Part shown: piece by piece, positions 1 through 64,000 of the stretch
Layout: every line of letters begins with the position of its first letter
Position numbering within the stretch: position 1 is the stretch's first letter
Source of the DNA: Haloarcula sp. DT43
GTDB taxonomy: Archaea > Halobacteriota > Halobacteria > Halobacteriales > Haloarculaceae
NCBI RefSeq assembly: GCF_037078405.1
Contig: NZ_JAYMGZ010000002.1
Coordinates: 744,001-808,000 of the forward strand
Length of the DNA: 64,000 nt
Direction of reading: 5' to 3'
Made by a program: the position numbers and the translations under genes
The notes under the pieces: generated by a model
What the model saw: the letters and a program-made list of their open reading frames with translations, nothing else
Databases searched by the model: none
Told to the model about the DNA's origin: nothing

Positions 1-140
1 GTTGTAAATAGCTTTAGCAGTCATGAAAAATAGTGCGGTGGCGACGGCGACGCGAACCCGCACCGACGCGCCAGCGGGCCCGTGGGTCACTGCTGCCGCG
101 AGTCACAACACCCGAGTATCCGGACGCCGTACTGCCGGGT

Positions 141-383
141 GTGTCCGAAACGTACGTGTGCGCCCGGTGTCAGGCCGCCGTCGAGCGGGACTTCGAGGTG
201 CGGTCGATAATCAAGACCTGTGACGACTGCGGTGAGAACGGTCGCTTCCTCCACAGGTCGCTGGTCGAATCGCTCGCCGAAATCGCGGCGGAGAACCAGC
301 CGGACGGCTGGGAGCAGATGACACTGGACGAGCGGTTCGAGGCGGCGCTGAAAGAAGGGCTCATCACGGTCACCCGGACGTAA
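141..383 (+). CDS. Small zinc-ribbon protein, conserved haloarchaeal type
   Basis: An 80-residue acidic protein with CARC at residues 7-10 and CDDC at 27-30, a four-cysteine zinc ribbon, followed by a helical tail. I chose the GTG at 141. The frame stays open back to 33, but that extension is Arg-rich (MRWRRRREP) and unlike a haloarchaeal protein. It is convergent with ilvD. A DNA-, RNA- or protein-binding role is likely from the fold, but no specific function can be read. Confidence 0.7.
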   Translation: MSETYVCARCQAAVERDFEVRSIIKTCDDCGENGRFLHRSLVESLAEIAAENQPDGWEQMTLDERFEAALKEGLITVTRT

Positions 384-413
384 CTCCGTGGCACGTCCGG
401 CGGGACCGCTCCC

Positions 414-2141
414 TCAGTCCCACTTCGCGCCGGGGTTCGTCACCGCACCGTTGGCGGCGGAGCCGAAGTCGCTGTGGTACTTCGCCAGCACGCCGCTGTC
501 GTAGGTCGGTTCGGGGTCGTAGTCTTCGAGGCGCTGTGCCATCTCCTCGTCGGTGAGGTCGACCGACAGCTCGTGGTCGTCGATGTCGATGGTGACGGTG
601 TCGCCGTCCTCCAGGGCGGCGATGGGGCCGCCGACGAACGCCTCGGGCGCGACGTGGCCGATGGAGAACCCGCGGGTCGCGCCGGAGAAGCGACCGTCGG
701 TAAACAGCGCCACGTCCTCGGCGTGACCCTGGCCGGCGACGGCCGAAGTCACACCGAGCATCTCGCGCATGCCGGGACCGCCCTGGGGGCCCTCGTTGCG
801 GATGCAGATTACGTCGCCGGACTCGACGTGGCCCTCCTGGACGTACTCCATGGCCCCCTCCTCCTGCTCGAACACGCGGACCGGCCCCTCGTGGTGGAGG
901 TGGTCCTCGCCGGTAATCTTGATGACCGCGCCGTCGGGCGCGAGGTTGCCCGAGAGGATGCGGATGGCACCGCGCTCGTGGATGGGGTCCTCGACGGTGT
1001 GGAGGTAGTCCACGTCGAGGTCCTCGATGGCGGGCGGGTCGATGCGGTCGAGTTCTTCCGCGATTGTGTTGCCGGTGACGGTGAGTTCGTCGCCGTGGAG
1101 CAGGCCGGCGTCGTGCAGCGCCTTCAGCACGACCGGGACGCCGCCGACCTCGTGGAGGTCGTTCATCACCTTCTCGCCGCCGGGCTGGAGGTCCGCTATC
1201 TTGGGCGTCCGGGCGCTGATGTCGTTGAACGTCTCGATGTCGAGGTCGATGCCGGCCTCCGCCGCGAGCGCGAGCAGGTGGAGGACGGCGTTGGTCGACC
1301 CGCCGACCGCGACCTGCAGGGCGATGGCGTTCTCGAAGGACTTGCGGGTGAGGAAATCCGAGGGGCGGCGGCGCTCCTGGACCACCTCGACGGCGAGTTC
1401 GCCGGCCCGGCGGGCTTCCTCGTAGCGGGACTCGTGTTCGGCTGGCGGGGAGGCCGACCCCAGGGGCGCGAAGCCGAGCGCCTCGGAGATGGAGGCCATC
1501 GTGTTGGCGGTGAACATCCCGCCACAGGAGCCGGCGCCGGGGCAGGCGTGCCGTTCCATCTCGTTGAGTTCGCCCTCCGTCATCTCGCCGTCGGCGACCG
1601 CGCCGACGCCCTCGAAGACGTTCTGGATGGTGACCTCGCGGCCGTCGTGCTGACCGGGCATGATGGAGCCGCCGTAGAGGAAGACGCTGGGCAGGTCCGT
1701 CCGGATGGCGGCCATCATCATGCCGGGCATGTTCTTGTCGCAGCCGCCGATGGTGACGATGCCGTCCATGCGCTCGCCGAAGGTGACCAGCTCCACCGAG
1801 TCGGCGATTATCTCGCGGGAGATGAGCGACGCCTTCATCCCCTCGGTCCCCATCGAGATGGCGTCCGAGATGGTGATGGTGCCGAACTCGATTGGCATCC
1901 CCTCGGTGTCGTCGACGCCGTCGTAGGCGGCGTCGGCCACGTCGTCCAGGTGGACGTTACACGGCGTGATGTCGGCGGCGGGGTTGGCGATGCCTATCAT
2001 CGGCGAGGAGAGGTCCTCGTCGTCGTAGCCCATCGCGCGGAACATCGCGCGGTGGGGCGCCTTCTCGTAGCCCTCCGTCACCTCGGTACTCCGGAGGTCC
2101 GGGTCTTTCTCCGGACGCTCGCGGCGTTCCTGCTTGCTCAT
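414..2141 (-). CDS. ilvD: Dihydroxy-acid dehydratase
   Basis: Dehydrates 2,3-dihydroxy-isovalerate and 2,3-dihydroxy-3-methylvalerate to the 2-oxo acids, the step shared by valine, isoleucine and leucine precursor synthesis. It is 575 residues, full family length. The Fe-S cluster ligand candidates are C61 (ITPCNVH), C134 (GGCDKNMPG) and C206 (GAGSCGGMF). The C-terminal swivelling domain carries the GRFSGATRG motif. It is monocistronic and separate from the ilv/leu cluster 18 kb away. The start is supported by a TTATTTAA-like box about 30 bases upstream (near 2170), which gives an almost leaderless mRNA. Confidence 0.97.
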
Positions 2142-2261
2142 ATTTGAGCGTCGCCGTGAGCAACCTTAAATAACTTGTACTCGCGCTACCGTCTCACACG
2201 GAGCACGGCGAAACCGACCGGTGACCGTAGCTTCTTTTCCGTCGGGGACTTCCGCCGCCGT

Positions 2262-3227
2262 ATGCCGACGGTCACGACCGCCGCGCGACTCCACTTCGGG
2301 TTCCAGAACCTCTCGCTCGCCCACGAGCGCCTCTACGGCGGCGTCGGGCTCGCGCTCGACGAGCCGCGACTCGCGGTCCACGCCGAGCGCGCGGACGAGG
2401 TCCGGTGTGACGACGCGGCGACCGAACCGTACGTCCGGCGCGTCGTCGACGCGCTCGACGTGCCCGGCGCGGCCGTCGCCGTCGACGAGCGGTTCCCGCG
2501 CCACGTCGGCCTGGGGAGTGGCACCCAGCTCTCGCTGGCGACGCTCATCGCCGTCGTCCGGGCGTACGACCGGACCGCCGACGCCCGGACCTACGCGCCG
2601 CGGCTGGGCCGGGGCGGCCGGAGCGGAATCGGCGTCGCGGCGTTCGAATCGGGCGGGTTCGTCGTCGACGGCGGCCACCCGACCGAGCGGTTCACCGCGG
2701 AGCCGCCGGCCGAGGGCGACTGGGACGTGCCACCGGTGCTCGCACACCACGACGTGCCCGCCGACTGGCGGTTCGTCGTCGTCGTCCCGGACACCGACCC
2801 CGGCCAGAGCGGGGCCGAGGAGGACCGGAGTATGCGCCAGGCCGTCGAACGGGCTGACCCCGGCATCGCCGACGAGATATCGACGTTGCTGACCCGCCGG
2901 CTCCTCCCCGCGATTGCGACCAGGGACCACGGCGACTTCGGCCAGGCCGCGGCGCGACTCGGCCGGCTCAACGGCGCGTGGTACGCCGACGAACAGGGCG
3001 GCGTCTACCGCCCGCCGGCCGGCACGCTCGTCGACTCGCTGTCGAGCGTCCCGGTCGTCTCCGGGGCCGGCCAGAGCTCGTGGGGCCCGACCGTCTGGGG
3101 GCTGACGACGGCGGCCCACGAGTCCGAGGCCCGGGAAGCCGGCGTACTGGCTCTCGACGAGGCCGGCGTCGAGGGCACGGTCCGCGTCGTCGCCCCCCGG
3201 AACACCGGTGCCTCGCTGACCGAGTAG
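2262..3227 (+). CDS. Beta-ribofuranosylaminobenzene 5'-phosphate synthase-like GHMP protein
   Basis: A 321-residue GHMP-superfamily protein. The N-terminus (TTAARLHFGFQNL) and the glycine-rich nucleotide loop HVGLGSGTQLSLA at residues 81-93 match beta-RFAP synthase. That enzyme joins PRPP and 4-aminobenzoate at the start of tetrahydromethanopterin-type pterin synthesis. I chose the ATG at 2262 because the homologous sequence starts there; the upstream open frame is non-conserved. It diverges from ilvD. The exact substrate in a haloarchaeon is inferred from the family, not shown. Confidence 0.8.
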   Translation: MPTVTTAARLHFGFQNLSLAHERLYGGVGLALDEPRLAVHAERADEVRCDDAATEPYVRRVVDALDVPGAAVAVDERFPRHVGLGSGTQLSLATLIAVVRAYDRTADARTYAPRLGRGGRSGIGVAAFESGGFVVDGGHPTERFTAEPPAEGDWDVPPVLAHHDVPADWRFVVVVPDTDPGQSGAEEDRSMRQAVERADPGIADEISTLLTRRLLPAIATRDHGDFGQAAARLGRLNGAWYADEQGGVYRPPAGTLVDSLSSVPVVSGAGQSSWGPTVWGLTTAAHESEAREAGVLALDEAGVEGTVRVVAPRNTGASLTE

Positions 3228-3329
3228 GGTGCCGCCGCGCAAGCTCGGGTGAGACGCGAACCGCCGGAACGAAGCACGACTCTTGCAGCCGCCAGTGCGG
3301 TTATCCGTCTCGACGGCAAACTCCCGTCG

Positions 3330-4433
3330 ATGACTGCACTGTTCTCACCGCTGGAACTCCGTGAGACGACTGTCCCGAACCGTGTCATGGTCTCCCCGAT
3401 GTGCCAGTACTCCTGTGAGGCCCGCGACGGCCTCGCCACCGACTGGCACCGCACCCACCTCGGCTCCCGCGCCGTCGGCGGCGCGGGCCTGGTCATGACC
3501 GAGGCGACCGCTGTCGAGGCCCGCGGCCGCATCTCCCCGGAGGACCTCGGAATCTGGAGCGACGAGCACGCGGCGGCGCTGGAGCCGATTACGGACTTCG
3601 TCAGCGGGCAGGGCAGCGTGCCGGGCATCCAGTTGGCCCACGCCGGCCGGAAGGCCGCCACCTCTCGCCCCTGGGAGGGCCACGACCCGCTCCAGCCCGA
3701 CGAGGGCGGCTGGGAGGTCGTCGGGCCCAGCGACGACCCCTGGCCCTACGAGGACGGCGAGGCCCCGCCGACGACGGCGCTCGACCGGGACGGTATCGAG
3801 TCCGTCGTCGACTCGTTCCGCGCGGCCGCCGAGCGCGCGCTCGACGCCGGCTTCGAGGTCGCCGAGGTCCACGCCGCCCACGGCTACCTCCTCCACGAGT
3901 TCCTCTCGCCGGTGACGAACGGCCGCGAGGACGACTACGGCGGCGACTTCGAGGGCCGCACGCGGCTGACGCGCGAGGTCACCGCCGCCGTCCGGGAGGT
4001 CTGGCCCGACGACAAGCCGGTGTTCGTCCGGATTTCGGCGACCGACTGGCTCCCCGAGCGCGACTCCTGGACCGTCGACGATTCCGTACGGCTGGCCGAC
4101 CAGCTCGCCGACGTGGGCGCGGACCTCATCGACGTGAGCGGCGGCGGCATCCACCCCGAGTCCCGCCCCGACTACGCCGGTCCGAACTACCAGCTCCGGT
4201 ACGCCGAGCGCATCCGCGAGGAAACGGAGTCGGACATCGCCGTCGGGGCCGTCGGCGGCATCACGACGCCCGAACAGGCCGAGGCCGTCGTCGCCAACGA
4301 CCGGGCGGACGTGGCAATCGTCGGCCGCGAGCACCTCCGGGACCCGTACTTCACGCTGACTGCCGCGAAAGAACTGGACGCGACCGACGAAACCGAGGGG
4401 CCGCCGCAGTACCGCCGCGCCTGGGGCTTCTGA
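3330..4433 (+). CDS. NADH:flavin oxidoreductase, old yellow enzyme family
   Basis: A 367-residue FMN TIM-barrel ene-reductase, close to the YqjM/xenobiotic-reductase type. The N-terminus has LFSPLELRETTVPNRVMVSPMCQ. HAGRKA is a substrate/FMN-site motif, HAAHGYLLHEFLSP lies mid-protein, and the C-terminal phosphate site is VGAVGGI. It reduces activated C=C bonds with NAD(P)H; the physiological substrate is unknown. I chose the ATG at 3330 over an upstream extension that lacks homology. It is convergent with the DUF368 gene, 4 bases apart. Confidence 0.9.
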   Translation: MTALFSPLELRETTVPNRVMVSPMCQYSCEARDGLATDWHRTHLGSRAVGGAGLVMTEATAVEARGRISPEDLGIWSDEHAAALEPITDFVSGQGSVPGIQLAHAGRKAATSRPWEGHDPLQPDEGGWEVVGPSDDPWPYEDGEAPPTTALDRDGIESVVDSFRAAAERALDAGFEVAEVHAAHGYLLHEFLSPVTNGREDDYGGDFEGRTRLTREVTAAVREVWPDDKPVFVRISATDWLPERDSWTVDDSVRLADQLADVGADLIDVSGGGIHPESRPDYAGPNYQLRYAERIREETESDIAVGAVGGITTPEQAEAVVANDRADVAIVGREHLRDPYFTLTAAKELDATDETEGPPQYRRAWGF

Positions 4434-4437
4434 GCGG

Positions 4438-5451
4438 TCAGACCTTGTCGAGGTCGAGGTCGACGGCGTACCAGTCGAGCGCGAGCAAAAAGGCCGCGCC
4501 GACGGCGGCGGCGGCGACGAACGCGACGAGGACGTCCGTCGAGAAGCCGACCGAACCCCGGACCTCAACGACGGGAGCGCGCAGCGCGCCGACGACGAGC
4601 GCGACGAGGAAGGCCAGCGTCGCCCGGCGGTTGTAGTCCAGCGCGCGGCGGACGACGCGGGCGATGGTGAACAGGCCGACCAGCCCGCCGAGGATGAACG
4701 TCACGACCGGCACGGCGGTCGTGGTCACGTCCTCGACCGTGCCGCCCGTCGCAAGGGCGATGAGCGCGTCGACGAACGCGCTGAGCGCCGTCGACATCCG
4801 GGTGTACTGACCGAGGATGATGAGCAACAGCGACCCGGAGATGCCGGGCAGAATCATCGCGCTGACCCCTATCATGCCGGCGACGAAGACCAGCGCGAGG
4901 CCGCCACCGTCAGCGGCGGACGTCGACACGCCGGAGACGTAGAACGCGAGGACGAAGCCGACGACGCCGGCCCCTAGCTGGAACGGCGAGTCGACGGTGA
5001 GGCTGCGCAGCAAGACGACCGCCGAGGCGGCGATGAGCCCGAAGAAGAACCCGAAGAGCAGCGCCGGCGTCTCCTGGCTGGCGACGTGGACGATTCGCGT
5101 CACGATGACGACGGCAGTCCCGACGCCGGCGACCAGCGCGACGAGGAACCAGACGTCGAGTTCGAGCAGTTCCGCGAACGCGCCGCGGGGGTCAATCCCA
5201 CCGTCTAGCGGCGTGAGCGCGCGGAGAAATCGGAGTATCCGGCCCGGGGTGACGGCGGTAATCGCGGCGATGAGCCGCTCGTAGACGCCGGCGATGAGAG
5301 CTATGGTCCCCCCGGAGACGCCGGGGACGCCGTCCGCACTACCCATACAGAGGCCGATGACAAACGTTCGAAGCCACGCACGAAGCGGCGGCACCGAGCC
5401 CCGAATCGTCGGCAGGTCGCTCGGGTCTCGGTCGGGAGGGGTGGTCATCAC
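4438..5451 (-). CDS. DUF368 membrane protein, PopT-type polyprenyl-phosphate transporter
   Basis: A 337-residue polytopic membrane protein with the DUF368 hallmarks CMGSADGVPGVSGGTIALI near residue 35 and a mirrored SAMILPGISGSLLL in the second half. This is an inverted-repeat arrangement. DUF368 (PopT) proteins recycle undecaprenyl-phosphate across the bacterial membrane; in an archaeon dolichyl phosphate for S-layer glycosylation is the reasonable counterpart, which is inference. About nine hydrophobic segments are visible. Transcribed alone. Confidence 0.85.
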   Translation of the reverse strand: MMTTPPDRDPSDLPTIRGSVPPLRAWLRTFVIGLCMGSADGVPGVSGGTIALIAGVYERLIAAITAVTPGRILRFLRALTPLDGGIDPRGAFAELLELDVWFLVALVAGVGTAVVIVTRIVHVASQETPALLFGFFFGLIAASAVVLLRSLTVDSPFQLGAGVVGFVLAFYVSGVSTSAADGGGLALVFVAGMIGVSAMILPGISGSLLLIILGQYTRMSTALSAFVDALIALATGGTVEDVTTTAVPVVTFILGGLVGLFTIARVVRRALDYNRRATLAFLVALVVGALRAPVVEVRGSVGFSTDVLVAFVAAAAVGAAFLLALDWYAVDLDLDKV

Positions 5452-5528
5452 TGAACGATTCCAGCATCACGCTCAAATCCCTTGTGGAGTCCGGTCACGA
5501 AACCCGGCAAAAGGAGTACGTGGCGGCG

Positions 5529-5780
5529 CTAGGACCGGTGCTCTAGCGTGAGCACGCCGTTCCTGAGTGTCTGGACCGCGCCGGCGGCCGGCAGGTCGAT
5601 GTCGAACTCCGTCTGGAGGTGTGGCGCGTCGACGGCGACGACGGCCTCCGTGCCGATGACGTCGACTGTCACGTAGTCGTCGCTGACCTGGAGCGAGTCG
5701 AGGTCGACGGCGACAGTCCAGCCGTCGTCGTGGTCGGTGTGCGAAACGTGTAGCGGCGACCGGTCAGTTTGTGCGTCCAT
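5529..5780 (-). CDS. Hsp20-like small beta protein
   Basis: An 83-residue acidic protein with alternating beta strands and a C-terminal FDIDLPAAGAVQTLRNGVLTLEH, reminiscent of the alpha-crystallin core (the L-x-NGVL-x-L strand of Hsp20 proteins). It is shorter than classical Hsp20 and lacks an IXI tail. It is conserved in haloarchaea as far as I recognise the sequence. A chaperone-like role is an inference. A TTTAT box near 5808 suits the start at 5780. Confidence 0.65.
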   Translation of the reverse strand: MDAQTDRSPLHVSHTDHDDGWTVAVDLDSLQVSDDYVTVDVIGTEAVVAVDAPHLQTEFDIDLPAAGAVQTLRNGVLTLEHRS

Positions 5781-5924
5781 CCGTCAATCATGGGTACGTG
5801 TTACACACATAAAGCTCCCCGTTCGGCGTGTGCCAACTGCCGGGTTTCCGGCGCGGGCACACAGCCGGGACCGGGTCCGTTTGGTCGGGTGTTGTCGCCC
5901 CCCGCCTACGGCACGCCGCCGCGG

Positions 5925-6572
5925 TCACTGCGTCCCGACGTCGACCGTGATGTCGTCGACGTAGTGGGTCGCGTCCCCCTCCCAGATGACGCTCGTCCCG
6001 AGCGCGACGTACAGGGTCTCCATCGACAGTTCGGGCGTCGTCCATTCGAAGGTGTACTCCCGCCAGCCGTCGGCGAGCCACAGCGGCTCCCGGAGCCCGC
6101 CGTACGGTGTCTGCCCGAGGTCGGTGGTGTTCACGCCGGGATGCGGGAAGTCCGTCTCGACCGCCGGCGGTTCCGGCCCGAGGCGCATCACCGCGTCCCG
6201 GAGCGTGTTGAACGATTCCGACTCGCTCCAGAACTGGGCGCTGACGGTTATCTGGTACGCCTGGCCGGGCTCGACGGCGACGGGATGGACGCCCCAGGTC
6301 ACCCCGTCGTCGTAATCGCCCTCGTTCCAGATGCGCAGCGAGCGGTCGCCCGAGGCCGCCTCGGCGTCCGAGACGCCGAACTCCCACTCGAACTCCGAGA
6401 GTTCGACCTCCGGCCCGATGGCCGCGCCGCTCTCCCAGTCGCCGAGGCCGTCCTCGAACCCCTCCTCGAACGCCGGCCCCGTGGAACTGCCCGTACAGCC
6501 GGCGACAGCCGCAACACCGGTCACTGCGCCCGCCCGAAGCATCTCACGACGGAACATCGTCTTGACTGTCAT
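5925..6572 (-). CDS. Secreted lipoprotein with jelly-roll-like domain, function unknown
   Basis: A 215-residue protein with FRREMLRAG, a hydrophobic stretch (AVTGVAAVAG) and then a lipobox-type cysteine (AGCTGSST). This is a typical haloarchaeal lipoprotein signal, with a weak twin-Arg (RR) before it. The mature part (FEDGLGDWE, DDITVDV) looks like a carbohydrate-binding or galactose-binding beta sandwich of the type FEDG...W. The start could be 6572 or the internal ATG at 6557. Role and ligand are unknown. Confidence 0.7.
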   Translation of the reverse strand: MTVKTMFRREMLRAGAVTGVAAVAGCTGSSTGPAFEEGFEDGLGDWESGAAIGPEVELSEFEWEFGVSDAEAASGDRSLRIWNEGDYDDGVTWGVHPVAVEPGQAYQITVSAQFWSESESFNTLRDAVMRLGPEPPAVETDFPHPGVNTTDLGQTPYGGLREPLWLADGWREYTFEWTTPELSMETLYVALGTSVIWEGDATHYVDDITVDVGTQ

Positions 6573-6621
6573 GTCGGCCCGTGATAACTGGCGGGGGTGA
6601 CGACCCCGAGAGACAGTCACG

Positions 6622-7932
6622 CTACGTCCGTGGTCCGAGATACCCCCACGCCTGCAGTCTGTCCCCGTCGCCGTCGACCCACCGCTCGCCGATGTCGTCG
6701 CGGTAGTAGAGGTTCGGGATGACGACGTCGTCGACGCGCTCGTAGGCCTGCGCTCGCGCCGCCTGCATCGTCTCGCCCTTGCCCGTGACGACCAGCGGCA
6801 TCCCGCTCTCGCCGGCGACACGCCACTGGCCGTCCACCCGCTTCGCGTCCTCGATGTGAATGCCCGCACGGTCGTCCGACTGGAACACGACCGCGGCGTT
6901 GCGGGAGTTCTCGTCGTAGGTCGCCTCGTCGTCGAACGGGAACGGTGGCAGGACGACCCGAACGCCGACTTGGTACCCGCGGTGGACCTCCAGACCCGGG
7001 TCGCGCCCGTTCGCCAGGTCGAGGAAGAACTGGCCCGTCTCCGACTCGAACGACTCCTCCTGCAGCGTTATGGTCGGATAGCCGAACCGGGGCGTGAACT
7101 CCAGCGGGTAGATGCCGCCCTCGTTGACGATGCAGTTGACGTCGATGCTGCCGACGTACCCCTCGTCGGCGAGCCACCCCTCCAGTTTGCCGAGCGTCTC
7201 CGCGAACAGTTCGTTGCGCCCCGCCCAGAACATCGAGGTCCCCATCTCGCCGGTCGAGGGGCCGATGTTGCCCGGGAACAGCTTCTTGTGCTCGAAATTG
7301 AAGTTGATGGGCTCGACGAACGACTCGCCGTTGAAGAAGCCACAGACGGCGATTTCGACGCCCTCGACCTTCCGCTGGAGCTGGAACCCCTTCATCCGGT
7401 GGCCCCACGCCTTCTTGTACGCCCGGAGCACGTCGACGACGTCGCTGCCGTCGTCCTCGTTGCCGACGTAGAGGAGCCGCTTGACGTTCTGTACCTCGCC
7501 GAGCGGTTTGATGACGTACGGTGCAGGGTGCTCCTGGACGTGCCGGATGCCGGCGTCGAAGTCCTCGAAGACGTGGTGCTCGATGGTGTTGACGCCGTGT
7601 TCTTCGAGGACGTCCATCGCGTAGCCGCGGTCTTCTTCGAGCCGGTCTGTGTTCGGGGTCCCGCCGACGACGGCGTGGCCCTCGGCCCGGAGTTCCCGCG
7701 CGATTTCGCCGGTGCCGACGTCTGAGCCGACCCAGATGTCGTCGAAGACGACGACGTCGGCCCACCCGACCTCGGCACGCCAGTCGTCGGTCTTCGGGAC
7801 GAACCCGTCGGCGATTTCCCTGTCGCTGTCGGCCTCGATGTAGTACTTCACGTCGTGGCCCTCTCCGGCGACCTGCCAGGCGATGTCGCCGATGAGCGCC
7901 GCGTCCAGCGAACAGAAGAGGAAGTTTGCCAT
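6622..7932 (-). CDS. ATP-grasp ligase resembling phosphoribosylamine-glycine ligase
   Basis: A 436-residue ATP-grasp enzyme. A Rossmann-like N-terminal part (MANFLFCSLDAALIGDIA) is followed by the ATP-grasp core, with lysine strands (PYVIKPLG), a GFQLQRKVEGVEIAVCGFF loop and the metal-binding end IDVNCIVNEGG...PLEFTPRFGYP. Such proteins are commonly labelled PurD. The N-terminus lacks the usual GxGGREHA motif of true PurD, and there are no purine genes nearby. The reaction (an amine plus carboxylate ligation) is therefore open. Transcribed alone. Confidence 0.75.
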   Translation of the reverse strand: MANFLFCSLDAALIGDIAWQVAGEGHDVKYYIEADSDREIADGFVPKTDDWRAEVGWADVVVFDDIWVGSDVGTGEIARELRAEGHAVVGGTPNTDRLEEDRGYAMDVLEEHGVNTIEHHVFEDFDAGIRHVQEHPAPYVIKPLGEVQNVKRLLYVGNEDDGSDVVDVLRAYKKAWGHRMKGFQLQRKVEGVEIAVCGFFNGESFVEPINFNFEHKKLFPGNIGPSTGEMGTSMFWAGRNELFAETLGKLEGWLADEGYVGSIDVNCIVNEGGIYPLEFTPRFGYPTITLQEESFESETGQFFLDLANGRDPGLEVHRGYQVGVRVVLPPFPFDDEATYDENSRNAAVVFQSDDRAGIHIEDAKRVDGQWRVAGESGMPLVVTGKGETMQAARAQAYERVDDVVIPNLYYRDDIGERWVDGDGDRLQAWGYLGPRT

Positions 7933-8098
7933 GCCCGGTCTGGGAGCGGGGACGGGGTAAGCGTTGCCCGTCCCGGCCGCCGCGGGTCGGGGTCACGTGG
8001 TGACCGCCCCGGCGTAGTCGGCCGATCCCCGTCGGCGGTCTAAATACCCCGCTCCCGTAAGCCGAACCGTTTTAGTCCCCATCTGTAAACTTCCACGT

Positions 8099-8371
8099 AT
8101 GACACGCGACGAACTCGCATCCGCGAGCGAACTGCTCGAATCGGCCTCCGAAGACACCGACAGCGGCGACGCGAGCGAGCGCCTCGCCGAACTCGCCGAC
8201 CAGCTCGGTACCCTCGCGACCGACGAACGCGGCCCGGACCACGGTCGGCTCGCGCGCATCCAGTCGGCGCTCAACGACCTCGGCAGCGGCGACGCAGAAG
8301 ATGTCGCCGACACCATCGACGCCGCCGACGACCACATCAACGAGTACCGGTCCGACCTCGAAGGGGTCTGA
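8099..8371 (+). CDS. Small acidic helical protein, conserved haloarchaeal
   Basis: A 90-residue, strongly acidic, all-helical protein (ELLESASEDTDSGDASERLAEL...). It has no cysteines, no membrane segment and no recognised catalytic motif. Leaderless expression is likely: a TTTTAG-like box lies at about 8070 and the start at 8099. Probably a small helical bundle; function unknown. Confidence 0.7.
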   Translation: MTRDELASASELLESASEDTDSGDASERLAELADQLGTLATDERGPDHGRLARIQSALNDLGSGDAEDVADTIDAADDHINEYRSDLEGV

Positions 8372-8465
8372 GGCCGTCCGGCCACACGTAGCGTTCTCCG
8401 ACGAACCAGCCCGGGAGCGGCGGCTACGACTCGGTCGGCGTCGCCGCTCGCATCTGTCGGAGTAA

Positions 8466-8482
8466 ATTACATCTTAATTAAT
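8466..8482. promoter_or_regulatory. AT-rich promoter region with TTAATTAA palindrome
   Basis: The gap between 8372 and 8586 is ordinary GC-rich sequence until about 8463. There it becomes AT-rich, with a TTAATTAA palindrome at 8474-8481 flanked by ACAT and ATGT. This is the only candidate core promoter or operator for the winged-helix gene at 8587. Which box is used cannot be decided from sequence alone. Confidence 0.35.
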
Positions 8483-8586
8483 GTTTGTGGGTAACCAAAA
8501 GCTTTTGACAATTCCGACAGTTTCAGTCAGACGTATATCAGGTTTGGGAGACAGGGTGGTGGTTCCCTCCCGACGTGGTGATATCA

Positions 8587-9408
8587 ATGAGCAAATCAAC
8601 GAAGGGCCGAACGGCCCCCAAATCGATGCGTCACAAACAGATACTCGACGTAGCAGCCGAGAACCCCGAGGCGTCTATCGCGGAGCTGGCGGCCGAAGTA
8701 CCGAGCGCGACAGCGGACCTCGTCGAGCGGGTCCTCGAAGAACACGGCGACCCGGCCGAGAGCGACGGGACCGACGCACCCGAGGAGTCCCCGAACGAAT
8801 CGTCGACGGCGTCACAGTCGTATCCCGCCCCCGATACCCTCACCTCGACGGAGCGGGAGACGCTCCGGGCGATTCAGCGCCATCCCACCGCGTCCCAGCG
8901 GGACCTCGCGGAGAAACTCGGCGTGACCGCCTCGACAGTGAGTAACCGCGTCAACGGAATCGACGGGTTCGACTGGGCGAACCGCGCGGAGTTCGCCGAC
9001 GGCGTGTTCGACGGCGACGCACCGGAGCCGACGGCGACCCCGGACGACACCGGAGCGGCACCCGACGCCGAACCGACCGAGGACGACGCGGTGGCCGACG
9101 AAGCCGACACGGTGGCTGACGAAACCGACGACAGGGAGTCCGACGCCGCGCCCGACCGTTCGCCCGCCGAACCCGCGCCGGCGGCCGGCGAAGTGAACAC
9201 CACGCTGACGACGTTCCAGTCGACGGTCGAGGAGCTGTCCGACAAACTGGCCGACCTCGAAGGGCAGGTCGAGACCGTCACGGACGGCGGCGACTCGCCA
9301 CGGCCGTTTCGGGACCCCGAACTCGTCCACAAGGTCGTCCACGCGTGTATGGACTCGGAGAACATCTCCGACGAAGAGGAGCTCAGAATCCTGGACTCGC
9401 TGCTTTAG
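8587..9408 (+). CDS. Winged-helix DNA-binding protein with acidic linker
   Basis: A 273-residue protein. An N-terminal HTH-like segment (MRHKQILDVAAENPEASIAELAAEV) is followed by a second clear winged helix (TLTSTERETLRAIQRHPTASQRDLAEKLGVTASTVSNRVN, about residues 83-123). Next come a long Asp/Glu/Thr/Ala linker and a C-terminal helical segment. The layout suggests a sequence-specific regulator or chromatin-associated factor; targets are unknown. I chose ATG 8587 over a 4-codon upstream extension. Its stop overlaps the stop of the convergent TFS-like gene by about 4 bases. Confidence 0.8.
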   Translation: MSKSTKGRTAPKSMRHKQILDVAAENPEASIAELAAEVPSATADLVERVLEEHGDPAESDGTDAPEESPNESSTASQSYPAPDTLTSTERETLRAIQRHPTASQRDLAEKLGVTASTVSNRVNGIDGFDWANRAEFADGVFDGDAPEPTATPDDTGAAPDAEPTEDDAVADEADTVADETDDRESDAAPDRSPAEPAPAAGEVNTTLTTFQSTVEELSDKLADLEGQVETVTDGGDSPRPFRDPELVHKVVHACMDSENISDEEELRILDSLL

Positions 9409-9728
9409 TTGTACTCGCGCCAGCGATACCCGCAGTCCTGGCACTTGAAGAACCGCGTCGGCGGCTCGTCGGCCGACCCGGTCTGTTTGATGGTGTACCA
9501 CGCTTTCCCGTGCCCACACTCCTCGCAGGTCACGTCGTCGGCTGTCGGTTTCCCCTCGAAGTTCGCGCCTTCCTCGGTCTCTATCAGTTCGTCGCCGCTC
9601 TGTTCGTCCGTGCTGACGAACTCGGCCGCGCGGTCCTCGTCTTTCGTGACTCGGGTGCCACAGGACTGACAGACCATCTCGTCGCCGTCAGCGTGCATCA
9701 TCGAGCCGCAATCGTCGCAAAACTGCAT
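9405..9728 (-). CDS. TFS/TFIIS-like zinc-ribbon protein
   Basis: A 107-residue protein with two zinc ribbons: C4/C7/C20/C23 and C68/C71/C96/C99. The C-terminal ribbon is the TFIIS type that inserts into the RNA polymerase funnel to stimulate transcript cleavage. The acidic pair D87-E88 is present in QTGSADEPPT. The usual QTR Arg is Gly84 here, which could change cleavage activity. Relation to TFS or RPB9-like factors is clear; activity is not. The start at 9728 excludes a non-conserved extension. Confidence 0.85.
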   Translation of the reverse strand: MQFCDDCGSMMHADGDEMVCQSCGTRVTKDEDRAAEFVSTDEQSGDELIETEEGANFEGKPTADDVTCEECGHGKAWYTIKQTGSADEPPTRFFKCQDCGYRWREYN

Positions 9729-9760
9729 ACGCGGCGTTGGGACACCGAGGCAAAAAGCCG

Positions 9761-10384
9761 TTACTGCTCGCCCTCGATGTCGTGGTTCTCTGCGACGACC
9801 GGACAGTCCAGCAGCCGGACCGTCTCCATGTCCAGAAACTCCATGAGTTCGGTCCCCTCGTTCGTGCAGTGGGCGTTCGGCGGCTCGGAGAAGTGCTCGC
9901 ACTGCTCGCAGTAGCGGTGTTTCGACACCTCCGCGTAGCGGCCCTCCGGCGCGGTCCCGCCGTCGTCGCCCTCGGCTATCTCCGCCCACACCTTGTCGGC
10001 GTCGATGTGGTCGATGTCGACCCGCTCGAACGCGCTCTCGCCGCTTCCGAAGGGGTCCTCGCCGCGGTCGTCCATCCCCGAGAAGGGGTCGTCCGTCTCG
10101 GCCGGCGACTCCGTGACGGACCGGTCCGCGTCCGCCGACGAATCCGACTCCGCCGCCGACCGGAACTCTTCGGTGTCGACCGCCGAGAGGAGGTTGTCGT
10201 CGGCTCCGGGGACGTCCGCCTCCGGCATCTCGGGCGTCCCGGACGCGTCCGCGCCGGCCGACGAGTCCGGCTCTGTTTCCGCGGAGTCCGCGTCCCCGGG
10301 GCCGCCGAGGCGCTCGAACGGGTCGCCCTCGCGGTCCCCGTCGGGGTCGAGTTCCTCGAACGGGTCCCGCTCGTCGTCACTCAT
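9761..10384 (-). CDS. Acidic protein with C-terminal CxxC zinc motif
   Basis: A 207-residue protein. The first 120 residues are a low-complexity Asp/Glu/Pro/Gly region with two DPFE-like repeats. The C-terminal part carries CEQCEHFSEPPNAHC, a probable zinc knuckle, followed by FLDMETVRLLDCPVV. Its start overlaps the stop of the upstream gene by 8 bases, so the two are translationally coupled. Function is unknown; the pairing with the zinc/coiled-coil protein suggests a shared complex. Confidence 0.75.
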   Translation of the reverse strand: MSDDERDPFEELDPDGDREGDPFERLGGPGDADSAETEPDSSAGADASGTPEMPEADVPGADDNLLSAVDTEEFRSAAESDSSADADRSVTESPAETDDPFSGMDDRGEDPFGSGESAFERVDIDHIDADKVWAEIAEGDDGGTAPEGRYAEVSKHRYCEQCEHFSEPPNAHCTNEGTELMEFLDMETVRLLDCPVVAENHDIEGEQ

Positions 10385-11249
10385 CGGTCTCACCCGGTTC
10401 GAGCTGTGCCGCGGCCACCAGCCGCGCCTTCGAGCGGATGATGCCGCCCTCGGGCCGCACGTCCGACACCGTCGCGTTGCAGTGTGGGCACTGGGGTTCG
10501 GTCAACAGCCCGATGTCGACCTGTTCGTCGCAGTTCGAACACCGGGCCGTCGAGATGTTCTCCTGTGCCGCGGCGCGTTTCAGCCGGTCGACCGCCTTCC
10601 GGTCCTGGTCCCGGCCGCTCCGGTCCTCGCGGAGGTCGCTGACGACCCAGGCGACGCGGGTGAGTTTGTCCTCGACGTCGTCCAACCGGTCGTCGATGTC
10701 GTCGAGTCGCTCGTCGTGTGTCTCGGTGGACTCGGCCACGTCCGCCCGCAGCGCGGCGATGTCAGACTCCAGCCCCCCGAGGTCGTCCGCGAGCGCCTCG
10801 ATACGGTCGAACTCCGCGTGGTCGTGGTCCGCCGGTGCTTTCGCGTCGGCCTCCCGTTTGACCTGGACGACGCGCTCGCGGACGTCCTCGATTTTCGTCT
10901 GGAAGTCCGCTTCGAGCGTCTCGACCCGCTCGGCGAGTCGGCGCTCCACCGTGTCGGCGATGTCGGGGACGCGGTCGCTGACGGCGCTCTCGGCCGCCGC
11001 CTCGACCGACCCGTTGAGCTTCTCGTCGACGGTCGCGGCGACGACGGCGTCCAGTTCGTCCGCCGACGACTGGCCGAGGTCCCCAACCTCGGCGTCCGAA
11101 TCGGCCGCCGCCATGTACGCGGCCAGCAGTTGCTCCATGACAGCCTCGCGGGGCACGTCGAGCGTCTCGGCCCGTTCGGTCAGCCACTCGTCTAACTCCG
11201 TCGGTAGCTCGACGTGCACTCCCTCCTCATCGGTCGATTCGGAGGCCAT
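10377..11249 (-). CDS. Coiled-coil protein with C-terminal zinc ribbon
   Basis: A 290-residue protein. An N-terminal helical head (VELPTELDEWLTERAETLDV) is followed by a long coiled coil (roughly residues 90-215, heptads of RVETLEADFQTKIEDVRERV type). The C-terminal zinc ribbon is CSNCDEQ...CPHC. It is soluble and acidic. It is the first gene of a two-gene operon with the preceding entry (8-base overlap). I chose ATG 11249 (MASESTDEE) over an upstream MSFVKGVV start; both are possible. No known function. Confidence 0.75.
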   Translation of the reverse strand: MASESTDEEGVHVELPTELDEWLTERAETLDVPREAVMEQLLAAYMAAADSDAEVGDLGQSSADELDAVVAATVDEKLNGSVEAAAESAVSDRVPDIADTVERRLAERVETLEADFQTKIEDVRERVVQVKREADAKAPADHDHAEFDRIEALADDLGGLESDIAALRADVAESTETHDERLDDIDDRLDDVEDKLTRVAWVVSDLREDRSGRDQDRKAVDRLKRAAAQENISTARCSNCDEQVDIGLLTEPQCPHCNATVSDVRPEGGIIRSKARLVAAAQLEPGETDE

Positions 11250-11373
11250 TACGACACCTTTGACGAACGACACTGATAAGGGTTTACCGCCGATTTCAGA
11301 AACCGAGAGCGGGAGCCCTCAGCCGGTCCCGGCGTCGTCTTCTTGTTACTGTCTGTCGTGATGGCGAGTATCA

Positions 11374-12210
11374 CTACCGAATCTTGCGCACGTCGCTGAT
11401 GTCGAAGCCCGCCTCGCCCAGTTCCGTCTCGAACTGGACGATGTCCTCGTCCTCTATCTGGGAGAGGACGCCCCGGAACTGCTGGACGACGAGGGTCCGT
11501 GCCCGGGTGGAGCCGCCGGACTCCCAGGCGAACTCCATCGTGCCGTGGGACGCGTCGACGAGCTGCCCGTGTCGCACCGCCGACAGCGTCTCGGGGTTGA
11601 CGTGCAACAGGAGCAGGCCGCCCCACTGGTGGGCCGCCTTCTGGAGCCCCTGGACGAGCGAGCTGATGTCGGACCACTCGATTTCCTCCCCCATGGCGCT
11701 GACGAGGTCAGACAGCGAGTCGATGACGACGAGGTTCCCCGCCGCCACGTCGTTCAGGACCATCCCGAGCGTGCCCAGCAGGTCCTCCCGCTCGTGACGC
11801 GCCCGGAGGTCGGTAATCGACGCCGTCTCGCTGGCGTACCAGTCCCGGGGCACGGGGCTGATGTGGAAGTACCGCTCCGAGAGGTCGTGGAACTCGACCG
11901 CTCGGCTCCCCTTCTCGACCACCTCGTCGTCCATCGCCAGCCGCATCTCGCTGACCAGCTGCGACTCGCTCGCGGTAAAGGAGACGTAGTGGACTTCCTC
12001 CGGGGCGACGGCGTCGGCCGAGAGGTCGCCGTAGTAGAGGTCGTGTAGCTCCGAATCCACCTGTCCGAGCCCGTTGATGAGCGCGCTCGTGTGCATGAAC
12101 TCCCGGGAGCCAGCCCCCGCCTCGCCCGAGAGCAGGACGACGCTCCCGGCGGGCGCGCCACCGTTGATGATGGAGTCGAGCTGGCGGACCCCGAACGGGA
12201 TTCGCTCCAT
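11374..12210 (-). CDS. KaiC/RecA-like protein with degenerate Walker A
   Basis: A 278-residue protein of the KaiC/RadA-like superfamily. It starts with IPFGVRQLDSIINGGAPAGS, the typical KaiC entry strand. The P-loop slot at residues 29-37 reads GEAGAGSRE, so the invariant Lys-Ser/Thr is missing. A Walker B-like NLVVIDSLSDLV follows. It is probably a non-hydrolysing or weakly binding scaffold, of the HTR-like proteins seen beside haloarchaeal signalling genes. It lies alone between unrelated genes. Confidence 0.8.
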   Translation of the reverse strand: MERIPFGVRQLDSIINGGAPAGSVVLLSGEAGAGSREFMHTSALINGLGQVDSELHDLYYGDLSADAVAPEEVHYVSFTASESQLVSEMRLAMDDEVVEKGSRAVEFHDLSERYFHISPVPRDWYASETASITDLRARHEREDLLGTLGMVLNDVAAGNLVVIDSLSDLVSAMGEEIEWSDISSLVQGLQKAAHQWGGLLLLHVNPETLSAVRHGQLVDASHGTMEFAWESGGSTRARTLVVQQFRGVLSQIEDEDIVQFETELGEAGFDISDVRKIR

Positions 12211-12275
12211 ACGTCCACCTACCTACGCGGTCGCTTAAACGCTTGGCCTGCCGCTGGAGGCGGGGTGCCGGCGGC

Positions 12276-13157
12276 TTACCGCCAGACAGCGCGCCCGAGC
12301 CGCGTCTCGGAGAGGTCGAAGTCGAAGCGGTCGGTCCAGAGGAGGCCGGCCCCCAGCAGGGCGGCCAGGCCGACCGGCACCCAGTTCGCGTAGAAGAGGT
12401 TGATACCGCCCCACAGCAGGACGAAACTCACCAGGTCGTCGAGCATGAACGGACACGCTTCGAGGCGCTGTCGGAGCCCCGACCGGTCGAACCCGAGGTC
12501 GAACAGCAGGACGGCGACCGACCCCGACAGGAGCCAGCCGGCGTAGTTCTGCCACGGGACGCCGTAGAACTGCGGGGCCTCGTAGGCCCAGAAGCCGATG
12601 GCGACGGCCCCGGGGTCGAGCACGAGGTCGACGAGCATGACCGTCGAGAGCGTCGCCACCAGCCGCACCGCCGTCGACGCCGCCCGGTCGCCGAGCAACA
12701 GCAGGACGAGCAGGTAGGCGTTCAGGACCAGCGGGAAGAAGAAGACCGGGAGCCCGACCGGTACCTCGCCCAGCAGCATCGGGCCGAGGTCGACGCCGTA
12801 GGCGAACTCGCCGTAGGGCCAGCCGGTCCGGACGCCGACGAGTTCGATGCCGTAGGAGTACAGCGTCAGCGCGACCAGCGCCAGTCCGGCCCGACGGTCC
12901 ACGAGCGGGAAGACGCCGGCCACGAGTGGCAGGCGCATCACGACCGTTCCGAAGAGGACGAAGTAGGGGTTGAACGCGAGCGGGTCCGGGAGGACTCCCT
13001 CGGCGCTGGCGAGCAGCGTCACTGCGCCCACGAGCGGAAAGACGACGGCGATGGTGAAGCGGTTCGCGGTGACGAACCGGTCGAACCGCGCGGTCGCGTC
13101 GGCCTTCGTCTCCGGTATCGTCCACCCCGCTATCGTCCGGTCGCCGCCGTCAGCCAT
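12276..13157 (-). CDS. cruF: Bisanhydrobacterioruberin hydratase
   Basis: A 293-residue integral membrane protein with about seven hydrophobic segments, of the CruF carotenoid hydratase family (GIELVGVRTGWPYGEFAYG is a recognisable stretch). It adds water to the C50 ends of bisanhydrobacterioruberin, the last steps to bacterioruberin. It is the third gene of the crtD-lyeJ-cruF operon, and its start overlaps lyeJ by 8 bases. The order matches the bacterioruberin cluster characterised in Haloarcula japonica. Confidence 0.92.
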   Translation of the reverse strand: MADGGDRTIAGWTIPETKADATARFDRFVTANRFTIAVVFPLVGAVTLLASAEGVLPDPLAFNPYFVLFGTVVMRLPLVAGVFPLVDRRAGLALVALTLYSYGIELVGVRTGWPYGEFAYGVDLGPMLLGEVPVGLPVFFFPLVLNAYLLVLLLLGDRAASTAVRLVATLSTVMLVDLVLDPGAVAIGFWAYEAPQFYGVPWQNYAGWLLSGSVAVLLFDLGFDRSGLRQRLEACPFMLDDLVSFVLLWGGINLFYANWVPVGLAALLGAGLLWTDRFDFDLSETRLGRAVWR

Positions 13158-14034
13158 ACAGCATCACCCACAGGGCGATGAGCGTGAACACCGTGCCGAC
13201 GACGGTGTTGATTGCGGGGTACCACCAGTAGGCCTCGTCGATGTCGACGCCGATGCCGAGAATCCCGAACACGAGGCCGGGGTAGACCAGCAGTAGCAGG
13301 CCGAACACCCAGTGGGTGTAGGTGAACACGAACGCGGCCGTGAGCCAGCACATCACGCAGTAGTAGTAGGTGTTTGACTCGCCCAGGAACGTCGCCGTCG
13401 TCCGGATGCCGGCCTCGCGGTCGGGCTCGATGTCCGGAATCGCCGAGAAGGTGTGCATTCCCATCGCCCAGAGCCACGCGCCGGCCACGGCCGTCGCCGG
13501 CGGGGCTACCCCTTCGATGGCGGCGTAGCCGACGACGCCCGGCAGGACGTACAGGCCGTTCGAGACGGAGTCCAGGAACGGCGTCGTCTTGAACCGCAGC
13601 GGCGGGGCCGAGTACTCGACCGACAGCGCCAGCCAGGCCAGCAGAGCGACGACGCCGAGCGAGGGGAGGCCGAGGACGAACGGCAACGCGAGCGCGCCGC
13701 TGGCGACCACGATGGCCGTGACGGCGCTGTCGCCGCGGTAGCTCACCTCGCGGCCCTCGTCTTTCTTCGGGTTGTGCTCGTCGACATCGGCGTCGAAGAT
13801 GTCGTTGACGCCGTAGAGGAACACGTTCGCGGGCAGGGTGAAATACAGGAACAGGGCGACGGCCAGCGGCGAGAACAGCTCTGCTGGGCCGTCGGCCGCG
13901 TAGCTGACGCCGACGATGACCGGGCCGCCAAGATAGAGCCAGAACCGGGGCCGGGAGAGCCGCAGCAGGTAGCCCACGAGCGTCTCCTCGGGCGGAATGA
14001 CGGCGGTGATGCGGTCGGTCGGGAGTTCTGGCAT
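13150..14034 (-). CDS. lyeJ: Lycopene elongase, UbiA-type prenyltransferase
   Basis: A 294-residue polytopic UbiA-family enzyme that adds C5 prenyl units to lycopene on the way to bacterioruberin. The first Asp-rich motif is NDIFDADVDEHN (residues 77-88) and the second is DIEPDREAGI. Both are needed to bind Mg-prenyl diphosphate. It is the middle gene of the carotenoid operon, 3 bases after crtD and overlapping cruF by 8. Membrane-located. Confidence 0.94.
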   Translation of the reverse strand: MPELPTDRITAVIPPEETLVGYLLRLSRPRFWLYLGGPVIVGVSYAADGPAELFSPLAVALFLYFTLPANVFLYGVNDIFDADVDEHNPKKDEGREVSYRGDSAVTAIVVASGALALPFVLGLPSLGVVALLAWLALSVEYSAPPLRFKTTPFLDSVSNGLYVLPGVVGYAAIEGVAPPATAVAGAWLWAMGMHTFSAIPDIEPDREAGIRTTATFLGESNTYYYCVMCWLTAAFVFTYTHWVFGLLLLVYPGLVFGILGIGVDIDEAYWWYPAINTVVGTVFTLIALWVMLYG

Positions 14035-14037
14035 TAC

Positions 14038-15525
14038 TCAGGCGGTGTCTTCGATGAGCGCCTTCGCGGTGTGTTCGCCGCTGATGAGACACATCGGCAC
14101 GCCGATGCCGGGCGTGGTGAACGACCCCGTGAAGTAGAGGCCGTCGACGGCCGACGAGCGGTTGTTGGGCCGCAACAGGGCCGTCTGGCGGAGGGTGTGG
14201 GCCAGCCCCAGGGCGGTCCCCTCCGTGGCGTTGTACCGCTCGCCGAAGTCCGAGACGGCGAACTGCTTCTCGTAGACGATGCGGTCGCGCAGGTCGACGC
14301 CGGTGTTGTCGGCGATGTCGGCCAGCACCTTCTCGCGGTACTCCGCACGTATCTCGTCGCCGTCGTGCAGTCCCGGCGCGATGGGGACCAGCACGAACAG
14401 GTTCGAGTGGCCGTCCGGAGCGACGCTGTCGTCGGTCTTCGAGGGCACACAGAGGTAGTAGGCCGGGTCGTCGGGCCAGGACGGCTCCTCGAAGATGTCC
14501 GCGAAGTGCGGGTCCCAGTCCGTGGGGAGGACGAGCGTGTGGTGTTCCAGCGGCTCCACGTCGCCCTCGACGCCCATGTACATGAGGAAGGCCGACGGCG
14601 CGTAGGTCCGGTCGTCCCAGTACTCGTCGTCGTACTGGCGCTCGTGGTCGGGCAGGAGTTCGCGCTCGGCGTGGGCGTAGTCGGCGTTGACGACCACTTC
14701 GTCGGGGTGAGTCGTGTCTCCGTGGACCGTCTCGACCAGAAACCCCTGCTTGCGGCGGGCGATTTCGTCCACTTCGGCGTCGGTCCGGTAGGTGACGCCC
14801 AGTTCCTCGCCGAGTTCGACGAGGCCGTCGACGACCGCGCCGAGGCCGCCGTCGGGGTAGTAGACGCCGAGGTTGAAATCGACGTGGCTCATCATATTAT
14901 AGAGCGCCGGCGTCGTCTTCGGCGAGCCGCCGAGGAACACGAGCGTGTACTGCATTATCTGCTGGAGCTTCGGGTGCTCGAAGTAGTCCTCGACGTGGCC
15001 CTGCATCGACCCGATGAGCTGGAGGCCGACCGGCGCGGCGGTCATCACGTCGAGGTCGACCCAGTCGCGCAACTCCGAGCGGTCCTCGTAGACGAACTTG
15101 TTCATCGCCGTCTCGTAGTGGTGCTCGCTCGTGGCGAGGTACTCCTCGAAGGCGTCGCCCGCGCCCGGCTCGTACTCCTCGAACTTCTCGCGCATCTCGT
15201 CGTTGTTACCGGTCACGTCGAGGCGGTCGCCGTCCTTGAAGAAGATGCGGTAGTGGGGGTCGAGTCGCTGGAGGTCGTAGTAGTCCCGTGGCTCCTTGCC
15301 GAAGTACGCGAAGAACCGCTCGAACACGTCGGGCATCAGGTACCACGACGGCCCCATGTCGAACCGGAACCCCTCGGCCTCGAGCCGGGAGGCGCGGCCG
15401 CCGAGTTGCTCGTTTTTCTCAAGCAGCGAGACGTCGGCCCCAGCGTCGGCGAGATAGCACGCCGCGGAGAGGCCGCCGATGCCGCCGCCGACGACAGCCA
15501 CGCCTTCACCGGACAAGTCACTCAT
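14038..15525 (-). CDS. crtD: Carotenoid 3,4-desaturase, CrtI/CrtD family
   Basis: A 495-residue FAD-dependent phytoene-desaturase-family protein. The FAD loop is GGGIGGLSAACYLADAG near residue 13. The CrtI C-terminal signature is TGSFTTPGIGVPMCLISGE. In haloarchaea this operon position belongs to CrtD, which introduces the 3,4 double bonds in the C50 carotenoid pathway. A role as phytoene desaturase cannot be excluded by sequence alone. First gene of the operon, with its own leaderless promoter. Confidence 0.93.
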   Translation of the reverse strand: MSDLSGEGVAVVGGGIGGLSAACYLADAGADVSLLEKNEQLGGRASRLEAEGFRFDMGPSWYLMPDVFERFFAYFGKEPRDYYDLQRLDPHYRIFFKDGDRLDVTGNNDEMREKFEEYEPGAGDAFEEYLATSEHHYETAMNKFVYEDRSELRDWVDLDVMTAAPVGLQLIGSMQGHVEDYFEHPKLQQIMQYTLVFLGGSPKTTPALYNMMSHVDFNLGVYYPDGGLGAVVDGLVELGEELGVTYRTDAEVDEIARRKQGFLVETVHGDTTHPDEVVVNADYAHAERELLPDHERQYDDEYWDDRTYAPSAFLMYMGVEGDVEPLEHHTLVLPTDWDPHFADIFEEPSWPDDPAYYLCVPSKTDDSVAPDGHSNLFVLVPIAPGLHDGDEIRAEYREKVLADIADNTGVDLRDRIVYEKQFAVSDFGERYNATEGTALGLAHTLRQTALLRPNNRSSAVDGLYFTGSFTTPGIGVPMCLISGEHTAKALIEDTA

Positions 15526-15547
15526 TGTGTGTACAGAGGGGCCGGAG

Positions 15548-15583
15548 CGTCAATAAATGGGCGGCCAAACCACATTGGTGTGG
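15548..15583 (-). promoter_or_regulatory. Carotenoid operon promoter and inverted repeat
   Basis: Read on the minus strand, CATTTATTGAC (box centred near 15555) lies about 28 bases before the crtD ATG, so the transcript should be almost leaderless. Just upstream, CCACA-TTGG-TGTGG at 15570-15583 is a perfect 5-bp inverted repeat, placed where an activator or repressor could act. Both boxes are read directly from sequence; the regulator is unknown. Confidence 0.5.
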
Positions 15584-15705
15584 CACGAGTGGGCACACAG
15601 CAGGCGATTCGCGGTCGCCGTCTTTCGGGGCGGCGACGCCCGCTTTCCGGCCACGGTGGGGCGAAGTGGGAGACGTATATGGGGATGGGGGCCGGACGGG
15701 GACGT

Positions 15706-16881
15706 ATGGAACCCGACCTCTCGGCACTGGACGCGTATCTCGACGACGCCGGCGTCGACGGCTACCTCCTCGACGCGGACTCGGAGGTGTCCGACCAGTA
15801 CTACCTCTCCGGCTTCGACGCCCCAGACCCGTTCGTCACGCTGTACGACGGCGAGACGCACCTCCTGTTCCCGCGGAGCCTGGAGTTCGGCCGGGCCAAG
15901 CGCGAGTCCCGCGCCGACACCGTCGAGCGATACGTCGACTTCGACCACCAGGGGAAGGTCGAAGAGTACGGCCCCGAGGAAGCGGTTTCGCACGTCCTCG
16001 CCGACTTCCTCGGGGCCTACGGCGTCGAGAGCGTGGCCGTCCCCCCGCGGTTTCCGCTCCGGACCGCGGACGGCCTGCGCGCACGCGGCGTCGACGTGAC
16101 CGCCGACACCGACGGGGTCGTCACGGAGATACGAGCGACGAAGACCGAGGCGGAAATCGACCACGTCCGGACGGCACAGCGGGCCAACGAGGCGTCGATG
16201 GCGGCCGCCGAATCGCTGCTCGAAGCGGCGACGATTGCCGACGACGACACGCTCGAACTCGACGGCGAGACGCTGACCAGCGAGCGCGTGAAAGAGGAAA
16301 TCGAGGTGACGCTGCTCCGACACGGCTGTTCGCTGGACGAGACCATCGTCGCCTGCGGCGCGGACGCCGCGGACCCCCACGACCGCGGGAGCGGGCCGCT
16401 GGCCGCCCACGAGCCAATCATCGTCGACATCTTCCCCCAGGACAAGGCGACGAAGTACCACGCCGACATGACCCGGACGTTCCTGAAAGGCGAGCCCAGC
16501 GACGCGGTCCGCGAGTGGTACGACCTGACCGAGCGCGCGATGGACGCGGCGTTCGAGGCGCTGGAACCCGGCGCGACCGGCGCGGACGTCCACGACGCCG
16601 TCTGCGACGTGTACGAGGACGCCGGCGAGCCGACGCTGCGCGGCGACGAGCGGACGGAGACAGGCTTCATCCACAGCACGGGCCACGGCGTCGGGCTTGA
16701 CGTCCACGAGCTTCCCCGGCTGTCGCCGACCGGCGGCGAGCTCGAACCGGGCCACGTCGTCACCATCGAACCCGGCCTCTACGACCCCGATGTCGGCGGC
16801 GTCCGCATCGAGGACATCGCCGTCGTCACCCCCGACGGCTACGAGAACCTGACCGACTACGAGATAGAACTGGTCGTCTGA
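15706..16881 (+). CDS. M24 family metallopeptidase, Xaa-Pro aminopeptidase
   Basis: A 391-residue protein with a creatinase-like N-terminal domain and a pita-bread catalytic domain. The two-metal ligands are visible: DIFPQDKATKYHADMTRTF (two Asp), HSTGHGVGLDVHE (His), VTIEPGLY (Glu) and GVRIEDIAVV (Glu). It removes N-terminal residues that precede proline. I chose the ATG at 15706; the open frame continues far upstream only as an antisense shadow of crtD. Diverges from the carotenoid operon. Confidence 0.93.
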   Translation: MEPDLSALDAYLDDAGVDGYLLDADSEVSDQYYLSGFDAPDPFVTLYDGETHLLFPRSLEFGRAKRESRADTVERYVDFDHQGKVEEYGPEEAVSHVLADFLGAYGVESVAVPPRFPLRTADGLRARGVDVTADTDGVVTEIRATKTEAEIDHVRTAQRANEASMAAAESLLEAATIADDDTLELDGETLTSERVKEEIEVTLLRHGCSLDETIVACGADAADPHDRGSGPLAAHEPIIVDIFPQDKATKYHADMTRTFLKGEPSDAVREWYDLTERAMDAAFEALEPGATGADVHDAVCDVYEDAGEPTLRGDERTETGFIHSTGHGVGLDVHELPRLSPTGGELEPGHVVTIEPGLYDPDVGGVRIEDIAVVTPDGYENLTDYEIELVV

Positions 16882-16949
16882 GCCGGCGCGAGACGTCGTC
16901 TCGGGGTTGTTACCGCGTGACAGTATTTTCCGCCGCTGCATCATGAACA

Positions 16950-16957
16950 TTTATTAT
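16950..16957 (+). promoter_or_regulatory. TATA box TTTATTAT for a small-ORF transcript
   Basis: TTTATTAT at 16950-16957 predicts a transcription start near 16980, five bases before an ATG at 16985. The same TTTATTAT box is used before the ilvB leader. It supports transcription of the small ORF pair that follows and possibly of the ribbon-helix-helix gene. Confidence 0.5.
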
Positions 16958-16984
16958 GGATCGGTCGAAAGGTGGTGGTACCCA

Positions 16985-17074
16985 ATGCTTGTATCCGACG
17001 TACGCCTCGCACGCCGCTCCGACACCGAACCGCCGACGAACCACAGACGCCGGCCGACACGACCCCCAGGATGA
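16985..17074 (+). CDS. Possible 29-codon leader ORF
   Basis: A short ORF (MLVSDVRLARRSD..., ending RPPG) that starts five bases after the predicted transcription start. Its TGA overlaps the ATG of the next small ORF in an ATGA arrangement. The sequence is basic and not obviously protein-like, so translational coupling rather than peptide function is the likeliest role if it is used. Confidence 0.3.
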   Translation: MLVSDVRLARRSDTEPPTNHRRRPTRPPG

Positions 17075-17232
17075 CAACACGAATCACGACCCCCCGAAAC
17101 GACGACTCGTACCCGACAACCACGCTGCCGTTCGACGCGAACGACCAGTCCAGCCGCGCGCCGAAGATGTTCTCGCCGACCAATCACGCCACGATGGGCC
17201 AGTTCGACACCGAGGCCACGGACCCGCGCTGA
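17071..17232 (+). CDS. Possible 53-residue microprotein
   Basis: MTTRITTPRNDDSYPTT... through TNHATMGQFDTEATDPR. Codon third positions are G/C-rich like neighbouring genes and the composition is polar and mildly acidic, which fits a haloarchaeal protein. It is preceded by an ATGA overlap with a tiny ORF and followed 44 bases later by the ribbon-helix-helix gene. Unrecognised; shown as a candidate only. Confidence 0.45.
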   Translation: MTTRITTPRNDDSYPTTTLPFDANDQSSRAPKMFSPTNHATMGQFDTEATDPR

Positions 17233-17276
17233 ACTGGGACACAACGCATATCCCGGCGGCACGCCTCCGTGCCGAC

Positions 17277-17486
17277 ATGTCCGATTACACTACGGTGTCG
17301 ATTCCGAAGGACCTCGCCGAACGTGTCGAAGAGACAATCGAAGGGACGAGCTTCTCCAGCACCTCGGACCTCGTCCGGTTCCTCCTCCGGAGCATCGTCG
17401 TCCAGCACCAGCGGGAGGGGGAGCTGACCGAGGCGGAGTTTCAGGACATCACCGACCAGCTGCGGGACCTCGGCTACCTGGAGTAA
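17277..17486 (+). CDS. Ribbon-helix-helix (CopG-like) protein
   Basis: 69 residues: a beta strand (TTVSIPKDLAERVEE) then two helices (TSFSSTSDLVRFLLRSIV), the ribbon-helix-helix dimer fold, with a helical tail. Probably a small DNA-binding regulator, either autoregulatory or an antitoxin-like protein. No toxin partner is visible: the next gene runs in the opposite direction and is not a recognised toxin. Confidence 0.8.
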   Translation: MSDYTTVSIPKDLAERVEETIEGTSFSSTSDLVRFLLRSIVVQHQREGELTEAEFQDITDQLRDLGYLE

Positions 17487-17498
17487 CGCCTGCGCGAG

Positions 17499-17909
17499 CT
17501 ACTGCGGATACTTCTCGGGCGGCTCGACGTCCAGCACCGTGACCTCCCGCTTCTGTCCGGCCCTGTCGAAGGCCCCGAAGGCGTCGACGTCCCACGGCGG
17601 GATGCCGACGAAGACGACCTCGTGGAGGTCGTCGGTCTTGCTGACGCCCATGTACCCGTCGGGGTGGGAGACGAACCGGCCCTGCGTCTGGCCGGCCGGC
17701 GTGCCCAGGTCCACGCCGAACACCGCCCGGACGGAGGCCCCGGCCGAGGGAAGATAGAAGTCGGTGAACACCGGCGTCTCGTCGGGCAGGTCCGCGTCCG
17801 GGAGCTCGCCGGCCGGCGTGACGGCCAGCGAAATCGTCACGTCGTCGGGTTCGGCCTCGCTGGCGAGCCGTAACAGCGTCTCGACAAGTCCGCGTGTGAC
17901 GTAGACCAC
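17499..17909 (-). CDS. Conserved haloarchaeal protein, unknown function
   Basis: 136 residues from a GTG start (VVYVTRGLVETLLRLASE). Predicted alpha/beta, with a middle segment FYLPSAGASVRAVFGVDLG and SHPDGYMGVSKTDDLHEVVFVGIPPW. The strand order and the SHPDG stretch resemble a JAB/MPN-type fold, but the full metal-binding motif is not evident. I chose the GTG at 17909 because upstream sequence is Arg-rich and non-conserved. Convergent with the ribbon-helix-helix gene. Confidence 0.6.
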   Translation of the reverse strand: MVYVTRGLVETLLRLASEAEPDDVTISLAVTPAGELPDADLPDETPVFTDFYLPSAGASVRAVFGVDLGTPAGQTQGRFVSHPDGYMGVSKTDDLHEVVFVGIPPWDVDAFGAFDRAGQKREVTVLDVEPPEKYPQ

Positions 17910-17956
17910 GCCATACCTTCGCACGGCCCGGGTAAAACGGCGTCGTTCCCGTCGGT

Positions 17957-18637
17957 TCAGCCGAGCACGAGCGACTTGAGGTTCTTGGCGTACAGCCCCG
18001 GCGTCCGGCCCCGCGACCCGCGGAGCGCGTACGCGATGGCCTCGGCCGCGTCCTCCATCACGCCCTCCCCGTGCCCGACCAGCACCCGCTCGGGGTCCAG
18101 GCGGCCGAGCTTCTTCGGCGGGAACAGGCGCAACATCGGGTGGACGCCGAGTCGCTCGTCGCCGGCGAGGAAGTAGTCGGCCGCCCCGACCGCCTCGGGG
18201 ACGACCAGCGTGTCGTCGTCGTCGCCGTACAGCGCGGCCTCCTGCCAGAACGGGTTCTGGATTAGCTTGTGGACGCCGTAGTCCGTCCCAGGCAACTGCC
18301 GATGGATGCGTTCGACCGGTGCGTCGATGTCGTCCTCGACGCCGGACATCCACTCGGGGACGTACACCGGCACGTCGTGGCGGTTCGCGACGGCGGCACT
18401 GTCCCGTTTGTGCCGGTCCAGCAGGACGACGACGCCTTCCACCTCGCCGAACTCCGCGAACAGGTCGTCGACGCCGTCGACGTCTATCGGGTCGACGACG
18501 AACGCGCCGGCGTCGGTCCCGAGGACGTGGCTCGCCCGGACCATCATCTCGTCGGGGTACGGGATGTAGCTCACACCCCGCTCCCAGCGGTTCGTCTCCA
18601 GCCACTCCGTCGCGTCGCCCTGGCCTTTCATTGGCAT
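17957..18637 (-). CDS. Conserved haloarchaeal protein, MBL-fold-like
   Basis: A 226-residue soluble protein. The N-terminal part (VSYIPYPDEMMVRASHVLGTDAGAFVVDPIDVDG) and the late VLVGHGEGVMEDAAEAIAYAL resemble the layout of a metallo-beta-lactamase-type fold. The canonical HxHxDH motif is absent, reduced to LLDRHKRDSAA. It is therefore perhaps a catalytically dead relative; the assignment is tentative. Start at 18637 (MPMKGQG) or 18631. Confidence 0.6.
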   Translation of the reverse strand: MPMKGQGDATEWLETNRWERGVSYIPYPDEMMVRASHVLGTDAGAFVVDPIDVDGVDDLFAEFGEVEGVVVLLDRHKRDSAAVANRHDVPVYVPEWMSGVEDDIDAPVERIHRQLPGTDYGVHKLIQNPFWQEAALYGDDDDTLVVPEAVGAADYFLAGDERLGVHPMLRLFPPKKLGRLDPERVLVGHGEGVMEDAAEAIAYALRGSRGRTPGLYAKNLKSLVLG

Positions 18638-18757
18638 AGGCTCCCGTACGGGCCTGAACCGAATAAATGGTCGAGAACGGGAACTGCGCGTCGCGCGTCC
18701 GCTCGGGGCGGAGACGGCGTCCACAGCGGCTTTGTCGGTGGCGGCCGAAGCGCCGGT

Positions 18758-19444
18758 ATGCTCTCCTCGCCCGCCTGGCTCACGCTGGAGGTGAAGTACC
18801 CGGACCGCGCGACGGCGTTCTACGAGGCCTTCCTGGAACTGGACGTGCGGTCCGAGACGCCCGAGGAAGCCGTGCTCGCGGCCGGCGACACGGAACTCAG
18901 GCTCCGCGCGCCGGGACCGGTCCCGCGGGGCGGGCTTCACACCCACTACGCGCTGACGGTTCCCGAGCGGCAGTACGACGGCTGGTACGACCGACTGGAC
19001 GAGCGCTTCGACCTGGTCGAACACACCTTCGGCGACGCCCGGTCGCTGTACTTCTACGACCCGGCGGGCAACTGCGTCGAACTCGGCGAGCGGGCGGTCG
19101 ACGGCGACGGCGTCAGCGGCCTGTTCGAACTCGTCCTCGAAGTCGAGGACCTGCCGTCGGCCGTCGAGTTCTACCGCACGCTGGGGTTCGAGGTGGTCGA
19201 CGACGGCCGCGAGGAGGGCCGCGTGCGGCTGTCGACCGGCGAACTGGACCTGGAACTCTGGTCGCCGCGGCTTGGCATCGCCGACGCTCGCGGCGGCGTC
19301 CACGTCGACTTCGGCGTGGTCGCCGAAGACCCGAAATCGACGGCCCGGGACGTCGCCGACGACGCGCTCGCGGTCACGTCGGTCGAGGACGGCGTCCGAA
19401 TCAGGGACCCGGACGGCCACTACCTGACGCTGGTGTCGGCCTGA
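18758..19444 (+). CDS. Two-domain glyoxalase/dioxygenase (VOC) protein
   Basis: 228 residues with two vicinal-oxygen-chelate modules (about 1-112 and 120-228), each with FYE/FYRTLGFEV and a closing RDPDGHYLTLV or YDPAGNCVEL strand. Family members bind a divalent metal and act on glyoxals, catechols or antibiotics. The layout is CatE/glyoxalase-like, but the substrate is unknown. Stands alone; the ATG at 18758 is the natural start of domain one. Confidence 0.85.
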   Translation: MLSSPAWLTLEVKYPDRATAFYEAFLELDVRSETPEEAVLAAGDTELRLRAPGPVPRGGLHTHYALTVPERQYDGWYDRLDERFDLVEHTFGDARSLYFYDPAGNCVELGERAVDGDGVSGLFELVLEVEDLPSAVEFYRTLGFEVVDDGREEGRVRLSTGELDLELWSPRLGIADARGGVHVDFGVVAEDPKSTARDVADDALAVTSVEDGVRIRDPDGHYLTLVSA

Positions 19445-19548
19445 CGGCCGACTCGGGAGCGGATATAATGACACCCCCGATGCTAGTAGCCGTATAGACC
19501 CCTCATAGGCAGGTTCTTTTCGTGTCCGCGGTCACGGTCCACCCGAGG

Positions 19549-19827
19549 ATGCCCCCCACCGACACCCGGGCCGGACGCGACGTCCCGCCGAAGGCGACGC
19601 TGTTCTGCCCGGACTGTGGCCATCGGAGCAGGTACGACGGCGACTGGGTCGTCGTCGAGCGCCGCAACGGGACGCACTACCGCTGTCCGGACTGCCACGA
19701 ACAGATTACGACCCGAACGAGCCGCGCCGGCGGGCCGTCGTCCAGGCTGCTGGACAGCTACTGGCAGGCGTGGGACCACGGGATTCGCGCGTGGCACGGT
19801 CTCCTGCAGCGGCTCCTCTCCCCGTGA
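19549..19827 (+). CDS. Zinc-ribbon protein with amphipathic tail
   Basis: 92 residues: CPDCGHRSRYDGDW...CPDCHE, a four-cysteine zinc ribbon at about residues 20-53, then a Trp-rich helical tail (SYWQAWDHGIRAWHGLLQRLL). The tail may lie on a membrane or partner. An alternative upstream start at 19522 would add nine residues. Haloarchaeal conserved type; function unknown. Confidence 0.7.
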   Translation: MPPTDTRAGRDVPPKATLFCPDCGHRSRYDGDWVVVERRNGTHYRCPDCHEQITTRTSRAGGPSSRLLDSYWQAWDHGIRAWHGLLQRLLSP

Positions 19828-19923
19828 ACGGCTCGCCGGCGCCGTCGGGCACGGACAAGCCCACTGGCCCCTCAGAAGCGTTCGACGACGACACCGCTCG
19901 GGGAGACACGCCTGCCGCGCCGC

Positions 19924-20226
19924 TCAGTCCAGCCGCTCGGAGTCGATGCTGACGCCCGGCGGCGTCACGACGAGAAAACCCCGGAAGTGCATCAGTTCGC
20001 CGCCGGCCTCGCGGACCGGCCTGGCGAACCCCGCGGCGAGTTCGTTCAGGTCGCCCTCGACGTCGAGGACCAGCACGGACCCGCTCTCGACTGTGTTCAG
20101 CCACTGTTCGGGCGGTTCCGACCCGTCGAGGACGCCCAGGACGACCCGGTTGCTGCCCGCGCCGTCGCGGCCATCGTCCATCTGGTCCTCGACGGCCTGC
20201 AGGTCCAGCCCCTCGAAATCGCTCAT
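19924..20226 (-). CDS. Conserved haloarchaeal protein (DUF5779-like)
   Basis: A 100-residue acidic alpha/beta protein: FEGLDLQAVEDQMDD at the N-terminus, NRVVLGVLDGSEPPEQWLNTV in the middle and GGELMHFRGFLVVTPPGV near the end. I recognise it as a widespread haloarchaeal domain of unknown function. Divergent from leuA. Confidence 0.65.
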   Translation of the reverse strand: MSDFEGLDLQAVEDQMDDGRDGAGSNRVVLGVLDGSEPPEQWLNTVESGSVLVLDVEGDLNELAAGFARPVREAGGELMHFRGFLVVTPPGVSIDSERLD

Positions 20227-20352
20227 GCCCGACCACACGGACGGACGGAGCAAAAATCCTCCCCACCTGTCTGACGCGCGGCAGTCGCGATGGCTGCGAT
20301 AGTGGGGTAGCGACCGTGTGCCGTGCCCACGCACCACCGTTTCATAGACAGC

Positions 20353-20360
20353 TATAAATA
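20353..20360 (+). promoter_or_regulatory. TATA box TATAAATA of leuA
   Basis: A perfect TATAAATA at 20353-20360. The expected transcription start, about 26 bases from the box centre, is near 20383, four bases before the ATG at 20387. The box abuts the only in-frame leuA start codon before the conserved region (GTG 20361), which would lie inside the promoter. See the leuA entry and findings. Confidence 0.65.
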
Positions 20361-21605
<1,245 letters not shown>

Positions 21606-21700
21606 GCCCATGCCTTCGCTTCCGGCCGTCACCACGCGTGAGCAGCCACCGGTGAGCATCCGGCTTCGAGCTGCCGGTCGCCAACAACTATCACAGAACG

Positions 21701-21708
21701 TTTATTAT
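21701..21708 (+). promoter_or_regulatory. TATA box TTTATTAT of the ilvB leader
   Basis: TTTATTAT at 21701-21708. The predicted transcription start is near 21731, at the GTG-ATG that opens the leader ORF and 220 bases before ilvB. It implies that ilvB has a long structured leader, unlike most genes here, which are leaderless. Confidence 0.6.
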
Positions 21709-21733
21709 TCGGGACGAACTGCTACCGGATGTG

Positions 21734-21820
21734 ATGAGCGCGGCCGCTGGGCGTCAGGTTCGACCCCTCGCCAGCGCCGCGACCGCTATTCTCGGCGTGC
21801 GTATTGTAGGGGCCGTATAG
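21734..21820 (+). CDS. Candidate ilvB leader peptide
   Basis: A 28-codon ORF at the predicted 5' end of the ilvB transcript, starting MSAAAGRQV and ending AILGVRIVGAV. Six of the last ten residues are Ile, Leu or Val, products of the pathway. Ile is ATT twice and two Val codons are GTA, both rare in this GC3-rich genome. The TAG stop sits inside a hairpin. I see a leader-peptide layout; that it senses branched-chain aminoacyl-tRNA is inference. Confidence 0.5.
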   Translation: MSAAAGRQVRPLASAATAILGVRIVGAV

Positions 21821-21825
21821 CCCCT
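21745..21825 (+). promoter_or_regulatory. Possible attenuator structures in the ilvB leader
   Basis: CGCTGG (21745-21750) can pair with CCAGCG (21771-21776). AGGGGC (21808-21813) pairs with GCCCCT (21820-21825) around the leader stop codon with a 6-base loop. CCCCT at 21764-21768 can instead pair with AGGGG (21808-21812), so the two pairings exclude each other. No U-run follows; the next 20 bases are pyrimidine-rich. Control could therefore act on translation or stability rather than on classical termination. Confidence 0.4.
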
Positions 21826-21950
21826 CACCCTACCTTCTCACGCCCGGTCGAATCGCTTCGCCACAACACCACACAGTCACCAGTCATGCACGCAGCACAC
21901 ACATCACCGCGGTATCGAGCCAGAGCGCGAACAGCCGGAGGGACGACGCG

Positions 21951-23705
21951 ATGAGCGAACGCGCATCCGTCCCCAAGGAAGACGAATCGGCGGCAGAATC
22001 GGAACAGGAACCGGTCACGACGGGTGCGCAGTCGGTCATCCGCGCCCTGGAAAACGCCGGGACCGACTACGTCTTCGGCGTCCAGGGCGGCGCTATCATG
22101 CCGGTCTACGACGCGCTGTACGACTCCGACATCAACCACGTCACGATGGCCCACGAGCAGGGGGCCTCCCACGCCGCGGACGCGTACGGCATCGTCACCG
22201 GCGACCCCGGCGTCTGTTTCGCCACGTCTGGGCCCGGGGCGACGAACCTCGTGACCGGCATCGCCGACGCCAACATGGACTCGGACCCGGTCATCGCCCT
22301 GACCGGCCAGGTCCCGACGGAGTTCGTCGGCAACGACGCCTTCCAAGAGACCGACACGGTGGGCATCACCCAGCCTATCACGAAGGAGAGCTACTTCGCT
22401 TCCGACCCGGACACCGTCGGCGACGACGTCAGCGAGGCGTTCGCGCTCGCCGACGCCGGCCGGCAGGGGCCGACGCTCGTCGACCTGCCCAAGGACGTGA
22501 CCCAGGGCGACACCGAGGTCGAACCCGGCACGCCACAGACGCCGGAGACCTACGACGTGCCCGAAGAGGCCGACGACGCGGATGTCCAGGAGGCCGCCGA
22601 GGCGCTTGCCGAAGCCGACCGGCCGGTCATCCTCTCGGGCGGCGGCGTCATCAAGGCCAACGCCTCGAACGCGCTCCGGGAGTTCGCCATGGAGTACGAG
22701 GTTCCGGTCATCACGACGATGCCCGGCATCGGCTCCTTCCCCGAGGACCACGAACTCTCGCTGGAGTGGGCCGGGATGCACGGCACCGGCTACGCCAACC
22801 TGGCGATTACCAACACCGACTGCATGCTGGCCATCGGGACGCGCTTCGACGACCGCCTGACCGGCGGCGTCGACTCCTTTGCCCCGGACGCGGAGGTCAT
22901 CCACGTCGACATCGACCCCGCCGAAATCAGCAAGAACGTCTACGCCGACTACCCGCTGGTCGGGGACGCCCGCGAAGTGCTCCGCCAGCTGTTCGACGCG
23001 ATGCCGCGCGCGCCCGACGCCGACGAGTGGCGCGAGCAGTGCCAGGAGTGGAAGTCGGAGTACCCGATGACCTACGACACGCCCGACGACGAGCCGCTCA
23101 AGCCCCAGTACGTCGTCGAGACGTTCTCCGACATGACGCCGGACGACACCATCGTCTGTACCGGCGTCGGCCAGCACCAGATGTGGGCCTCCCAGTTCTG
23201 GGAGTACACCGAGCCCCGGACGTGGGTGTCCTCGCACGGGCTGGGGACGATGGGCTACGGCGTGCCCGCCGCCATCGGCGCGAAACTGGCCGCCCCGGAC
23301 CAGGAGGTCGTCTGCTTCGACGGCGACGGCTCGTTCCTGATGACCGTCCAGGGCCTCTCGGTCGCGGTGCGCGAGCAGCTCGATATCACCTACGTCGTCC
23401 TCAACAACGAGGCGGTCGGGATGGTTCGCCAGTGGCAGGACGGCTTCTACGAGGGCCGCCGGATGGCCTCGGAGTACCCGTGGATTCCGCAGTTCGACAA
23501 GCTCGCCGAGGCCTTCGGCGCGCGCGGGTTCACGCTCGAATCCCACGACAACGTCGAGGAAACGATACAGGAAGCACGCGAGTACGACGGGCCGAGCGTC
23601 ATCGACGCTCACATCGACCCCGGGGAGAACGTCTTCCCGATGGTCCCGAGCGGCGGCGACAACGGCCTGTTCGCGCTCAACGAAGCCCAGCTGGACATGA
23701 TATAA
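21951..23705 (+). CDS. ilvB: Acetolactate synthase catalytic subunit
   Basis: 584 residues, full length. A thiamine-diphosphate enzyme that condenses two pyruvates to acetolactate, or pyruvate with 2-oxobutyrate. The catalytic Glu is E69 in MAHEQGASHA. The ThDP/Mg motif starts at GDGSFLMT and ends with NN about 27 residues later (VVLNNEAVGM). The first 20 residues are an acidic haloarchaeal extension. Two bases separate it from ilvN; the pair is an operon. Its leader carries the candidate leader peptide. Confidence 0.97.
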   Translation: MSERASVPKEDESAAESEQEPVTTGAQSVIRALENAGTDYVFGVQGGAIMPVYDALYDSDINHVTMAHEQGASHAADAYGIVTGDPGVCFATSGPGATNLVTGIADANMDSDPVIALTGQVPTEFVGNDAFQETDTVGITQPITKESYFASDPDTVGDDVSEAFALADAGRQGPTLVDLPKDVTQGDTEVEPGTPQTPETYDVPEEADDADVQEAAEALAEADRPVILSGGGVIKANASNALREFAMEYEVPVITTMPGIGSFPEDHELSLEWAGMHGTGYANLAITNTDCMLAIGTRFDDRLTGGVDSFAPDAEVIHVDIDPAEISKNVYADYPLVGDAREVLRQLFDAMPRAPDADEWREQCQEWKSEYPMTYDTPDDEPLKPQYVVETFSDMTPDDTIVCTGVGQHQMWASQFWEYTEPRTWVSSHGLGTMGYGVPAAIGAKLAAPDQEVVCFDGDGSFLMTVQGLSVAVREQLDITYVVLNNEAVGMVRQWQDGFYEGRRMASEYPWIPQFDKLAEAFGARGFTLESHDNVEETIQEAREYDGPSVIDAHIDPGENVFPMVPSGGDNGLFALNEAQLDMI

Positions 23706-23707
23706 CA

Positions 23708-24307
23708 ATGACTGGAGGAATGCCAGGCCCCACGCCGGACGAACGGATGCGCCCGAAGGGCCGACGCAACACGCAGGGTATCCGCGTCGACCCCGAGGCC
23801 GAAGTGACCCACGAACCGCGACAGGCAGTGCTGTCGGCCCTGGTCAAACACCGACCGGGCGTCCTCTCGGAGGTGTCGGCGCTGTTCAGCCGCCGGCAGT
23901 TCAACATCGAAAGCCTCACTGTCGGGCCAACAGTCGACGAGGACACGGCCCGGATGACGATCCTCATCGAGGAGCCGGAACCGGGGATCGACCAGGCGAA
24001 AAAGCAACTGCGGAAGCTCGTGCCCGTCATCTCGGTCAGCGAACTCGAAGGCGGGGCTGTCCGCCGAGAGCTCGCGCTGGTGAAGGTCAGCGGCGAGAAG
24101 CCCGACGACGTCAACGCCGTCGCCGACATGTACAACGGGCAGGCCGTCGACGCGTCGACCGACTCCGTCACCGTCGAAATCACGGGCAGCAAGCAGAAGA
24201 TAGACGCCGCCATCGAGGCGTTCAAGCAGTTCGACGTGCAGGAAATCGTGCGAACCGGGGCCGCCGCACTGGAACGCGGCCCGAACACACTAGAGAAAGA
24301 TGTCTGA
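23708..24307 (+). CDS. ilvN: Acetolactate synthase regulatory subunit
   Basis: 199 residues: an N-terminal polar extension, then an ACT domain ([30 protein letters not shown], about residues 40-70), then the C-terminal small-subunit domain. It binds valine or another end product and activates IlvB. Two bases after ilvB, and its end overlaps ilvC by 8 bases (ATG at 24300), so translation is coupled. Confidence 0.95.
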
Positions 24308-25331
24308 CGAATTCACGACGACAGTCTACTACGACGACGACGCCGACGTATCGACACTCGACGACGAGACCGTAGCCGTACTCGGCTACGGGTCACAGGG
24401 CCACGCCCACGCGCTGAACCTCCACGAGTCAGGCGTGGACGTGGTCGTCGGCCTCCGGGAGGACTCGGCTTCCTGGGCCGACGCCGAGGACGCCGGCCTC
24501 CGTGTCGAGACCCCCGACGTGGCCGCCCGCGAGGCCGATCGCGTCGTCATGCTCGTCCCGGACACGGTCCAGCCGTTCGTGTACGAGGCCATCGAGGACG
24601 AACTCGACGCCGGCGACACGCTCCAGTTCGCCCACGGCTTCAACATCCACTACGGCCAGATAGAGCCGCCGGAAGACGTGGACGTGACGATGGTCGCGCC
24701 GAAGTCCCCCGGCCACCTCGTGCGCCGGACCTACGAGCGCGGCGAGGGGACGCCCGGCCTCATCGCGGTGTATCAGGACGCGACCGGCGACGCGAAGGAA
24801 GAGTCCCTGGCCTACGCGAAGGGCATCGGCTGCACCCGCGCCGGCGTCATCGAGACGACCTTTCAGGAGGAGGTCGAGACGGACCTCTTCGGCGAGCAGG
24901 CCGTCCTCTGTGGCGGCGTCACCGAGATGGTCAAGGTCGGCTTCGAGACGCTGGTCGACGCCGGCTACGCGCCGGAGATGGCCTACTTCGAGTGTCTGAA
25001 CGAGCTCAAGCTCATCGTCGACCTGATGTACGAGGGCGGTCACATGGGGATGTGGAACTCCGTCTCCGACACCGCGGAGTACGGCGGCCTGACCCGCGGC
25101 GAGGAGGTCATCGACCGCGAGGGGATGGAGAGCATACTCGAAGAGGTCCAGAACGGCGAGTTCGCCCGCGAGTGGATCAACGAGAACCAGGCCAACCGGC
25201 CCGCCTACAAGCAGTACCGCGACGCCGAACAGCACCACCAGATAGAGGAAGTCGGCGGCCGCCTGCGCGAGCTGTTCGCGTGGGGCGAGGACGCCGACGC
25301 AGAGAAGACAGAAGCCCCAGCAGATGACTAA
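24300..25331 (+). CDS. ilvC: Ketol-acid reductoisomerase, class I
   Basis: 343 residues, the short class I form. Isomerises and reduces acetolactate with NADPH and Mg. The Rossmann motif is [15 protein letters not shown]. The metal-binding residues lie in [16 protein letters not shown] (Asp and Glu) and the later YFECLNELK. The C-terminus ends in an acidic tail. Coupled to ilvN by overlap and to the next small gene by an 8-base overlap. Confidence 0.97.
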
Positions 25332-25581
25332 CGAGAGTACGGACCCGACAGACGGCGAACAGAACGACTCGCGCGCGACGATGCGGAGCGTCGAGCACAC
25401 GCACCCGGAGACGAACGCGACTTTCGGCGCGGTGTTCCGACGCGGCCCGGTCGTGGCCGCCGACGGCGGTGAGCGCGACGGAGCGGAGGAGACGATGGAA
25501 GACGTCGACCACGAGGCACCCGGCGAGGGCGTCACTCGCGCCTACGAGCGCGGGACCGAAGGACGGGACGAGACAGTATGA
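25324..25581 (+). CDS. Small acidic protein of the ilv-leu operon
   Basis: 85 residues, acidic, with [25 protein letters not shown] as the only ordered-looking section. It overlaps ilvC by 8 bases and lies before leuC. A small ORF at this position is, as I recall, seen in other haloarchaeal ilv-leu operons, which argues that it is a real gene. No domain recognised; it might modulate IlvC or LeuC, but that is speculation. Confidence 0.6.
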
Positions 25582-25660
25582 GTACCGATAGACATTCCTG
25601 CTCGCTACGCTGCGCGGGCTGTGACTATCGACCTCACGCTCACGTACGAGGTGCGTTCGC

Positions 25661-27082
25661 ATGAGCCAGGGAACGCTGTACGACAAGGTCTGGGACCGGC
25701 ACAAAGTCACGACCCTGCCGAACGGACAGGACCAGCTGTTCGTCGGCCTGCACCTCATCCACGAGGTCACCAGCCCGCAGGCCTTTGGCATGCTCAAAGA
25801 GCGCGGCCTCGAAGTCGCGCGCCCGGACCTGACCCACGCGACGGTCGACCACATCGTCCCGACCGCGAACCAGGACCGGCCCTACGCTGACGACGCGGCC
25901 GAGACGATGATGTCGGAACTGGAGGAGAACGTCCGCGACGCCGGCATCCAGTTCTCGGACCCGACGACGGGCGACCAGGGCATCGTCCACGTCATCGGCC
26001 CGGAACAGGGCATCACCCAGCCCGGCAAGACCATCGTCTGTGGCGACAGCCACACCTCGACCCACGGCGCCTTCGGCGCGCTCGCGTTCGGTATCGGGAC
26101 CAGCCAGATTCGGGACGTGCTGGCTACCCAGACCATCGCGATGGAGAAACAGAAGGTCCGCAAAATCGAGGTCACCGGCGAGCTCGACGAGGGCGTCGAG
26201 GCCAAGGACATCATCCTCGAAATCATCCGCCGGCTCGGCACCGAGGGCGGCGTCGGCTACGTCTACGAGTACGCCGGCGAGACCATCGAGAACCTCGACA
26301 TGGAGGGGCGGATGTCCATCTGTAACATGTCCATCGAGGGCGGCGCTCGCGCGGGCTACGTCAACCCCGACGAGACCACCTATGAGTGGCTGGAAGAGAC
26401 CGATTACTTCCAGGAGCACCCCGAGAAGTTCGAGGAGCTCAAGCCCTACTGGGAGTCCATCCGCTCGGACGAGGACGCGGAGTACGACGACGTGGTCGAA
26501 ATCGACGCCGGCGAACTGGACCCCGTCGTCACCTGGGGGACCACGCCCGGACAGGGCATCGGCATCGACGACCCCATCCCGGCCCCCGAGGACCTGGCCG
26601 ACGACAAGCAAGACACCGCACGGCGCGCACAGAAGCACATGCGCGTCGAGCCCGGCCAGACCATGGAAGGCTACGACATCGACGTGGCCTTCCTGGGCTC
26701 GTGTACGAACGCCCGACTGCCCGACCTGCGACGGGCGGCCCGCATCGTCAAGGGGCGACAGGTCGTCGACGACGTGCGCGCGTTCGTTGTCCCCGGCAGC
26801 CAGCGCGTCCAGCGCGCCGCCGAGGAAGAGGGCCTGAAGGCCATCTTCGAGGAAGCCGGCTTCGAGTGGCGAAACGCCGGCTGTTCGATGTGTCTGGGTA
26901 TGAACGAGGACCAGCTGGAGGGCGACGAGGCCTGTGCCTCCTCCTCGAACCGGAACTTCGTCGGCCGGCAGGGCAGCAAGGACGGGCGCACCGTCCTGAT
27001 GAACCCCCGGATGGTCGCCGCGGCGGCCATCACTGGCGAGGTCGCTGACGTGCGCGACCTGAAGGAGGTGGCGCTGCAATGA
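25661..27082 (+). CDS. leuC: 3-isopropylmalate dehydratase large subunit
   Basis: 473 residues, the aconitase-type large subunit of isopropylmalate isomerase. The 4Fe-4S cysteines are in [10 protein letters not shown] and [10 protein letters not shown]. The motif [16 protein letters not shown] lies early. Acts with LeuD to convert 2- to 3-isopropylmalate. The start at 25661 follows a short spacer after the small acidic gene. A 94-base spacer with two hairpins separates it from leuD. Confidence 0.96.
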
Positions 27083-27086
27083 GAAG

Positions 27087-27105
27087 CGAGACGCTCCGCG
27101 TCTCG
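27087..27105 (+). repeat. leuC-leuD intergenic hairpin 1
   Basis: CGAGACGC-TCC-GCGTCTCG, a perfect 8-bp stem with a 3-base loop, just after the leuC stop. No T-run follows. It could set differential decay or mark a processing site; this cannot be decided from sequence. Confidence 0.55.
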
Positions 27106-27147
27106 GATATGCGAACGGGGGGCGCCCGTGAGCGAACCGTGCGACAT

Positions 27148-27169
27148 CCTCAGCGCGAAGCGCTGGAGG
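27148..27169 (+). repeat. leuC-leuD intergenic hairpin 2
   Basis: CAGCGC-GAA-GCGCTG (27151-27165), extendable with a one-base bulge to CCTC/GGAGG. It lies ten bases before the leuD ATG (27177), so it could hide its initiation region. The GGAGGTGG at its foot is also the nearest Shine-Dalgarno-like sequence. Confidence 0.5.
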
Positions 27170-27176
27170 TGGTCGC

Positions 27177-27821
27177 ATGAGCGACGCGACCGAGGAGATT
27201 CCGGAGGTCGACTACGTCGAGGGGACCGGCATCCCCATCCGCGGGAACGACATCGACACGGACCAGATAATCCCTGCGCGGTTCATGAAGGTCGTCACCT
27301 TCGACGGCCTGGGCGAGTTCGCGTTCTTCGATGTCCGCTTCGACGACGACGACAATCAGAAGGACCACCCGATGAACGAGGAGCGGTTCCAGGACGCCAA
27401 CGTCATGGTGGTCAACAACAACTTCGGCTGTGGCTCCTCGCGCGAGCACGCTCCGCAGGCGCTCATGCGCTGGGGCATCGACGCTATCATCGGCGAAGGC
27501 TTCGCCGAGATTTTCGCCGGGAACTGCCTGGCGCTCGGCATCCCGACCGTCACCGCCGACCACGAGACCATCAACGCGCTCCAGCAGTGGGTCGACGACA
27601 ACCCCGACGGGGACATCGAAGTCGACGTGGCGGCCGAGACCGTCCGCTACGGCGGCAACGAGGTCTCCGTCAGCGTCGACGACGCCCAGCGGCAGGCCCT
27701 CGTCGAGGGCATCTGGGACACGACGGCGCTGATGAAGGCAAACCGCAACGCCATCGAGGAGACGGCGGCGCAGTTACCGTATCTCGACCAGACGCGGTCG
27801 GATATCGAAGCGGACGACTAG
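27177..27821 (+). CDS. leuD: 3-isopropylmalate dehydratase small subunit
   Basis: 214 residues, the swivel subunit of isopropylmalate isomerase: GNDIDTDQIIPARFM near residue 23 and NNNFGCGSSREHAPQAL, the substrate-binding loop. It completes LeuC. The Gly-rich and Asp-rich loops match archaeal LeuD of this size. Preceded by two hairpins that may control the LeuC:LeuD ratio. Confidence 0.95.
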   Translation: MSDATEEIPEVDYVEGTGIPIRGNDIDTDQIIPARFMKVVTFDGLGEFAFFDVRFDDDDNQKDHPMNEERFQDANVMVVNNNFGCGSSREHAPQALMRWGIDAIIGEGFAEIFAGNCLALGIPTVTADHETINALQQWVDDNPDGDIEVDVAAETVRYGGNEVSVSVDDAQRQALVEGIWDTTALMKANRNAIEETAAQLPYLDQTRSDIEADD

Positions 27822-27994
27822 CTACGGAGAGTTTCAGTTCTCCGGTACGCGTCTGCTTCGCAGGCACGGACGAGTAGCCGCGATGGACCTCGTTTTCGAG
27901 CCGTGAGTGTCTCGCCAGCGAGCGCGGCGGCCGGCTGTGAGCTGGGCCGGCGAGATGCCAAGAGCAATGCGCGTGGGCGTCGCGTCGTCCTCTC

Positions 27995-28735
27995 ATGGAA
28001 GAGATACGGGAAATCCACGTCGCGCCGCTCGGCCACGAGCGCGACCGTATCGCCGAGCCGATACGCAAGCACAACGCCGACGACGTGTACCTGCTCTCCG
28101 AGACGACGGAGGCGACGCGCCTGACGCCCTACCAGCAGGCGCTCGTCGAGGACCTCGACGCGGACGGCGTCAGGGTCGACCTGCGCCGGACGGACCTGCA
28201 GGACCTCTACGACGTGCTGGCGGTCGTCACGACGCTCACCGCCGACCACCCCGAGGACATCGTGCGGGTCAACGTCTCCAGCGGACCGAAGGTGGCCGCC
28301 ATCGGAAGCGCCATCGCGTGCATGGCGACGGCGGCGACCGCTTACTACGTCCACCCGGAGCGCCACGTCCCGCCGGTGGCGGACGAACCGCTCACCCGCG
28401 GTATGGCCGAGGCGGAGGTCCTCCCGTCGTACCCCATCGAGGCCATCTCGCGGGACCAGGTGGCCGTGCTGGACTACCTGCAGCGGACCAACAGCGAGCG
28501 CTACACCGCGAAGAAGTCAGACCTCATCGAGTTCGCCGAGGACGCGGGGCTGGCCTTTATCGACGACGCGGACCCCGCAAACGACAAGGCGAAGTTCGCG
28601 CTGTTGAACGCGAACGTCGTCGACCCGCTGGTCGAGGACGGCTACATCACCGTCCGGGACGTCGGCCGGACGAAGCAGGTGAAACTGACTGAGACCGGCG
28701 AGAACGTCCTCCACGCCTTTCGCCACAAGCTCTGA
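27995..28735 (+). CDS. CARF-like domain fused to winged helix (HFX_2341/DUF6293 type)
   Basis: 246 residues. The N-terminal Rossmann-like domain (about 1-150) has the NVSSGPK loop at residues 93-99, which matches the ligand-binding NxTGGTK-type turn of CARF domains. A winged helix follows (YTAKKSDLIEFAEDAG ... VKLTETGENVLHAF). CARF domains bind nucleotides. It is probably a ligand-responsive regulator. It sits between leuD and leuB, not near CRISPR genes; whether it controls the leu genes is unknown. Confidence 0.75.
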   Translation: MEEIREIHVAPLGHERDRIAEPIRKHNADDVYLLSETTEATRLTPYQQALVEDLDADGVRVDLRRTDLQDLYDVLAVVTTLTADHPEDIVRVNVSSGPKVAAIGSAIACMATAATAYYVHPERHVPPVADEPLTRGMAEAEVLPSYPIEAISRDQVAVLDYLQRTNSERYTAKKSDLIEFAEDAGLAFIDDADPANDKAKFALLNANVVDPLVEDGYITVRDVGRTKQVKLTETGENVLHAFRHKL

Positions 28736-29104
28736 GTGGCGGTCGGAGAGCAGAATCGGGCCCGCTTCTCGGTGGTCACTTCGCTCCCGATAGCGTGCAC
28801 AGTCTCGATAGTATAGATTGTTTTGACAGTATCTACGGTATCAATAGTATCGTGATAGTAGCTACATATTGACCCCCGAAATACTCGGGTGCGCACGGTC
28901 CCCGGCGACGCGTCGCTGCCCTCCCCTGCTTCGGCCCTCCACCGAGTCGACGCCGTCGTCGCGGCCCGTGCCACCATGCTGTCATCCCTGACGCGACTCC
29001 GGGACGGCTGGCGGTCACCCGGGTCGAGGCGGTCCCCGCTGACGCCCGCTCCAGCGCGATGGCGAACCGAACCACTTTCACCGGCCGGTGACGTGCCTCT
29101 CGCT
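28736..29104. other. 369-base gap upstream of leuB
   Basis: Holds an AT-rich stretch (about 28800-28870) with imperfect 9-base repeats, listed separately, then GC-rich sequence without a convincing gene. An in-frame extension of leuB from GTG 28889 exists but is Arg/Pro-rich and not conserved. TTGACC-like and ACATATT boxes near 28865 could serve as promoters. Confidence 0.5.
28789..28851 (+). repeat. Imperfect 9-base tandem repeat upstream of leuB
   Basis: Seven consecutive 9-mers share a GATAGTATC-like pattern: for example GATAGTATA (28807), GACAGTATC (28825), TACGGTATC (28834) and AATAGTATC (28843). The period is 9 with degenerate units. It lies in an otherwise AT-rich, promoter-like zone between the CARF-HTH gene and leuB. 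Such arrays can be regulator-binding; no protein is known to bind this one. Confidence 0.5.
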
Positions 29105-30088
29105 ATGACACACGAGATAGCCGTCATCCCCGGCGACGGAATCGGACAGGAGGTTACCCCCGCCGCGGTCGAGGTACTGGAGGCGCTCGACGCGGTCGAC
29201 TTCGACTTCGTCGAGGGCGAGGCCGGCGACGCCGTCAAGGCGGAGACGGGCGAGGCGCTCCCACAGGAGACGCGCGACCTGGCGGCCGACGCCGACGCGA
29301 CGCTGTTCGGCGCGGCCGGCGAGACGGCGGCCGACGTGATTCTGCCGCTGCGACAGGTCGTCGGCTCGTTCGCCAACGTCCGCCCGGCCCGCTCGTACCC
29401 GGGGCTGGACGCCGTCCAGCCCGACACCGACATCGTGTTCATCCGGGAGAACACCGAGGGCGTCTACAAGGGCATCGAGAGCGAAATCGCCGACGGCGTC
29501 ACCACCTGCACGCGGGTCATCACCGAGGACGCCTCCGAGAAAATCGCCGAGTACGGGTTCAGTTACGCGAAGCAGAACGGCTACGACGACGTGACCATCG
29601 CTCACAAGGCCAACGTCATGCGGACCACCGACGGTCTGTTCCTCGATGCGGCCTCGGCGGTCGGCGACGACCGCGGGGCGTCCTACGACACCGCGCTGAT
29701 GGACGCGCTGGCGATGCATCTCGTGATGAACCCTCAGGACTACGGCGTCGTCATCTGTCCGAACCTCGCCGGCGACATGCTGTCGGACCTCGCGGCGGGC
29801 CTCGTCGGCGGCCTCGGTCTGCTGCCGTCGGCTAACGTCGGCGAAGACAACGCGCTGTTCGAACCGGTCCACGGCTCCGCGCCGGACATCGCCGGCGAGG
29901 GTGTCGCCAACCCCTCGGCGATGATTCTCTCCGCCGCGATGCTGCTCGACCACCTGGGCTACGACGAACAGGCCGACGCCGTCCGGTCGGCCGTCGAGGC
30001 CGTTCTCGATTCGGGGCCGCGGACGCCGGACCTGGGCGGCGACGCCTCCACCGAGGACGTGACCGCGACCGTCATTGACGAGCTGTAG
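29105..30088 (+). CDS. leuB: 3-isopropylmalate dehydrogenase
   Basis: 327 residues, an NAD-dependent beta-decarboxylating dehydrogenase. The N-terminal [12 protein letters not shown], the substrate/metal site [11 protein letters not shown] and [13 protein letters not shown], and the late [12 protein letters not shown] are all present. The C-terminal motif separates it from isocitrate dehydrogenase only partly, but the leu context decides. I chose ATG 29105. Last step of leucine synthesis. Confidence 0.95.
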
Positions 30089-30176
30089 ACGCTTTTCTCC
30101 CGCCCCATTTGGTCAGAAACAAGCACGGCCCGATAGAAAGAGGTAAAACCGAAGCGAAACAATCACGGTCGAGAGA

Positions 30177-30938
30177 ATGCTCCCGGCCGAGCGAAAGCGC
30201 ACTATCGTCCAGTTGGTGACAGAGCGAGACGGCTGTTCAGTGTCTGAGCTGGCCGCGGAACTGGAGTTCTCGAAGGCGACCATCCGTCGGGACCTCCGGG
30301 ACCTGGAGTCGGAAGGCCGGATAGAGCGGTCACACGGCGGCGCGGTGCCGGCCTCGTCGGTCGGGACCGAGCGCCCGTACGGCCAGCGCGAGGTCGAACA
30401 CTACGCCGAGAAGCAAGCGATTGCGGAGCGGGCCGCCCAGGAGGTCCGCGAGGGCCAGGTGGTCTGTTTCGACGCGGGGTCGACGACGATGGAAGTGGCT
30501 CGCGCGGTTCCGGACACCGACTACGTGGCGGCGACGAACATGCCCGACCTCGCCACGGAGCTCGCCGAGCACGAGGTCGACGCCAAACTCACCGGGGGGA
30601 GCCTGCGGCCCCGAACCCGCGCGCTCGTCGGCCCGACGGCCGAGCGTGCCATAGAGCGGATGAACTTCGACCTGCTGTTCCTGGGGACCAACGCTCTCGA
30701 CAGCGCCGCCGGGCTGTCGACGCCCAACGAGGACGAGGCGGCCGTCAAGGAACTGATGGTCGAACGCGCTCGCCGGGTCGTGCTGGTCGCCGACGCGTCG
30801 AAGTTCGGCGACCGGAGCTTCGTCAGTTTCGCCGACCTGGACCAGGTCGATTTGCTCGTCACCGACGCCAGCCCGTCGGGGGCACTCGCCACAGCCCTCG
30901 CGGACGCCGACGTGCCCGTCGAGGAGGTCAGCACATGA
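30177..30938 (+). CDS. glpR: DeoR/GlpR-type regulator
   Basis: 253 residues: a DeoR winged helix (MLPAERKRTIVQLVTERDGCSVSELAAELEF... IRRDLRDLE) and a sugar-phosphate-binding C-terminal domain (VCFDAGSTTMEVARAV, DLLFLGTNALD). The haloarchaeal homologue beside pfkB is a repressor of fructose genes in Haloferax, GlpR. Its last bases overlap pfkB by 4 (ATGA), so the pair is co-translated. Probably regulates the pfkB operon and perhaps the aldolase operon. Confidence 0.9.
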   Translation: MLPAERKRTIVQLVTERDGCSVSELAAELEFSKATIRRDLRDLESEGRIERSHGGAVPASSVGTERPYGQREVEHYAEKQAIAERAAQEVREGQVVCFDAGSTTMEVARAVPDTDYVAATNMPDLATELAEHEVDAKLTGGSLRPRTRALVGPTAERAIERMNFDLLFLGTNALDSAAGLSTPNEDEAAVKELMVERARRVVLVADASKFGDRSFVSFADLDQVDLLVTDASPSGALATALADADVPVEEVST

Positions 30939-31843
30939 TTGTCACCGTCACCTACAACCCCGCGGTCGACCAGACCGTCCAGTTCGAGGAACAGATGGCC
31001 CCCGACCGCGTCATGCGGGCCGACAGCGCGCAGTTCGACGCGGGCGGGAAGGGAATCAACGCCGCGCAACTGCTCACCGCGATGGACCGGCCCTGCGTCG
31101 CGACGGGGCTGCTGGGCGGGTTCACCGGCACGTTCATCAGAGAGACGCTACAGGAAGACGGCGTCGGGACGGCCTTCGTCGACGTGGACGGGACGACCCG
31201 GCTCAACACCACCGCTATCGCGGCCGCGGAGGAGTACAAACTGAACCAGACCGGACCGACCGTCGAGGCGTCGGTCGTCGACGACCTGCTTGATCGCGTC
31301 GCGGCACAGGACCCCGACCGCGTGCTCGTCGGTGGGAGCCTACCGCCGGGGCTGTCCCCCGAGGCCATCGACCGCATCGCGGCCGGCGGCGACTGGGAGA
31401 CTGTCGTCGACACCGGCGGCGACGTGCTCCGGGACCTCGACGCGCAGTACGGGCTCTGCAAGCCGAACCGCGCCGAACTCGGCGACGCGACCGGGGCCGA
31501 CGTCTCCACCGTCGAGGGGTGTGCGGACGCGGCCGACGCGTTCCGGGAGCGAGGCTTCGACCGCGTGCTGGCCTCCCTCGGCCCGGACGGCGCGGTCCTC
31601 GTCGGCGACGCGGGCCGGCTGTACGCCGAAGCGCTCGACGTCGACGTCGTCGACACCGTCGGGGCCGGCGACGCGCTCCTCTCGGGCGTCCTGAGCGCCT
31701 GGGAGGCCGGCGCGGACGACGAGACGGCGCTCCGGACCGGCGTCGCCGTCTCCGCACAGGTCGTCCAGCGGGCCGGCACGGCCGTCCCCGACCTGGACGA
31801 CATCGAAACGCTCCGGGACGGCGTGACGGTGCGGCGGCTGTAG
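30935..31843 (+). CDS. pfkB: 1-phosphofructokinase, PfkB family
   Basis: 302 residues. The N-terminal NPAVDQTVQF and GGKGINAAQLL and the C-terminal DTVGAGDALLSGV (catalytic Asp) are diagnostic of PfkB sugar-phosphate kinases. With GlpR beside it, conversion of fructose-1-phosphate to fructose-1,6-bisphosphate is the likely reaction. Overlaps glpR (ATGA). Convergent with the second PfkB kinase, 40 bases away. Confidence 0.93.
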   Translation: MIVTVTYNPAVDQTVQFEEQMAPDRVMRADSAQFDAGGKGINAAQLLTAMDRPCVATGLLGGFTGTFIRETLQEDGVGTAFVDVDGTTRLNTTAIAAAEEYKLNQTGPTVEASVVDDLLDRVAAQDPDRVLVGGSLPPGLSPEAIDRIAAGGDWETVVDTGGDVLRDLDAQYGLCKPNRAELGDATGADVSTVEGCADAADAFRERGFDRVLASLGPDGAVLVGDAGRLYAEALDVDVVDTVGAGDALLSGVLSAWEAGADDETALRTGVAVSAQVVQRAGTAVPDLDDIETLRDGVTVRRL

Positions 31844-31882
31844 GACGCGGCTTCTCACAGCAATAGAACCCCGAACGGGGCG

Positions 31883-33010
31883 TCAGAACTTCTCGAGGTA
31901 GTCGTCGACGAACGCGCGCACGTCGGCCAGCGACGGCTGGTCGGCGGTCCGGACGAAGTAGCCGGCGACGGCGTTGCCGACGACGACCGCGGCGGCCGGG
32001 GGGAGGCCGGCGATGCGGGCGAGACCGAGCCCGGCGTTGAAGTGGTCGCCGGAACTGGTCGTCAGTTCCGGGTCCGAGACGGCTGGGACGGCCACGCTGT
32101 CGGTACCCGCCGGCGAGACGACGACGGAGCGTTCGACGCCGTGCCCGACGAACCAGGTCGGCGCGAGCGCCTCGAACACCGCTTCGGCGTCCTCGGCGAA
32201 CGAGCGTTCCCCTTCCCCCGCGTAGGCGTCCGCGAGCACGCCTGTCTCGGCGCGGTTCGAGGTGACCACCACGTCTGTCACCTCGTCCAGTCGACCGAGG
32301 GCCTCCCGGCCGGCGCGCAGGCGGTCGGCGTCGAGCTTCCGCACGTCGCCGGGGTCGACCAGGACAGTCTCCGGCGGGTCGTCGATGTCGCCCCAGATGG
32401 ACCGGAGGCCGTCGAAGACCGTCGGCAGGTCCGGGGTCTCCGACCAGTAGCCGGTCCCTAACAGGCTCGCGCCGTCGAGTGTCTCGGCCAGCCGGTCGTG
32501 GCCGAAGGCCGCGTCGAGTTCGGCCCAGTCCAGCGTCATCGTGTCGCCGATTTCGGTGAGCATGAGCTTCCCGTCGTCGAACTCGACGGCGTCGGTGACG
32601 CCGGGCTCGCCCAGCGAGTGGAGTTCGTAGCCGCCGAACTCGGACTCGAAGGCGTCGTGGACCGGGTCGCCGTACATCCCGACCATCACCGGGTCGAACG
32701 ACCAGCCGCCGAAGGCCCGCGCGAGGTGGCTGGTGTGGCCCCCGGTCCGGTTGCCCTGCTGGAGCCACTCGAAGGACAGCGAGCTGTCGGCGGCCACGGA
32801 GCGCTCGATGCGGTCGCCGAAGCCCTCCAGCGTGGCGAGTCGCTCGTGGCTCTCAGGGTCGATGCGGTCGGCGACGACCTCCCGGACGCGGTCGAGGTAG
32901 CCGTCGAAACCGAAGACGACTCGGCCGGTGTCGAGAGCGTCGGGCAGCGCGTCGCTGTCGGGCAACGCCTCGTCCGCTGCGGCGACGGCTCGGCGCGTCT
33001 CCTCGTCCAT
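31883..33010 (-). CDS. Second PfkB-family sugar kinase, unassigned substrate
   Basis: 375 residues, longer than typical PfkB kinases. The anion-hole/catalytic loop near residue 320 is TTSSGDHFNAGLGLARI, a variant of DTxGAGD with the catalytic Asp kept. The N-terminus has FGFDGYLDRVREVV and an unusual QGNRTGGHTSHLARAFGGW nucleotide/sugar region. It sits 3 bases downstream of the class I aldolase gene, so it belongs to that operon. A sugar or sugar-phosphate kinase feeding the aldolase is the natural guess. Confidence 0.8.
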   Translation of the reverse strand: MDEETRRAVAAADEALPDSDALPDALDTGRVVFGFDGYLDRVREVVADRIDPESHERLATLEGFGDRIERSVAADSSLSFEWLQQGNRTGGHTSHLARAFGGWSFDPVMVGMYGDPVHDAFESEFGGYELHSLGEPGVTDAVEFDDGKLMLTEIGDTMTLDWAELDAAFGHDRLAETLDGASLLGTGYWSETPDLPTVFDGLRSIWGDIDDPPETVLVDPGDVRKLDADRLRAGREALGRLDEVTDVVVTSNRAETGVLADAYAGEGERSFAEDAEAVFEALAPTWFVGHGVERSVVVSPAGTDSVAVPAVSDPELTTSSGDHFNAGLGLARIAGLPPAAAVVVGNAVAGYFVRTADQPSLADVRAFVDDYLEKF

Positions 33011-33013
33011 GGC

Positions 33014-33796
33014 CTACAGGACGTCGTCGGCGGTCGCGTCCTCGAAGATGACGCCTTCGAGCTTGTCGAGGATGTCGTAGGGGTCGTCGCGCTGCCAGAC
33101 GTTGCGGCCGACGGCGAGGCCGGCGACGCCGACGTCCATGCAGTCTTCGACGAGTTCGAGGAAGTCACGGTCGGAGGTTTTCGACCCGCCCGAGAGCAGG
33201 ACGCGGTTGTCGGCGGCCGAGCGGACGGCGTGGGCCATCGCCTCCTTGTCGCGTGGGTACTTGACCTTCGTGAAGTCAGCGCCGAGTTCGAGGCCGATTC
33301 GGGCCGCGTAGGCGATGGTGGAGGGACTGCGGTGCTCCTTGATGGCCTGGCCGCGCGGGTACGACCACATGGCGATGGGGAGGTCGTGGTCGCGGGCGTT
33401 CTCCTGGACCGGCCGGAAGTCCTCGAACATGTCGGTCTCGCGGTTGACGCCGGGGTAGATGGTGTAGCCGATGGCGTCGGCACCGAGCTCGGCCGCGTAG
33501 TCGACTGACCAGTTCTGGGGCGAGTACGGGTCGCCCATCCAGAGGTCCGAGCCGCCGTTGAGCTTCGCCAGCAGGTTCACGTCGTCCTCGTAGCTCGGGT
33601 AGTACGTCTCGGCGAGGCCCTTGCCGACGGCCAGGGCCGTCACGGCGTCGTGGGTCGCCATCTCGAACACCTCGCGGGGGTCGAGGCGCTCCTCGACGCC
33701 GCTGAACTGCTTGGGACCGTGTTCCAGCCCGTGGTCGTGTGCCAGCACGAGCGTCTTGTCGTTCCGTACGAGCGGTGAGTCACCCAGTGGTCGCAT
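33014..33796 (-). CDS. fba: Fructose-bisphosphate aldolase, class I (DhnA type)
   Basis: 260 residues, the archaeal class I TIM-barrel aldolase. LAHDHGLEHGP near residue 18 and the Schiff-base lysine in ADFTKVKYPRD are present, with a phosphate site LLSGGSKTSDRDF. Splits fructose-1,6-bisphosphate (or the related dehydroquinate-pathway substrate) without metal. First gene of the operon with the PfkB kinase. An inverted repeat brackets its TATA box. Confidence 0.92.
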   Translation of the reverse strand: MRPLGDSPLVRNDKTLVLAHDHGLEHGPKQFSGVEERLDPREVFEMATHDAVTALAVGKGLAETYYPSYEDDVNLLAKLNGGSDLWMGDPYSPQNWSVDYAAELGADAIGYTIYPGVNRETDMFEDFRPVQENARDHDLPIAMWSYPRGQAIKEHRSPSTIAYAARIGLELGADFTKVKYPRDKEAMAHAVRSAADNRVLLSGGSKTSDRDFLELVEDCMDVGVAGLAVGRNVWQRDDPYDILDKLEGVIFEDATADDVL

Positions 33797-33809
33797 GTGT
33801 TCTCTTTCT

Positions 33810-33838
33810 ACCGAGAACGACCATTAACAGTTTTCGGT
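33810..33838 (-). promoter_or_regulatory. Promoter and inverted-repeat operator of fba
   Basis: ACCGAGAAC (33810-33818) and GTTTTCGGT (33830-33838) form a 9-bp inverted repeat with one mismatch. It surrounds the TTAAT box near 33824, which predicts a leaderless mRNA from 33797. A repressor on this site would block TBP. GlpR from the neighbouring operon is a candidate binder. Confidence 0.5.
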
Positions 33839-33915
33839 TCTGATTTGTTACTACTGTTCGCGTTTGTTTTTGACCGAGGCCGGGAATTAAGTACGTTCCA
33901 CTGATAAGTCGGGAC

Positions 33916-34065
33916 ATGCCATCCGTGGAGCTAGACGCCGAGACGGTGGACCGCCTCGACGACCTGCGCGTCGAGGACGAATCGTACGACGACATCGTGA
34001 CGGAGCTCATCAACATCTACGAGGCCGAGGAGCTGACGCTGTTCCACGGCGGCGACGAGTACTAA
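33916..34065 (+). CDS. 49-residue VapB/RHH-like protein (DUF7557 type)
   Basis: MPSVELDAETVDRLDDLRVED ... LINIYEAEELTLFHGGDEY. The LDAETVDRLDDL strand-helix start resembles VapB-type or ribbon-helix-helix antitoxins; I recognise it as a common haloarchaeal small protein. A TTAAG box lies just before it. Its stop overlaps that of the convergent DUF5799-like gene. No toxin gene adjoins it. Confidence 0.7.
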   Translation: MPSVELDAETVDRLDDLRVEDESYDDIVTELINIYEAEELTLFHGGDEY

Positions 34066-34508
34066 CCCTGGGCCTGCTCACAGACGGACTGCCAGCGCCC
34101 GTTCGACTCCAGTTTCTCCTGTAGCTTCTCCGCGTACGCCTGTGCGAGCTGTGCCGCCTCCTCCTCCTGTTCCTTGGTCCCGCCGCCGGACCCGCCCAGG
34201 CCGAGCGCGTCCTTGACGCCCGAGAGGAGGCCGCCCCCGGAGCCGCCCTGGTCGCCGCCGGGGCCGCCCATCGGCCCCTGGTTCGCCACCCGTTCCATCT
34301 CCGGCATGACGCTGGAGAGTTTCGACGTGTCGGCGACGATACGTGCGGCGTCAGGGTCGCCCGGGTTCTCGATTTCGAACTCGACGGCAGTCATCACCAG
34401 CCCCCACTGCTGGCTGGAGAACGACGACGCTTTGACCTGCTCGTTGAACCGTTGGTCGACCGCCATCCGTTCGCCGGCGATGCGGTCGGTCCAGTCTGAG
34501 TCACTCAT
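34062..34508 (-). CDS. Conserved haloarchaeal protein (DUF5799-like)
   Basis: 148 residues. The folded N-terminal half (DWTDRIAGERMAVDQRFNEQVKASSFSSQQWGLVMTAVEFEIENP) is followed by a Gly-rich low-complexity linker and an acidic helical end. I recognise it as a haloarchaeal conserved domain; function unknown. The start at 34508 excludes an Arg-rich extension. Confidence 0.65.
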   Translation of the reverse strand: MSDSDWTDRIAGERMAVDQRFNEQVKASSFSSQQWGLVMTAVEFEIENPGDPDAARIVADTSKLSSVMPEMERVANQGPMGGPGGDQGGSGGGLLSGVKDALGLGGSGGGTKEQEEEAAQLAQAYAEKLQEKLESNGRWQSVCEQAQG

Positions 34509-34639
34509 AGACAGGTGTTTGCGGGCCGGCGGTATGAGCGTTTCCCGCTCGGTGCGTTGCCGGCAGTTCCGCAGCGGCCGCCCGCCGCGTCCGGAGCGGT
34601 CACTGTCGAGCCACGAGCGCCGGAAAACGACGTCGCCGC

Positions 34640-35035
34640 TCAGACGCCAGACTCGATGGAGATATCGGCGTGCAGGTCCTCCCGTAGCGCCGAGTGGACG
34701 TGACAGATATCCTCCGCGAGTTCGACGATGTCCTGTTCCTCGTCGGCCAGTGACGCCTCGACCTCGACGTGGAAGTCGATGGACTCCAGGTCGTCGTCCT
34801 CGTCGAGTTCCGCGGCGACCTCGACGTCGACGGTCCCGATGTCTCCGTGACCGTACTTGTCGGCGGCGACGCGTAGCGCCGGGATGTAACAGGAGGCGTA
34901 GTCGGCCGCCAGCACCTCGTTCGGCGACGGGCCGTTCTCGCTCAGCGCGTCGACGACGAGCTCCCACTCGCCGTTGATGACACTCTCTACCGTGTACCCT
35001 TCCTCGCAGGTGCTCTCGACTTCGATGTCTGCCAT
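34640..35035 (-). CDS. OsmC/Ohr family protein
   Basis: 131 residues, OsmC-type fold. The first redox-active cysteine is in the DYASCYIPALRVAA segment and the second in DICHVHSALRED. Reduces organic hydroperoxides in characterised relatives. Acidic, soluble, monocistronic. The Ohr versus OsmC subtype cannot be settled from this sequence. Confidence 0.85.
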   Translation of the reverse strand: MADIEVESTCEEGYTVESVINGEWELVVDALSENGPSPNEVLAADYASCYIPALRVAADKYGHGDIGTVDVEVAAELDEDDDLESIDFHVEVEASLADEEQDIVELAEDICHVHSALREDLHADISIESGV

Positions 35036-35168
35036 AGCATTCCGACGGTCACATCCCTCCCCCTAAACGTTTCCTGCGTGGCACGTCCTGCTGCGGGCAC
35101 GGACCGGCCACCCCGCCGGCGGCGACACTGCCGAAACGTAATACCCCTCCGGCCCGTACGTGTGGGTG

Positions 35169-35540
35169 ATGGAACACCTCGCACCGTCGAACGTGCCGGT
35201 GTACGCCACGCGGGACCAGCAGCGCGAAATCTGGGAGCGCTGCCGGGACCGCGGGCAACCGGTCCTCGCCGTCCGGGACGCCACCCGTGGGTTCATCGTC
35301 CGGTACGACCTCCAGCACCTGTCCTACGAGCTCTCGGACGCCACCGTCCAGGCGCTCCGGGACCGGGTCCGCTCCCGGCGGCCGTACCCGACCGCGACGG
35401 ACCCGATATCCGAGACGGAGGGCGTCGGCGGCGAGGCCGGGCCGGTGTCCGGCGAACTCCACGCGCATACGGAGGCGGCCGCGCGGGAACTGGCCTCGCA
35501 CATCTCCGGGTTCGTGCTGGACCGGTCGAACTGGCGGTAG
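35169..35540 (+). CDS. Conserved haloarchaeal protein, unknown function
   Basis: A 123-residue soluble protein starting MEHLAPSNVPVYATRDQQREI and ending SHISGFVLDRSNWR. It contains YDLQHLSYELSDATVQAL. No metal-binding or membrane motif. A CTTTTT run follows its stop (about 35567), a possible terminator. Function unknown; the start could also be the GTG at 35160. Confidence 0.6.
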   Translation: MEHLAPSNVPVYATRDQQREIWERCRDRGQPVLAVRDATRGFIVRYDLQHLSYELSDATVQALRDRVRSRRPYPTATDPISETEGVGGEAGPVSGELHAHTEAAARELASHISGFVLDRSNWR

Positions 35541-35565
35541 TACCGAAACAACGCGGCTGGGGCTT

Positions 35566-35572
35566 TTTCACA
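35566..35572 (+). terminator. Possible T-rich terminator
   Basis: GGGGCTTTTTC about 25 bases after the stop at 35540. Haloarchaeal transcripts often end at such short T runs without a strong hairpin. It precedes the UbiA-like gene start by about 20 bases, so a leader overlap is possible. Confidence 0.3.
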
Positions 35573-35592
35573 CAGCCGTACCTTGGGTGCGT

Positions 35593-36447
35593 ATGGCACT
35601 CGCCCGACACGAGACGGGGCCGCTCGCGGCCGCGAGTGCTCTGGCGTCGCAGGTGCACCCGGTGTTCATGCTGCCGCCGCTCGCGACCTCGCTGTTCGGC
35701 GGCTTGCTCTCGGGAGGCTTCTGGCCCCCGGTCGCCGCGCTCCACGCGGGCGCGATGTTCTTCGCCGTCTACACGGCCCACGTCAAGGACGGCTACGTCG
35801 ACTTCCACGTCCGCGGCGAGGACGACGACCACCCCCTCACTCCCACTGGCTGCCGCGCGGCGCTGGTCGCCGCCGCCGTCGGCTTCGCACTCTGTGTGGC
35901 CGGGCTGGCGCTGTTTGCCGGTCCCGGCGCGGCGCTGCTGACGGTTCCGACCTGGGTCATCGGCTACACGCACGCGCCGCAACTCGACATGAACCCCGTC
36001 GGCGCGACGATGGGCTACCCGGCGGGTATCGCGCTGGCGCTGCTGGGGGGCTACTACGCCCAGGTGACGACGCTGACGCCGCGGGCCGTCGGCCTCGCGG
36101 CCGTGTTCCTCCTCCTGCTGACGGGCATCAAAATCATCGACGACGAGCAGGACTACGACTACGACCGGTCGATACGGAAGCGGACCGTCGCCGTCGTGCT
36201 GGGCCGACAGCGCGCCAGGCGGTTCGCGCTCGGACTGTTCGGGGCGGGCCTGCTCGGCGTCGTGGGACTGGCCGTGGCGCTGCCGGGCATCCCGCCGAGC
36301 GCGGCCGCCGCCGCGCTCGTGTTCGGAGCGGTCGCGGCCGTCGCCCAGCGGCGCGACCCCGAGACCGCGACGATGTTGCTGATTCGCGGGTCGTACCTCC
36401 TCCTGGCCGTCCTCGTCACCGCGGTGTGGTTCCGGCCGCTGGCCTGA
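35593..36447 (+). CDS. UbiA-family prenyltransferase-like membrane protein
   Basis: 284 residues, about eight hydrophobic segments. The first Asp-rich motif is HVKDGYVDFHVRGEDDDHP and the second DDEQDYDYDRSIRK, as in UbiA enzymes that attach prenyl groups to aromatic or lipid acceptors. Acceptor unknown; quinone or archaeal lipid synthesis are possible. Stands alone. Confidence 0.75.
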   Translation: MALARHETGPLAAASALASQVHPVFMLPPLATSLFGGLLSGGFWPPVAALHAGAMFFAVYTAHVKDGYVDFHVRGEDDDHPLTPTGCRAALVAAAVGFALCVAGLALFAGPGAALLTVPTWVIGYTHAPQLDMNPVGATMGYPAGIALALLGGYYAQVTTLTPRAVGLAAVFLLLLTGIKIIDDEQDYDYDRSIRKRTVAVVLGRQRARRFALGLFGAGLLGVVGLAVALPGIPPSAAAAALVFGAVAAVAQRRDPETATMLLIRGSYLLLAVLVTAVWFRPLA

Positions 36448-36477
36448 GCCCTCGGTCCGGCGCTCGCGTTGCGTCGG

Positions 36478-37128
36478 TCAGCCCGACACGGACGTGAGCA
36501 CGTGGGTCGCCGAGACGACGAACGATATCGCCACCATCGAGGCGGCCATGACGCCGGCGACGACCGGCGAGAGGTCCCCCGCGAGACCACCGACCGCGAG
36601 CACGACGGCTGCGGTGAGCGCACAGCCCAGCAGGGCCAGGTGGACGAACAGCCACGGCCCGACGCGACGCACCGACTCCAGCAGCGTCCCGACTCCCGAG
36701 GACTGCGCCGGCCGGACCCGCTTCCCGGGCCTGTAGTACTCCGCGGCGGTCCCGTAGCCCGTGCGTCCGCCGCGGGTCTGTGAGCGCCGTGCCGCGTCCA
36801 CCGCCCCGCTCGCGGTATCGGCGTCGGTCCCCCGGTCGACGTACTGCCGGGCGACGTCGCTGGCGCTGCCCGTGACTGTGCCTCCGTCCGCGCCGCTCCC
36901 GTACTCGCCGACGTACGCGGCGTGGCCGAGTCGGTGGTACCGCTCCCGCTCGGCCTCGTCCGTGAGCACCTCCTTCGCTCGCGTGAGGCGCTTGAACCGC
37001 TCTCTCGCGTCCGGGTCGTCGCTCACGTCCGGGTGGTGGGCCTTCGTCTGCTCCCGGTAGGCGCGGACTATCGTCTCTTCGGTGGCATCCGGGTCCACCC
37101 CGAGAATGCCGTAGAACGTCGCTTCCAT
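36478..37128 (-). CDS. Membrane-anchored DnaJ-domain protein
   Basis: 216 residues. The N-terminal J domain (TFYGILGVDPDATEETIVRAYRE) has the HPD tripeptide in HHPDVSDD. A Gly/Arg linker is followed by two C-terminal hydrophobic helices (LFVHLALLGCALTAAVVLAV and VAGVMAASMVAISFVV). Probably recruits DnaK to the membrane. The start is ATG 37128; an upstream 'MC' extension is unlikely. Confidence 0.88.
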   Translation of the reverse strand: MEATFYGILGVDPDATEETIVRAYREQTKAHHPDVSDDPDARERFKRLTRAKEVLTDEAERERYHRLGHAAYVGEYGSGADGGTVTGSASDVARQYVDRGTDADTASGAVDAARRSQTRGGRTGYGTAAEYYRPGKRVRPAQSSGVGTLLESVRRVGPWLFVHLALLGCALTAAVVLAVGGLAGDLSPVVAGVMAASMVAISFVVSATHVLTSVSG

Positions 37129-37255
37129 ACACACCCCTGTGTGGTTCGCCAGTCGAACCAGACCTATAATAAACTATTCACTCCCTCACCCCCCGATATC
37201 GCTCGCCTCTCACCGAGTCGCCGGACTGAAACTGCGTGACCGCCTCTGTCCCCGT

Positions 37256-37804
37256 ATGGACGAAGACACCGAGGACTGGGCGAGACAGTTGGAAGCCAAC
37301 CGGGCGGAGAAAGACCGCTTCTTCGCGGACCACCGGCAGTCGCCGATTCCGCCGGAGGAGCGCGACGACTTCGACGGACTCAGCTACTTCGACCCGGACC
37401 CCGAGTACCGCGTCGAGGCGACGGTCACCGTCCACGAGACGCCGGACTCGGTCGACCTGGAGACGAGCGACGACCGGACGGTGCGCTACCTCCACGTCGC
37501 GACGCTGTCGTTCGACCTCGACGGCGAGGCCCGCGAACTCCACGCGTTCCGGCAGGCAGCCGACGAGTCCCGGACGCTGTTTGTCCCCTTCCGCGACAAG
37601 ACGACCGGGCAACAGAGCTACGACGGCGGCCGGTACATGGAACTGGAACCCGACCGCGACCTGGCCGACGGCGACGAGATTACGCTGGATTTCAACCTCG
37701 CGTACTCGCCGTTCTGTGCCTACAGCGACACCTTCTCCTGCCCGCTGCCGCCGGAGTCGAACTGGCTCGAAACCGCGGTGACCGCCGGGGAACGGACCGA
37801 CTGA
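37256..37804 (+). CDS. DUF1684 family protein
   Basis: 182 residues. An N-terminal helix (WARQLEANRAEKDRFFADH) and a beta-rich core ending in DLADGDEITLDFNLAYSPFCAYSDTFSCPLPP, the DUF1684 signature. Distributed in bacteria and haloarchaea; function unknown. The start is at 37256 after a possible upstream extension. Confidence 0.82.
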   Translation: MDEDTEDWARQLEANRAEKDRFFADHRQSPIPPEERDDFDGLSYFDPDPEYRVEATVTVHETPDSVDLETSDDRTVRYLHVATLSFDLDGEARELHAFRQAADESRTLFVPFRDKTTGQQSYDGGRYMELEPDRDLADGDEITLDFNLAYSPFCAYSDTFSCPLPPESNWLETAVTAGERTD

Positions 37805-37856
37805 GCGGCGGGCACGACACCAAACTGTTTACACAGTACCACGACCAAGACGTGAT

Positions 37857-38711
37857 ATGGCAACGGCGACCCGCGACCGTCCGGTCCTCCAGGCCTTCCA
37901 GTACGGGTTTACCCTCTTCTCGGCGCTCCTGTTGGGGGTGATAGGGCTCGGCTTCGGCTCGATACTGCTGCTCGCCGTCGCCGCCGCCCTGTCGTTCGGG
38001 GCCGGAATCCAGATAACGACGGTCCAGACGCTCGTACTCGGGCTGATAACGGTCCAGGGAATCGGCTGTCCGGTCATCGCGTACACCTACATCAAGCTCA
38101 GACCGGTCGTCCGGGCGAAAATTCGGGAGCTCTTCTCCTACTCCGCGGACGACGACGAGTTCACTATCGGTATCGCCGTCCCGAGTCTCCGCGAAGTCGG
38201 TATCGTCGTGCTGGGCTACGCCGGTGCGATGGGCGCGCTCGTGGTGGTCGCCGTCATCATCACGACGCTCGTCTCCCTGTTCGGAATCGAACCGGCGGCG
38301 AACCAGGCGGCGGAGATAGGGATGGAGAACCCCGAGGTCCTCCTGTTGCTGATTCCCGCCTCGTTTCTCCTCATCGGCCCCGGCGAGGAACTGCTGTTCC
38401 GCGGCGTCGTCCAGGGCCGCATCCGGGACCGGTTCGGCCCGGTCGTCGGCGTCGCTATCGCGAGCGTCATCTTCGCCGGCATCCACTACCCCGCTCTCAG
38501 CGGCGGTTCGGTCACGGGCAAACTCGTCTCGATAAGCGCTCTGCTCATCCCGGCCCTCATCCTCGGTGCGACCTACGAGTACACGGACAACATCGTCGTT
38601 CCGTCGCTCATCCACGGCGCGTACAACGCGACGCTGTTTACCGGCCTGTACGTCACCGTGCGGTACAGCGGCGAACTCTCCGAGGCCGCTGGCACCCCTG
38701 GCCTGTTCTGA
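37857..38711 (+). CDS. CPBP family intramembrane metalloprotease
   Basis: 284 residues, about eight transmembrane segments. The CAAX/CPBP glutamates are in GEELLFRGVVQGRIRDRFG, and the later histidines in AGIHYPALS and HGAYNATL. These proteases act inside the membrane; in bacteria some handle bacteriocin immunity or prenylated peptides. The substrate here is unknown. Confidence 0.9.
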   Translation: MATATRDRPVLQAFQYGFTLFSALLLGVIGLGFGSILLLAVAAALSFGAGIQITTVQTLVLGLITVQGIGCPVIAYTYIKLRPVVRAKIRELFSYSADDDEFTIGIAVPSLREVGIVVLGYAGAMGALVVVAVIITTLVSLFGIEPAANQAAEIGMENPEVLLLLIPASFLLIGPGEELLFRGVVQGRIRDRFGPVVGVAIASVIFAGIHYPALSGGSVTGKLVSISALLIPALILGATYEYTDNIVVPSLIHGAYNATLFTGLYVTVRYSGELSEAAGTPGLF

Positions 38712-38966
38712 TGTGCCCGCTCGGGACGTCCGCAACGCCCATTTGTAATCTAGGTGATCAGTCATCAGACATGCAACAGCAGGGACGGCGACGACTTTCC
38801 GGCGAGTCGATAACGATAATTCCGTTTCACTGTCTCTACGGTCGTTTTTCGGGAGCGTCGCCGCCGATATCGTGGACGGTCCGTCGCTGACGGACGGGCT
38901 CGACTGAGCCACGTTCAGATCGAGTGACAAATGTCTTATTAGTCTTTTTGCACAATACGCAGACAG

Positions 38967-40616
38967 ATGGCTGGTCGAGTCCGTGTGCTCCACATCGACG
39001 ACGAACCGGGTCTCGCCGAACTGACTGCGGAGTATCTCGAACGGGCCATGGACTGCGCCAGCGTCGACACCGCGATGCGGGCCGACGATGTCGTCGCGGA
39101 CCGCCCGCAAGACACGTACGATTGCATCGTCAGCGACTACGACATGCCCGGCATGAACGGGCTGGAACTCCTCGAACGGATACGCGCGGACGCGCCGAAG
39201 TTCCCGTTCATCCTCTACACCGGGAAGGGCAGCGAGGAGATAGCGGCCGAGGCGATTTCCGCGGGCGTCACGGATTACATCCAGAAGGAGTCGGGGACCT
39301 CACAGTACACCGTGCTGGCAAACAGGGTCCAAAACGCCGTCGAAGCCCGCAGGGACGAACTACAGGTCATGCGGGACCACCGGGCGATGAACGAGGCCTG
39401 GGACGGCATCGCCACACTGGATCACGAGGGCCGGTTCACCTACCTGAACGACGCCTACGCCGAGACGTTCGGCTACGAGCGCGATGCCCTCCTGGGCGAA
39501 CACTGGAAGACGGTTCACTCGGCGGAGAGCCTCGAAACGGTCGAGAACGAGATTCTCCCGGCCGTCGAGGAGAACGGGACGTGGACGGGCGAGACCCGTC
39601 TCGAACGCGCCGATGGGACGCAGTTCGTCGGCGAACACACCGTCGCGAGCATCGGGAACGACGGCGCGGTCTGTGTGGTGCGTGACCGGACCGAGCGGGA
39701 GGAACTCGGCCGGCAACTGCGACACGAGCGCGAGCGGTTCCGACTGTTCGTCGACGCGGTCGAGAACTACGCGATGTTCCTCCTCGACCCCGACGGCCGC
39801 GTCCGGTCGTGGAACGCCGGCGCGGAACAGATTACGCAGTACGCGGAGGCCGAGATTCTCGGCGAACACTGCTCGACGTTCTACACGGAGCGGCAGGTGG
39901 CCGAGGGCATCCCGGACAGACTGTTACGGGCGGCACGAGAGCACGGTCAGGCCACCGACCGGGGACTGCGGGTCCGGAAGGACGGCAGCACCTTCTGGGC
40001 CGACGTGACCGTCACGGCGCTCCGGGAGGACGGCGAACTCCGCGGCTTCGCAAAAGTGACCAAGGACATCACGGACCGGATAGAGCGGGAGCGCCTCCAG
40101 GCGCGGGCCGAACGCTACCGCGAGGCACTCTACGAGGTCACGAACGACACGGACCGGCGGTTCGAGCAGCGGTTGGTCGACGCGCTGGAACTCGGCGTCG
40201 AGTATCTGGGTCTCGACCAGGGCTACCTCGTCGCCTACGACCGCGAGGCAGACACACACGAGATACTCGCCGTCGCCGGCGACCCGCCGCTCGTCGCCCC
40301 GGGCGATACGATACCACTCTCCGAGACGTGCCGCCGGCAGACGGCCGACCCCGACGGCACGGTCTCGGTGTACGACGCCGAGCGTCAGGACCTGACCGAC
40401 GACCCCGCGTACCGGCGGTTCGGCCTCGGCTGTTACGTCGGCGCGGATATCGAAATCGACGGCGACCCGTTCGGGACGGTCTGTTTCGTCGCCCGTGACC
40501 CCCGTCCCGACCAGTTCAGACCGGCGGAGAAATCGTTCGTCGAACTGCTCACGGGGTGGCTGAAACACGAACTCGACCGACGCGACAGCCGGATTCAGTG
40601 GCCTGCAGAGGAGTGA
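38967..40616 (+). CDS. Receiver-PAS-PAS-GAF signalling protein without kinase domain
   Basis: 549 residues: a receiver domain (1-120, with RVLHIDDEPGLAEL and phospho-Asp in CIVSDYDMPGMNG), two PAS domains (about 135-245 and 255-375) and a C-terminal GAF domain (about 385-535). I find no HisKA or HATPase region and no output helix-turn-helix. It may pass signals by dimerisation or through a partner kinase. A TATTAG box lies upstream near 38937. Confidence 0.85.
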   Translation: MAGRVRVLHIDDEPGLAELTAEYLERAMDCASVDTAMRADDVVADRPQDTYDCIVSDYDMPGMNGLELLERIRADAPKFPFILYTGKGSEEIAAEAISAGVTDYIQKESGTSQYTVLANRVQNAVEARRDELQVMRDHRAMNEAWDGIATLDHEGRFTYLNDAYAETFGYERDALLGEHWKTVHSAESLETVENEILPAVEENGTWTGETRLERADGTQFVGEHTVASIGNDGAVCVVRDRTEREELGRQLRHERERFRLFVDAVENYAMFLLDPDGRVRSWNAGAEQITQYAEAEILGEHCSTFYTERQVAEGIPDRLLRAAREHGQATDRGLRVRKDGSTFWADVTVTALREDGELRGFAKVTKDITDRIERERLQARAERYREALYEVTNDTDRRFEQRLVDALELGVEYLGLDQGYLVAYDREADTHEILAVAGDPPLVAPGDTIPLSETCRRQTADPDGTVSVYDAERQDLTDDPAYRRFGLGCYVGADIEIDGDPFGTVCFVARDPRPDQFRPAEKSFVELLTGWLKHELDRRDSRIQWPAEE

Positions 40617-40972
40617 CGTTCGAGCCGACGGGAGCGACCAGCGTGAGAACGACCGTGGCACCGGTGTGGGCCCGTGGCTCCGGCAGGTGGTGACTGTCGC
40701 CCGGAACACTAACGTCCGGCATCATCCTCGGCGGTGTGCCACGTCAGCCGGCAAACCCTCGTGCCGGGCGGGTGATTGAGTCGTAATCACCGAACGGCCA
40801 GTCGGTTTCGACCGTCTGGCGGGTCGCCGGATACGGCGACCGGGTGCGGTGTGACCCGCGGTTATGTCGCGTGCCCGGGTTCTCCGGGTCGTCATCGTCC
40901 CGGTGACGGGTCTCAGCCGGGGATTGAAGGCACGCAGGCGTAGTTCGCCGGTGGCACACCTAAGGCTGACGC
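40617..40972. other. 356-base gap between PAS/GAF and GGR genes
   Basis: GC-rich. It contains only a short minus-strand reading frame (40744-40959, ending ITRPARGFAG) that is Arg/Pro/Thr-rich with mixed codon use. I see no clear promoter box or repeat. Possibly the 3' ends of both converging transcripts. Confidence 0.5.
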
Positions 40973-42331
40973 TCAGACGGCGTAGTCGTCCTCGCGCACC
41001 TGGACGTATTTGCCGTTCCGATAGCCGAACTTCCCCCACTTGTAGCGGACGACCAGCTCCAGCCCGTGGAGGCCGCCCCTGAGCGCGGCGTCGGCCTTGA
41101 TGCCGCGGGCGTCCATCAGGTCGTTGGCGGTGGTAAAGGCCCGGTCCCAGTCGGCGGGCCGCCAGTCTCGGACCATGTCCGCGAAGGTGACGTTCCGGAG
41201 GATTTCGTCGCCGATGGCCCGGTGCCAGGCGTCGTTGTACCGTTCGAGGCTGCCGGTCGCGGCGAGGCGGCCAGCGATTTTGCCGGTGCGAACGGCGACG
41301 TGGTCGCCGCCCTCGTGGAAGGCGGAGGTCGCGCCCATCGCGCCGCCGGTGACGGCGATGCCCGCGCCGACGGGGGACTCTATCGGCCGGGTCGAGGAGA
41401 TGGGATACGTCTCCGTGCCGCGGGCTTTCCCGCGGTCCTCCGCGAGCGGGAAGTCGTCGAGGTCGTAGGCCTGGAACTCCCGTTCGAGCAGGCGCTCGAT
41501 GTACTGGCGGCCCTGCGGGATGCTGTTGTCGTCTTCCCTGAGCAGGGCCCACTCGCTGCGGTCGTAGTCGTCGATGTCCAGCCCGATGGGCATCGTCAGG
41601 CCGATGCGAGCGACCGGCGGGTCGTTCGGGAAAATCCACGGATAGGCCGTGTGGCCGGGCATGATGCCCCACCAGAACTCGATGAACTCCGGCGTGAACA
41701 GCTCCTCGGGCATCCGGCGATGTTCCTGGTAGGCGATGTGGTTGACCTCGTTCGAGGGCATGATGTCGGCCATCGTCCGGTCGTCCGGGAGGAACTGGTC
41801 GAGCGCCCCGCCGGTGACGGTCCGCTGGGGGCCGTCGGCGAGAATCACGTACTCGGCGGCGATGTCCTCGCCGTTGGCCAGCCGGACGGTGTGTCGCGGC
41901 GAACTCCGCAGGTCGGTCTCGACGCCGGTGACGCTGACGCCGACGCGGTAGTCCGCGCCTGCCGCCGTCGCCCGCTCGCGCAGCCAGTCGTCGAACCGCG
42001 CCCGGTGGAACGTGACGCCGAAGCCGTCGGTGGTCGCGTCGATGCCGGTCTCGGTGAGCGTCATCTCGGTCGATGGGCCGTAGAACTTCGCCCCGTCGAG
42101 TTCGCTCAACACCACGTCTTCGGGGAACTCCGACCGCGGAATGTCCATGATGTCGAACCAGTAGTCGAGTAGCCCGGCGGCGTCCGTCGAGTCCGGTCCC
42201 GTCCCCTCGCGGTCGGCCCTGGGGACCCCCTTTTCGAGGAGGACGGCGTCGGCCCCGTGGTCGGCTGCAGCCTCGGCCGCCGACGAGCCGGCCGGACCGC
42301 CGCCCACAATGGCGACGTCTACGTGTTCCAT
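40973..42331 (-). CDS. Geranylgeranyl reductase family flavoprotein
   Basis: 452 residues with FAD-binding VAIVGGGPAGSSAAEAAADHG at the N-terminus and the later VTGGAMGATSAFHEGGDHVAV FAD-contact region. Members saturate geranylgeranyl chains of archaeal lipids, isoprenoid quinones or chlorophyll. Haloarchaea carry several paralogues; this one's substrate is unclear. Stands alone; the start at 42331 fits the FAD motif at residue 7. Confidence 0.85.
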   Translation of the reverse strand: MEHVDVAIVGGGPAGSSAAEAAADHGADAVLLEKGVPRADREGTGPDSTDAAGLLDYWFDIMDIPRSEFPEDVVLSELDGAKFYGPSTEMTLTETGIDATTDGFGVTFHRARFDDWLRERATAAGADYRVGVSVTGVETDLRSSPRHTVRLANGEDIAAEYVILADGPQRTVTGGALDQFLPDDRTMADIMPSNEVNHIAYQEHRRMPEELFTPEFIEFWWGIMPGHTAYPWIFPNDPPVARIGLTMPIGLDIDDYDRSEWALLREDDNSIPQGRQYIERLLEREFQAYDLDDFPLAEDRGKARGTETYPISSTRPIESPVGAGIAVTGGAMGATSAFHEGGDHVAVRTGKIAGRLAATGSLERYNDAWHRAIGDEILRNVTFADMVRDWRPADWDRAFTTANDLMDARGIKADAALRGGLHGLELVVRYKWGKFGYRNGKYVQVREDDYAV

Positions 42332-42416
42332 ACCCGCTACGGTGTCCCGCGCCCGCTAAAACCTATTGTCTTGGGTCGAATCCGCGGTCTGACGCCCTCG
42401 CGTGACCCAACTGGCG

Positions 42417-42938
42417 TCACCCTTCCGACGCCGCGTCGGCGAGTCCCACGTCGTGTCGCTCCAGTCGCTCGACGGCCCGCTGGTACGCGTCGCTCTCCGC
42501 CAGCGCCGTCGCCCGAACCGCGTCGGCGACGGTGGCCCGTCGGTCGGCGAGTCCCAGTAGTTTCCGCCGCTCCGTCCCGTACTCGCGCCGGGTGCGAACT
42601 GTCGAGAGCACCGACAGCAGGGTGTCCCGGTCGGTGGGTTTTCGAAGGTACGAATCGACCGGAATCTCCAGAATGTCAACGTCCGGTTCCACGCCGCTTA
42701 TCATCACGACCGCGGGCGCGGCGGGCCGCTGCCGGAGCTTCGAGGCGACCGTCTCGCCGCTCAGTTCCGGCATCTGCCGGTCGAGCAGCACGACGTCGAC
42801 GGAATCGTCGATACGCCGCAACCCAGTGCGCCCGTCACTCGCCTCTGTGACCTCGTACGCCTCCGGAAGCCAGAGCTTGTAGAGCTGTCTGTAGTCCTCG
42901 TCGTCGTCGATTACCGCAACGCTCGTCGGTCTCCCCAT
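42417..42938 (-). CDS. HalX-type response regulator
   Basis: 173 residues: a receiver (about 1-115, phospho-Asp in DVVLLDRQMPELSG and conserved Lys in YLRKPTD) and a HalX helical C-terminus (REYGTERRKLLGLADRRATVADA). Such proteins have no DNA-binding domain of known type. A second HalX protein lies at 53871. No kinase adjoins it. Confidence 0.85.
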   Translation of the reverse strand: MGRPTSVAVIDDDEDYRQLYKLWLPEAYEVTEASDGRTGLRRIDDSVDVVLLDRQMPELSGETVASKLRQRPAAPAVVMISGVEPDVDILEIPVDSYLRKPTDRDTLLSVLSTVRTRREYGTERRKLLGLADRRATVADAVRATALAESDAYQRAVERLERHDVGLADAASEG

Positions 42939-43154
42939 GCCTTCGAAACCATACGAAGGTCATCCTACAAATATGCTAAGATATCGGCGCACTATTACTA
43001 CAAATTTTACAAATTCAGGCTGCCAAATCATCCGTTCCCTACGTGTGAGGTAACCAATAAGTGTCCCTACCTACGGCCGGCGGACTGTCGGCACTGTTTT
43101 GAGGGGCGCGGGTGGAACAGACGATATGGTTCCCTACGCCACAGGAGGGGTTCG

Positions 43155-44108
43155 ATGGCCGACATCGTCGTGATGCGATACGACGTTCACGGGATGCCGG
43201 TCGACCAGTACGCGACAGCGCTCCGGGACCGGCTGCCGGAGTGGGACATCGCCGTCGCGGAGACGCCCGACGCCGAGCGGGACTTGATTGCCGGCGCGAC
43301 GGTCCTGACCGGCAACGACGTCTCGCCGGAGCTGGTCGATACCGCCGACTCCCTGGAGCTGTTTGCGGGGACGTACGCTGGATACGACCACCTCCCGCTG
43401 TCGGAGCTGGCCGACCGCGACATCGCGTTGACGACGGCCTCCGGGGTCCACGGCCCGAACGTCGCCGAGAACGTCGTCGGGTCCTGGCTCGCCTTCGCTC
43501 GGGGCTTTTTCACCGCCCGCCGCCACCAGCGCGACCACGCCTGGCAGTCGTTCCACACCGACGATTTCGCCGGCAGCCGCGTCTGTGTGGTCGGTCTCGG
43601 CGAAATCGGGCAGGCCATCGTCGACCGCGTGCAGGGGTTCGACGTGGAGACCGTCGGCGTCCGCTACTCGCCGGAAAAGGGCGGCCCGACGGACGAGGTG
43701 TACGGCTTCGACGACATCCACGAGGCCGTCGCCGACACCGAGTACGTCGGGCTGGCCTGCCCACTCACCGACGAGACGCGCCACCTCATTGACGAGGAGG
43801 TGTTCCAGACGATGCACCCCGACACGGTGCTCACCAACGTCGCCCGCGGCCCGGTCGTCGACACCGACGCGCTCGTCCATGCGCTCCAGCGAAACCATAT
43901 CGACGGCGCGGCCTTAGACGTGACCGACCCCGAACCGCTGCCCGGCGACCACCCGCTGTGGGACTTCGAGAACGTCCTCGTCACGCCACACAACGCCGGC
44001 CACACGCCCAGCTACTACGAGCGGCTGGCCGATATCGTCGCCGAGAACGTCCGACGGGCGGAGCGAACCGGCGAGTGGGACGGGCTCAGGAACCAGATAG
44101 CGCTGTAA
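43155..44108 (+). CDS. D-2-hydroxyacid dehydrogenase family protein
   Basis: 317 residues. The NAD-binding VVGLGEIGQAIVDRV (about 141-155) and the catalytic Arg, Glu and His are in NVARGPVVDTDAL, DVTDPEPLPGDHPLW and TPHNAGHTPS. It resembles the phosphoglycerate/glyoxylate dehydrogenase group. Substrate unknown. It has its own promoter region but no linked pathway genes. Confidence 0.9.
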   Translation: MADIVVMRYDVHGMPVDQYATALRDRLPEWDIAVAETPDAERDLIAGATVLTGNDVSPELVDTADSLELFAGTYAGYDHLPLSELADRDIALTTASGVHGPNVAENVVGSWLAFARGFFTARRHQRDHAWQSFHTDDFAGSRVCVVGLGEIGQAIVDRVQGFDVETVGVRYSPEKGGPTDEVYGFDDIHEAVADTEYVGLACPLTDETRHLIDEEVFQTMHPDTVLTNVARGPVVDTDALVHALQRNHIDGAALDVTDPEPLPGDHPLWDFENVLVTPHNAGHTPSYYERLADIVAENVRRAERTGEWDGLRNQIAL

Positions 44109-44218
44109 ACGGGGGTTCGGCGGGGCTGTCACCCGCCGCGGACCCGTCCCGTGGACCGCGTTATCACGCTCTGAAACAGCTGCTGTACGGTTAAGAGCGC
44201 TCGGCACGCATCCGGTGT

Positions 44219-44755
44219 ATGTGCCGACACGGCCGCCCGTCCGGGTCTGACCGCGGTGTCTCACCGGTCATCGGCGTCGTTCTGCTGGTGGCGATTGGGA
44301 TTCTGTTGGCGGCCGTGCTGGCGTCGCTGGCGATGAGCTTCGAGGGGAAACTCCGCGAGCCAGCCCCCGCGGGCGGGTTCGAAGCCGAGTACGTCGCCTC
44401 GGGCGGGGACAACGCGGCCGACCGCCCCTACGTCACCATCACGCACGAAGTCGGGCGGACCGTGGACGGCGACAACATCGTCATCCGGGACGAGTCCGGC
44501 AACAGCGTGACTTGGAGCGACGTCTGGACGGGCGGCCCCGAGGTCAAGAGCGGCGAGTACGTCCACCTCGACGGGTTCGACAGCGACTCGGCGCTGGACC
44601 CTATCTGTGCGGAGGGGGACACGTACCGGATTATCCTCACGGACGACGACGGCGACACGCTCAAACTGAACACGTGGGAGGCCCCGTCGGACCCGGCGCT
44701 CCCGCCGGGGTCGCCCTCCGATAGCGACGGTGATGGCGTCCCGGACTGGTGCTGA
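44219..44755 (+). CDS. Archaeal type IV pilin-like protein
   Basis: 178 residues with the class III pilin signal DRGVSPVIGVVLLVAIGILLAAV, processed by PibD just before the hydrophobic helix (after DRG). The mature domain is acidic and beta-rich (DUF1628-type N-terminus) and ends in DSDGDGVPDWC. It probably forms or caps a surface pilus. No other pilus genes nearby, which is common for haloarchaeal pilins. Confidence 0.88.
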   Translation: MCRHGRPSGSDRGVSPVIGVVLLVAIGILLAAVLASLAMSFEGKLREPAPAGGFEAEYVASGGDNAADRPYVTITHEVGRTVDGDNIVIRDESGNSVTWSDVWTGGPEVKSGEYVHLDGFDSDSALDPICAEGDTYRIILTDDDGDTLKLNTWEAPSDPALPPGSPSDSDGDGVPDWC

Positions 44756-44801
44756 CGTCGGGCCGGACGGGCCACCGTCTCTGTGCCGTCTGTGTCGAGC
44801 T

Positions 44802-44824
44802 AAAAAACCGCCCTCGTGACCGTG
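44802..44824 (-). terminator. Probable terminator of asd
   Basis: On the minus strand, GAGGGCGGTTTTTTAG follows the asd stop by about 20 bases: a T6 run after a GC-rich segment, of the type used by haloarchaea. It lies between the pilin and asd genes. Confidence 0.45.
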
Positions 44825-44828
44825 ACCG

Positions 44829-45866
44829 TTACAAGTAGCCGCGCTTGTCGAGCAGTTCGCCGTTCAGCACGCTCGCGCCGGCGGCACCGCGCATGGTGTT
44901 GTGTGCGAGGCAGTTGAACTGGACGCCGTCGGTCGTCTCGCGGAACCCGCCGACCGCGACGCCCATGCCGTCCTCGACGTTGCGGTCGAGGCGGGGCTGC
45001 GGGCGGTCCGGTTCGTCGAACACCGTGATGAGCTTCTCGGGCGAGGACGGCAGGTCGATGCCGGTCACCGACTCCATCGCGGCCTCGGCGTCGGCCGCGG
45101 AGACGTCCTCTGCGGTGTCGGCCCAGACGTTCTCGAGGTGGCCGTCGAGCGTCGGGATGCGGTTGCAGGAGGCGGCCACGTCCATCTCGTTGAGGTGGAC
45201 CTCTGCGCCGTCGAACGAGCCGAGCAGTTTGCGCGACTCGCTCTCCATCTTCTGCTCTTCGCCGCCGATGTGGGGGATGGCGTTGTCGATGATTTCCATC
45301 GAGGTGACGCCGGAGTAGCCCGCGCCGGAGACGGCCTGCAGCGTCGAGACGCGCACGTCGGTCAGGTCGAACTCGCGGTCGAGGCCGGCCAGCGGCGGCA
45401 CCATCGTAATCGTCGAGCAGTTGGGGTTCTTCAGGAGCGCGCCGTCCCAGCCGCGCTCGTCGCGCTGGACTTCGAGCAGGTCGACGTGGTCGGCGTTGAC
45501 CTCGGGGATGACGAGGGGCACGTCCTCGTCCATCCGGCCGTTCGAGGAGTTCGAGGAGACGACGTAGCCGGCCTCACAGAACTCCGGCTCGACTTCCGCG
45601 CCGACGCTGGACGGGAGCGAGGAGAAGATGAGGTCCACGTCGTCGGGCACCGAGTCCGGGTCGGTGGCGCGCACTTCCAGTCCGGCCACGTCCTCGGGAA
45701 TCGGGGAGTTGACGCGCCACTTGGCGGCGTCCTTGTATGTCTCGCCGGCGCTCGCGTCGCTGGCTGTCAGTGCTGCGATTTCGAACTCGGGATGGGGGTC
45801 GAGCAGTTGGATGAGCCGTTGCCCGACAGCACCCGTCGCACCGAGTACACCTACGCGTACAGTCAT
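44829..45866 (-). CDS. asd: Aspartate-semialdehyde dehydrogenase
   Basis: 345 residues. Reduces aspartyl phosphate to the semialdehyde for lysine, threonine and methionine synthesis. N-terminal VGVLGATGAVGQRLIQLLD binds NADPH; the catalytic cysteine is in KNPNCSTI; the later HIGG and CNRIPTLDGH lie in the dimer/active site. I chose ATG 45866 (MTVRVGV) over a 4-codon upstream extension. Monocistronic. Confidence 0.95.
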   Translation of the reverse strand: MTVRVGVLGATGAVGQRLIQLLDPHPEFEIAALTASDASAGETYKDAAKWRVNSPIPEDVAGLEVRATDPDSVPDDVDLIFSSLPSSVGAEVEPEFCEAGYVVSSNSSNGRMDEDVPLVIPEVNADHVDLLEVQRDERGWDGALLKNPNCSTITMVPPLAGLDREFDLTDVRVSTLQAVSGAGYSGVTSMEIIDNAIPHIGGEEQKMESESRKLLGSFDGAEVHLNEMDVAASCNRIPTLDGHLENVWADTAEDVSAADAEAAMESVTGIDLPSSPEKLITVFDEPDRPQPRLDRNVEDGMGVAVGGFRETTDGVQFNCLAHNTMRGAAGASVLNGELLDKRGYL

Positions 45867-45934
45867 CGGTTGACACACGGCTATGGGTGGTCAAAACAGT
45901 TTGGATACGAAGCGGTTCCGCCGTCCGCGCTGAG

Positions 45935-46369
45935 CTACTCGCGGTCGGTGTCCTCGAACACCCACTCGATGACGCGGGCCTCCACGAGGTCCCGCTCCTC
46001 GACGTACGGGTCGTCGCGGTTCGCCAGCGTCTCCGCTGCCTCGGCGCGCATCTCCGCCTCGATTTCCGTGTGGTCGGGCTCGTCCCGGATGTCGTTCAGC
46101 AGCGCCTCGAAGTCCTCGCGGAGGTCGAAGGAGGCGCGGGCGGCGTTACACCGGGACAGCGGGCTCATCCCGGTCTCCAACACGAGGTCACGCACCGTCT
46201 CCCAGTCCGAGCCACAGAAGTAGATGGACACCTCGCCGACGATGTCCTGCCAGGCGATGGGGTCGGCGTGTTTCAGCAGCGGGACCGCCCGGGGCGGCAG
46301 GTCCAGACGGGTCTCGGTGTCCGGGTTCCCACACAGACAGCAGGCCTTCTCCGTCTTCCCCGTGTACAT
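45935..46369 (-). CDS. Conserved haloarchaeal protein with N-terminal zinc knuckle
   Basis: 144 residues. N-terminal CCLCGNPD suggests a metal-binding element, followed by helices (ADPIAWQDIVGEVSIYFCGSDWETVRDLVLETG). A second CGSD and the Cys at GMSPLSRC may complete a site. No known family is recognised with confidence. Its promoter lies against the tyrS promoter region. Confidence 0.65.
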   Translation of the reverse strand: MYTGKTEKACCLCGNPDTETRLDLPPRAVPLLKHADPIAWQDIVGEVSIYFCGSDWETVRDLVLETGMSPLSRCNAARASFDLREDFEALLNDIRDEPDHTEIEAEMRAEAAETLANRDDPYVEERDLVEARVIEWVFEDTDRE

Positions 46370-46477
46370 GTACGAACGTTGGGCTGGGCGTATTTGGACC
46401 CATCGTAGCCGGGCGGTAGCTGGCCGGCTACTGATATAAAACAGTACGTCCCACCTCGACAGCGCGTCACACCGGAC

Positions 46478-46490
46478 AGGAACGTTTTAA
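46478..46490 (+). promoter_or_regulatory. Promoter of tyrS
   Basis: GTTTTAATCG near 46483-46492 lies about 28 bases before the tyrS ATG at 46515, a leaderless arrangement. Upstream at about 46420-46434 a GTAGC...GCTAC inverted repeat is visible. Confidence 0.4.
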
Positions 46491-46514
46491 TCGCCGGACC
46501 GGCCACACTGCGGT

Positions 46515-47555
46515 ATGGATACCGCCGAGCGACTCGACCTGGTGACGCGACACACGACGGAGGTCGTCACCGAGGACGAACTGCGGGCACTGTTCGAGGA
46601 CGGCGACCCGTCGGCGTACATCGGCTACGCGCCGACCGGCGAGATGCACATCGGCCACTTCACGACGATGCGGAAGCTCGCGGACTTCCTGCGGGCCGGC
46701 GTCGACGTGACGGTGCTCATCGCGGACCTGCACGCCCACCTCGACGACAACAAGTCGCCGTTCGACCTGCTCGACGCCCGCTCGACCTACTACGAGACGG
46801 CCATCGAGGGCATGATTGAGGCGGCCGGCGCGGACCCCGACGACGTGACCTTCGTCCGGGGGACCGACTTCCAGCTCGACGAGGAGTACACGCTGGAGAT
46901 GTACCGGATGGCCGCCGAGACGACCATCTCGCGCACGCAACGCGCGGCCAGCGAGGTCGTCCGCGAGTCCGACAGCCCGAACCTCGGCGGGCTCATCTAC
47001 CCGCTGATGCAGACCCTGGACGTGAAGGCGCTCGACGCCGACATCGCCTACGGCGGCGTCGACCAGCGCGGCATCTACATGCTCTCGCGCGAAATTCTCC
47101 CCGACCACGGCGGCGAGTCGCCAGTCTGCCTGTTCGCGCCGCTCCTGTCCGGCCTCTCCGGCGGCAAGATGAGCGCCTCCGACGAGGCCTCGAAAGTGAA
47201 CCTCACCGACAGCCCCGACGAGGTCGACGAGAAAATCGGGCAGGCGTACTGCCCGGCCGGCGAGGTCGAGGAGAACGGAGTGCTGGAGTACCTCGAACAC
47301 CTCGTGTTCCCGGTGCTGGACGTCCGCGACGAGTCCTTCGTCGTCGAGCGCCCCGAGGAGTACGGCGGCGACCTGACCTACGAGAGCTACGACGAGGTCG
47401 AGGCGGACTTCGTCAGCGGCGAACTCCACCCCGCGGACCTGAAGCCCTCGGCCGCGGGCGCTATCTCGGACGTCATCGACCCGGTTCGGGAGCGCCTGGC
47501 CGACGAGGGGGCGCTGCTCGCCGAGGCCTACCCCGAGAAGTACGACGCGGAGTAA
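46515..47555 (+). CDS. tyrS: Tyrosyl-tRNA synthetase
   Basis: 346 residues, archaeal/eukaryotic TyrRS. The HIGH-type motif is PTGEMHIGHFTTM near residue 40 and the KMSKS-type motif is SGGKMSASDEAS near residue 225. The tyrosine-site YxxxQ region is YPLMQTLDVKALDADIAYGGVDQR. Its start follows the TTTTAAT box. Ten bases upstream of the methyltransferase gene, so perhaps an operon. Confidence 0.96.
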   Translation: MDTAERLDLVTRHTTEVVTEDELRALFEDGDPSAYIGYAPTGEMHIGHFTTMRKLADFLRAGVDVTVLIADLHAHLDDNKSPFDLLDARSTYYETAIEGMIEAAGADPDDVTFVRGTDFQLDEEYTLEMYRMAAETTISRTQRAASEVVRESDSPNLGGLIYPLMQTLDVKALDADIAYGGVDQRGIYMLSREILPDHGGESPVCLFAPLLSGLSGGKMSASDEASKVNLTDSPDEVDEKIGQAYCPAGEVEENGVLEYLEHLVFPVLDVRDESFVVERPEEYGGDLTYESYDEVEADFVSGELHPADLKPSAAGAISDVIDPVRERLADEGALLAEAYPEKYDAE

Positions 47556-47565
47556 CCGCAGAGCG

Positions 47566-48246
47566 ATGCCGTCCCCCGACACCGGCGACGACCCGGCGCG
47601 CTCGCGGGCCGCCGTCCGCCGGACCTACGAGGACATCGGCGACCACTTCTCGAAGACCCGCGAGTACGCCTGGCCGGAGGTGGAGTCGTTCGTCGCCGAG
47701 GCTCCGCCGTGCGGGACGGCGCTCGACCTTGGCTGTGGCAACGGCCGGCACGCCGAGTTGCTGACCGGAATCGCGGACCGCGTCGTCGGCCTCGACGCCA
47801 GCCGCGCGCTCCTGACGGCCGCTATCGACCGCGTCGGTGATGACGTCGCGCTCGTCCAGGGCGACGCGGTCGAACTGCCCCTCGCCGACGACTGCGTCGA
47901 CCTCGCGGTGTACGTCGCGACCCTGCACCACCTCCCGTCGCGGGACGCCCGCCGCGCCAGCCTGGACGAACTCGCCCGCGCCCTCGCGCCTGGGGCGCGG
48001 GCGCTCGTCAGCGCGTGGAGCACGGCCCACGACCGCTTCGACGCCGCGGCGGACGCCGGGACCGGCTTCGACACCACCGTCGACTGGACGCTCCCCGGGG
48101 GCGAGACCGTCCCGCGGTTCTACCACATCTACGCGCCGGCCGAGTTCGAGCGCGACGTCGCCGCCAGCGACCTCCGATTGGTGTCACTGGAGCTGTCCAG
48201 CGGTAACTGTTACGGCGTCGTCGAACCGGAAGGGAAACGCACTTAA
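47566..48246 (+). CDS. SAM-dependent methyltransferase, class I
   Basis: 226 residues. SAM motif I is ALDLGCGNGRHAELL; motif II/III region is VEISLADDCVDLAVYVATLHHLPS-like (GDAVELPLADDCVDLAVYV). It matches the small Trm9/Methyltransf_11 group, which includes tRNA wobble-uridine methyltransferases, consistent with its place after tyrS and near tRNA-Gly(UCC). Substrate is inference. Confidence 0.82.
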   Translation: MPSPDTGDDPARSRAAVRRTYEDIGDHFSKTREYAWPEVESFVAEAPPCGTALDLGCGNGRHAELLTGIADRVVGLDASRALLTAAIDRVGDDVALVQGDAVELPLADDCVDLAVYVATLHHLPSRDARRASLDELARALAPGARALVSAWSTAHDRFDAAADAGTGFDTTVDWTLPGGETVPRFYHIYAPAEFERDVAASDLRLVSLELSSGNCYGVVEPEGKRT

Positions 48247-48322
48247 TCGCCTTCCATCTATGAGGGTATACGTTCGCACTCGGGCGGTCCCGATTCGAAA
48301 GAATCAGGATGCGTGAGTGAGC

Positions 48323-48368
48323 GTGCGGCGGTGGTGAGCAAGTCCAACGGATTTGCGAACGACGCCGC
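48323..48368 (+). repeat. Two-tier inverted repeat upstream of tRNA-Gly
   Basis: An outer stem GCGGCG (48325-48330) pairs with CGCCGC (48363-48368). An inner stem GCAAGTCC (48338-48345) pairs with GGATTTGC (48349-48356, one G-T). The outer arm GTGCGGCGGTGGT repeats the 13 bases around the 5' end of the tRNA-Gly 63 bases downstream. It shares TGAGCAA and TTTGCGA with the element near tRNA-Arg. See findings. Confidence 0.5.
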
Positions 48369-48386
48369 GGAGAAGCGAAGCGCTGT

Positions 48387-48457
48387 GCGGCGGTGGTCTA
48401 GTGGTAGGACCTGAGCCTTCCAAGCTCATGGCCCGGGTTCAAATCCCGGCCGCCGCA
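48387..48457 (+). tRNA. tRNA-Gly (anticodon UCC)
   Basis: A 71-base cloverleaf: acceptor GCGGCGG pairs with CCGCCGC, T arm CCGGG-TTCAAAT-CCCGG, anticodon loop CTTCCAA giving UCC, D arm GTCTAGTGGTAGGAC. Discriminator A, no encoded CCA. No intron is visible. It decodes GGA (and GGG). The 3' end is duplicated 106 bases downstream, see the repeat entries. Confidence 0.95.
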
Positions 48458-48540
48458 TTCTGCGAGGAACGGACGTGACGAGCGAATGCTCTACAGCGGG
48501 ACTTGAATCACGCGAGGCGAACGAAGCGAGTCTCGCCATC

Positions 48541-48565
48541 GGGTTCAAATCCCGGCCGCCGCATT
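48541..48565 (+). repeat. 25-base copy of the tRNA-Gly 3' end
   Basis: An exact 25-base repeat of 48435-48459 (T-arm loop, acceptor 3' strand and discriminator) lies at 48541-48565. The rest of the tRNA is absent. This is the form left when an integrating element used the tRNA gene as its attachment site and was later lost. The 81 bases between hold no gene. Confidence 0.65.
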
Positions 48566-48648
48566 TCTCGACGCGAGCGACTCCGCCATCGGTGAGATAT
48601 TTGTACGACGGACAGCCCAGCGACGGTGGGGTTCCCGGTCGGAGGCAC

Positions 48649-48666
48649 GTCCCGGCCGCTCCATTC
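48649..48666 (+). repeat. Decayed third copy of the tRNA-Gly 3' end
   Basis: GTCCCGGCCGCTCCATTC resembles the tRNA tail ATCCCGGCCGCCGCATTC with few changes. It suggests an older attachment event at the same site, now mutated. Weaker than the exact copy. Confidence 0.4.
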
Positions 48667-48741
48667 GGCGGTCGTCAGTGGCGACCAGCCGAGACGGTGA
48701 CACCCCTCAGGGTCCGCTGAGTTGGCCTCGCTGCGCCGGTC

Positions 48742-49056
48742 TCACTCCGGTTCGACGGTCGCTTCCTCGAACTCCGCCCAGTCGTCGCCAAGCCACTCCT
48801 GCAGGCGCTCGGTGACGCCGGCGAAGTCCTGGCCGTCCTCGAAGGATTCGACGACGACCCAGCCGTCGCCGTCGCGGTCGTAGCCGAGGCTGTACCCCCG
48901 GTCTCCGTCGATGATGACGACGAACGCGGCCACCACGTCGAGGTCGGGGAAGAACCCGACCGGCGCGAACCCGTAGTCGTCGTGCTGGGCTTCGAGGGCC
49001 GAAATCTCGCTCGTCGAGAGCGGTCTGTCCGGGAGCGACTCCGTCAGTTCCGTCAT
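48742..49056 (-). CDS. Conserved small protein of unknown function
   Basis: 104 residues, mixed alpha/beta: SEISALEAQHDDYGFAPVGFFPDLDVVAAFVVIIDGDRGYSLGYDRDGDGWVVVESF. Acidic, without cysteines. It may belong to the group of small haloarchaeal regulatory or stress proteins, but I recognise no family. The start at 49056 avoids an Arg-rich extension. Confidence 0.6.
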   Translation of the reverse strand: MTELTESLPDRPLSTSEISALEAQHDDYGFAPVGFFPDLDVVAAFVVIIDGDRGYSLGYDRDGDGWVVVESFEDGQDFAGVTERLQEWLGDDWAEFEEATVEPE

Positions 49057-49416
49057 TACCTCGCAGTCGTAGGGAGAGGACCGAAAGCGTTTCGAGCGGA
49101 CCCGAGCCGCGGAACGCACCAGTCGACGATACCGCCTGCCAACATTGAAGTGCCTCCATGACCATTGTTAGCATGGAGCTTCCGACGCTCCCGGCGGGAA
49201 CGACCGTCGTACCATCCGGGATTGGCATCGGCGGACGACCACCGCCGGTGGAGCGTGGCCACTCCACCGGCACCGCATCGTTCCGAAACCACGGCGTACA
49301 GCGTATCTGACACCCCACCCCCACCCCACCACTTTCCAGGCTCCCGTTTTCGGCCGTTTCCGTCACACCAGCCATCGGCCCGGTGGTGTTTTCTGCCAGT
49401 ACGCGTAGCCTCGGGT
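49057..49416. other. 360-base gap upstream of dinB
   Basis: Mostly GC-rich. A 45-codon plus-strand frame (49173-49310, starting MELPTLPAG and ending HGVQRI) is possible but has no clear promoter. A CACCCCACCCCCACCCC stretch at about 49311-49330 is a simple C-rich run. No convincing TATA for dinB is visible except weak boxes. Confidence 0.45.
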
Positions 49417-50757
49417 ATGGACGCCGCGCGGCTCCCCGGGACCAGCAGCCCCGAGCGGATAGTCGCGCACGTGGACATGGACTGCTTCTACGCCGCCTGC
49501 GAACAGCGGCGGGAGCCGGCGCTCAGGGACGAACCGCTCGTCGTGGGCATGGGCTACGAGAGCGGCGCGACCCACGGGGCCGTCGCGACGGCGAGCTACG
49601 AGGCGCGGGCCTACGGCGTCGAGTCGGCGATGGCCATCTCGGAGGCCCTGGAGCGGCTCCCCCGGAAGGTCGATGCGGTCGAGGACCCGGACCTGGCTGT
49701 CGAGGACGCGGGGTTTTACCGCCCCGTCGACATGGACTTCTACGAGTCCGTCGCCGCGGACGTCCGGGAGATACTCCACGCCGAGGCGGACGTAGTGCGG
49801 GAAGTGAGCATCGACGAGGCGTACCTGGACGTCACCGACCGGGTCTCCTGGGAGACCGTCGACTCGTGGGCGCGTGACCTGAAAGACGCCGTCGAGTCGG
49901 CGGTCGGCGTGGTGGCGAGCGTCGGCGTCGCCCCGACGATGAGCGCCGCGAAGGTGGCGAGCGACCGCGACAAGCCCGACGGGCTGGTCGTCGTCGAACC
50001 GGGGGCCGTCCGGGAGTTCTTCGCCGACTTGCCCGTCGAGGACGTCCACGGCGTCGGCCCGGTCACTGCCAGCGAACTCGGCGCACTGGACATCCAGACT
50101 GCGGGCGACCTGGCAGCCGCCGACCCGGAACTGCTGGCCGAGCGCTTCGGCGAGCGCGGCCGCGAGATACGCCGCTACGCCCGTGGCGAGGACGAGCGGT
50201 CGGTCACGCCGAAAGGCGACCCCAAGAGCCTCTCGCGGGAGTCGGCGTTCACCGAGGCGACGACCGACTCCGAGGCCAAGTGCCGGCAGGTCCGCACCCT
50301 CGCCGACGCCGTCGCCGACCGCGCCCGGCGGAAGGGCGCGCGCTACCAGACCATCGGCATCAAGGTCGTGACGCCGCCGTTCGACGTGAACACCCGCGCC
50401 CGCTCGCTCCCCGGCCCGGTCGAGGAGGCCGACCTGGTCAGACGCGTCGCGCTCGACCTGCTCGGGGAGTTCGACGACGACCCGGTCCGGAAGGTCGGCG
50501 TCCGGGTCTCGAACTTGGACTTCTCGGCCGGCGAGCAGGCGAACTTGGACGGGTTCGGCCGCGGGGCCGCCGAGGAGTCGGCCGGTGGCTCCGGCGACTC
50601 GGAGCCGGCGGCAGAACACGACGATAGCCAGGTCGGGCTCGGGACCTTCGCTGACGACGACGAGGACACCGAGAGCGCCGGAAAACCGGCGGACGAGGAA
50701 GCGGACGGGGCACACGCACCGCTCCCGCCCGGTCAGACGACGCTCGCGGACTTCTGA
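49417..50757 (+). CDS. dinB: DNA polymerase IV (Y family)
   Basis: 446 residues, a translesion polymerase. Palm residues are in HVDMDCFYAACEQR and VREVSIDEAYLD (catalytic acids). Helix-hairpin-helix and little-finger domains follow, then a long acidic low-complexity linker (about 370-435). The C-terminus QTTLADF is a PCNA-binding PIP box. Start ATG 49417. Ends 4 bases before the convergent small gene. Confidence 0.95.
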   Translation: MDAARLPGTSSPERIVAHVDMDCFYAACEQRREPALRDEPLVVGMGYESGATHGAVATASYEARAYGVESAMAISEALERLPRKVDAVEDPDLAVEDAGFYRPVDMDFYESVAADVREILHAEADVVREVSIDEAYLDVTDRVSWETVDSWARDLKDAVESAVGVVASVGVAPTMSAAKVASDRDKPDGLVVVEPGAVREFFADLPVEDVHGVGPVTASELGALDIQTAGDLAAADPELLAERFGERGREIRRYARGEDERSVTPKGDPKSLSRESAFTEATTDSEAKCRQVRTLADAVADRARRKGARYQTIGIKVVTPPFDVNTRARSLPGPVEEADLVRRVALDLLGEFDDDPVRKVGVRVSNLDFSAGEQANLDGFGRGAAEESAGGSGDSEPAAEHDDSQVGLGTFADDDEDTESAGKPADEEADGAHAPLPPGQTTLADF

Positions 50758-50760
50758 GCG

Positions 50761-51108
50761 TCAGGCGACGCCGTGTTCCAGGTTCTCCAGCAGTTTCCCG
50801 ACGAACAGCCCGGCTCGCGGCGAGATGGTGTCGTCGGCCGGGACCTCCGTCGGGTGTGCGGCCAGCGTGTCGACGAACCGACGGCTGTGTGTCATCGCGT
50901 GCAGCATGTCGACCACGTCTACCACCAGCCCCTCGTCGCTCGTGTCCATGCCGGCGTAGCGCTCCTTCTCCGCGTCGGAGTAGGAGATGGTCCAGGCCGG
51001 GCCACCGGCGGCCGCGACGATGTCGTCCAGCGGTGCCACTTCCAGGGGCCCGTCGGCACTCCCGACGTACACGATTCCGTCCTCGACGAACGTCTCGTAT
51101 CTGTCCAT
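50761..51108 (-). CDS. Conserved haloarchaeal protein, unknown function
   Basis: 115 residues, acidic: MDRYETFVEDGIVYVGSADGPLEV and a helical second half (VVDMLHAMTHSRRFVDTLAAHP). No metal or catalytic motif. Its start is at 51108 because upstream sequence is unlike a protein. Convergent with dinB. Confidence 0.6.
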   Translation of the reverse strand: MDRYETFVEDGIVYVGSADGPLEVAPLDDIVAAAGGPAWTISYSDAEKERYAGMDTSDEGLVVDVVDMLHAMTHSRRFVDTLAAHPTEVPADDTISPRAGLFVGKLLENLEHGVA

Positions 51109-51248
51109 GGACAGCCCCACCCGACGAGTGTGTGAATGCGTGCCACCACAATAGCCGTTACCCTCCCCCGCCGCGAACCTGTTCCACAGTTGATGCGCGT
51201 CTGACGGAGAGTTATGGGGTGCGAGCGTCTCCGTTCCCACAGTAACGC

Positions 51249-53078
51249 ATGGCCGAGACCGAACAGATAACCGTCGCGACGACGAGCGCGGGGCCGGGTG
51301 GGGCCGGGGAACCGGGGGAGAGCGTCGATTTGCCGGTCGTCGAACTGCTGACCGGCCGCGGGTTCGTCACCGGCAAGAGCGGGTCCGGGAAGTCGAATAC
51401 GGCGAGCGTCATCGCCGAGAAGCTCCTTGACAACGGCTTCGGCCTGCTCGTCGTCGACATCGACGGCGAGTACTACGGCCTGAAAGAGGAGTACGAGATA
51501 CTCCACGTCGGCGGCGACGAGGAGTGTGACATCCAGGTCACGGAGGACCACGCCGGCAAGATAGCCTCGCTGGCGCTGGAACAGAACGTCCCCATCATCC
51601 TGGACATCTCGTCGTTTCTCGACGAGGAGGAGGCCGAAACGCTGCTGACAGAGGTCGCGAAGCAACTGTTCGCCAAGGCCAAGAAGCAGAAACAGCCGTT
51701 CCTGATGCTCGTCGAGGAGTGCCACGAGTGGATGCCCGAGAAGGGGTCGATGGGCGAGGTCGGGAAGATGCTCATCAAAATCGGGAAGCGCGGCCGCAAG
51801 CACGGGCTGGGCATCGTCGGCATCAGCCAGCGCCCCGCCGACGTCAAAAAGGACTACATCACCCAGTGTGACTGGCTCGTCTGGCACCGGCTGACCTGGA
51901 ACAACGACACGAAGGTCGTCGGGCGCATCCTCGACAGCCAGTACGCCGACGCCGTCGAGGACCTGGACGACGGCGAGGCGTTCATGATGAACGACTGGGC
52001 CGAGCAGGTCCGCCGGGTGCAGTTCCACCGCAAGCAGACCTTCGACGCCGGCGCGACCCCCGGCCTCGACGACTTCGAGCGCCCGGAGCTGAAATCCGTC
52101 AGCGACGACCTCGTCTCCGAACTGGAGACGATAAGCGAGGAGCAACAGGAGACGGAGAACCGCGTCAAGGAACTCCGCGAGGAACTGGACAAGAAGAACT
52201 CCCGCATCGCCGAACTGGAGGCGGAACTGCAGGACGCCCGCGACCTCTCTCGGATGGCCGAGCAGTTCACCGAGGCGATGCTGGACCAGGCCGAGGACTA
52301 CAACCCCGGCCGGACGGAGCAGGGGAAGATGCGCCGCAAGCGCGAACGCTTCGCCGACGCGCCGGAGGCAGACGGTGAGCCAGCGGCCGACGACGAACAG
52401 CCCCCGGAACCGGATGAGACGGCCGACGCGACGTCCGGCGGCGGGTTCGGCGACGCGTTCAGCGCCTTCGCCGAGAACGGGGCCGCGATGAACGGCGGGG
52501 GCGGCGGCGAGGCGGCCAGCGGCAGTGCAAGCGACGGTGCGACGACGAACGGCCACGCGCCGGACGCCGACGTCGCGGCCGACGGGGCCAGCGCGGACGA
52601 CGGCGTGGCGGCCGTGTCGGTCGACGGGCACGCGGACGCCGCCGCCGACGACGAGGCGATTCGCGCGGCCATCGCCGACGCCGTCGACGCCGAACAGGCG
52701 GGTTCGGGGGACGACGCTGCTGCCGACGATGAAGCGGCGGACTCGGACGGTCCCGCTGTCTACGCCGACCTGCGGGCCGACATCGCGGAGTTCGAACGGA
52801 AGACCCGCCGGATGCTCGCGTACTACCACGAGCAGGGGCCCGGGACGCCGCTGAACGCCCACTTCTCGGCCGGCGGCTCCGGCGACCGGACGGCGGCCTA
52901 CGCGCGAAACAGGGAGCTCCGGCTCCGCGGGCTGGTCGAGCACGTCGGCCGCGGGAAGTACGATGCCCGGCTGGCGGCGCTGGTCCGGGAGGAGAGCGAC
53001 CGCCGGCTCGACGACGACGAGGTGGCGTCGGCCGTCTCACGGCTCGAAGCCGCGTTCGCCGACGCCGATAGCGCCTGA
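51249..53078 (+). CDS. HerA-like ATPase (DUF87)
   Basis: 609 residues. Walker A is GKSGSGKSN (residues 42-50); the Walker B and arginine region is PFLMLVEECHEW and GISQRPADVKKDY. A coiled coil (about 275-335) follows, then a long Ala/Asp/Gly-rich linker and a C-terminal helical domain starting near ADIAEFERKTRRML. FtsK/HerA superfamily motor. No NurA nuclease or Mre11/Rad50 is adjacent, so it is probably not the canonical resection HerA. Single gene. Confidence 0.88.
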   Translation: MAETEQITVATTSAGPGGAGEPGESVDLPVVELLTGRGFVTGKSGSGKSNTASVIAEKLLDNGFGLLVVDIDGEYYGLKEEYEILHVGGDEECDIQVTEDHAGKIASLALEQNVPIILDISSFLDEEEAETLLTEVAKQLFAKAKKQKQPFLMLVEECHEWMPEKGSMGEVGKMLIKIGKRGRKHGLGIVGISQRPADVKKDYITQCDWLVWHRLTWNNDTKVVGRILDSQYADAVEDLDDGEAFMMNDWAEQVRRVQFHRKQTFDAGATPGLDDFERPELKSVSDDLVSELETISEEQQETENRVKELREELDKKNSRIAELEAELQDARDLSRMAEQFTEAMLDQAEDYNPGRTEQGKMRRKRERFADAPEADGEPAADDEQPPEPDETADATSGGGFGDAFSAFAENGAAMNGGGGGEAASGSASDGATTNGHAPDADVAADGASADDGVAAVSVDGHADAAADDEAIRAAIADAVDAEQAGSGDDAAADDEAADSDGPAVYADLRADIAEFERKTRRMLAYYHEQGPGTPLNAHFSAGGSGDRTAAYARNRELRLRGLVEHVGRGKYDARLAALVREESDRRLDDDEVASAVSRLEAAFADADSA

Positions 53079-53098
53079 ATGTCCGGAAAAACTTCTGG

Positions 53099-53746
53099 TT
53101 ACAGCAGCGGTTCGACGAGGTCTTCCAGCGCCGCGCGCGGGTCGTCAGCCTTGGCGACGCCGCTGGCCAGCAGGACGCCGCTCGCGCCGAGGTCGCTCGC
53201 GGAGACGAGGTCCTCGCCGGTCGAGATGCCCGCGCCACAGAGGACGTCCACGTCGCCGTTGACGCGAGCGGCAGCGTCGACAGCGCCGGTCACGATGTCC
53301 GGGTCGGCCTTGCTGACGGGCGTGCCGGTTCCGATGAGTTCGGGCGGCTCGACGGCGACGCCGTCGGGGTCGAGCGCGGCGGCCGCGCCGATCTGGGCCG
53401 GGTTGTTCGCACAGACGATGGTCTCCAGGTCCGCTCGGTCGGCCGCGTCGAGCGCGCCGTCGATGTCGGCGAGCTTGAGGCGGTTCTCCGAGTGGTTCAG
53501 CAGCGTCCCGACGGCCCCGGCGTCGGCGGCGGCCTCGGCGAGTGTGCTGCCGGTGTGGCTACCGTGTTCGACGGCGCTTACGTGCTGGGCCCACGTCTCG
53601 ACGCCGGTCTCGGCGACGGCGTCGATGTGGGCGGCCTGCGGGGCGACGGCGACGCGGACGCCGGCGTCGTCGCTCACGTCGGCGGCGGCGGTCGCCACTT
53701 CCACTGGGTCACACGGGTACGCCTTCAGATTGACAAGGACGAACAT
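53099..53746 (-). CDS. tpiA: Triosephosphate isomerase, archaeal type
   Basis: 215 residues, the short archaeal form. N-terminal [13 protein letters not shown] (Lys active-site strand), catalytic His in [14 protein letters not shown], catalytic Glu in EPPELIGTG and phosphate site GISTGED. Interconverts the triose phosphates. Monocistronic. I chose ATG 53746 and rejected an extension of mixed codon use. Divergent from the HalX gene. Confidence 0.95.
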
Positions 53747-53870
53747 ACGAAACGCACCGGTTGCTGTCGGGAAATAGGTTGCGAAGCCGCCGTTTGCCAG
53801 TCCCCGACACCCTGCCCTCGTGGGGAGACAATTATTACTGTCCGGGCGAGATACCCAAGGGAGACAAGCC

Positions 53871-54431
53871 GTGACAGCAGGGGATGACGACACACCGACC
53901 GTTCTGATAGTCGAGGACGAACAGCACTTGGCGGACCTGTACACCGACTATCTCTCCGGTCAGTACCACGTCCAGACGGCCTACAGTGGTGAGGAGGGCC
54001 TGGAGCTGCTGTCGCCCGACGTCGACGTGGTGCTGCTCGACCGCCGGATGCCGGTCGTCTCCGGCAACGAGGTGCTCGCACAGATAGAGGAGCGGGGGCT
54101 GCGCTGCCGCGTCGCGATGGTCACCGCCGTCGACCCCGACTTCGACATCATCGAGATGCGCGTCGACGACTACCTGGTCAAGCCCGTCACCCGCGACGAC
54201 CTCCGGGAAGTCGTCGACCGACTGTACAAGATACGGGAGTACAACGAGCGCCTCCAGACGCTCACGTCGAAGAAGCTCAAGCGCAACGTCCTCCAGGTCG
54301 AGAAGACCCGCCGGGAGCTGGACGACAGCACGCGGTACCAGGAACTCGAAGCCGAAATCGAGACCATCTCGTCGGACGTCGAGTCACTCGCCGACGAACT
54401 CGACGTCGAGAAAGACGACCTCCAGCTGTGA
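53871..54431 (+). CDS. HalX-type response regulator
   Basis: 186 residues from a GTG start. Receiver ([15 protein letters not shown]; phospho-Asp in [13 protein letters not shown]; Lys in [10 protein letters not shown]), then the HalX region ([18 protein letters not shown]) and a coiled end. A paralogue at 42417 shares the order. A TTATTA box near 53832 lies about 36 bases before the GTG. The partner kinase is not in the window. Confidence 0.88.
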
Positions 54432-54432
54432 T

Positions 54433-54963
54433 CTAGTCCTTCCGCTTTACGACGTCGCCGAGGGTGTACTCGCCGTCGCTGCTGCCGCCGGACCACTCCG
54501 TCTCGTCGGCGCTGCCGCCGGCGCTCAGTGAGATGTCGAGCGCGCTTTCGAGCTTCCGCTGGACGTCGTCGCTGGGCAGGGAGTTGCCCTGTTCGAGCTT
54601 TCGAATCAGGCTCGCCTTCTCGTTGAGCTGTTTGGCGAGGTCCTCCTGGCTGAGTCCCTGTGCCTCCCGTCCCTCGCGGATGCGCTCGTGGTAATCCTGT
54701 GCGATTTCGTCCATCTCGTCGAACATGTCCCGGCGGCGGCCGCCGGACCCGCCACCGCCAGACGAACTCGACGTGGAGGACGAACTCGACGACGATGAGG
54801 AAGAAGACGACGTCGAGTACTTCGTCGACGTCGACGACGTCTCCTCCGTCTTGACCTCCGTGCCGAAGTCGGTACACTCGTCGCAGACGTCGAGTTCGGC
54901 CCCCTCGATTTTGACGCGGTTGGGAGATGAGACCTCCTTGCCGCACATCTCGCACTGAACCAT
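54433..54963 (-). CDS. mbf1: Multiprotein bridging factor 1-like protein
   Basis: 176 residues. N-terminal zinc ribbon: C4, C7, C27, C30 (VQCEMCGKE ... CDECTDFG). The middle is an extended Ser/Thr-rich low-complexity stretch (about 42-75, over 20 Ser) ending in Gly. The C-terminal HTH_XRE domain is RIREGREAQGLSQEDLAKQL. MBF1 links TBP to regulators in eukaryotes and is widespread in archaea. The stop lies 2 bases from the HalX gene. Confidence 0.92.
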   Translation of the reverse strand: MVQCEMCGKEVSSPNRVKIEGAELDVCDECTDFGTEVKTEETSSTSTKYSTSSSSSSSSSSSSTSSSSGGGGSGGRRRDMFDEMDEIAQDYHERIREGREAQGLSQEDLAKQLNEKASLIRKLEQGNSLPSDDVQRKLESALDISLSAGGSADETEWSGGSSDGEYTLGDVVKRKD

Positions 54964-55005
54964 ACCGTCGGCTTGGACGGGCCGCGGTATAAATGGTGCG
55001 CTGGC

Positions 55006-55614
55006 CTAGTCGAGCCCGGCCATCGCGTGATAGAACCGCTGGGCGGCGGTGACGTGGCCGACGACGGCGAAGACGACCAGCAGCCAGCCGACCAGCGTCA
55101 GATCCGCCAGCGACGGCCGGACGAACGCCGCGACGCCCGTGACGACGCCCACCAGCGCGAGGCGGTCGGCTCGCCCGAGCAGGCCACCGTAGACGCGGTC
55201 GAGCCCGACCGCCTGGGCCTGTGTCCCGAGGTAGGAGGTCATCAGGACGCCGGTGACGGCGGCGATGCCGAGCGCCCACTGCCCGACACCGGCGGCGAGG
55301 CCGACGATGATGCCGATGTCGGCGTAGCGGTCGAGGACGTGGTCCAGCAGGTCCCCGCCCGAGGACGCGACGTTCAGTTCCCGGGCGAGCGCCCCGTCCA
55401 CGAGGTCGAGCCAGCCGTTCAGGAAGACGAGAACGGCCCCGCCGAGATACAGCAGCGGTTCCCGCGCCGCGACGGCGTACACCCCGCCCGCACCGAGCGC
55501 AAGCAGGAAGGCGATGACGCTGACGCCGTTTGGCGAGAGGCCGGCCACCTTCGCGGCGCTGACGAACGGGCCGAGCGCGCGGTCGGCCAGCGGGCGGAAC
55601 TTGTCCAGGGTCAT
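55006..55614 (-). CDS. CDP-alcohol phosphatidyltransferase, archaetidylinositol phosphate synthase-like
   Basis: 202 residues, about six membrane segments. The catalytic CDP-alcohol motif is DLVDGALARELNVASSGG DLLDHVLDR (two Asp-rich halves, about residues 65-95). It moves an archaetidyl group from the CDP-lipid to an inositol phosphate or similar alcohol. Its start overlaps the stop of the Fap7-like gene (ATGA-type), so both are in one transcript. Polar-head acceptor is inference. Confidence 0.85.
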   Translation of the reverse strand: MTLDKFRPLADRALGPFVSAAKVAGLSPNGVSVIAFLLALGAGGVYAVAAREPLLYLGGAVLVFLNGWLDLVDGALARELNVASSGGDLLDHVLDRYADIGIIVGLAAGVGQWALGIAAVTGVLMTSYLGTQAQAVGLDRVYGGLLGRADRLALVGVVTGVAAFVRPSLADLTLVGWLLVVFAVVGHVTAAQRFYHAMAGLD

Positions 55615-56117
55615 AGCCAGTCGATGTAGGAGACGGTCCCCGCGCTGGGCTCGCGCTCACCGTCCACGACCGCCCGAATCTCGCTCGCTACCTCCTCGGG
55701 GGTCCTGTCCGTGGTCCCGATTTCGTACACCGACTCGACGCCGTGTTCCTCGACGGCTTCGCCCAGAATCACGTCGAGGGCCTCGGACTCGGCGTTCTCG
55801 TAGGCCTTCGCGTCGTCGTCGCCACGCTCGCGGAGGCGCTCGACGACGGTGTCGGGGTGCGCTCGCAGGACGACGACCCGGTCGGCCTCGAATTGGTGGG
55901 CGAGATGGGACTCGAACAGCACGTCATCGCGCCCGTCCAGCCACTCGGATAGCGCGTCGAGGTCGGCGACGAGGCTGCCGCGGTCCTCGTCGACGCCCGT
56001 CGAGAACCCCTCGTCCTTGATGACGTCGTTCAGGTGGCACACGTCGAGGTCAGTGTCGAGACGCTCCGTCGCCGTGGTCTTGCCCGTGCCAGGCGTCCCG
56101 GTGACGGCGACTCTCAC
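55611..56117 (-). CDS. Fap7/adenylate kinase-like P-loop protein
   Basis: 168 residues from a GTG start (MRVAVTGTPGTGKTT). Walker A is GTPGTGKTT; the Walker B and lid regions follow (LFESHLAHQFEADRVVVLRAHP). Fap7/hCINAP relatives assist small-subunit ribosome assembly and can phosphorylate AMP. The GTGA overlap with the hisC stop and the ATGA overlap with the next gene tie hisC, this gene and the lipid synthase in one operon. Confidence 0.88.
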   Translation of the reverse strand: MRVAVTGTPGTGKTTATERLDTDLDVCHLNDVIKDEGFSTGVDEDRGSLVADLDALSEWLDGRDDVLFESHLAHQFEADRVVVLRAHPDTVVERLRERGDDDAKAYENAESEALDVILGEAVEEHGVESVYEIGTTDRTPEEVASEIRAVVDGEREPSAGTVSYIDWL

Positions 56118-57196
56118 GCCTCGACCACCTCGATGACCTCGTTCAGCACCGAGACGGCGCGCTCGGTGTCCTCGCGCGTGCCGCAGGTGATGCGGATACA
56201 CTCCGGCAATCCGAACGACGAGCAGTCGCGGATGATGACGCCCCGCTCCTGTGCGGCGTTGGCGACGGCGGAGGCGTCACCCACCTCGGCGAGCACGAAG
56301 TTCCCCGCGCCGTCCCAGGTGTGGGCCGCGAGTTCGTCGTGGATGTGCTCGCGGGCCCACGACGCCGTCTCGACGGACCGCTCGACGTGGTCGTCGTCGT
56401 CGAGCGCCGCCAGCCCGGCCCGGCAGGCGAGTTCGCTGGCCGAGAAGGGCGTGTTGATGCGGGCGTAGGCGTCGGCCCAGTCCTCGGGAACGACCGCGTA
56501 GCCCAGTCGGACGCCCGCCAGCCCGTAGGCCTTCGAGAACGTCCGCAGGAGCGCCACGTCGTCGCGCTCGGCGAGCAGCGGGCGCTTGCTCGGCGTCTCG
56601 GTGAACTCCCCGTAGGCCTCGTCGACGACGACGAGGGTCTGCTCGTCGGTCTCCTCGGCGATGGTCCGGACCGCGTCGGTCGTGAACTCCGCGCCCGTGG
56701 GGTTGTGCGGGCTGGTGAGGTAGACGATTCGCTCGCCGTTGTAGTCTTTCAGGACTGTGTCGGCCGTCTGGGCGAAGTCGTCGGCCTTCGAGAGCGTGTA
56801 CTCGTTGACTCCGCCGTGGTGGTAGCGGGCGCTCATCGCGTAATATGCGAAGCCCGGCGACGGGACGAGCACGTCCTGGCCGGGGTCGAGCATCGCGCGG
56901 GCGAGACAGTCCAGCGCGCCGTCGCCGCCGTTGCTCAGCCACACCTGCTCCGGCGTCACGTCCCACAGCCCCGCCAGTTCGTCGACGAGGTCGGCGTGGG
57001 AGGCCTTCGGGTAGGAGTGCATCCGCTCGGCCGCCCCGCGGATTGCCTCGACGGCCTTCGGGCTCGGCCCGTACATGTTCTCATTCGACGCCAGCTTCAC
57101 CATGTCGTCCGGGTCGAGACCGAGTTCCCGGGCGACCTCCTCGATGCCGCGACCTGCCCGGTAGACAGTGTGAGCGGAGAGGTCCCGTGGTTCCAT
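56114..57196 (-). CDS. hisC: Histidinol-phosphate aminotransferase
   Basis: 360 residues, a PLP aminotransferase. KLASNENMYGPSP near residue 33, the PLP-contact SNGGDGALDCLA, SPHNPTG and the Schiff-base Lys in TFSKAYGLAGVRLGY are visible. Makes histidinol phosphate. First gene of a three-gene operon. Start ATG 57196; an upstream extension to 57313 is not conserved. Confidence 0.93.
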   Translation of the reverse strand: MEPRDLSAHTVYRAGRGIEEVARELGLDPDDMVKLASNENMYGPSPKAVEAIRGAAERMHSYPKASHADLVDELAGLWDVTPEQVWLSNGGDGALDCLARAMLDPGQDVLVPSPGFAYYAMSARYHHGGVNEYTLSKADDFAQTADTVLKDYNGERIVYLTSPHNPTGAEFTTDAVRTIAEETDEQTLVVVDEAYGEFTETPSKRPLLAERDDVALLRTFSKAYGLAGVRLGYAVVPEDWADAYARINTPFSASELACRAGLAALDDDDHVERSVETASWAREHIHDELAAHTWDGAGNFVLAEVGDASAVANAAQERGVIIRDCSSFGLPECIRITCGTREDTERAVSVLNEVIEVVEA

Positions 57197-57424
57197 GGCT
57201 GTGCAAAACGGACGGGACGGCTTAAGCGTGCTCACATCGGGCGTGGGCGTCGTTCGGCGGCCGTTCTCGCACGGAAATCGGCCAGTCTCACCCGTCGCCG
57301 ACGGGTGAGCCACTGACTGGCACGCTCCCCGTCGAAGTCCTGCTAGCCAGCGATAATGAGCGTTACGGTGGGTCGCCTGGGGTCACCGAAAACGGTAACA
57401 CACCATAGGTCCTGATAGCGTCCA

Positions 57425-58123
57425 ATGCCGCTTCTCATCGATATTCGGAAGCTCACACTCATCACGCGGCTCATCCAGGACGGGGCCGAGCAGGTCGCCG
57501 ACTCGCTTGCCACGCTGGCCGGCGTCGACGCAGCCGTCGAGATAAAGAGCCTCTCGTTCGTCCAGCCGGAGGACATCGCTACCGAGATGGGCCAGGGCAC
57601 CATCTACAGCGCCCGCGTCCGGCTGACTGAGCCGCCCTACGGCGTGTTCCTGATGACATTCGAGACGGAGACGGCCGCCGAAATCGCCGAGCTGATGACC
57701 GGGTCCAGCGTCGACGACGGGTTCACGCAACTCCACGAGTCCGCGCTCCAGGAGATGTGCAACATCCTCACCTCGGGCTTTATCGACGGCATCGCGAACA
57801 CGCTGGACGCGACCATCAACATGGGGACGCCGACGGTCGTCCAGGACGACGCGACCGAAATCGCCGACAAGGCCCTCTCGCACGTCCGCCGAGACTCCCT
57901 GACCATCGTCCTCGACTCGCTGGTCGACATCAAGGAGAGCGACGTGGCGTTCTCGCTCCGCATCTTCCTCATCCCCGACCCCGGCTCGTTCGTCCACCTC
58001 ATCGACCAGTTGGACTACGACACGGACCGCGAGACGCACATCTCGGCCGATACCGACGCGGTCAGGGAGATGGACATGTCCGGTGACGCGGACGCCCTCG
58101 ACGCTTTCGACACCTCCGAGTGA
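57425..58123 (+). CDS. cheC: CheC-family chemotaxis protein
   Basis: 232 residues. Two ExxxExxN-type phosphatase segments are expected in the family: LHESALQEMCNILTSGF is clear, and the ADKALSHVRRDSL half is diverged. CheC removes phosphate from CheY or binds CheD. No che genes are adjacent, so it works in trans. A C-terminal acidic tail (ADTDAVREMDMSGDADALDAF) is added. Confidence 0.88.
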   Translation: MPLLIDIRKLTLITRLIQDGAEQVADSLATLAGVDAAVEIKSLSFVQPEDIATEMGQGTIYSARVRLTEPPYGVFLMTFETETAAEIAELMTGSSVDDGFTQLHESALQEMCNILTSGFIDGIANTLDATINMGTPTVVQDDATEIADKALSHVRRDSLTIVLDSLVDIKESDVAFSLRIFLIPDPGSFVHLIDQLDYDTDRETHISADTDAVREMDMSGDADALDAFDTSE

Positions 58124-58171
58124 CCGCGTCGAACCCACGACGTTGAAGGGGGTCGCGTCCAACCGCCGCAT

Positions 58172-58624
58172 ATGAGTGTCGTAAACGCGGCTGTCTTCGG
58201 GGTCCACCTGATATTCGCCGCGCTGTGGGCTGGCACCGTGTTGTTCATGACCTACGCCGTCCTCCCGACGGCGCTGAACGGCGACTCGTCGCCGGGGCCG
58301 CTATCGGCGATTACCGGGAAGCTCCGGACCGTTTCCCGGACGAGCGCCCTGCTCCTGTTTCTGACCGGCGGCCATCTGGCGGCGACCCGCTACACCGCCG
58401 AGTCGCTGACGGGGACCGGTCGGGGCCACCTCGTCATCACGATGATAGTCCTGTGGTTCGTCCTGGCCGGCCTCGTCGAAGTCGGTGCGTCGAAGCTCAG
58501 CGAGGGCTTCGACCAGCAGAAGGTCCGCGAACCGGCCCGGAACGCGCGCCCGTTCCTGCTCGGGGCGTCCGCCGTCGCAATCCTGCTCCTGCTCGACGCC
58601 GGCGCGATTCTCGGCCTGTACTGA
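58172..58624 (+). CDS. Small CopD-like membrane protein
   Basis: 150 residues with four hydrophobic segments (NAAVFGVHLIFAALWAGTVLF, LLLFLTGGHLAA, LVITMIVLWFVLAGLV, LLGASAVAILLLLDA). The pattern and the histidines resemble CopD/DUF2269 transporters. Function unknown. The first gene of a possible pair with the metal-dependent hydrolase-like gene. Confidence 0.7.
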   Translation: MSVVNAAVFGVHLIFAALWAGTVLFMTYAVLPTALNGDSSPGPLSAITGKLRTVSRTSALLLFLTGGHLAATRYTAESLTGTGRGHLVITMIVLWFVLAGLVEVGASKLSEGFDQQKVREPARNARPFLLGASAVAILLLLDAGAILGLY

Positions 58625-58697
58625 ACGCCGACCGTTTCGGGCGTCACACTGGCGGGTAACAGCAGATACAAACCGCTGTCCTGCATATCGGAACCCA

Positions 58698-59276
58698 ATG
58701 TGGCCGTGGGGACACCTCGCCGTCGCCTATCTCGTCTACGTCGGCTACGCCCGCTCTGACCCGAGCCGTCGCCAAACCGCGGGGACGCTGACGGCGCTGG
58801 CCGTCGGGTCGCAGTTCCCGGACCTGATTGACAAACCGCTCGCCTGGACGCTCGGCGTCCTGCCGTCGGGGCGGTCCCTCGCCCACTCGCTGTTCACCCT
58901 CCTCCTGCTCGCCGTGGTCCTGCACCGCGTCGCCGCGTGGTATCGCCGAACGGACCTCTCGGTTGCGTTCACTCTCGGCGCGTTCGAGCACACGCTGACG
59001 GACATGAGCCCGACGGCGGTGGCCGGGCTACTCGGCGGCGACCTGACGCAGGTCCAGTGGCTCCGGTTCCTGGTCTGGCCACTCCGGCCACCGCCGCCAT
59101 ACGCCAACGATACCTCCTTCGTCGAGCAGTTCGCGTCGCTCTCCGTCGAGCCGTACGTCCTGTTCCAGTTCGGGCTGTTCGGCCTCGCCGTCGCCGTGTG
59201 GCTCGTCCAGGGCGCGCCCGGACTCCGGTCGGTCACTCGGCGAAGCAAGGCTTTGGTCGCGGCGGTTTCCGACTAG
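58698..59276 (+). CDS. DUF457 membrane protein (YdjM-like)
   Basis: 192 residues, about five membrane segments. WPWGHLAVAYLVY at the start and the conserved GSQFPDLIDKP and SLAHSLFTLL motifs mark the LexA-binding/membrane-bound hydrolase family (DUF457). The His and Asp pairs suggest a metal site. Converges with the GMC gene. Confidence 0.8.
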   Translation: MWPWGHLAVAYLVYVGYARSDPSRRQTAGTLTALAVGSQFPDLIDKPLAWTLGVLPSGRSLAHSLFTLLLLAVVLHRVAAWYRRTDLSVAFTLGAFEHTLTDMSPTAVAGLLGGDLTQVQWLRFLVWPLRPPPPYANDTSFVEQFASLSVEPYVLFQFGLFGLAVAVWLVQGAPGLRSVTRRSKALVAAVSD

Positions 59277-60904
59277 AGCCGCTCGGACACGTGGTCGGCG
59301 CACTTCAGCGCGAGCGCGGCGATGGTCAGCGTCGGGTTCATCGACCCGGCGGTGACGAACACCGACGAGGACGCGATAGCGAGGTTCGCCACGTCGTGGG
59401 TCCGTAGCTGTGGGTTCACGACGCTCTCTTCGGGGTCTGTCCCCATCCGCGTCGTCCCCATGTGGTGGTACGCCGGGCCGGTGTTTTCCGGCCCGACCGT
59501 CCAGGAGACGTCGACGCCGAGCTCGTCCAGAATCGCGTGCTGAATCTCGTTCGCCCGCGAGAGCGACCGCTCCAGCCGGTCGCCCCACGACCACTGGACG
59601 TCCGGCACCGGGTTCCCGTGGTCGTCCGTCGTCGAGGCGTCCAGCGTCACGCGGTTCCCCTTCCGCGGCGGCTGGCCGACCAGCCCGCCCATGGCGATGC
59701 TGTTGCCGTAGGCGTCCCGGAGGCTCGACAGCAGGGTGTCGCCCCACTCCTCGCCGGAGAGGGCGAGTTCGACCGGCGACGGGCCGGCGTAGTTCAGGAA
59801 CTCCAGTTTCAGCGGCGACAGCGCCCCGTCGGCGGCCGCGACCAGCGTCTCGCCGTCCGCGACCCGCTCGACCGCCTGACCGGGGTCGTCGTAGAACTGG
59901 TGGCACTCGCTCGTGAGGAAGCCGACGTGGTTCTGGCGCGTCTCGCGGTCGAGCGTGCCGCCGGCCCCGGCAAACAGGTGGTCCATGAAGTAGTGGCCGA
60001 CCAGCCCGGACCCGTTCGCCAGCCCCTCGGGATGGTTCTCGGTCGCCGACAGCAGGAGGAGCCGCGGCGTCTCGACGCCGCCCGCCGCGACGACGAACTC
60101 GCGGGCCGTCTGGCGGTGTTCGGTCCCGTCTGGCGTCGCGTACACGGCCGCCTCGACGCGGCCGCCGCTGTCGGTTTCCAGGCGCTGGACCGGCACGCGG
60201 TCGAGGACTCTGGCCCCCTCGGCTTCGGCGTCCTCGATGTGGACGCTTGCGTCGTATTTCGCCCCCGAGGGACAGACCGGCTGGCAGGTCCCGTAGCCGA
60301 CGCAGGGCCCCCGGCCGTCGTAGGGCTCTGAATTGCGGGCGTTGGGGACGGAGTGCATCGTGATGCCCAGCCGCTCGCAGGCCTCGGCGAACAGCGAGTC
60401 GCTGTACGACGGCGGGAATCCGGGCAGAGGATACGCGCCGTCCCGCGGCGGCGCGAAGGGGTTGTCCGCGTCGCCGGCGACCCCCAGCGCCCGCTCGGCG
60501 TCGGCGTAGTACGGCCGCAGGTCGTCGTAACCGATGGGCCACGCGGGGTCGTCGGTGTCGTGGCTCCCGTCGAAATCCGACGGGTGCAGCCGCATCACCA
60601 TCCCCTGCCAGTGCAGCGTCGACCCGCCGACGCCTTTCACCCGGGCGACGTTCAGCGGGTAGTACTGCTCGCCGCTCGCGCTGAAGGCGTCGCGGTCGCC
60701 GCCCATCCCCCAGACGGAGCCGTGGTCGCCGGGGCGAATCGCCGCCTCCATCTGCTCGTCGCGCCGCTCCCTGTCGAACCGCGGCCCGGCCTCCAGCACG
60801 ACCACGCGCTGCCCCTCGCTGGCGAGTCGGCTCGCGACGAGTGCGCCTGCCGGGCCGGCACCGACGACGCACACGTCCGCCCGGTCGGACGGCTCCCGGT
60901 CCAT
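59273..60904 (-). CDS. GMC oxidoreductase (gluconate dehydrogenase-like)
   Basis: 543 residues. FAD motif VVGAGPAGALVASRLAS at residue 13. A Cys cluster C201-x5-C207-x3-C211-P (GPCVGYGTCQPVCPSG) is typical of the membrane gluconate/sorbitol dehydrogenase flavoproteins. The His/Asn catalytic region HHMGTTRMG and NPTLTIAA ends the protein. No cytochrome or small subunit gene is adjacent. Its promoter holds an iron-box-like palindrome. Confidence 0.9.
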   Translation of the reverse strand: MDREPSDRADVCVVGAGPAGALVASRLASEGQRVVVLEAGPRFDRERRDEQMEAAIRPGDHGSVWGMGGDRDAFSASGEQYYPLNVARVKGVGGSTLHWQGMVMRLHPSDFDGSHDTDDPAWPIGYDDLRPYYADAERALGVAGDADNPFAPPRDGAYPLPGFPPSYSDSLFAEACERLGITMHSVPNARNSEPYDGRGPCVGYGTCQPVCPSGAKYDASVHIEDAEAEGARVLDRVPVQRLETDSGGRVEAAVYATPDGTEHRQTAREFVVAAGGVETPRLLLLSATENHPEGLANGSGLVGHYFMDHLFAGAGGTLDRETRQNHVGFLTSECHQFYDDPGQAVERVADGETLVAAADGALSPLKLEFLNYAGPSPVELALSGEEWGDTLLSSLRDAYGNSIAMGGLVGQPPRKGNRVTLDASTTDDHGNPVPDVQWSWGDRLERSLSRANEIQHAILDELGVDVSWTVGPENTGPAYHHMGTTRMGTDPEESVVNPQLRTHDVANLAIASSSVFVTAGSMNPTLTIAALALKCADHVSERL

Positions 60905-60915
60905 CTCAGCAGGAG

Positions 60916-60936
60916 TTAGGCAAGCCTAAACTTATA
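60916..60936 (-). promoter_or_regulatory. Promoter and iron-box-like operator of the GMC gene
   Basis: TTAGGC-AA-GCCTAA at 60916-60929 is a perfect 6-bp inverted repeat of the DtxR/SirR/Idr type. On the minus strand it lies between TATAAG (60931-60936) and the start codon (60904). The predicted transcription start is near 60907. A metal-bound repressor here would block the core promoter. Confidence 0.65.
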
Positions 60937-61015
60937 CGTTGGCATCTCAAGTGCTGTGCGTGACCTTCCTGATTAGAATCCACTCACGCCGGTTCGCTCA
61001 CTTCGGTCGCTGCAC

Positions 61016-61067
61016 GGGCGTGGCGGGAGTGAGCAAACGCTGAGCGTTTGCGAGCTACGCCACGGCC
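61016..61067 (-). repeat. Two-tier inverted repeat downstream of tRNA-Arg
   Basis: Outer CGTGGCG (61019-61025) pairs with CGCCACG (61058-61064); inner GCAAACGC (61033-61040) pairs with GCGTTTGC (61044-61051), loop TGA. The outer arm GGGCGTGGCGGGA (61016-61028) repeats the tRNA-Arg 3' end (61106-61118) on the same strand. It shares TGAGCAA and TTTGCGA with the element near tRNA-Gly. Confidence 0.5.
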
Positions 61068-61104
61068 GCGAGTGTGTTTCGAGCGGACGCGAGAAACCAC
61101 GAAG

Positions 61105-61178
61105 CGGGCGTGGCGGGATTCGAACCCGCGTTCTAGGGGTTAGGAACCCCTCGCCCTGGTCCACTAGGCCACACGCCC
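61105..61178 (-). tRNA. tRNA-Arg (anticodon CCU)
   Basis: A 74-base cloverleaf on the minus strand: acceptor GGGCGTG with CACGCCC, D arm TGGCCTAGTGGACCA, anticodon loop TTCCTAA giving CCU, T arm GCGGG-TTCGAAT-CCCGC. Discriminator G, no encoded CCA. No intron is seen. It decodes AGG. Confidence 0.95.
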
Positions 61179-61254
61179 TATCGGGTGGTCGCTTGAGCGG
61201 TGAAAAGCCCTTTCGTTATCACTACGGGACGCTGAAAACGGAGAAGTGGCCGGG

Positions 61255-61521
61255 TTACGTCTCGGTCTCTTTCGTCGTCTCGGTTGCCTCGGTCGTGTCG
61301 ACGGCGTCGCTCCCCTCGGAAGCACCGCCATCGCGCATCTCTTCGAGTTCCTGCTCGACTTCCTCGCGCCCCTTCTGGAACTCGCCCATGGCTTCGCCGG
61401 TCGACCGCGCCAGTTTCGGAATCTTGTTCGCCCCGAACAGCAGGACGGCGATGAGGAGGATGACCATCATCTCCGTCGTCCCGGGCATCCCCGGGAACAG
61501 TACTCCGGATGTCCCTAACAT
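61255..61521 (-). CDS. tatA: Twin-arginine translocase TatA-type subunit
   Basis: 88 residues. One hydrophobic helix (TEMMVILLIAVLLFGANKIPKLARS) is followed by the hinge FGANKIP and an amphipathic helix, then an acidic tail. Haloarchaea export most secreted proteins through Tat. A GGTTATAATAG box centred near 61549 lies about 27 bases before the start, giving a leaderless mRNA. Confidence 0.93.
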   Translation of the reverse strand: MLGTSGVLFPGMPGTTEMMVILLIAVLLFGANKIPKLARSTGEAMGEFQKGREEVEQELEEMRDGGASEGSDAVDTTEATETTKETET

Positions 61522-62059
61522 TGTGTCCGAAGGTTACGTGGTTGCTATTATAACCTTTTTGCTCAGGAGGGTCCTGCAGGCGACTCACCACCGTCAGTCT
61601 ACACCGGCATCGTAGCGACCCCGCCATCGCGTTCTGGCGGAGCACGAGAGGCGAGAGCGCCGAGCAACCGTCCGGAACGGATGCGAGACACAGGCCCCTC
61701 TGGGTGGCGGTGGAACGGCCCCGCCGGGAACCGACGGCGGGGCCCGGTGGGGGATGTGGGCGAATCGGGGTGGACCGGAAGCGGCGAGACCAGACACCGC
61801 GTCTCCGGCATCGTCGGCGCGGTAGGCACGTCAACAGGTGGACCGCGACATGTCCACGGAACCAGGTGGTGGCTGTGGGGGTTGTGGTGACACGATGTCC
61901 GTGGCCATGTCTGCGTGCGTGGTCTGTTCGGGTGCGGGTGTGTGCCCGCATCCGCGACGACACGGGACTGTTAGTTTATTATCCGTCGGTTAAACCGCCG
62001 TTTACCGGCGGTGTGTACCCCCCGACCTATAACTGCCGTCGGGCGCTTGGGGACACCGG
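61522..62059. other. 538-base gap between tatA and the small gene at 62060
   Basis: The first 60 bases contain the tatA promoter. The middle is GC-rich and repetitive in GGTGG/GGGGCC motifs without a convincing gene, apart from the 47-codon Cys-rich ORF listed next. At 61991-62012 ACCGCC...GGCGGT forms an inverted repeat, and CCTATAAC at 62027-62034 is the promoter for the gene at 62060. Confidence 0.5.
61850..61993 (+). CDS. Possible Cys-rich microprotein
   Basis: A 47-residue ORF: CGGC at residues 9-12, CVVC at 23-26 and a further Cys at 32. Such paired CxxC motifs fit the zinc-finger microproteins common in haloarchaea. The codon bias is weak and no clear TATA is found before it. Shown as a candidate. 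Confidence 0.3.
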   Translation: MSTEPGGGCGGCGDTMSVAMSACVVCSGAGVCPHPRRHGTVSLLSVG

Positions 62060-62305
62060 ATGCCGGCCGACAGTCACACGATGGAAGTCAGGAGCGGGCA
62101 GGAGGTAACGATTCGACCGATAAAACCCGTCGGCGAGGACGTCGTTCGGGTCGACGTGGAGGCCGACGGCGTGTGGCGACTCGACGTCACGCGGGAGGGC
62201 GAAATCGCGGACGTCGTCACGACCCGGGACGCGGACGGGACGCTCGCGGACCGCGAACTGCCGGAGTGGATAGACGAGGTCACGGCGAAGTTCGCGCAGT
62301 TCTGA
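62060..62305 (+). CDS. Small acidic protein, conserved haloarchaeal
   Basis: 81 residues: MEVRSGQEVTIRPIKPVGEDVV then beta strands and a helical end (LPEWIDEVTAKFAQF). No cysteine. A CCTATAAC box centred near 62030 predicts a start right at 62060, favouring the longer form MPADSHTMEVR over the ATG at 62081. Function unknown. Confidence 0.65.
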   Translation: MPADSHTMEVRSGQEVTIRPIKPVGEDVVRVDVEADGVWRLDVTREGEIADVVTTRDADGTLADRELPEWIDEVTAKFAQF

Positions 62306-62365
62306 CAGCCGCCGAACTCGTCCGGGTCGGAAAGGGTTTTACCTGCCACGACCCAGGTCGCCACT

Positions 62366-62833
62366 ATGGTATCAGTCGGCGACGTTGCGCCCGATTTCAC
62401 GGCACCGATAGCAAACGGCGACATCGACGAGGTAACGTTGTCCGAGGCCGTCGCGGACGGCCCCGTCGTCCTCGCGTTCTTCCCGGGGGCGTTCACCAGC
62501 GTCTGCAGCCACGAGATGAACACGTTCCAGGACCGACTGGACGAACTCACCGAGGCGGGGGCAACGCTGTACGGCGTCAGCATCGACACGCCGTTCTCAC
62601 AGAACGCGTTCCGCGACGAACTGGGGCTGGAGTTCGACCTCGTCAGTGACTCCGGACGCGAGATAGTCGACGCCTACGACATCTCGATGGACTTCGAGGC
62701 CCTCGGCGTCCCGAACGTCGCCAAGCGGGCCGTCTTCGTCGTCGACGAGGACCTGGAAGTCACGTACGCCTGGGTCAGCGACGACCCCGGCGTCGAACCG
62801 GACTACGACGAGGTCATCGACGCCGCCACCTGA
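62366..62833 (+). CDS. Peroxiredoxin (one visible Cys)
   Basis: 155 residues, AhpC/TSA fold. The peroxidatic Cys is in FFPGAFTSVCSHEMNTFQ; no second Cys is seen, so it is probably 1-Cys or uses an external thiol. Also VSDSGREIVDAYDI and PNVAKRAVFVVDEDLEV. Detoxifies peroxides. A hairpin and T run follow its stop. Confidence 0.92.
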   Translation: MVSVGDVAPDFTAPIANGDIDEVTLSEAVADGPVVLAFFPGAFTSVCSHEMNTFQDRLDELTEAGATLYGVSIDTPFSQNAFRDELGLEFDLVSDSGREIVDAYDISMDFEALGVPNVAKRAVFVVDEDLEVTYAWVSDDPGVEPDYDEVIDAAT

Positions 62834-62849
62834 GCGGTGGGGGATTTTT
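62823..62849 (+). terminator. Probable terminator after the peroxiredoxin gene
   Basis: CCACC-TGAG-CGGTGGGG around the stop codon is a 5-bp stem, followed by GGATTTTTCG (T5). It lies before the HD-hydrolase gene, whose ATG (62875) follows about 25 bases later. Confidence 0.4.
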
Positions 62850-62874
62850 CGCGGTGGACCGTCTGGGTAGTCGT

Positions 62875-63687
62875 ATGAGCGTCGACAGAGACGACACCAG
62901 CGGCCGTATCTACGACCCCGAGGCGGACCACGCGTTCCCTGACGGACGGCTGAACGCCGTTCTCGACACCGTCACGACCGACGAGGAGATTCAGGCGTAC
63001 CTCGACGCACAGAACATCAATCCCGTCGCCCGCAAGCGGTACAACGACCACGGCGCGAAACACATCGACATCGTCCGGAACCGGGCGCTGTGCCTGTACG
63101 ACCTCCTCAAGCAGGGGGGCGTCGAGTTCAACGGCGCGGCCGACCACGGCCTCGACGAGGCGGACGAGGCCGTCATCATCGCGCTGGCGACGACGCTACA
63201 CGACATCGGGCACGTCGTCCACCGCGATTCGCACCCGTACTACTCGATTCCGCTGGCGGCCGACATCCTCGACGACGTCCTGCCGGAGTTCTACGATGTC
63301 CGCCGGGCGGTCCAGGTAAAGGGGGAGGTGCTCCACGCGATTCTCTGTCACCACACCGAGGAGACGCCCCTGACCCTGGAGGCCGGCGTCGTTCGCGTCG
63401 CCGACGCCCTGGACATGGAGCGTGGCCGCTCCCGGATTCCGTACAAGCGCGGCGGCCGCGGCATCGACACCGTCTCCAGCCAGGCCATCGAGACGGTGAC
63501 GCTGACCACGGGCGAGGACTACCCCGTCCTCGTCGAGATTGCGATGAACAACGCGGCCGGCGTCTATCAGGTCGACAATCTCCTGAAGGCCAAGCTCAGG
63601 GACTCGGGCCTGGAGGAACACGTCCGCATCGTCGCGCTCAACACCCGGGAGGACGGCAACCAGATAGTCGAGCGAATCGAACTCTGA
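62875..63687 (+). CDS. HD-domain phosphohydrolase
   Basis: 270 residues. The HD metal ligands appear as HIDIVRNRAL, LHDIGHVVHRDSHPYYSIP and a later His/Asp (LCHHTEETP). Members hydrolyse nucleotides or cyclic dinucleotides. The C-terminal VGA-rich strands (NQIVERIEL) may add a small domain. Unassigned substrate; the start is ATG 62875. Confidence 0.85.
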   Translation: MSVDRDDTSGRIYDPEADHAFPDGRLNAVLDTVTTDEEIQAYLDAQNINPVARKRYNDHGAKHIDIVRNRALCLYDLLKQGGVEFNGAADHGLDEADEAVIIALATTLHDIGHVVHRDSHPYYSIPLAADILDDVLPEFYDVRRAVQVKGEVLHAILCHHTEETPLTLEAGVVRVADALDMERGRSRIPYKRGGRGIDTVSSQAIETVTLTTGEDYPVLVEIAMNNAAGVYQVDNLLKAKLRDSGLEEHVRIVALNTREDGNQIVERIEL

Positions 63688-63734
63688 GCCCGACCGACAC
63701 AACGGTTTTGTACCGTGCTTCCCTAGCTTTGCGT

Positions 63735-64000
63735 ATGAGTCTCACACCCATGGATGAGCCACGGGGTGTCCGGTGTCGGACGGCCGACGGCGACGTGCCG
63801 CCCCCCTCGTTGCTGGCACGGGCCAGACACCGGGTGCGCTCAGCCATCGAGACCACTTCGCTCGGGGAGCGATGCCTCCAGTGGCTCGACACGCGTGGTC
63901 GAGACAAGCCACAGTCGAAGGTCCACACCGACGGGTTCGCCGACGACGTGGTCGTGCCCCCCGAGTGCCCGTCGGTCGGTGACCTCCCGACGCGGTCACG
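63735..64000 (+). CDS. Partial gene of unknown function, cut by the window end
   Basis: An open frame from ATG 63735 to the end, with MSLTPMDEPRGVRCRTADGD and later LARARHRVRSAIETT and VVVPPECPSVGDLPTR. Codon use is GC3-rich throughout. It is too short and incomplete for a call. A TAGCTTTGCG sequence precedes it. Confidence 0.45.
   Translation, partial: MSLTPMDEPRGVRCRTADGDVPPPSLLARARHRVRSAIETTSLGERCLQWLDTRGRDKPQSKVHTDGFADDVVVPPECPSVGDLPTRS

Follow-up and report, generated by a model that had tools for sequence, protein, structure and literature searches.

Sensing of an amino acid by a ribosome stalled on a leader ORF is a textbook mechanism in Bacteria, and the enteric ilvBN and ilvGMEDA operons are controlled in this manner by leader-peptide attenuators, through ribosome-mediated attenuation of transcription. 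The haloarchaeal leader described here resembles these enteric leaders in that a short ORF with Ile, Val and Leu codons precedes the same enzyme gene, a hairpin lies at the end of the leader and sensing of tRNA charging is presumed. It differs from them in being located on a leaderless mRNA with an archaeal TATA box, in carrying two putative regulatory codons instead of codon runs, in having no U-tract terminator, in the conserved second ORF (uORF2) that is apparently coupled to ilvB, and in the occurrence of the element before valS as well. In the T-box regulons of Firmicutes, the ilv genes and valS are likewise paired under the control of valine tRNA charging; however, a T-box RNA binds the tRNA directly and no leader peptide is translated, and there was no T-box match at the ilvB leader. 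To our knowledge, no amino-acid-sensing leader peptide has been published for an archaeon. A literature search returned bacterial parallels and no leader-peptide regulation in Archaea; the ribosome-profiling papers on Haloferax were outside its reach, and prior notice in them is possible.

The ilvB leaders of actinobacteria (PMC1262725) and the attenuator of ilvBNC in C. glutamicum (PMC11857589) also have an ORF with Ile, Val and Leu codons that overlaps a hairpin before ilvB, but their hairpin is followed by poly-U and the haloarchaeal one is not. In S. coelicolor, changes of the leader codons had no effect on regulation (PMC1262725), which is a warning for the haloarchaeal leader too. In the LEU element of actinobacterial leuA, codons of the leader form base pairs around the start of translation of leuA, comparable to one of the valS leaders below (type B), whereas a pseudoknot, leucine and a Shine-Dalgarno (SD) site are involved there and a simple stem 5' of valS in type B (PMC1262725). 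Mycobacteria have leaderless short ORFs as well, the polycysteine ORFs (Canestrari et al. 2020, cited in PMC9031893), in which the codons for a single amino acid control the genes that follow; these are bacterial and use runs of cysteine codons, unlike the haloarchaeal leaders with their valine codon (GTA) and stop hairpin.

From a comparison of sequences across the class, we suggest that the ORF before haloarchaeal ilvB is very probably a translated, amino-acid-sensing leader. It is likely, at a lower level of confidence, that this leaderless leader peptide senses the charging of tRNA-Val, with Ile as a second input at ilvB, and so sets the expression of ilvBNC-leuCD.

Loci and searches

The window is a stretch of 64,000 nucleotides from contig NZ_JAYMGZ010000002.1 of Haloarcula sp. 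DT43, which has a genome of 3.75 Mb. By protein match, ilvB was located in all genomes but one, both in the genus (31 of 32) and in the class (291 of 292). Upstream DNA was sampled by ilvB alone, at 30 loci of the genus and 75 from other genera, and the leader was sought afterwards. The 105 sampled loci represent 44 genera and 10 families, and per-genus statistics refer to 43 genera. An exact leader pattern was scanned against 84,980 species genomes and returned 118 stretches.

The ilvB locus of Haloarcula sp. DT43

The following features, all on the + strand, were recognized in the window:

21701-21708, + strand: TATA-like promoter element of the leader transcript, TTTATTAT
21734-21820, + strand: uORF1, leaderless leader peptide of 28 aa
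21803-21808, + strand: putative regulatory codons ATT (Ile) and GTA (Val), of which GTA is the invariant one and common to the valS leaders
21809-21824, + strand: hairpin GGGGC/GCCCC with conserved stem, holding the stop codon
21825-21849, + strand: G-poor, pyrimidine-rich stretch
21845-21859, + strand: conserved box, YCGG..TTCGYAYCGNTTTC
21886-21954, + strand: uORF2, 22 aa (MHAAHTSPRYRARARTAGGTTR, then stop), with its TGA overlapping the ilvB ATG (ATGA)
21937-21942, + strand: GGAGGG, SD-like site of ilvB inside uORF2
21951-23705, + strand: ilvB, acetolactate synthase large subunit (from the ORF list and a class-wide protein match)
Downstream of ilvB, + strand: presumed ilvN, ilvC (24300-25331), leuC (25661-27082) and leuD (27177-27821)

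The last four genes are named from their translations and from the known pathway. The translation of uORF1 is MSAAAGRQVRPLASAATAILGVRIVGAV followed by the stop; it begins at ATG 21734, and GTG 21731 is a possible alternative start. A preliminary description of this DNA had claimed a 28-codon ORF with six Ile, Leu or Val among its last ten residues, and this can be read directly in the sequence (ILGVRIVGAV). The codons are ATT at 21803-21805, GTA at 21806-21808 and again at 21815-21817, and the stop TAG at 21818-21820. The TAG had been placed inside a hairpin, and indeed AGGGGC (21808-21813) can pair with GCCCCT (21820-21825). The coordinates of that description are all correct, including the box at 21701, the start near 21731, the ORF, the hairpin arms, a CCCCT strand and the distance to ilvB, the ATG of which (21951) lies 130 nt past the uORF1 stop.

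Conservation of the leader

The leader ORF is both genuine and ancient: in the sample, which was selected by ilvB, it precedes 102 of the 105 haloarchaeal loci. Persistence of a small ORF in relatives had been proposed as a check, and both the ORF and its codons turned out to be conserved. One exception (L054) is a second ilvB copy with a leader ending FVGAA before the stop; the other two (L080 and L101) belong to one genus and have a diverged leader that ends SIRVRAAPAH and a GGGCC/GGCCC hairpin. The tail is Ile-Val-Gly-Ala, with the ending IVGA(X) or IVGV before the stop, and is spelled AT[T/C]-GTA-GGG-GC or -GT. AT[T/C]-GTA is found everywhere except in L054 (TTC-GTA), in L096 (GTA-GTA) and in the diverged genus g18. 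Second ilvB copies have their own versions of the leader, L120 (LLGVIVGAF) and L135 (IIVGA) in addition to L054.

With a covariance model built on tail and hairpin, matches were found in 51 of 56 genomes of the class, and nothing convincing among about 190 other genomes of the phylum. The best match outside the class was at 5.6e-4, and two that were inspected (L136 and L137) were rejected for not lying upstream of ilvB or valS. The matches listed by the pattern scan were all haloarchaeal (80 of 80): 74 stood before ilvB, five were truncated at contig ends and the remaining one (L274) was a miscall by the regular expression. The closest leaders among these listed matches were from Haloarcula species. 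The generic pattern GGGGCNNNNTAGCCCC, with one mismatch allowed, occurred at background level in 12 genomes. Searches of NCBIfam and Rfam gave no match for the leader, and no Rfam score was near the threshold, T-box included.

Transcript start and uORF2

Averaged over 43 genera, the AT content has a peak (86%) at -32 to -27 from the leader ATG, where a TATA-like box is located about 30 nt before the ATG, and such a peak is absent before ilvB or uORF2. Because the peak occurs only before uORF1, transcription is expected to begin at uORF1 or in its close vicinity, and ilvB should not itself be leaderless. The start that we infer coincides with the uORF1 ATG or lies only a few bases from it. Transcription from the ilvB ATG, which would have spoken against the preliminary description, is not indicated, as far as can be judged from the DNA itself. 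It appears that a short ORF lies upstream of ilvB on the same transcript, as leader-peptide regulation requires.

The preliminary description missed uORF2. The ATG that comes first downstream of uORF1 is in the uORF2 phase in 75 of 83 loci, and all 75 of these ORFs end at ATGA; in the other loci it is in the other out-of-frame phase, and in none of the 83 is it in the ilvB frame. The phase and the ATGA overlap suggest that uORF2 is translationally coupled with ilvB. A G-rich site like the GGAGGG read in the DT43 sequence is present in most relatives.

Two designs of leader before valS

In many genomes the leader element, as matched by the covariance model, is also found upstream of a second locus, the gene for valyl-tRNA synthetase (IDTPPPTVSG and HMGH in its product). 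Of 54 valS genes of this type (type A), 29 are outside family f4, and 28 of these 29 have the element. No leader was seen before the type-A valS of family f4 (L154 and others), which has a plain leaderless look. The ilvB of this family keeps its leader, though its type-A valS lost or never had one. The type-A leaders keep GTA and lose the Ile codon (VFVGA, VVGA, VRVGA), with the same GTA-GGG-GC tail and hairpin. Codons for the end product in this way stand directly before the hairpin, Ile-Val at ilvB and Val at valS, as would be needed for a leader peptide. Replacement of Ile before valS would be expected of a codon whose role depends on the amino acid that it encodes.

The starts of ileS (15 genomes) and leuS (4 genomes) are plainly leaderless and have no leader, so the element follows valine and not branched-chain genes in general. 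No comparable leader was found upstream of trpB, where short ORFs with at least two Trp codons were sought. Since GTA is kept at valS, the Ile codon is lost there and a leader is missing at ileS and leuS, the signal that the leaders have in common is GTA, a codon for valine. The original idea of a generic sensor for Ile, Leu and Val is not supported.

An unrelated type of valS (type B, 40-44% identity to type A) has a different leader. In 15 of 16 genes (L192-L207) it is a leaderless ORF of 9-14 residues, M..VVR.. before the stop, with an invariant tandem GTA GTA, and most of these leaders begin 30 nt after a TATA-like box. The leader RNA is calculated to pair with the segment just 5' of valS, at -20.5 kcal/mol for cognate versus -17.7 kcal/mol for permuted combinations (p=0.001, one sequence per genus, 11 genera). 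Such predicted pairing of a leader arm before the valS start is what a translational attenuator calls for. If a ribosome paused on GTA GTA, the 5' arm would be covered and the valS start freed. The type-B leader is the clearest mechanism in our data.

The stop hairpin and a proposed mechanism

Among the 102 ilvB leaders, the five-pair stem of the hairpin is perfect in 96 and has four pairs in the other six, and across the loci the hairpin holds or touches the stop codon of uORF1. GGGGC/GCCCC has a mean pairing probability of about 0.85, and a compensated double change, GGGCC/GGCCC, is found at ilvB of g18 and in two valS leaders. RNAalifold on a MAFFT alignment gave an empty structure and was uninformative. 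An alternative strand, CCCCT at 21764-21768, had been proposed to switch the pairing; it is present in only 3 of 43 genera and is thus not conserved.

About 45-59 nt past the ATT codon, the conserved box is found in 40 genera. Pairing of the leader (-12 to +6) with this box is better for cognate sequences (p=0.001, with several windows tried and the genomes being related), and the stem between tail and box has, in the most favourable of the windows tried, a z of about -3.4, uncorrected for relatedness. These values are suggestive of a longer stem in which the leader tail is paired with 21845-21859. For pairing of the leader with the ilvB start region, cognate sequences were no better than permuted ones, and an averaged hint of pairing with ilvB +3 to +9 was lost in this comparison. 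As such pairing is unsupported, the control would have to act through uORF2. An effect of the short hairpin on initiation at uORF2 or ilvB is our proposal.

The elements brought out by the comparison (promoter position, ORF, rare codons, stop hairpin, uORF2 overlap and the GTA element common to valS) may work together as follows, by analogy with the type-B valS leader, from which the logic is carried over. With transcription starting at or near the uORF1 ATG, a ribosome would read every transcript at once. When charged tRNA-Val(UAC) is ample, it would pass ATT-GTA, stop at TAG and leave; the GGGGC/GCCCC hairpin, and perhaps the longer tail-box stem, would then close and initiation at uORF2 and ilvB would stay low. 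When Val-tRNA is scarce, the ribosome would wait while its A site is occupied by ATT or GTA, and the 5' arm would lie under its footprint (about -15 to +12), leaving the stem open and allowing downstream initiation to rise. Ribosomes on uORF2 would be passed to ilvB by ATGA coupling. The stalling, the direction of the response and the placing of control at translation rather than at transcription are what we infer, and for the translational route in this form we consider the chances to be evenly balanced.

Stall-dependent control of downstream translation seems to fit better than classical transcription attenuation. No conserved U-tract follows the hairpin, and 25 of 43 genera lack a run of four T within 60 nt; this indicates that there is no intrinsic terminator, and a classical terminator/antiterminator is not supported. 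Alternatively, the ribosome on the leader could decide whether the polymerase stops through a factor like FttA/aCPSF1 acting on untranslated C/U-rich RNA. The stretch at 21825-21849 (C 43%, T 27%, A 18% and G 12% over the loci) would suit such a factor, as would the coupling of transcription and translation in archaea. In addition, enteric and actinobacterial ilv leaders act, or are predicted to act, on transcription (PMC1262725). The lack of the U-tract, however, also weighs against this type of attenuation, and the coupling of uORF2 and the sequestered start of type-B valS point to translation, so we regard it as rather unlikely.

Is uORF1 read by ribosomes?

The ATGs in the zone from -100 to -40 are distributed 128:10:9 over the frames, with the majority in frame, and an in-frame leader ATG exists in 43 of 43 genera. 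The frame of uORF1 is open in every case, and one of the other two frames is interrupted by stops in 86 of 102. In the nine codons before Ile-Val, Ile, Leu and Val account for 31% in frame versus 17% and 5% in the other frames. Of the leader Ile codons, 69% are ATT, versus 6% in ilvB, ilvC, leuC and leuD of the window, and of the leader Val codons 41% are GTA, versus 2% in these genes, in line with the earlier statement that rare codons are used at these sites. The stop may be TAG, TAA or TGA, and the loop length shifts by 3 nt such that the stop stays in frame.

The near-neutral peptide body is the weak point of the coding argument. Within the genus no purifying selection on the body was detected, the pN/pS being about 0.9 and equal in shifted frames, which means that constraint is limited to the tail and to keeping the frame open. 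A freely changing body is the expectation for a leader that is valued for a few codons. A pN/pS near 1, together with an inverted repeat and an 11-nt core that is nearly invariant even at synonymous sites, would also be consistent with a structured RNA or a protein-binding site (a metabolite riboswitch or a repressor operator) that spells an ORF by accident. This is improbable in view of the ATG phase, the loop steps of three with the stop kept and the Ile/Val swap in L096, as well as the Val-only valS leaders, the second design with only GTA codons in common and the lack of an Rfam match near the threshold. It is equally improbable that the two uORFs are of the ordinary kind and damp ilvB translation without amino-acid sensing, even with the richness of haloarchaea in leaderless transcripts and in 5' UTRs without SD function described in PMC3986360, as this leaves unexplained the invariant GTA, the rare ATT, the restriction to ilvB and valS and the absence at ileS and leuS.

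Returning to the translated leader, we find that the earlier interpretation stands in its conserved leaderless ORF and in the rare Ile and Val codons by the stop hairpin, and is not supported in its CCCCT switch, generic sensor and terminator. The part that stands implies that tRNA charging may be sensed by the ribosome.

The start of leuA

Located 5' of ilvB in the same cluster, leuA (20387-20461 and 20427 onward in the window) has no usable in-frame start codon. This is true of 68 of 68 haloarchaeal leuA genes, which have an invariant block, TCGAGTTCTTCCAGGG, where reading must shift by +1. In all 68, a well-placed ATG preceded by a strong TATA box stands 43-52 nt upstream of FFQGT in the wrong frame, and frame 0 terminates 20-32 nt after FF begins. 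The arrangement suggests a +1 frameshift at GTT-CTT-C throughout the class. A sequencing frameshift was dismissed because the arrangement is conserved in relatives, and an in-frame CTG in only 33 of 68 genes argues against a CTG start. The start of leuA2 (HVO_1510) has been listed as an open problem, with speculation about slippage and leucine control (PMC8305020). The apparent frameshift is in keeping with the ribosome-based control suggested for ilvB and valS.

Significance

Haloferax volcanii has a known ilvB1 (HVO_1508), and auxotrophs of this species are available (PMC4300041). A class-wide case defined by sequence, with two targets, two designs and predictions for individual codons, is testable in this species. 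Leaderless initiation would gain a role, because a start codon at the 5' end would load the ribosome before downstream structure forms. We tentatively suggest, as a possibility somewhat short of even, that the branched-chain set is ruled by the ribosome on its own messages, by stalling at GTA in ilvB and valS (in two independent designs) and by the leuA2 frameshift at a rare leucine codon. If this is true, the haloarchaea would have an archaeal tRNA-charging regulon, an analogue of the bacterial T-box and leader-peptide regulons that evolved on leaderless mRNA.

Follow-up and report, generated by a model that had tools for sequence, protein, structure and literature searches.

Why should the gene for a GMC oxidoreductase in a haloarchaeon carry a palindrome resembling an iron box directly between its TATA element and its start codon? 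An earlier note had pointed to this arrangement in Haloarcula sp. DT43, in the 64,000-nucleotide stretch of DNA analyzed here (the window). We compared the site with other sites in the same genome, followed it across haloarchaeal orthologues, and examined the enzyme and its gene neighbors.

The GMC promoter

The box consists of two perfect 6-nt arms, TTAGGC and GCCTAA, around a 2-nt AA center, and it reads TTAGGCTTGCCTAA along the direction of GMC transcription. The coordinates that the earlier note had assigned to the box, the TATAAG element, and the ATG are all correct on the sequence (Table 1). Its description of a perfect inverted repeat holds for the arms but not for the whole 14-mer, which with its AA center is not self-complementary and has two mismatches against its own reverse complement. 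The box fits the inverted repeat TTAGG-n4-CCTAA, which we take to be the consensus of the DtxR-family iron operator of haloarchaea. The window contains one exact copy of TTAGGNNNNCCTAA, compared with none in 100 dinucleotide shuffles. A TATA-like stretch occupies the matching position in most orthologues when the upstream DNA of the 163 described below is examined. The distance of about 30 nt from TATA to ATG suggests that the GMC transcript is leaderless or nearly so. At several other sites in this genome a second box lies about 35 bp away; no such second box was found at the window site within one mismatch.

A tRNA-Arg(CCT) gene and then a tatA-type gene lie 5' of GMC on the same strand, and a convergent YdjM-family gene lies 3' of it. 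The box therefore serves the GMC gene alone. Tat would be the route for the RR signal of the gamma subunit described below; the nearness of the tatA-type gene to GMC may be a coincidence.

Table 1. Positions of the GMC gene, its promoter elements, boxes and associated genes in the genome of the window, and the three gene arrangements found among orthologues.
Feature	Position	Strand	Basis or remark
GMC oxidoreductase gene, 543 aa	59273..60904	-	Pfam GMC_oxred_N/C
Codons for C201-x5-C207-x3-C211	60272..60304	-	aligned to BcGDH Cys212/Cys218/Cys222
GMC start codon ATG (CAT on plus)	60902..60904	-	11 nt 3' of box
Inverted repeat TTAGGCAAGCCTAA, iron-box-like	60916..60929	.	sequence read, pattern search, shuffles, orthologue conservation
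TATAAG, TATA-box-like element	60931..60936	-	sequence (CTTATA on plus); directly 5' of box
tRNA-Arg(CCT) gene	61104-61178	-	
tatA-type gene	61255-61521	-	
Exact boxes before three Peripla_BP_2 lipoprotein genes	C3:197615, C3:289738, C4:320301		
Exact box before FecCD permease and ABC ATPase genes	C3:287342		
Exact box before FbpA-like lipoprotein (SBP) gene	C4:324616		heads permease-ATPase operon
Exact box before RGP gene	C4:323406		
Exact box before DUF5059/plastocyanin lipoprotein gene	C1:843655		
Exact box at gene for surface protein with PGF-CTERM	C3:193602		
Tandem exact boxes beside Fe_dep_repress (DtxR-family regulator) gene and ISH3 transposase gene	C1:757848, 757884		
Exact box between ferritin-like gene and DUF7547 gene	C4:313864		
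Exact box before 42-codon frame	C1:846184		
Paired boxes	C1:757848/757884, C1:843620/843655, C1:846149/846184		
Paired boxes, continued	C3:193565/193602, C3:287306/287342, C4:320301/320336		
Seventh box pair	C4:313864/313890		spacing 26
DUF5059 and plastocyanin-domain lipoprotein gene	L006:7121-9640 (C1:843620-846139)		preceded by tandem boxes, spacing 35 bp
RGP gene	L010:5938-7101 (C4:323437)		between two boxes at operon head
Gamma gene	C4:330588-331154		closes the boxed Fbp-type operon
One-mismatch box TTCGGTTGACCTAA	L016:4767-4790 (C1:934766)		ends 9 nt before ABC ATPase gene
ZnuA-type binding-protein gene	L012:4497-5632 (C2:823996)		one-mismatch box 51 nt before it
Ferritin-like gene	L009:7050-7601		exact box ~260 nt past gene
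Ferritin-like gene	L015:3970-4545		one-mismatch box ~90 nt upstream
GMC paralogue (52%)	C2:597105-598769		no box
Gamma-like gene	C2:598793-599335		directly upstream of GMC paralogue
Arrangement 1			gamma-GMC pair behind one box
Arrangement 2			GMC alone behind box; gamma within boxed Fbp operon
Arrangement 3			all genes in single boxed operon

Other boxes in the genome

We searched the genome of the window (3.75 Mb in 19 contigs), using the reversed pattern as a control. Exact TTAGGNNNNCCTAA sites numbered 13, against one for the control. When one mismatch was allowed, the overall enrichment was gone (28 sites, against 33 for the control), which ruled out one-mismatch sites as a genome-wide predictor. 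Because this class is not enriched, weight can be given to an exact site, or to a one-mismatch site that forms a pair with an exact one, but to no others.

Five of the 12 other exact sites lie directly 5' of genes for siderophore or ferric-iron ABC transporters (Table 1). A scan near iron genes, as the earlier note had proposed, thus found copies there, together with a tandem pair beside a DtxR-family gene, and the possibility it had raised of no other copies near metal genes is ruled out. In the PDB the SBP is closest to ferric-iron-binding proteins (E 5.4e-59). Four of the five iron-transport genes have an unambiguous start, and these four share one promoter layout: an AT-rich, TATA-like stretch, the box, and a start codon 3-8 nt further on. 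The layout of the window GMC promoter matches theirs, with the start codon 11 nt on.

The genome encodes DtxR-family regulators, with four Fe_dep_repress matches over the cut-off. The tandem boxes at C1:757848/757884 lie beside one DtxR-family gene, and we limit our claim to that position. Plain autoregulation of this gene was rejected, as the ATG behind one of the boxes opens a frame of just 46 codons. Seven box pairs occur in the genome, six of them with a start-to-start distance of 35-37 bp; the GMC box is single. The regular 35-37 bp pairing suggests co-operative binding. One pair precedes the gene for a lipoprotein with DUF5059 and plastocyanin domains, a possible copper electron acceptor within the iron regulon.

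Several further sites were recorded. One-mismatch box TTCGGTTGACCTAA precedes an ABC ATPase gene resembling sufC, and a Fe_dep_repress gene lies about 4 kb downstream. Another one-mismatch box precedes a ZnuA-type gene, near which a DtxR-family protein with a FeoA domain is encoded. Two ferritin-like genes also have boxes in their vicinity, an exact one past the first gene and a one-mismatch one upstream of the second.

Conservation of the box at GMC orthologues

A homologue search gave a match in 102 of 116 genomes of the window's family and in 170 of 243 genomes of its order. We examined the DNA upstream of 163 orthologues, comprising 94 from the window's family and 69 from 11 other families; the 69 were selected for breadth across families, out of 130 genomes beyond the window's family that gave a match. 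Genomes of the family that were not counted are G007 and G079 (contig ends), G101, G027, G077, and G090 (fragments or unretrieved), G070 (49% match only), and G043 (61-62% matches only, placed with the paralogues).

Of the 163 orthologues, 150 have a box with no more than one mismatch in the 1.2 kb upstream (83/94 in the window's family and 67/69 in the others), and the box was exact in 139 (76/94 and 63/69); relatives are not independent, so these counts are not probabilities. Boxes occurred in 11 of the 12 haloarchaeal families examined. No box appeared in 20 rounds of shuffling the same upstream DNA, and none of 16 GMC paralogues (50-62% identity) had one. The 150 boxes represent 49 different 14-mers, whose arms are constant (in part because the search fixed them) and whose center varies. 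Within the window's genus, about 50 nt around the box and start are nearly unchanged, and the distance to the upstream tRNA gene varies by genome.

When seven Halorhabdus genomes (genus g2) with the box at the head of an operon are counted, 157 of the 163 orthologues stand behind a box. Only a two-mismatch site is in place in G088 and G265. In four of the 163 (G019, G081, G092, and G125), not even a two-mismatch box is present. A box lay within 1.2 kb at most of the best 80 of 219 named loci (69 exact and five one-mismatch); these 80 overlap the genomes of the 163 orthologues and were not added to the counts. The boxed gamma-GMC operon is also present in Halobacterium salinarum.

The earlier reading of the palindrome as an iron-box-like site is supported, with copies at iron transporters and conservation at GMC across haloarchaea. 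Its sequence and distribution indicate that it is very probably an iron-responsive switch. Conservation of the box before GMC or its operon further suggests that the enzyme helps cells obtain iron.

The GMC enzyme and its probable gamma subunit

The best PDB sequence relatives of GMC are the FAD glucose dehydrogenase of Burkholderia cepacia (BcGDH; 8hdd/6a2u, E 1.6e-82) and fructose dehydrogenase (FDH; 7w2j). When the predicted GMC model was searched with Foldseek, the best nine matches were all FDH or BcGDH alpha, with E values of 1e-38 or better, and the tenth was at 7e-24. Residues C201, C207, and C211 are invariant in 28/28 aligned orthologues. Their BcGDH counterparts, Cys212, Cys218, and Cys222, are the 3Fe-4S ligands of that enzyme (excerpt of PMC6719666). 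The cysteine loop has a pLDDT below 50 in the predicted model, and the cluster ligands are assigned from sequence only. By these comparisons GMC is similar to the alpha subunit, the catalytic one, of FAD glucose/fructose dehydrogenases and has putative 3Fe-4S cysteines. Metal control of a GMC flavoprotein, previously called unexpected, is less odd because the enzyme resembles a 3Fe-4S dehydrogenase; its probable place in a two-subunit, Tat-exported complex had been missed.

The putative second subunit, gamma, is a protein of about 180 aa with a Gluconate_2-dh3 (gluconate-2-dehydrogenase-subunit-3) match. The gamma of the window's genome scores 40.2 bits against PF13618 (cut-off 23.4 bits), and one of two gammas profiled from other genomes fell just below the cut-off (21.6 vs 23.4 bits). 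The twin-arginine motif RRD is invariant in 26/26 gammas. The predicted gamma model has a good core (mean pLDDT 81.6). Compared with PDB folds it gave no match with E <1, BcGDH gamma included, and a gamma profile searched against PDB sequences did not recover BcGDH gamma. Our assignment of gamma draws on a single Pfam family, together with the RR motif and gene position. BcGDH gamma acts as a hitchhiker subunit with a twin-arginine signal (excerpt of PMC6719666). The haloarchaeal GMC enzyme is probably half of a two-subunit, Tat-exported complex.

Cytochrome c domains PF00034 and PF13442 gave no match anywhere in the window's genome. The electron acceptor must therefore differ from that of BcGDH. 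With no cytochrome c (beta) counterpart by these two families, GMC-gamma is a variant rather than a member of the full three-subunit complex.

Rearrangements of gamma, GMC, and the Fbp-type operon

The orthologues differ in where the box stands. It is immediately 5' of GMC in 45 of 150 (the direct class), and the box-to-gene distance is 10-11 nt at 18 of these 45 promoters. In the distant class (105/150) the box is 500-700 nt from GMC and precedes gamma and then GMC; behind every one of these 105 boxes an ORF for a gamma with the RRD signal starts 4-14 nt on.

In the window's genome, a direct-class member, gamma closes a separate run with the order box-RGP-box-SBP-permease-ATPase-M668-gamma, in which, from SBP on, neighboring genes overlap or are separated by a few nt. 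This run encodes, in a row, the FbpA-like SBP, a BPD_transp_1 permease, and an ABC ATPase with a TOBE domain, and M668 is a membrane protein with DUF7846 and a weak PMT_2 match. Gamma lies 2-119 nt behind M668 in 44/44 genomes searched, a set that covers the direct-box class except G022 and also takes in G014, whose box has one mismatch, and G092, which has none. All seven Halorhabdus genomes that lack a box close to GMC carry these genes on a single strand, in the order box-SBP-permease-ATPase-M668-gamma-GMC. The gene composition points to an FbpABC-type ferric-iron transporter, with ferric iron as its predicted substrate.

Split or joined, gamma and GMC both stay behind boxes near or with iron-transport genes. 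This is the strongest argument for function, because the boxes and the iron-transport company persist through each rearrangement. The three arrangements (Table 1) provide a natural experiment linking the GMC enzyme to ferric-iron uptake.

Two other features of the neighborhood were recorded. The gene between the two boxes at the operon head encodes a member of the reversibly glycosylated polypeptide family (RGP), also present in 5/7 Halorhabdus genomes. A GMC paralogue elsewhere in the window's genome is unboxed and immediately follows a gamma-like gene of its own.

A model for iron control of the enzyme, and its alternatives

We propose, with a probability of roughly 0.74, that GMC is an exported dehydrogenase of iron starvation, repressed through a DtxR-family iron operator and serving iron acquisition. 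Which regulator acts, whether it represses, whether alpha and gamma form a complex that is exported, and what role this has in iron uptake are the inferred parts of this model. An iron-loaded DtxR-family repressor would sit between TATA and start and block assembly of the transcription complex. We read the control as repression because the position of the box matches that at siderophore-binding-protein genes. When iron is scarce, the repressor would leave, and GMC would be expressed along with the transporters for siderophores and ferric iron under the same operator. Alpha would pair with gamma, encoded here at the end of the boxed FbpABC-type operon, and the folded alpha subunit, carrying FAD and 3Fe-4S, would leave the cell by hitchhiking on the Tat signal of gamma. 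The exported enzyme would oxidize some substrate at the cell surface and so aid iron acquisition. We favor two readings, in which the enzyme would either reduce ferric iron at the surface or make a chelating acid. More tentatively, the system may represent an ancestral haloarchaeal route of cell-surface redox iron uptake, built on a starvation-induced, Tat-exported FAD/3Fe-4S dehydrogenase that lacks a cytochrome c subunit and works by Fe(III) reduction or sugar-acid chelation beside an FbpABC-type importer, with whose genes its own are split, paired, or merged; the co-regulated blue-copper lipoprotein (the boxed DUF5059/plastocyanin protein) could then be its electron acceptor. Several points count against our model. 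A 3Fe-4S enzyme costs three iron atoms, which is odd for a starvation gene, and the words gluconate, GMC, and oxidoreductase are absent from the excerpted text on the Haloferax volcanii iron-starvation proteome (PMC11349517); both points also speak against the two favored readings. Further counterpoints are the four orthologues lacking a box and the two with a two-mismatch site, the negative PDB searches with gamma, the low-confidence cysteine loop, and the single box at the window site.

In one alternative the box is real, but GMC works as a plain sugar or alcohol dehydrogenase of catabolism and is tied to iron through regulatory economy only. The closest solved relatives of GMC are indeed glucose and fructose dehydrogenases, and the earlier note had suggested a tie between sugar oxidation and iron status. 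A catabolic sugar link is doubtful, however, because the boxed operon occurs in H. salinarum, which reportedly does not draw energy from carbohydrates (excerpt of PMC10817205). The merging of gamma and GMC into the ferric-iron transporter operon in Halorhabdus also speaks against it, and we regard a purely catabolic enzyme as unlikely.

A DtxR-family protein could also exert the opposite control, activating the gene when iron is plentiful, so that the Fe-S dehydrogenase would be made only at times when the cell can spare the metal. The enzyme retains the 3Fe-4S ligands, and several Fe-S proteins are lower under iron starvation (excerpt of PMC11349517). Yet the box lies between TATA and the start codon, the repressing position seen at siderophore-binding-protein genes, and gamma shares a box with an FbpABC-type ferric-iron transporter, which would hardly be needed in plentiful iron. 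We therefore consider activation improbable.

We give similarly low odds to an operator for a DtxR-family Mn/Zn sensor, or for an unrelated regulator with the same motif. DtxR-family Mn sensors exist, four Fe_dep_repress proteins over the cut-off are encoded in this genome, and the ZnuA-type gene has a one-mismatch site 51 nt in front of it. That site, however, belongs to a class not enriched over the control, whereas the exact sites accompany ferric and siderophore transporters.

Chance is a negligible explanation: a 14-mer inverted repeat with a free center can arise randomly in a large genome, but the shuffles and the retention of the arms around a varying center in many genera rule it out.

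Iron boxes before transporters are already known; GMC and gamma as a target may be new. In the literature searched, we found no earlier report linking the enzyme with iron in haloarchaea, and Leyn and Rodionov 2015, Schmid 2011, and Martinez Pastor 2024 may list it. Our results place an enzyme previously annotated as a GMC family oxidoreductase within a conserved haloarchaeal iron regulon, which makes its role approachable. If our model is correct, it would suggest a redox step in archaeal iron acquisition.

Comparison with known systems

The window box presumably belongs to the same motif class as the haloarchaeal DtxR-family signal (Idr1/Idr2, SirR, TroR). This signal is reportedly the one that Leyn and Rodionov named the ferR regulon signal in 2015. 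In H. volcanii, every fhu gene or operon has a ferR signal in front of it (excerpt of PMC11349517). Like the signal of the haloarchaeal iron regulon, the window box occurs in copies before siderophore and iron ABC transporter genes; what differs is the target in the window, a GMC oxidoreductase with a predicted Tat-signal partner.

The enzyme is similar to the gamma-alpha unit of BcGDH (6a2u, 8grj) in its alpha sequence (E 1.6e-82), its predicted alpha fold (Foldseek E 4.4e-39), its three putative 3Fe-4S cysteines, and its candidate small Tat-signal subunit of the Gluconate_2-dh3 class. In BcGDH, Cys213 forms a disulfide with gamma (excerpt of PMC6719666), whereas the corresponding position in the window GMC is Val202 and the gamma of its own genome has no cysteine at all. 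The window enzyme also differs from BcGDH in standing under an iron box and in its tie to a ferric-iron transporter. The large subunit of Gluconobacter FDH (7w2j, 8jej) resembles GMC in alpha fold and sequence and is among the top Foldseek matches; unlike in Gluconobacter, a gene for the membrane cytochrome c subunit was not found in the window's genome (PF00034, PF13442).

Finally, the operon that carries gamma shares with FbpABC/HitABC systems a ferric-type SBP, a BPD_transp_1 permease, and a TOBE-domain ATPase. It differs from them in adding RGP, M668, and gamma, and in all seven Halorhabdus genomes it adds GMC as well.
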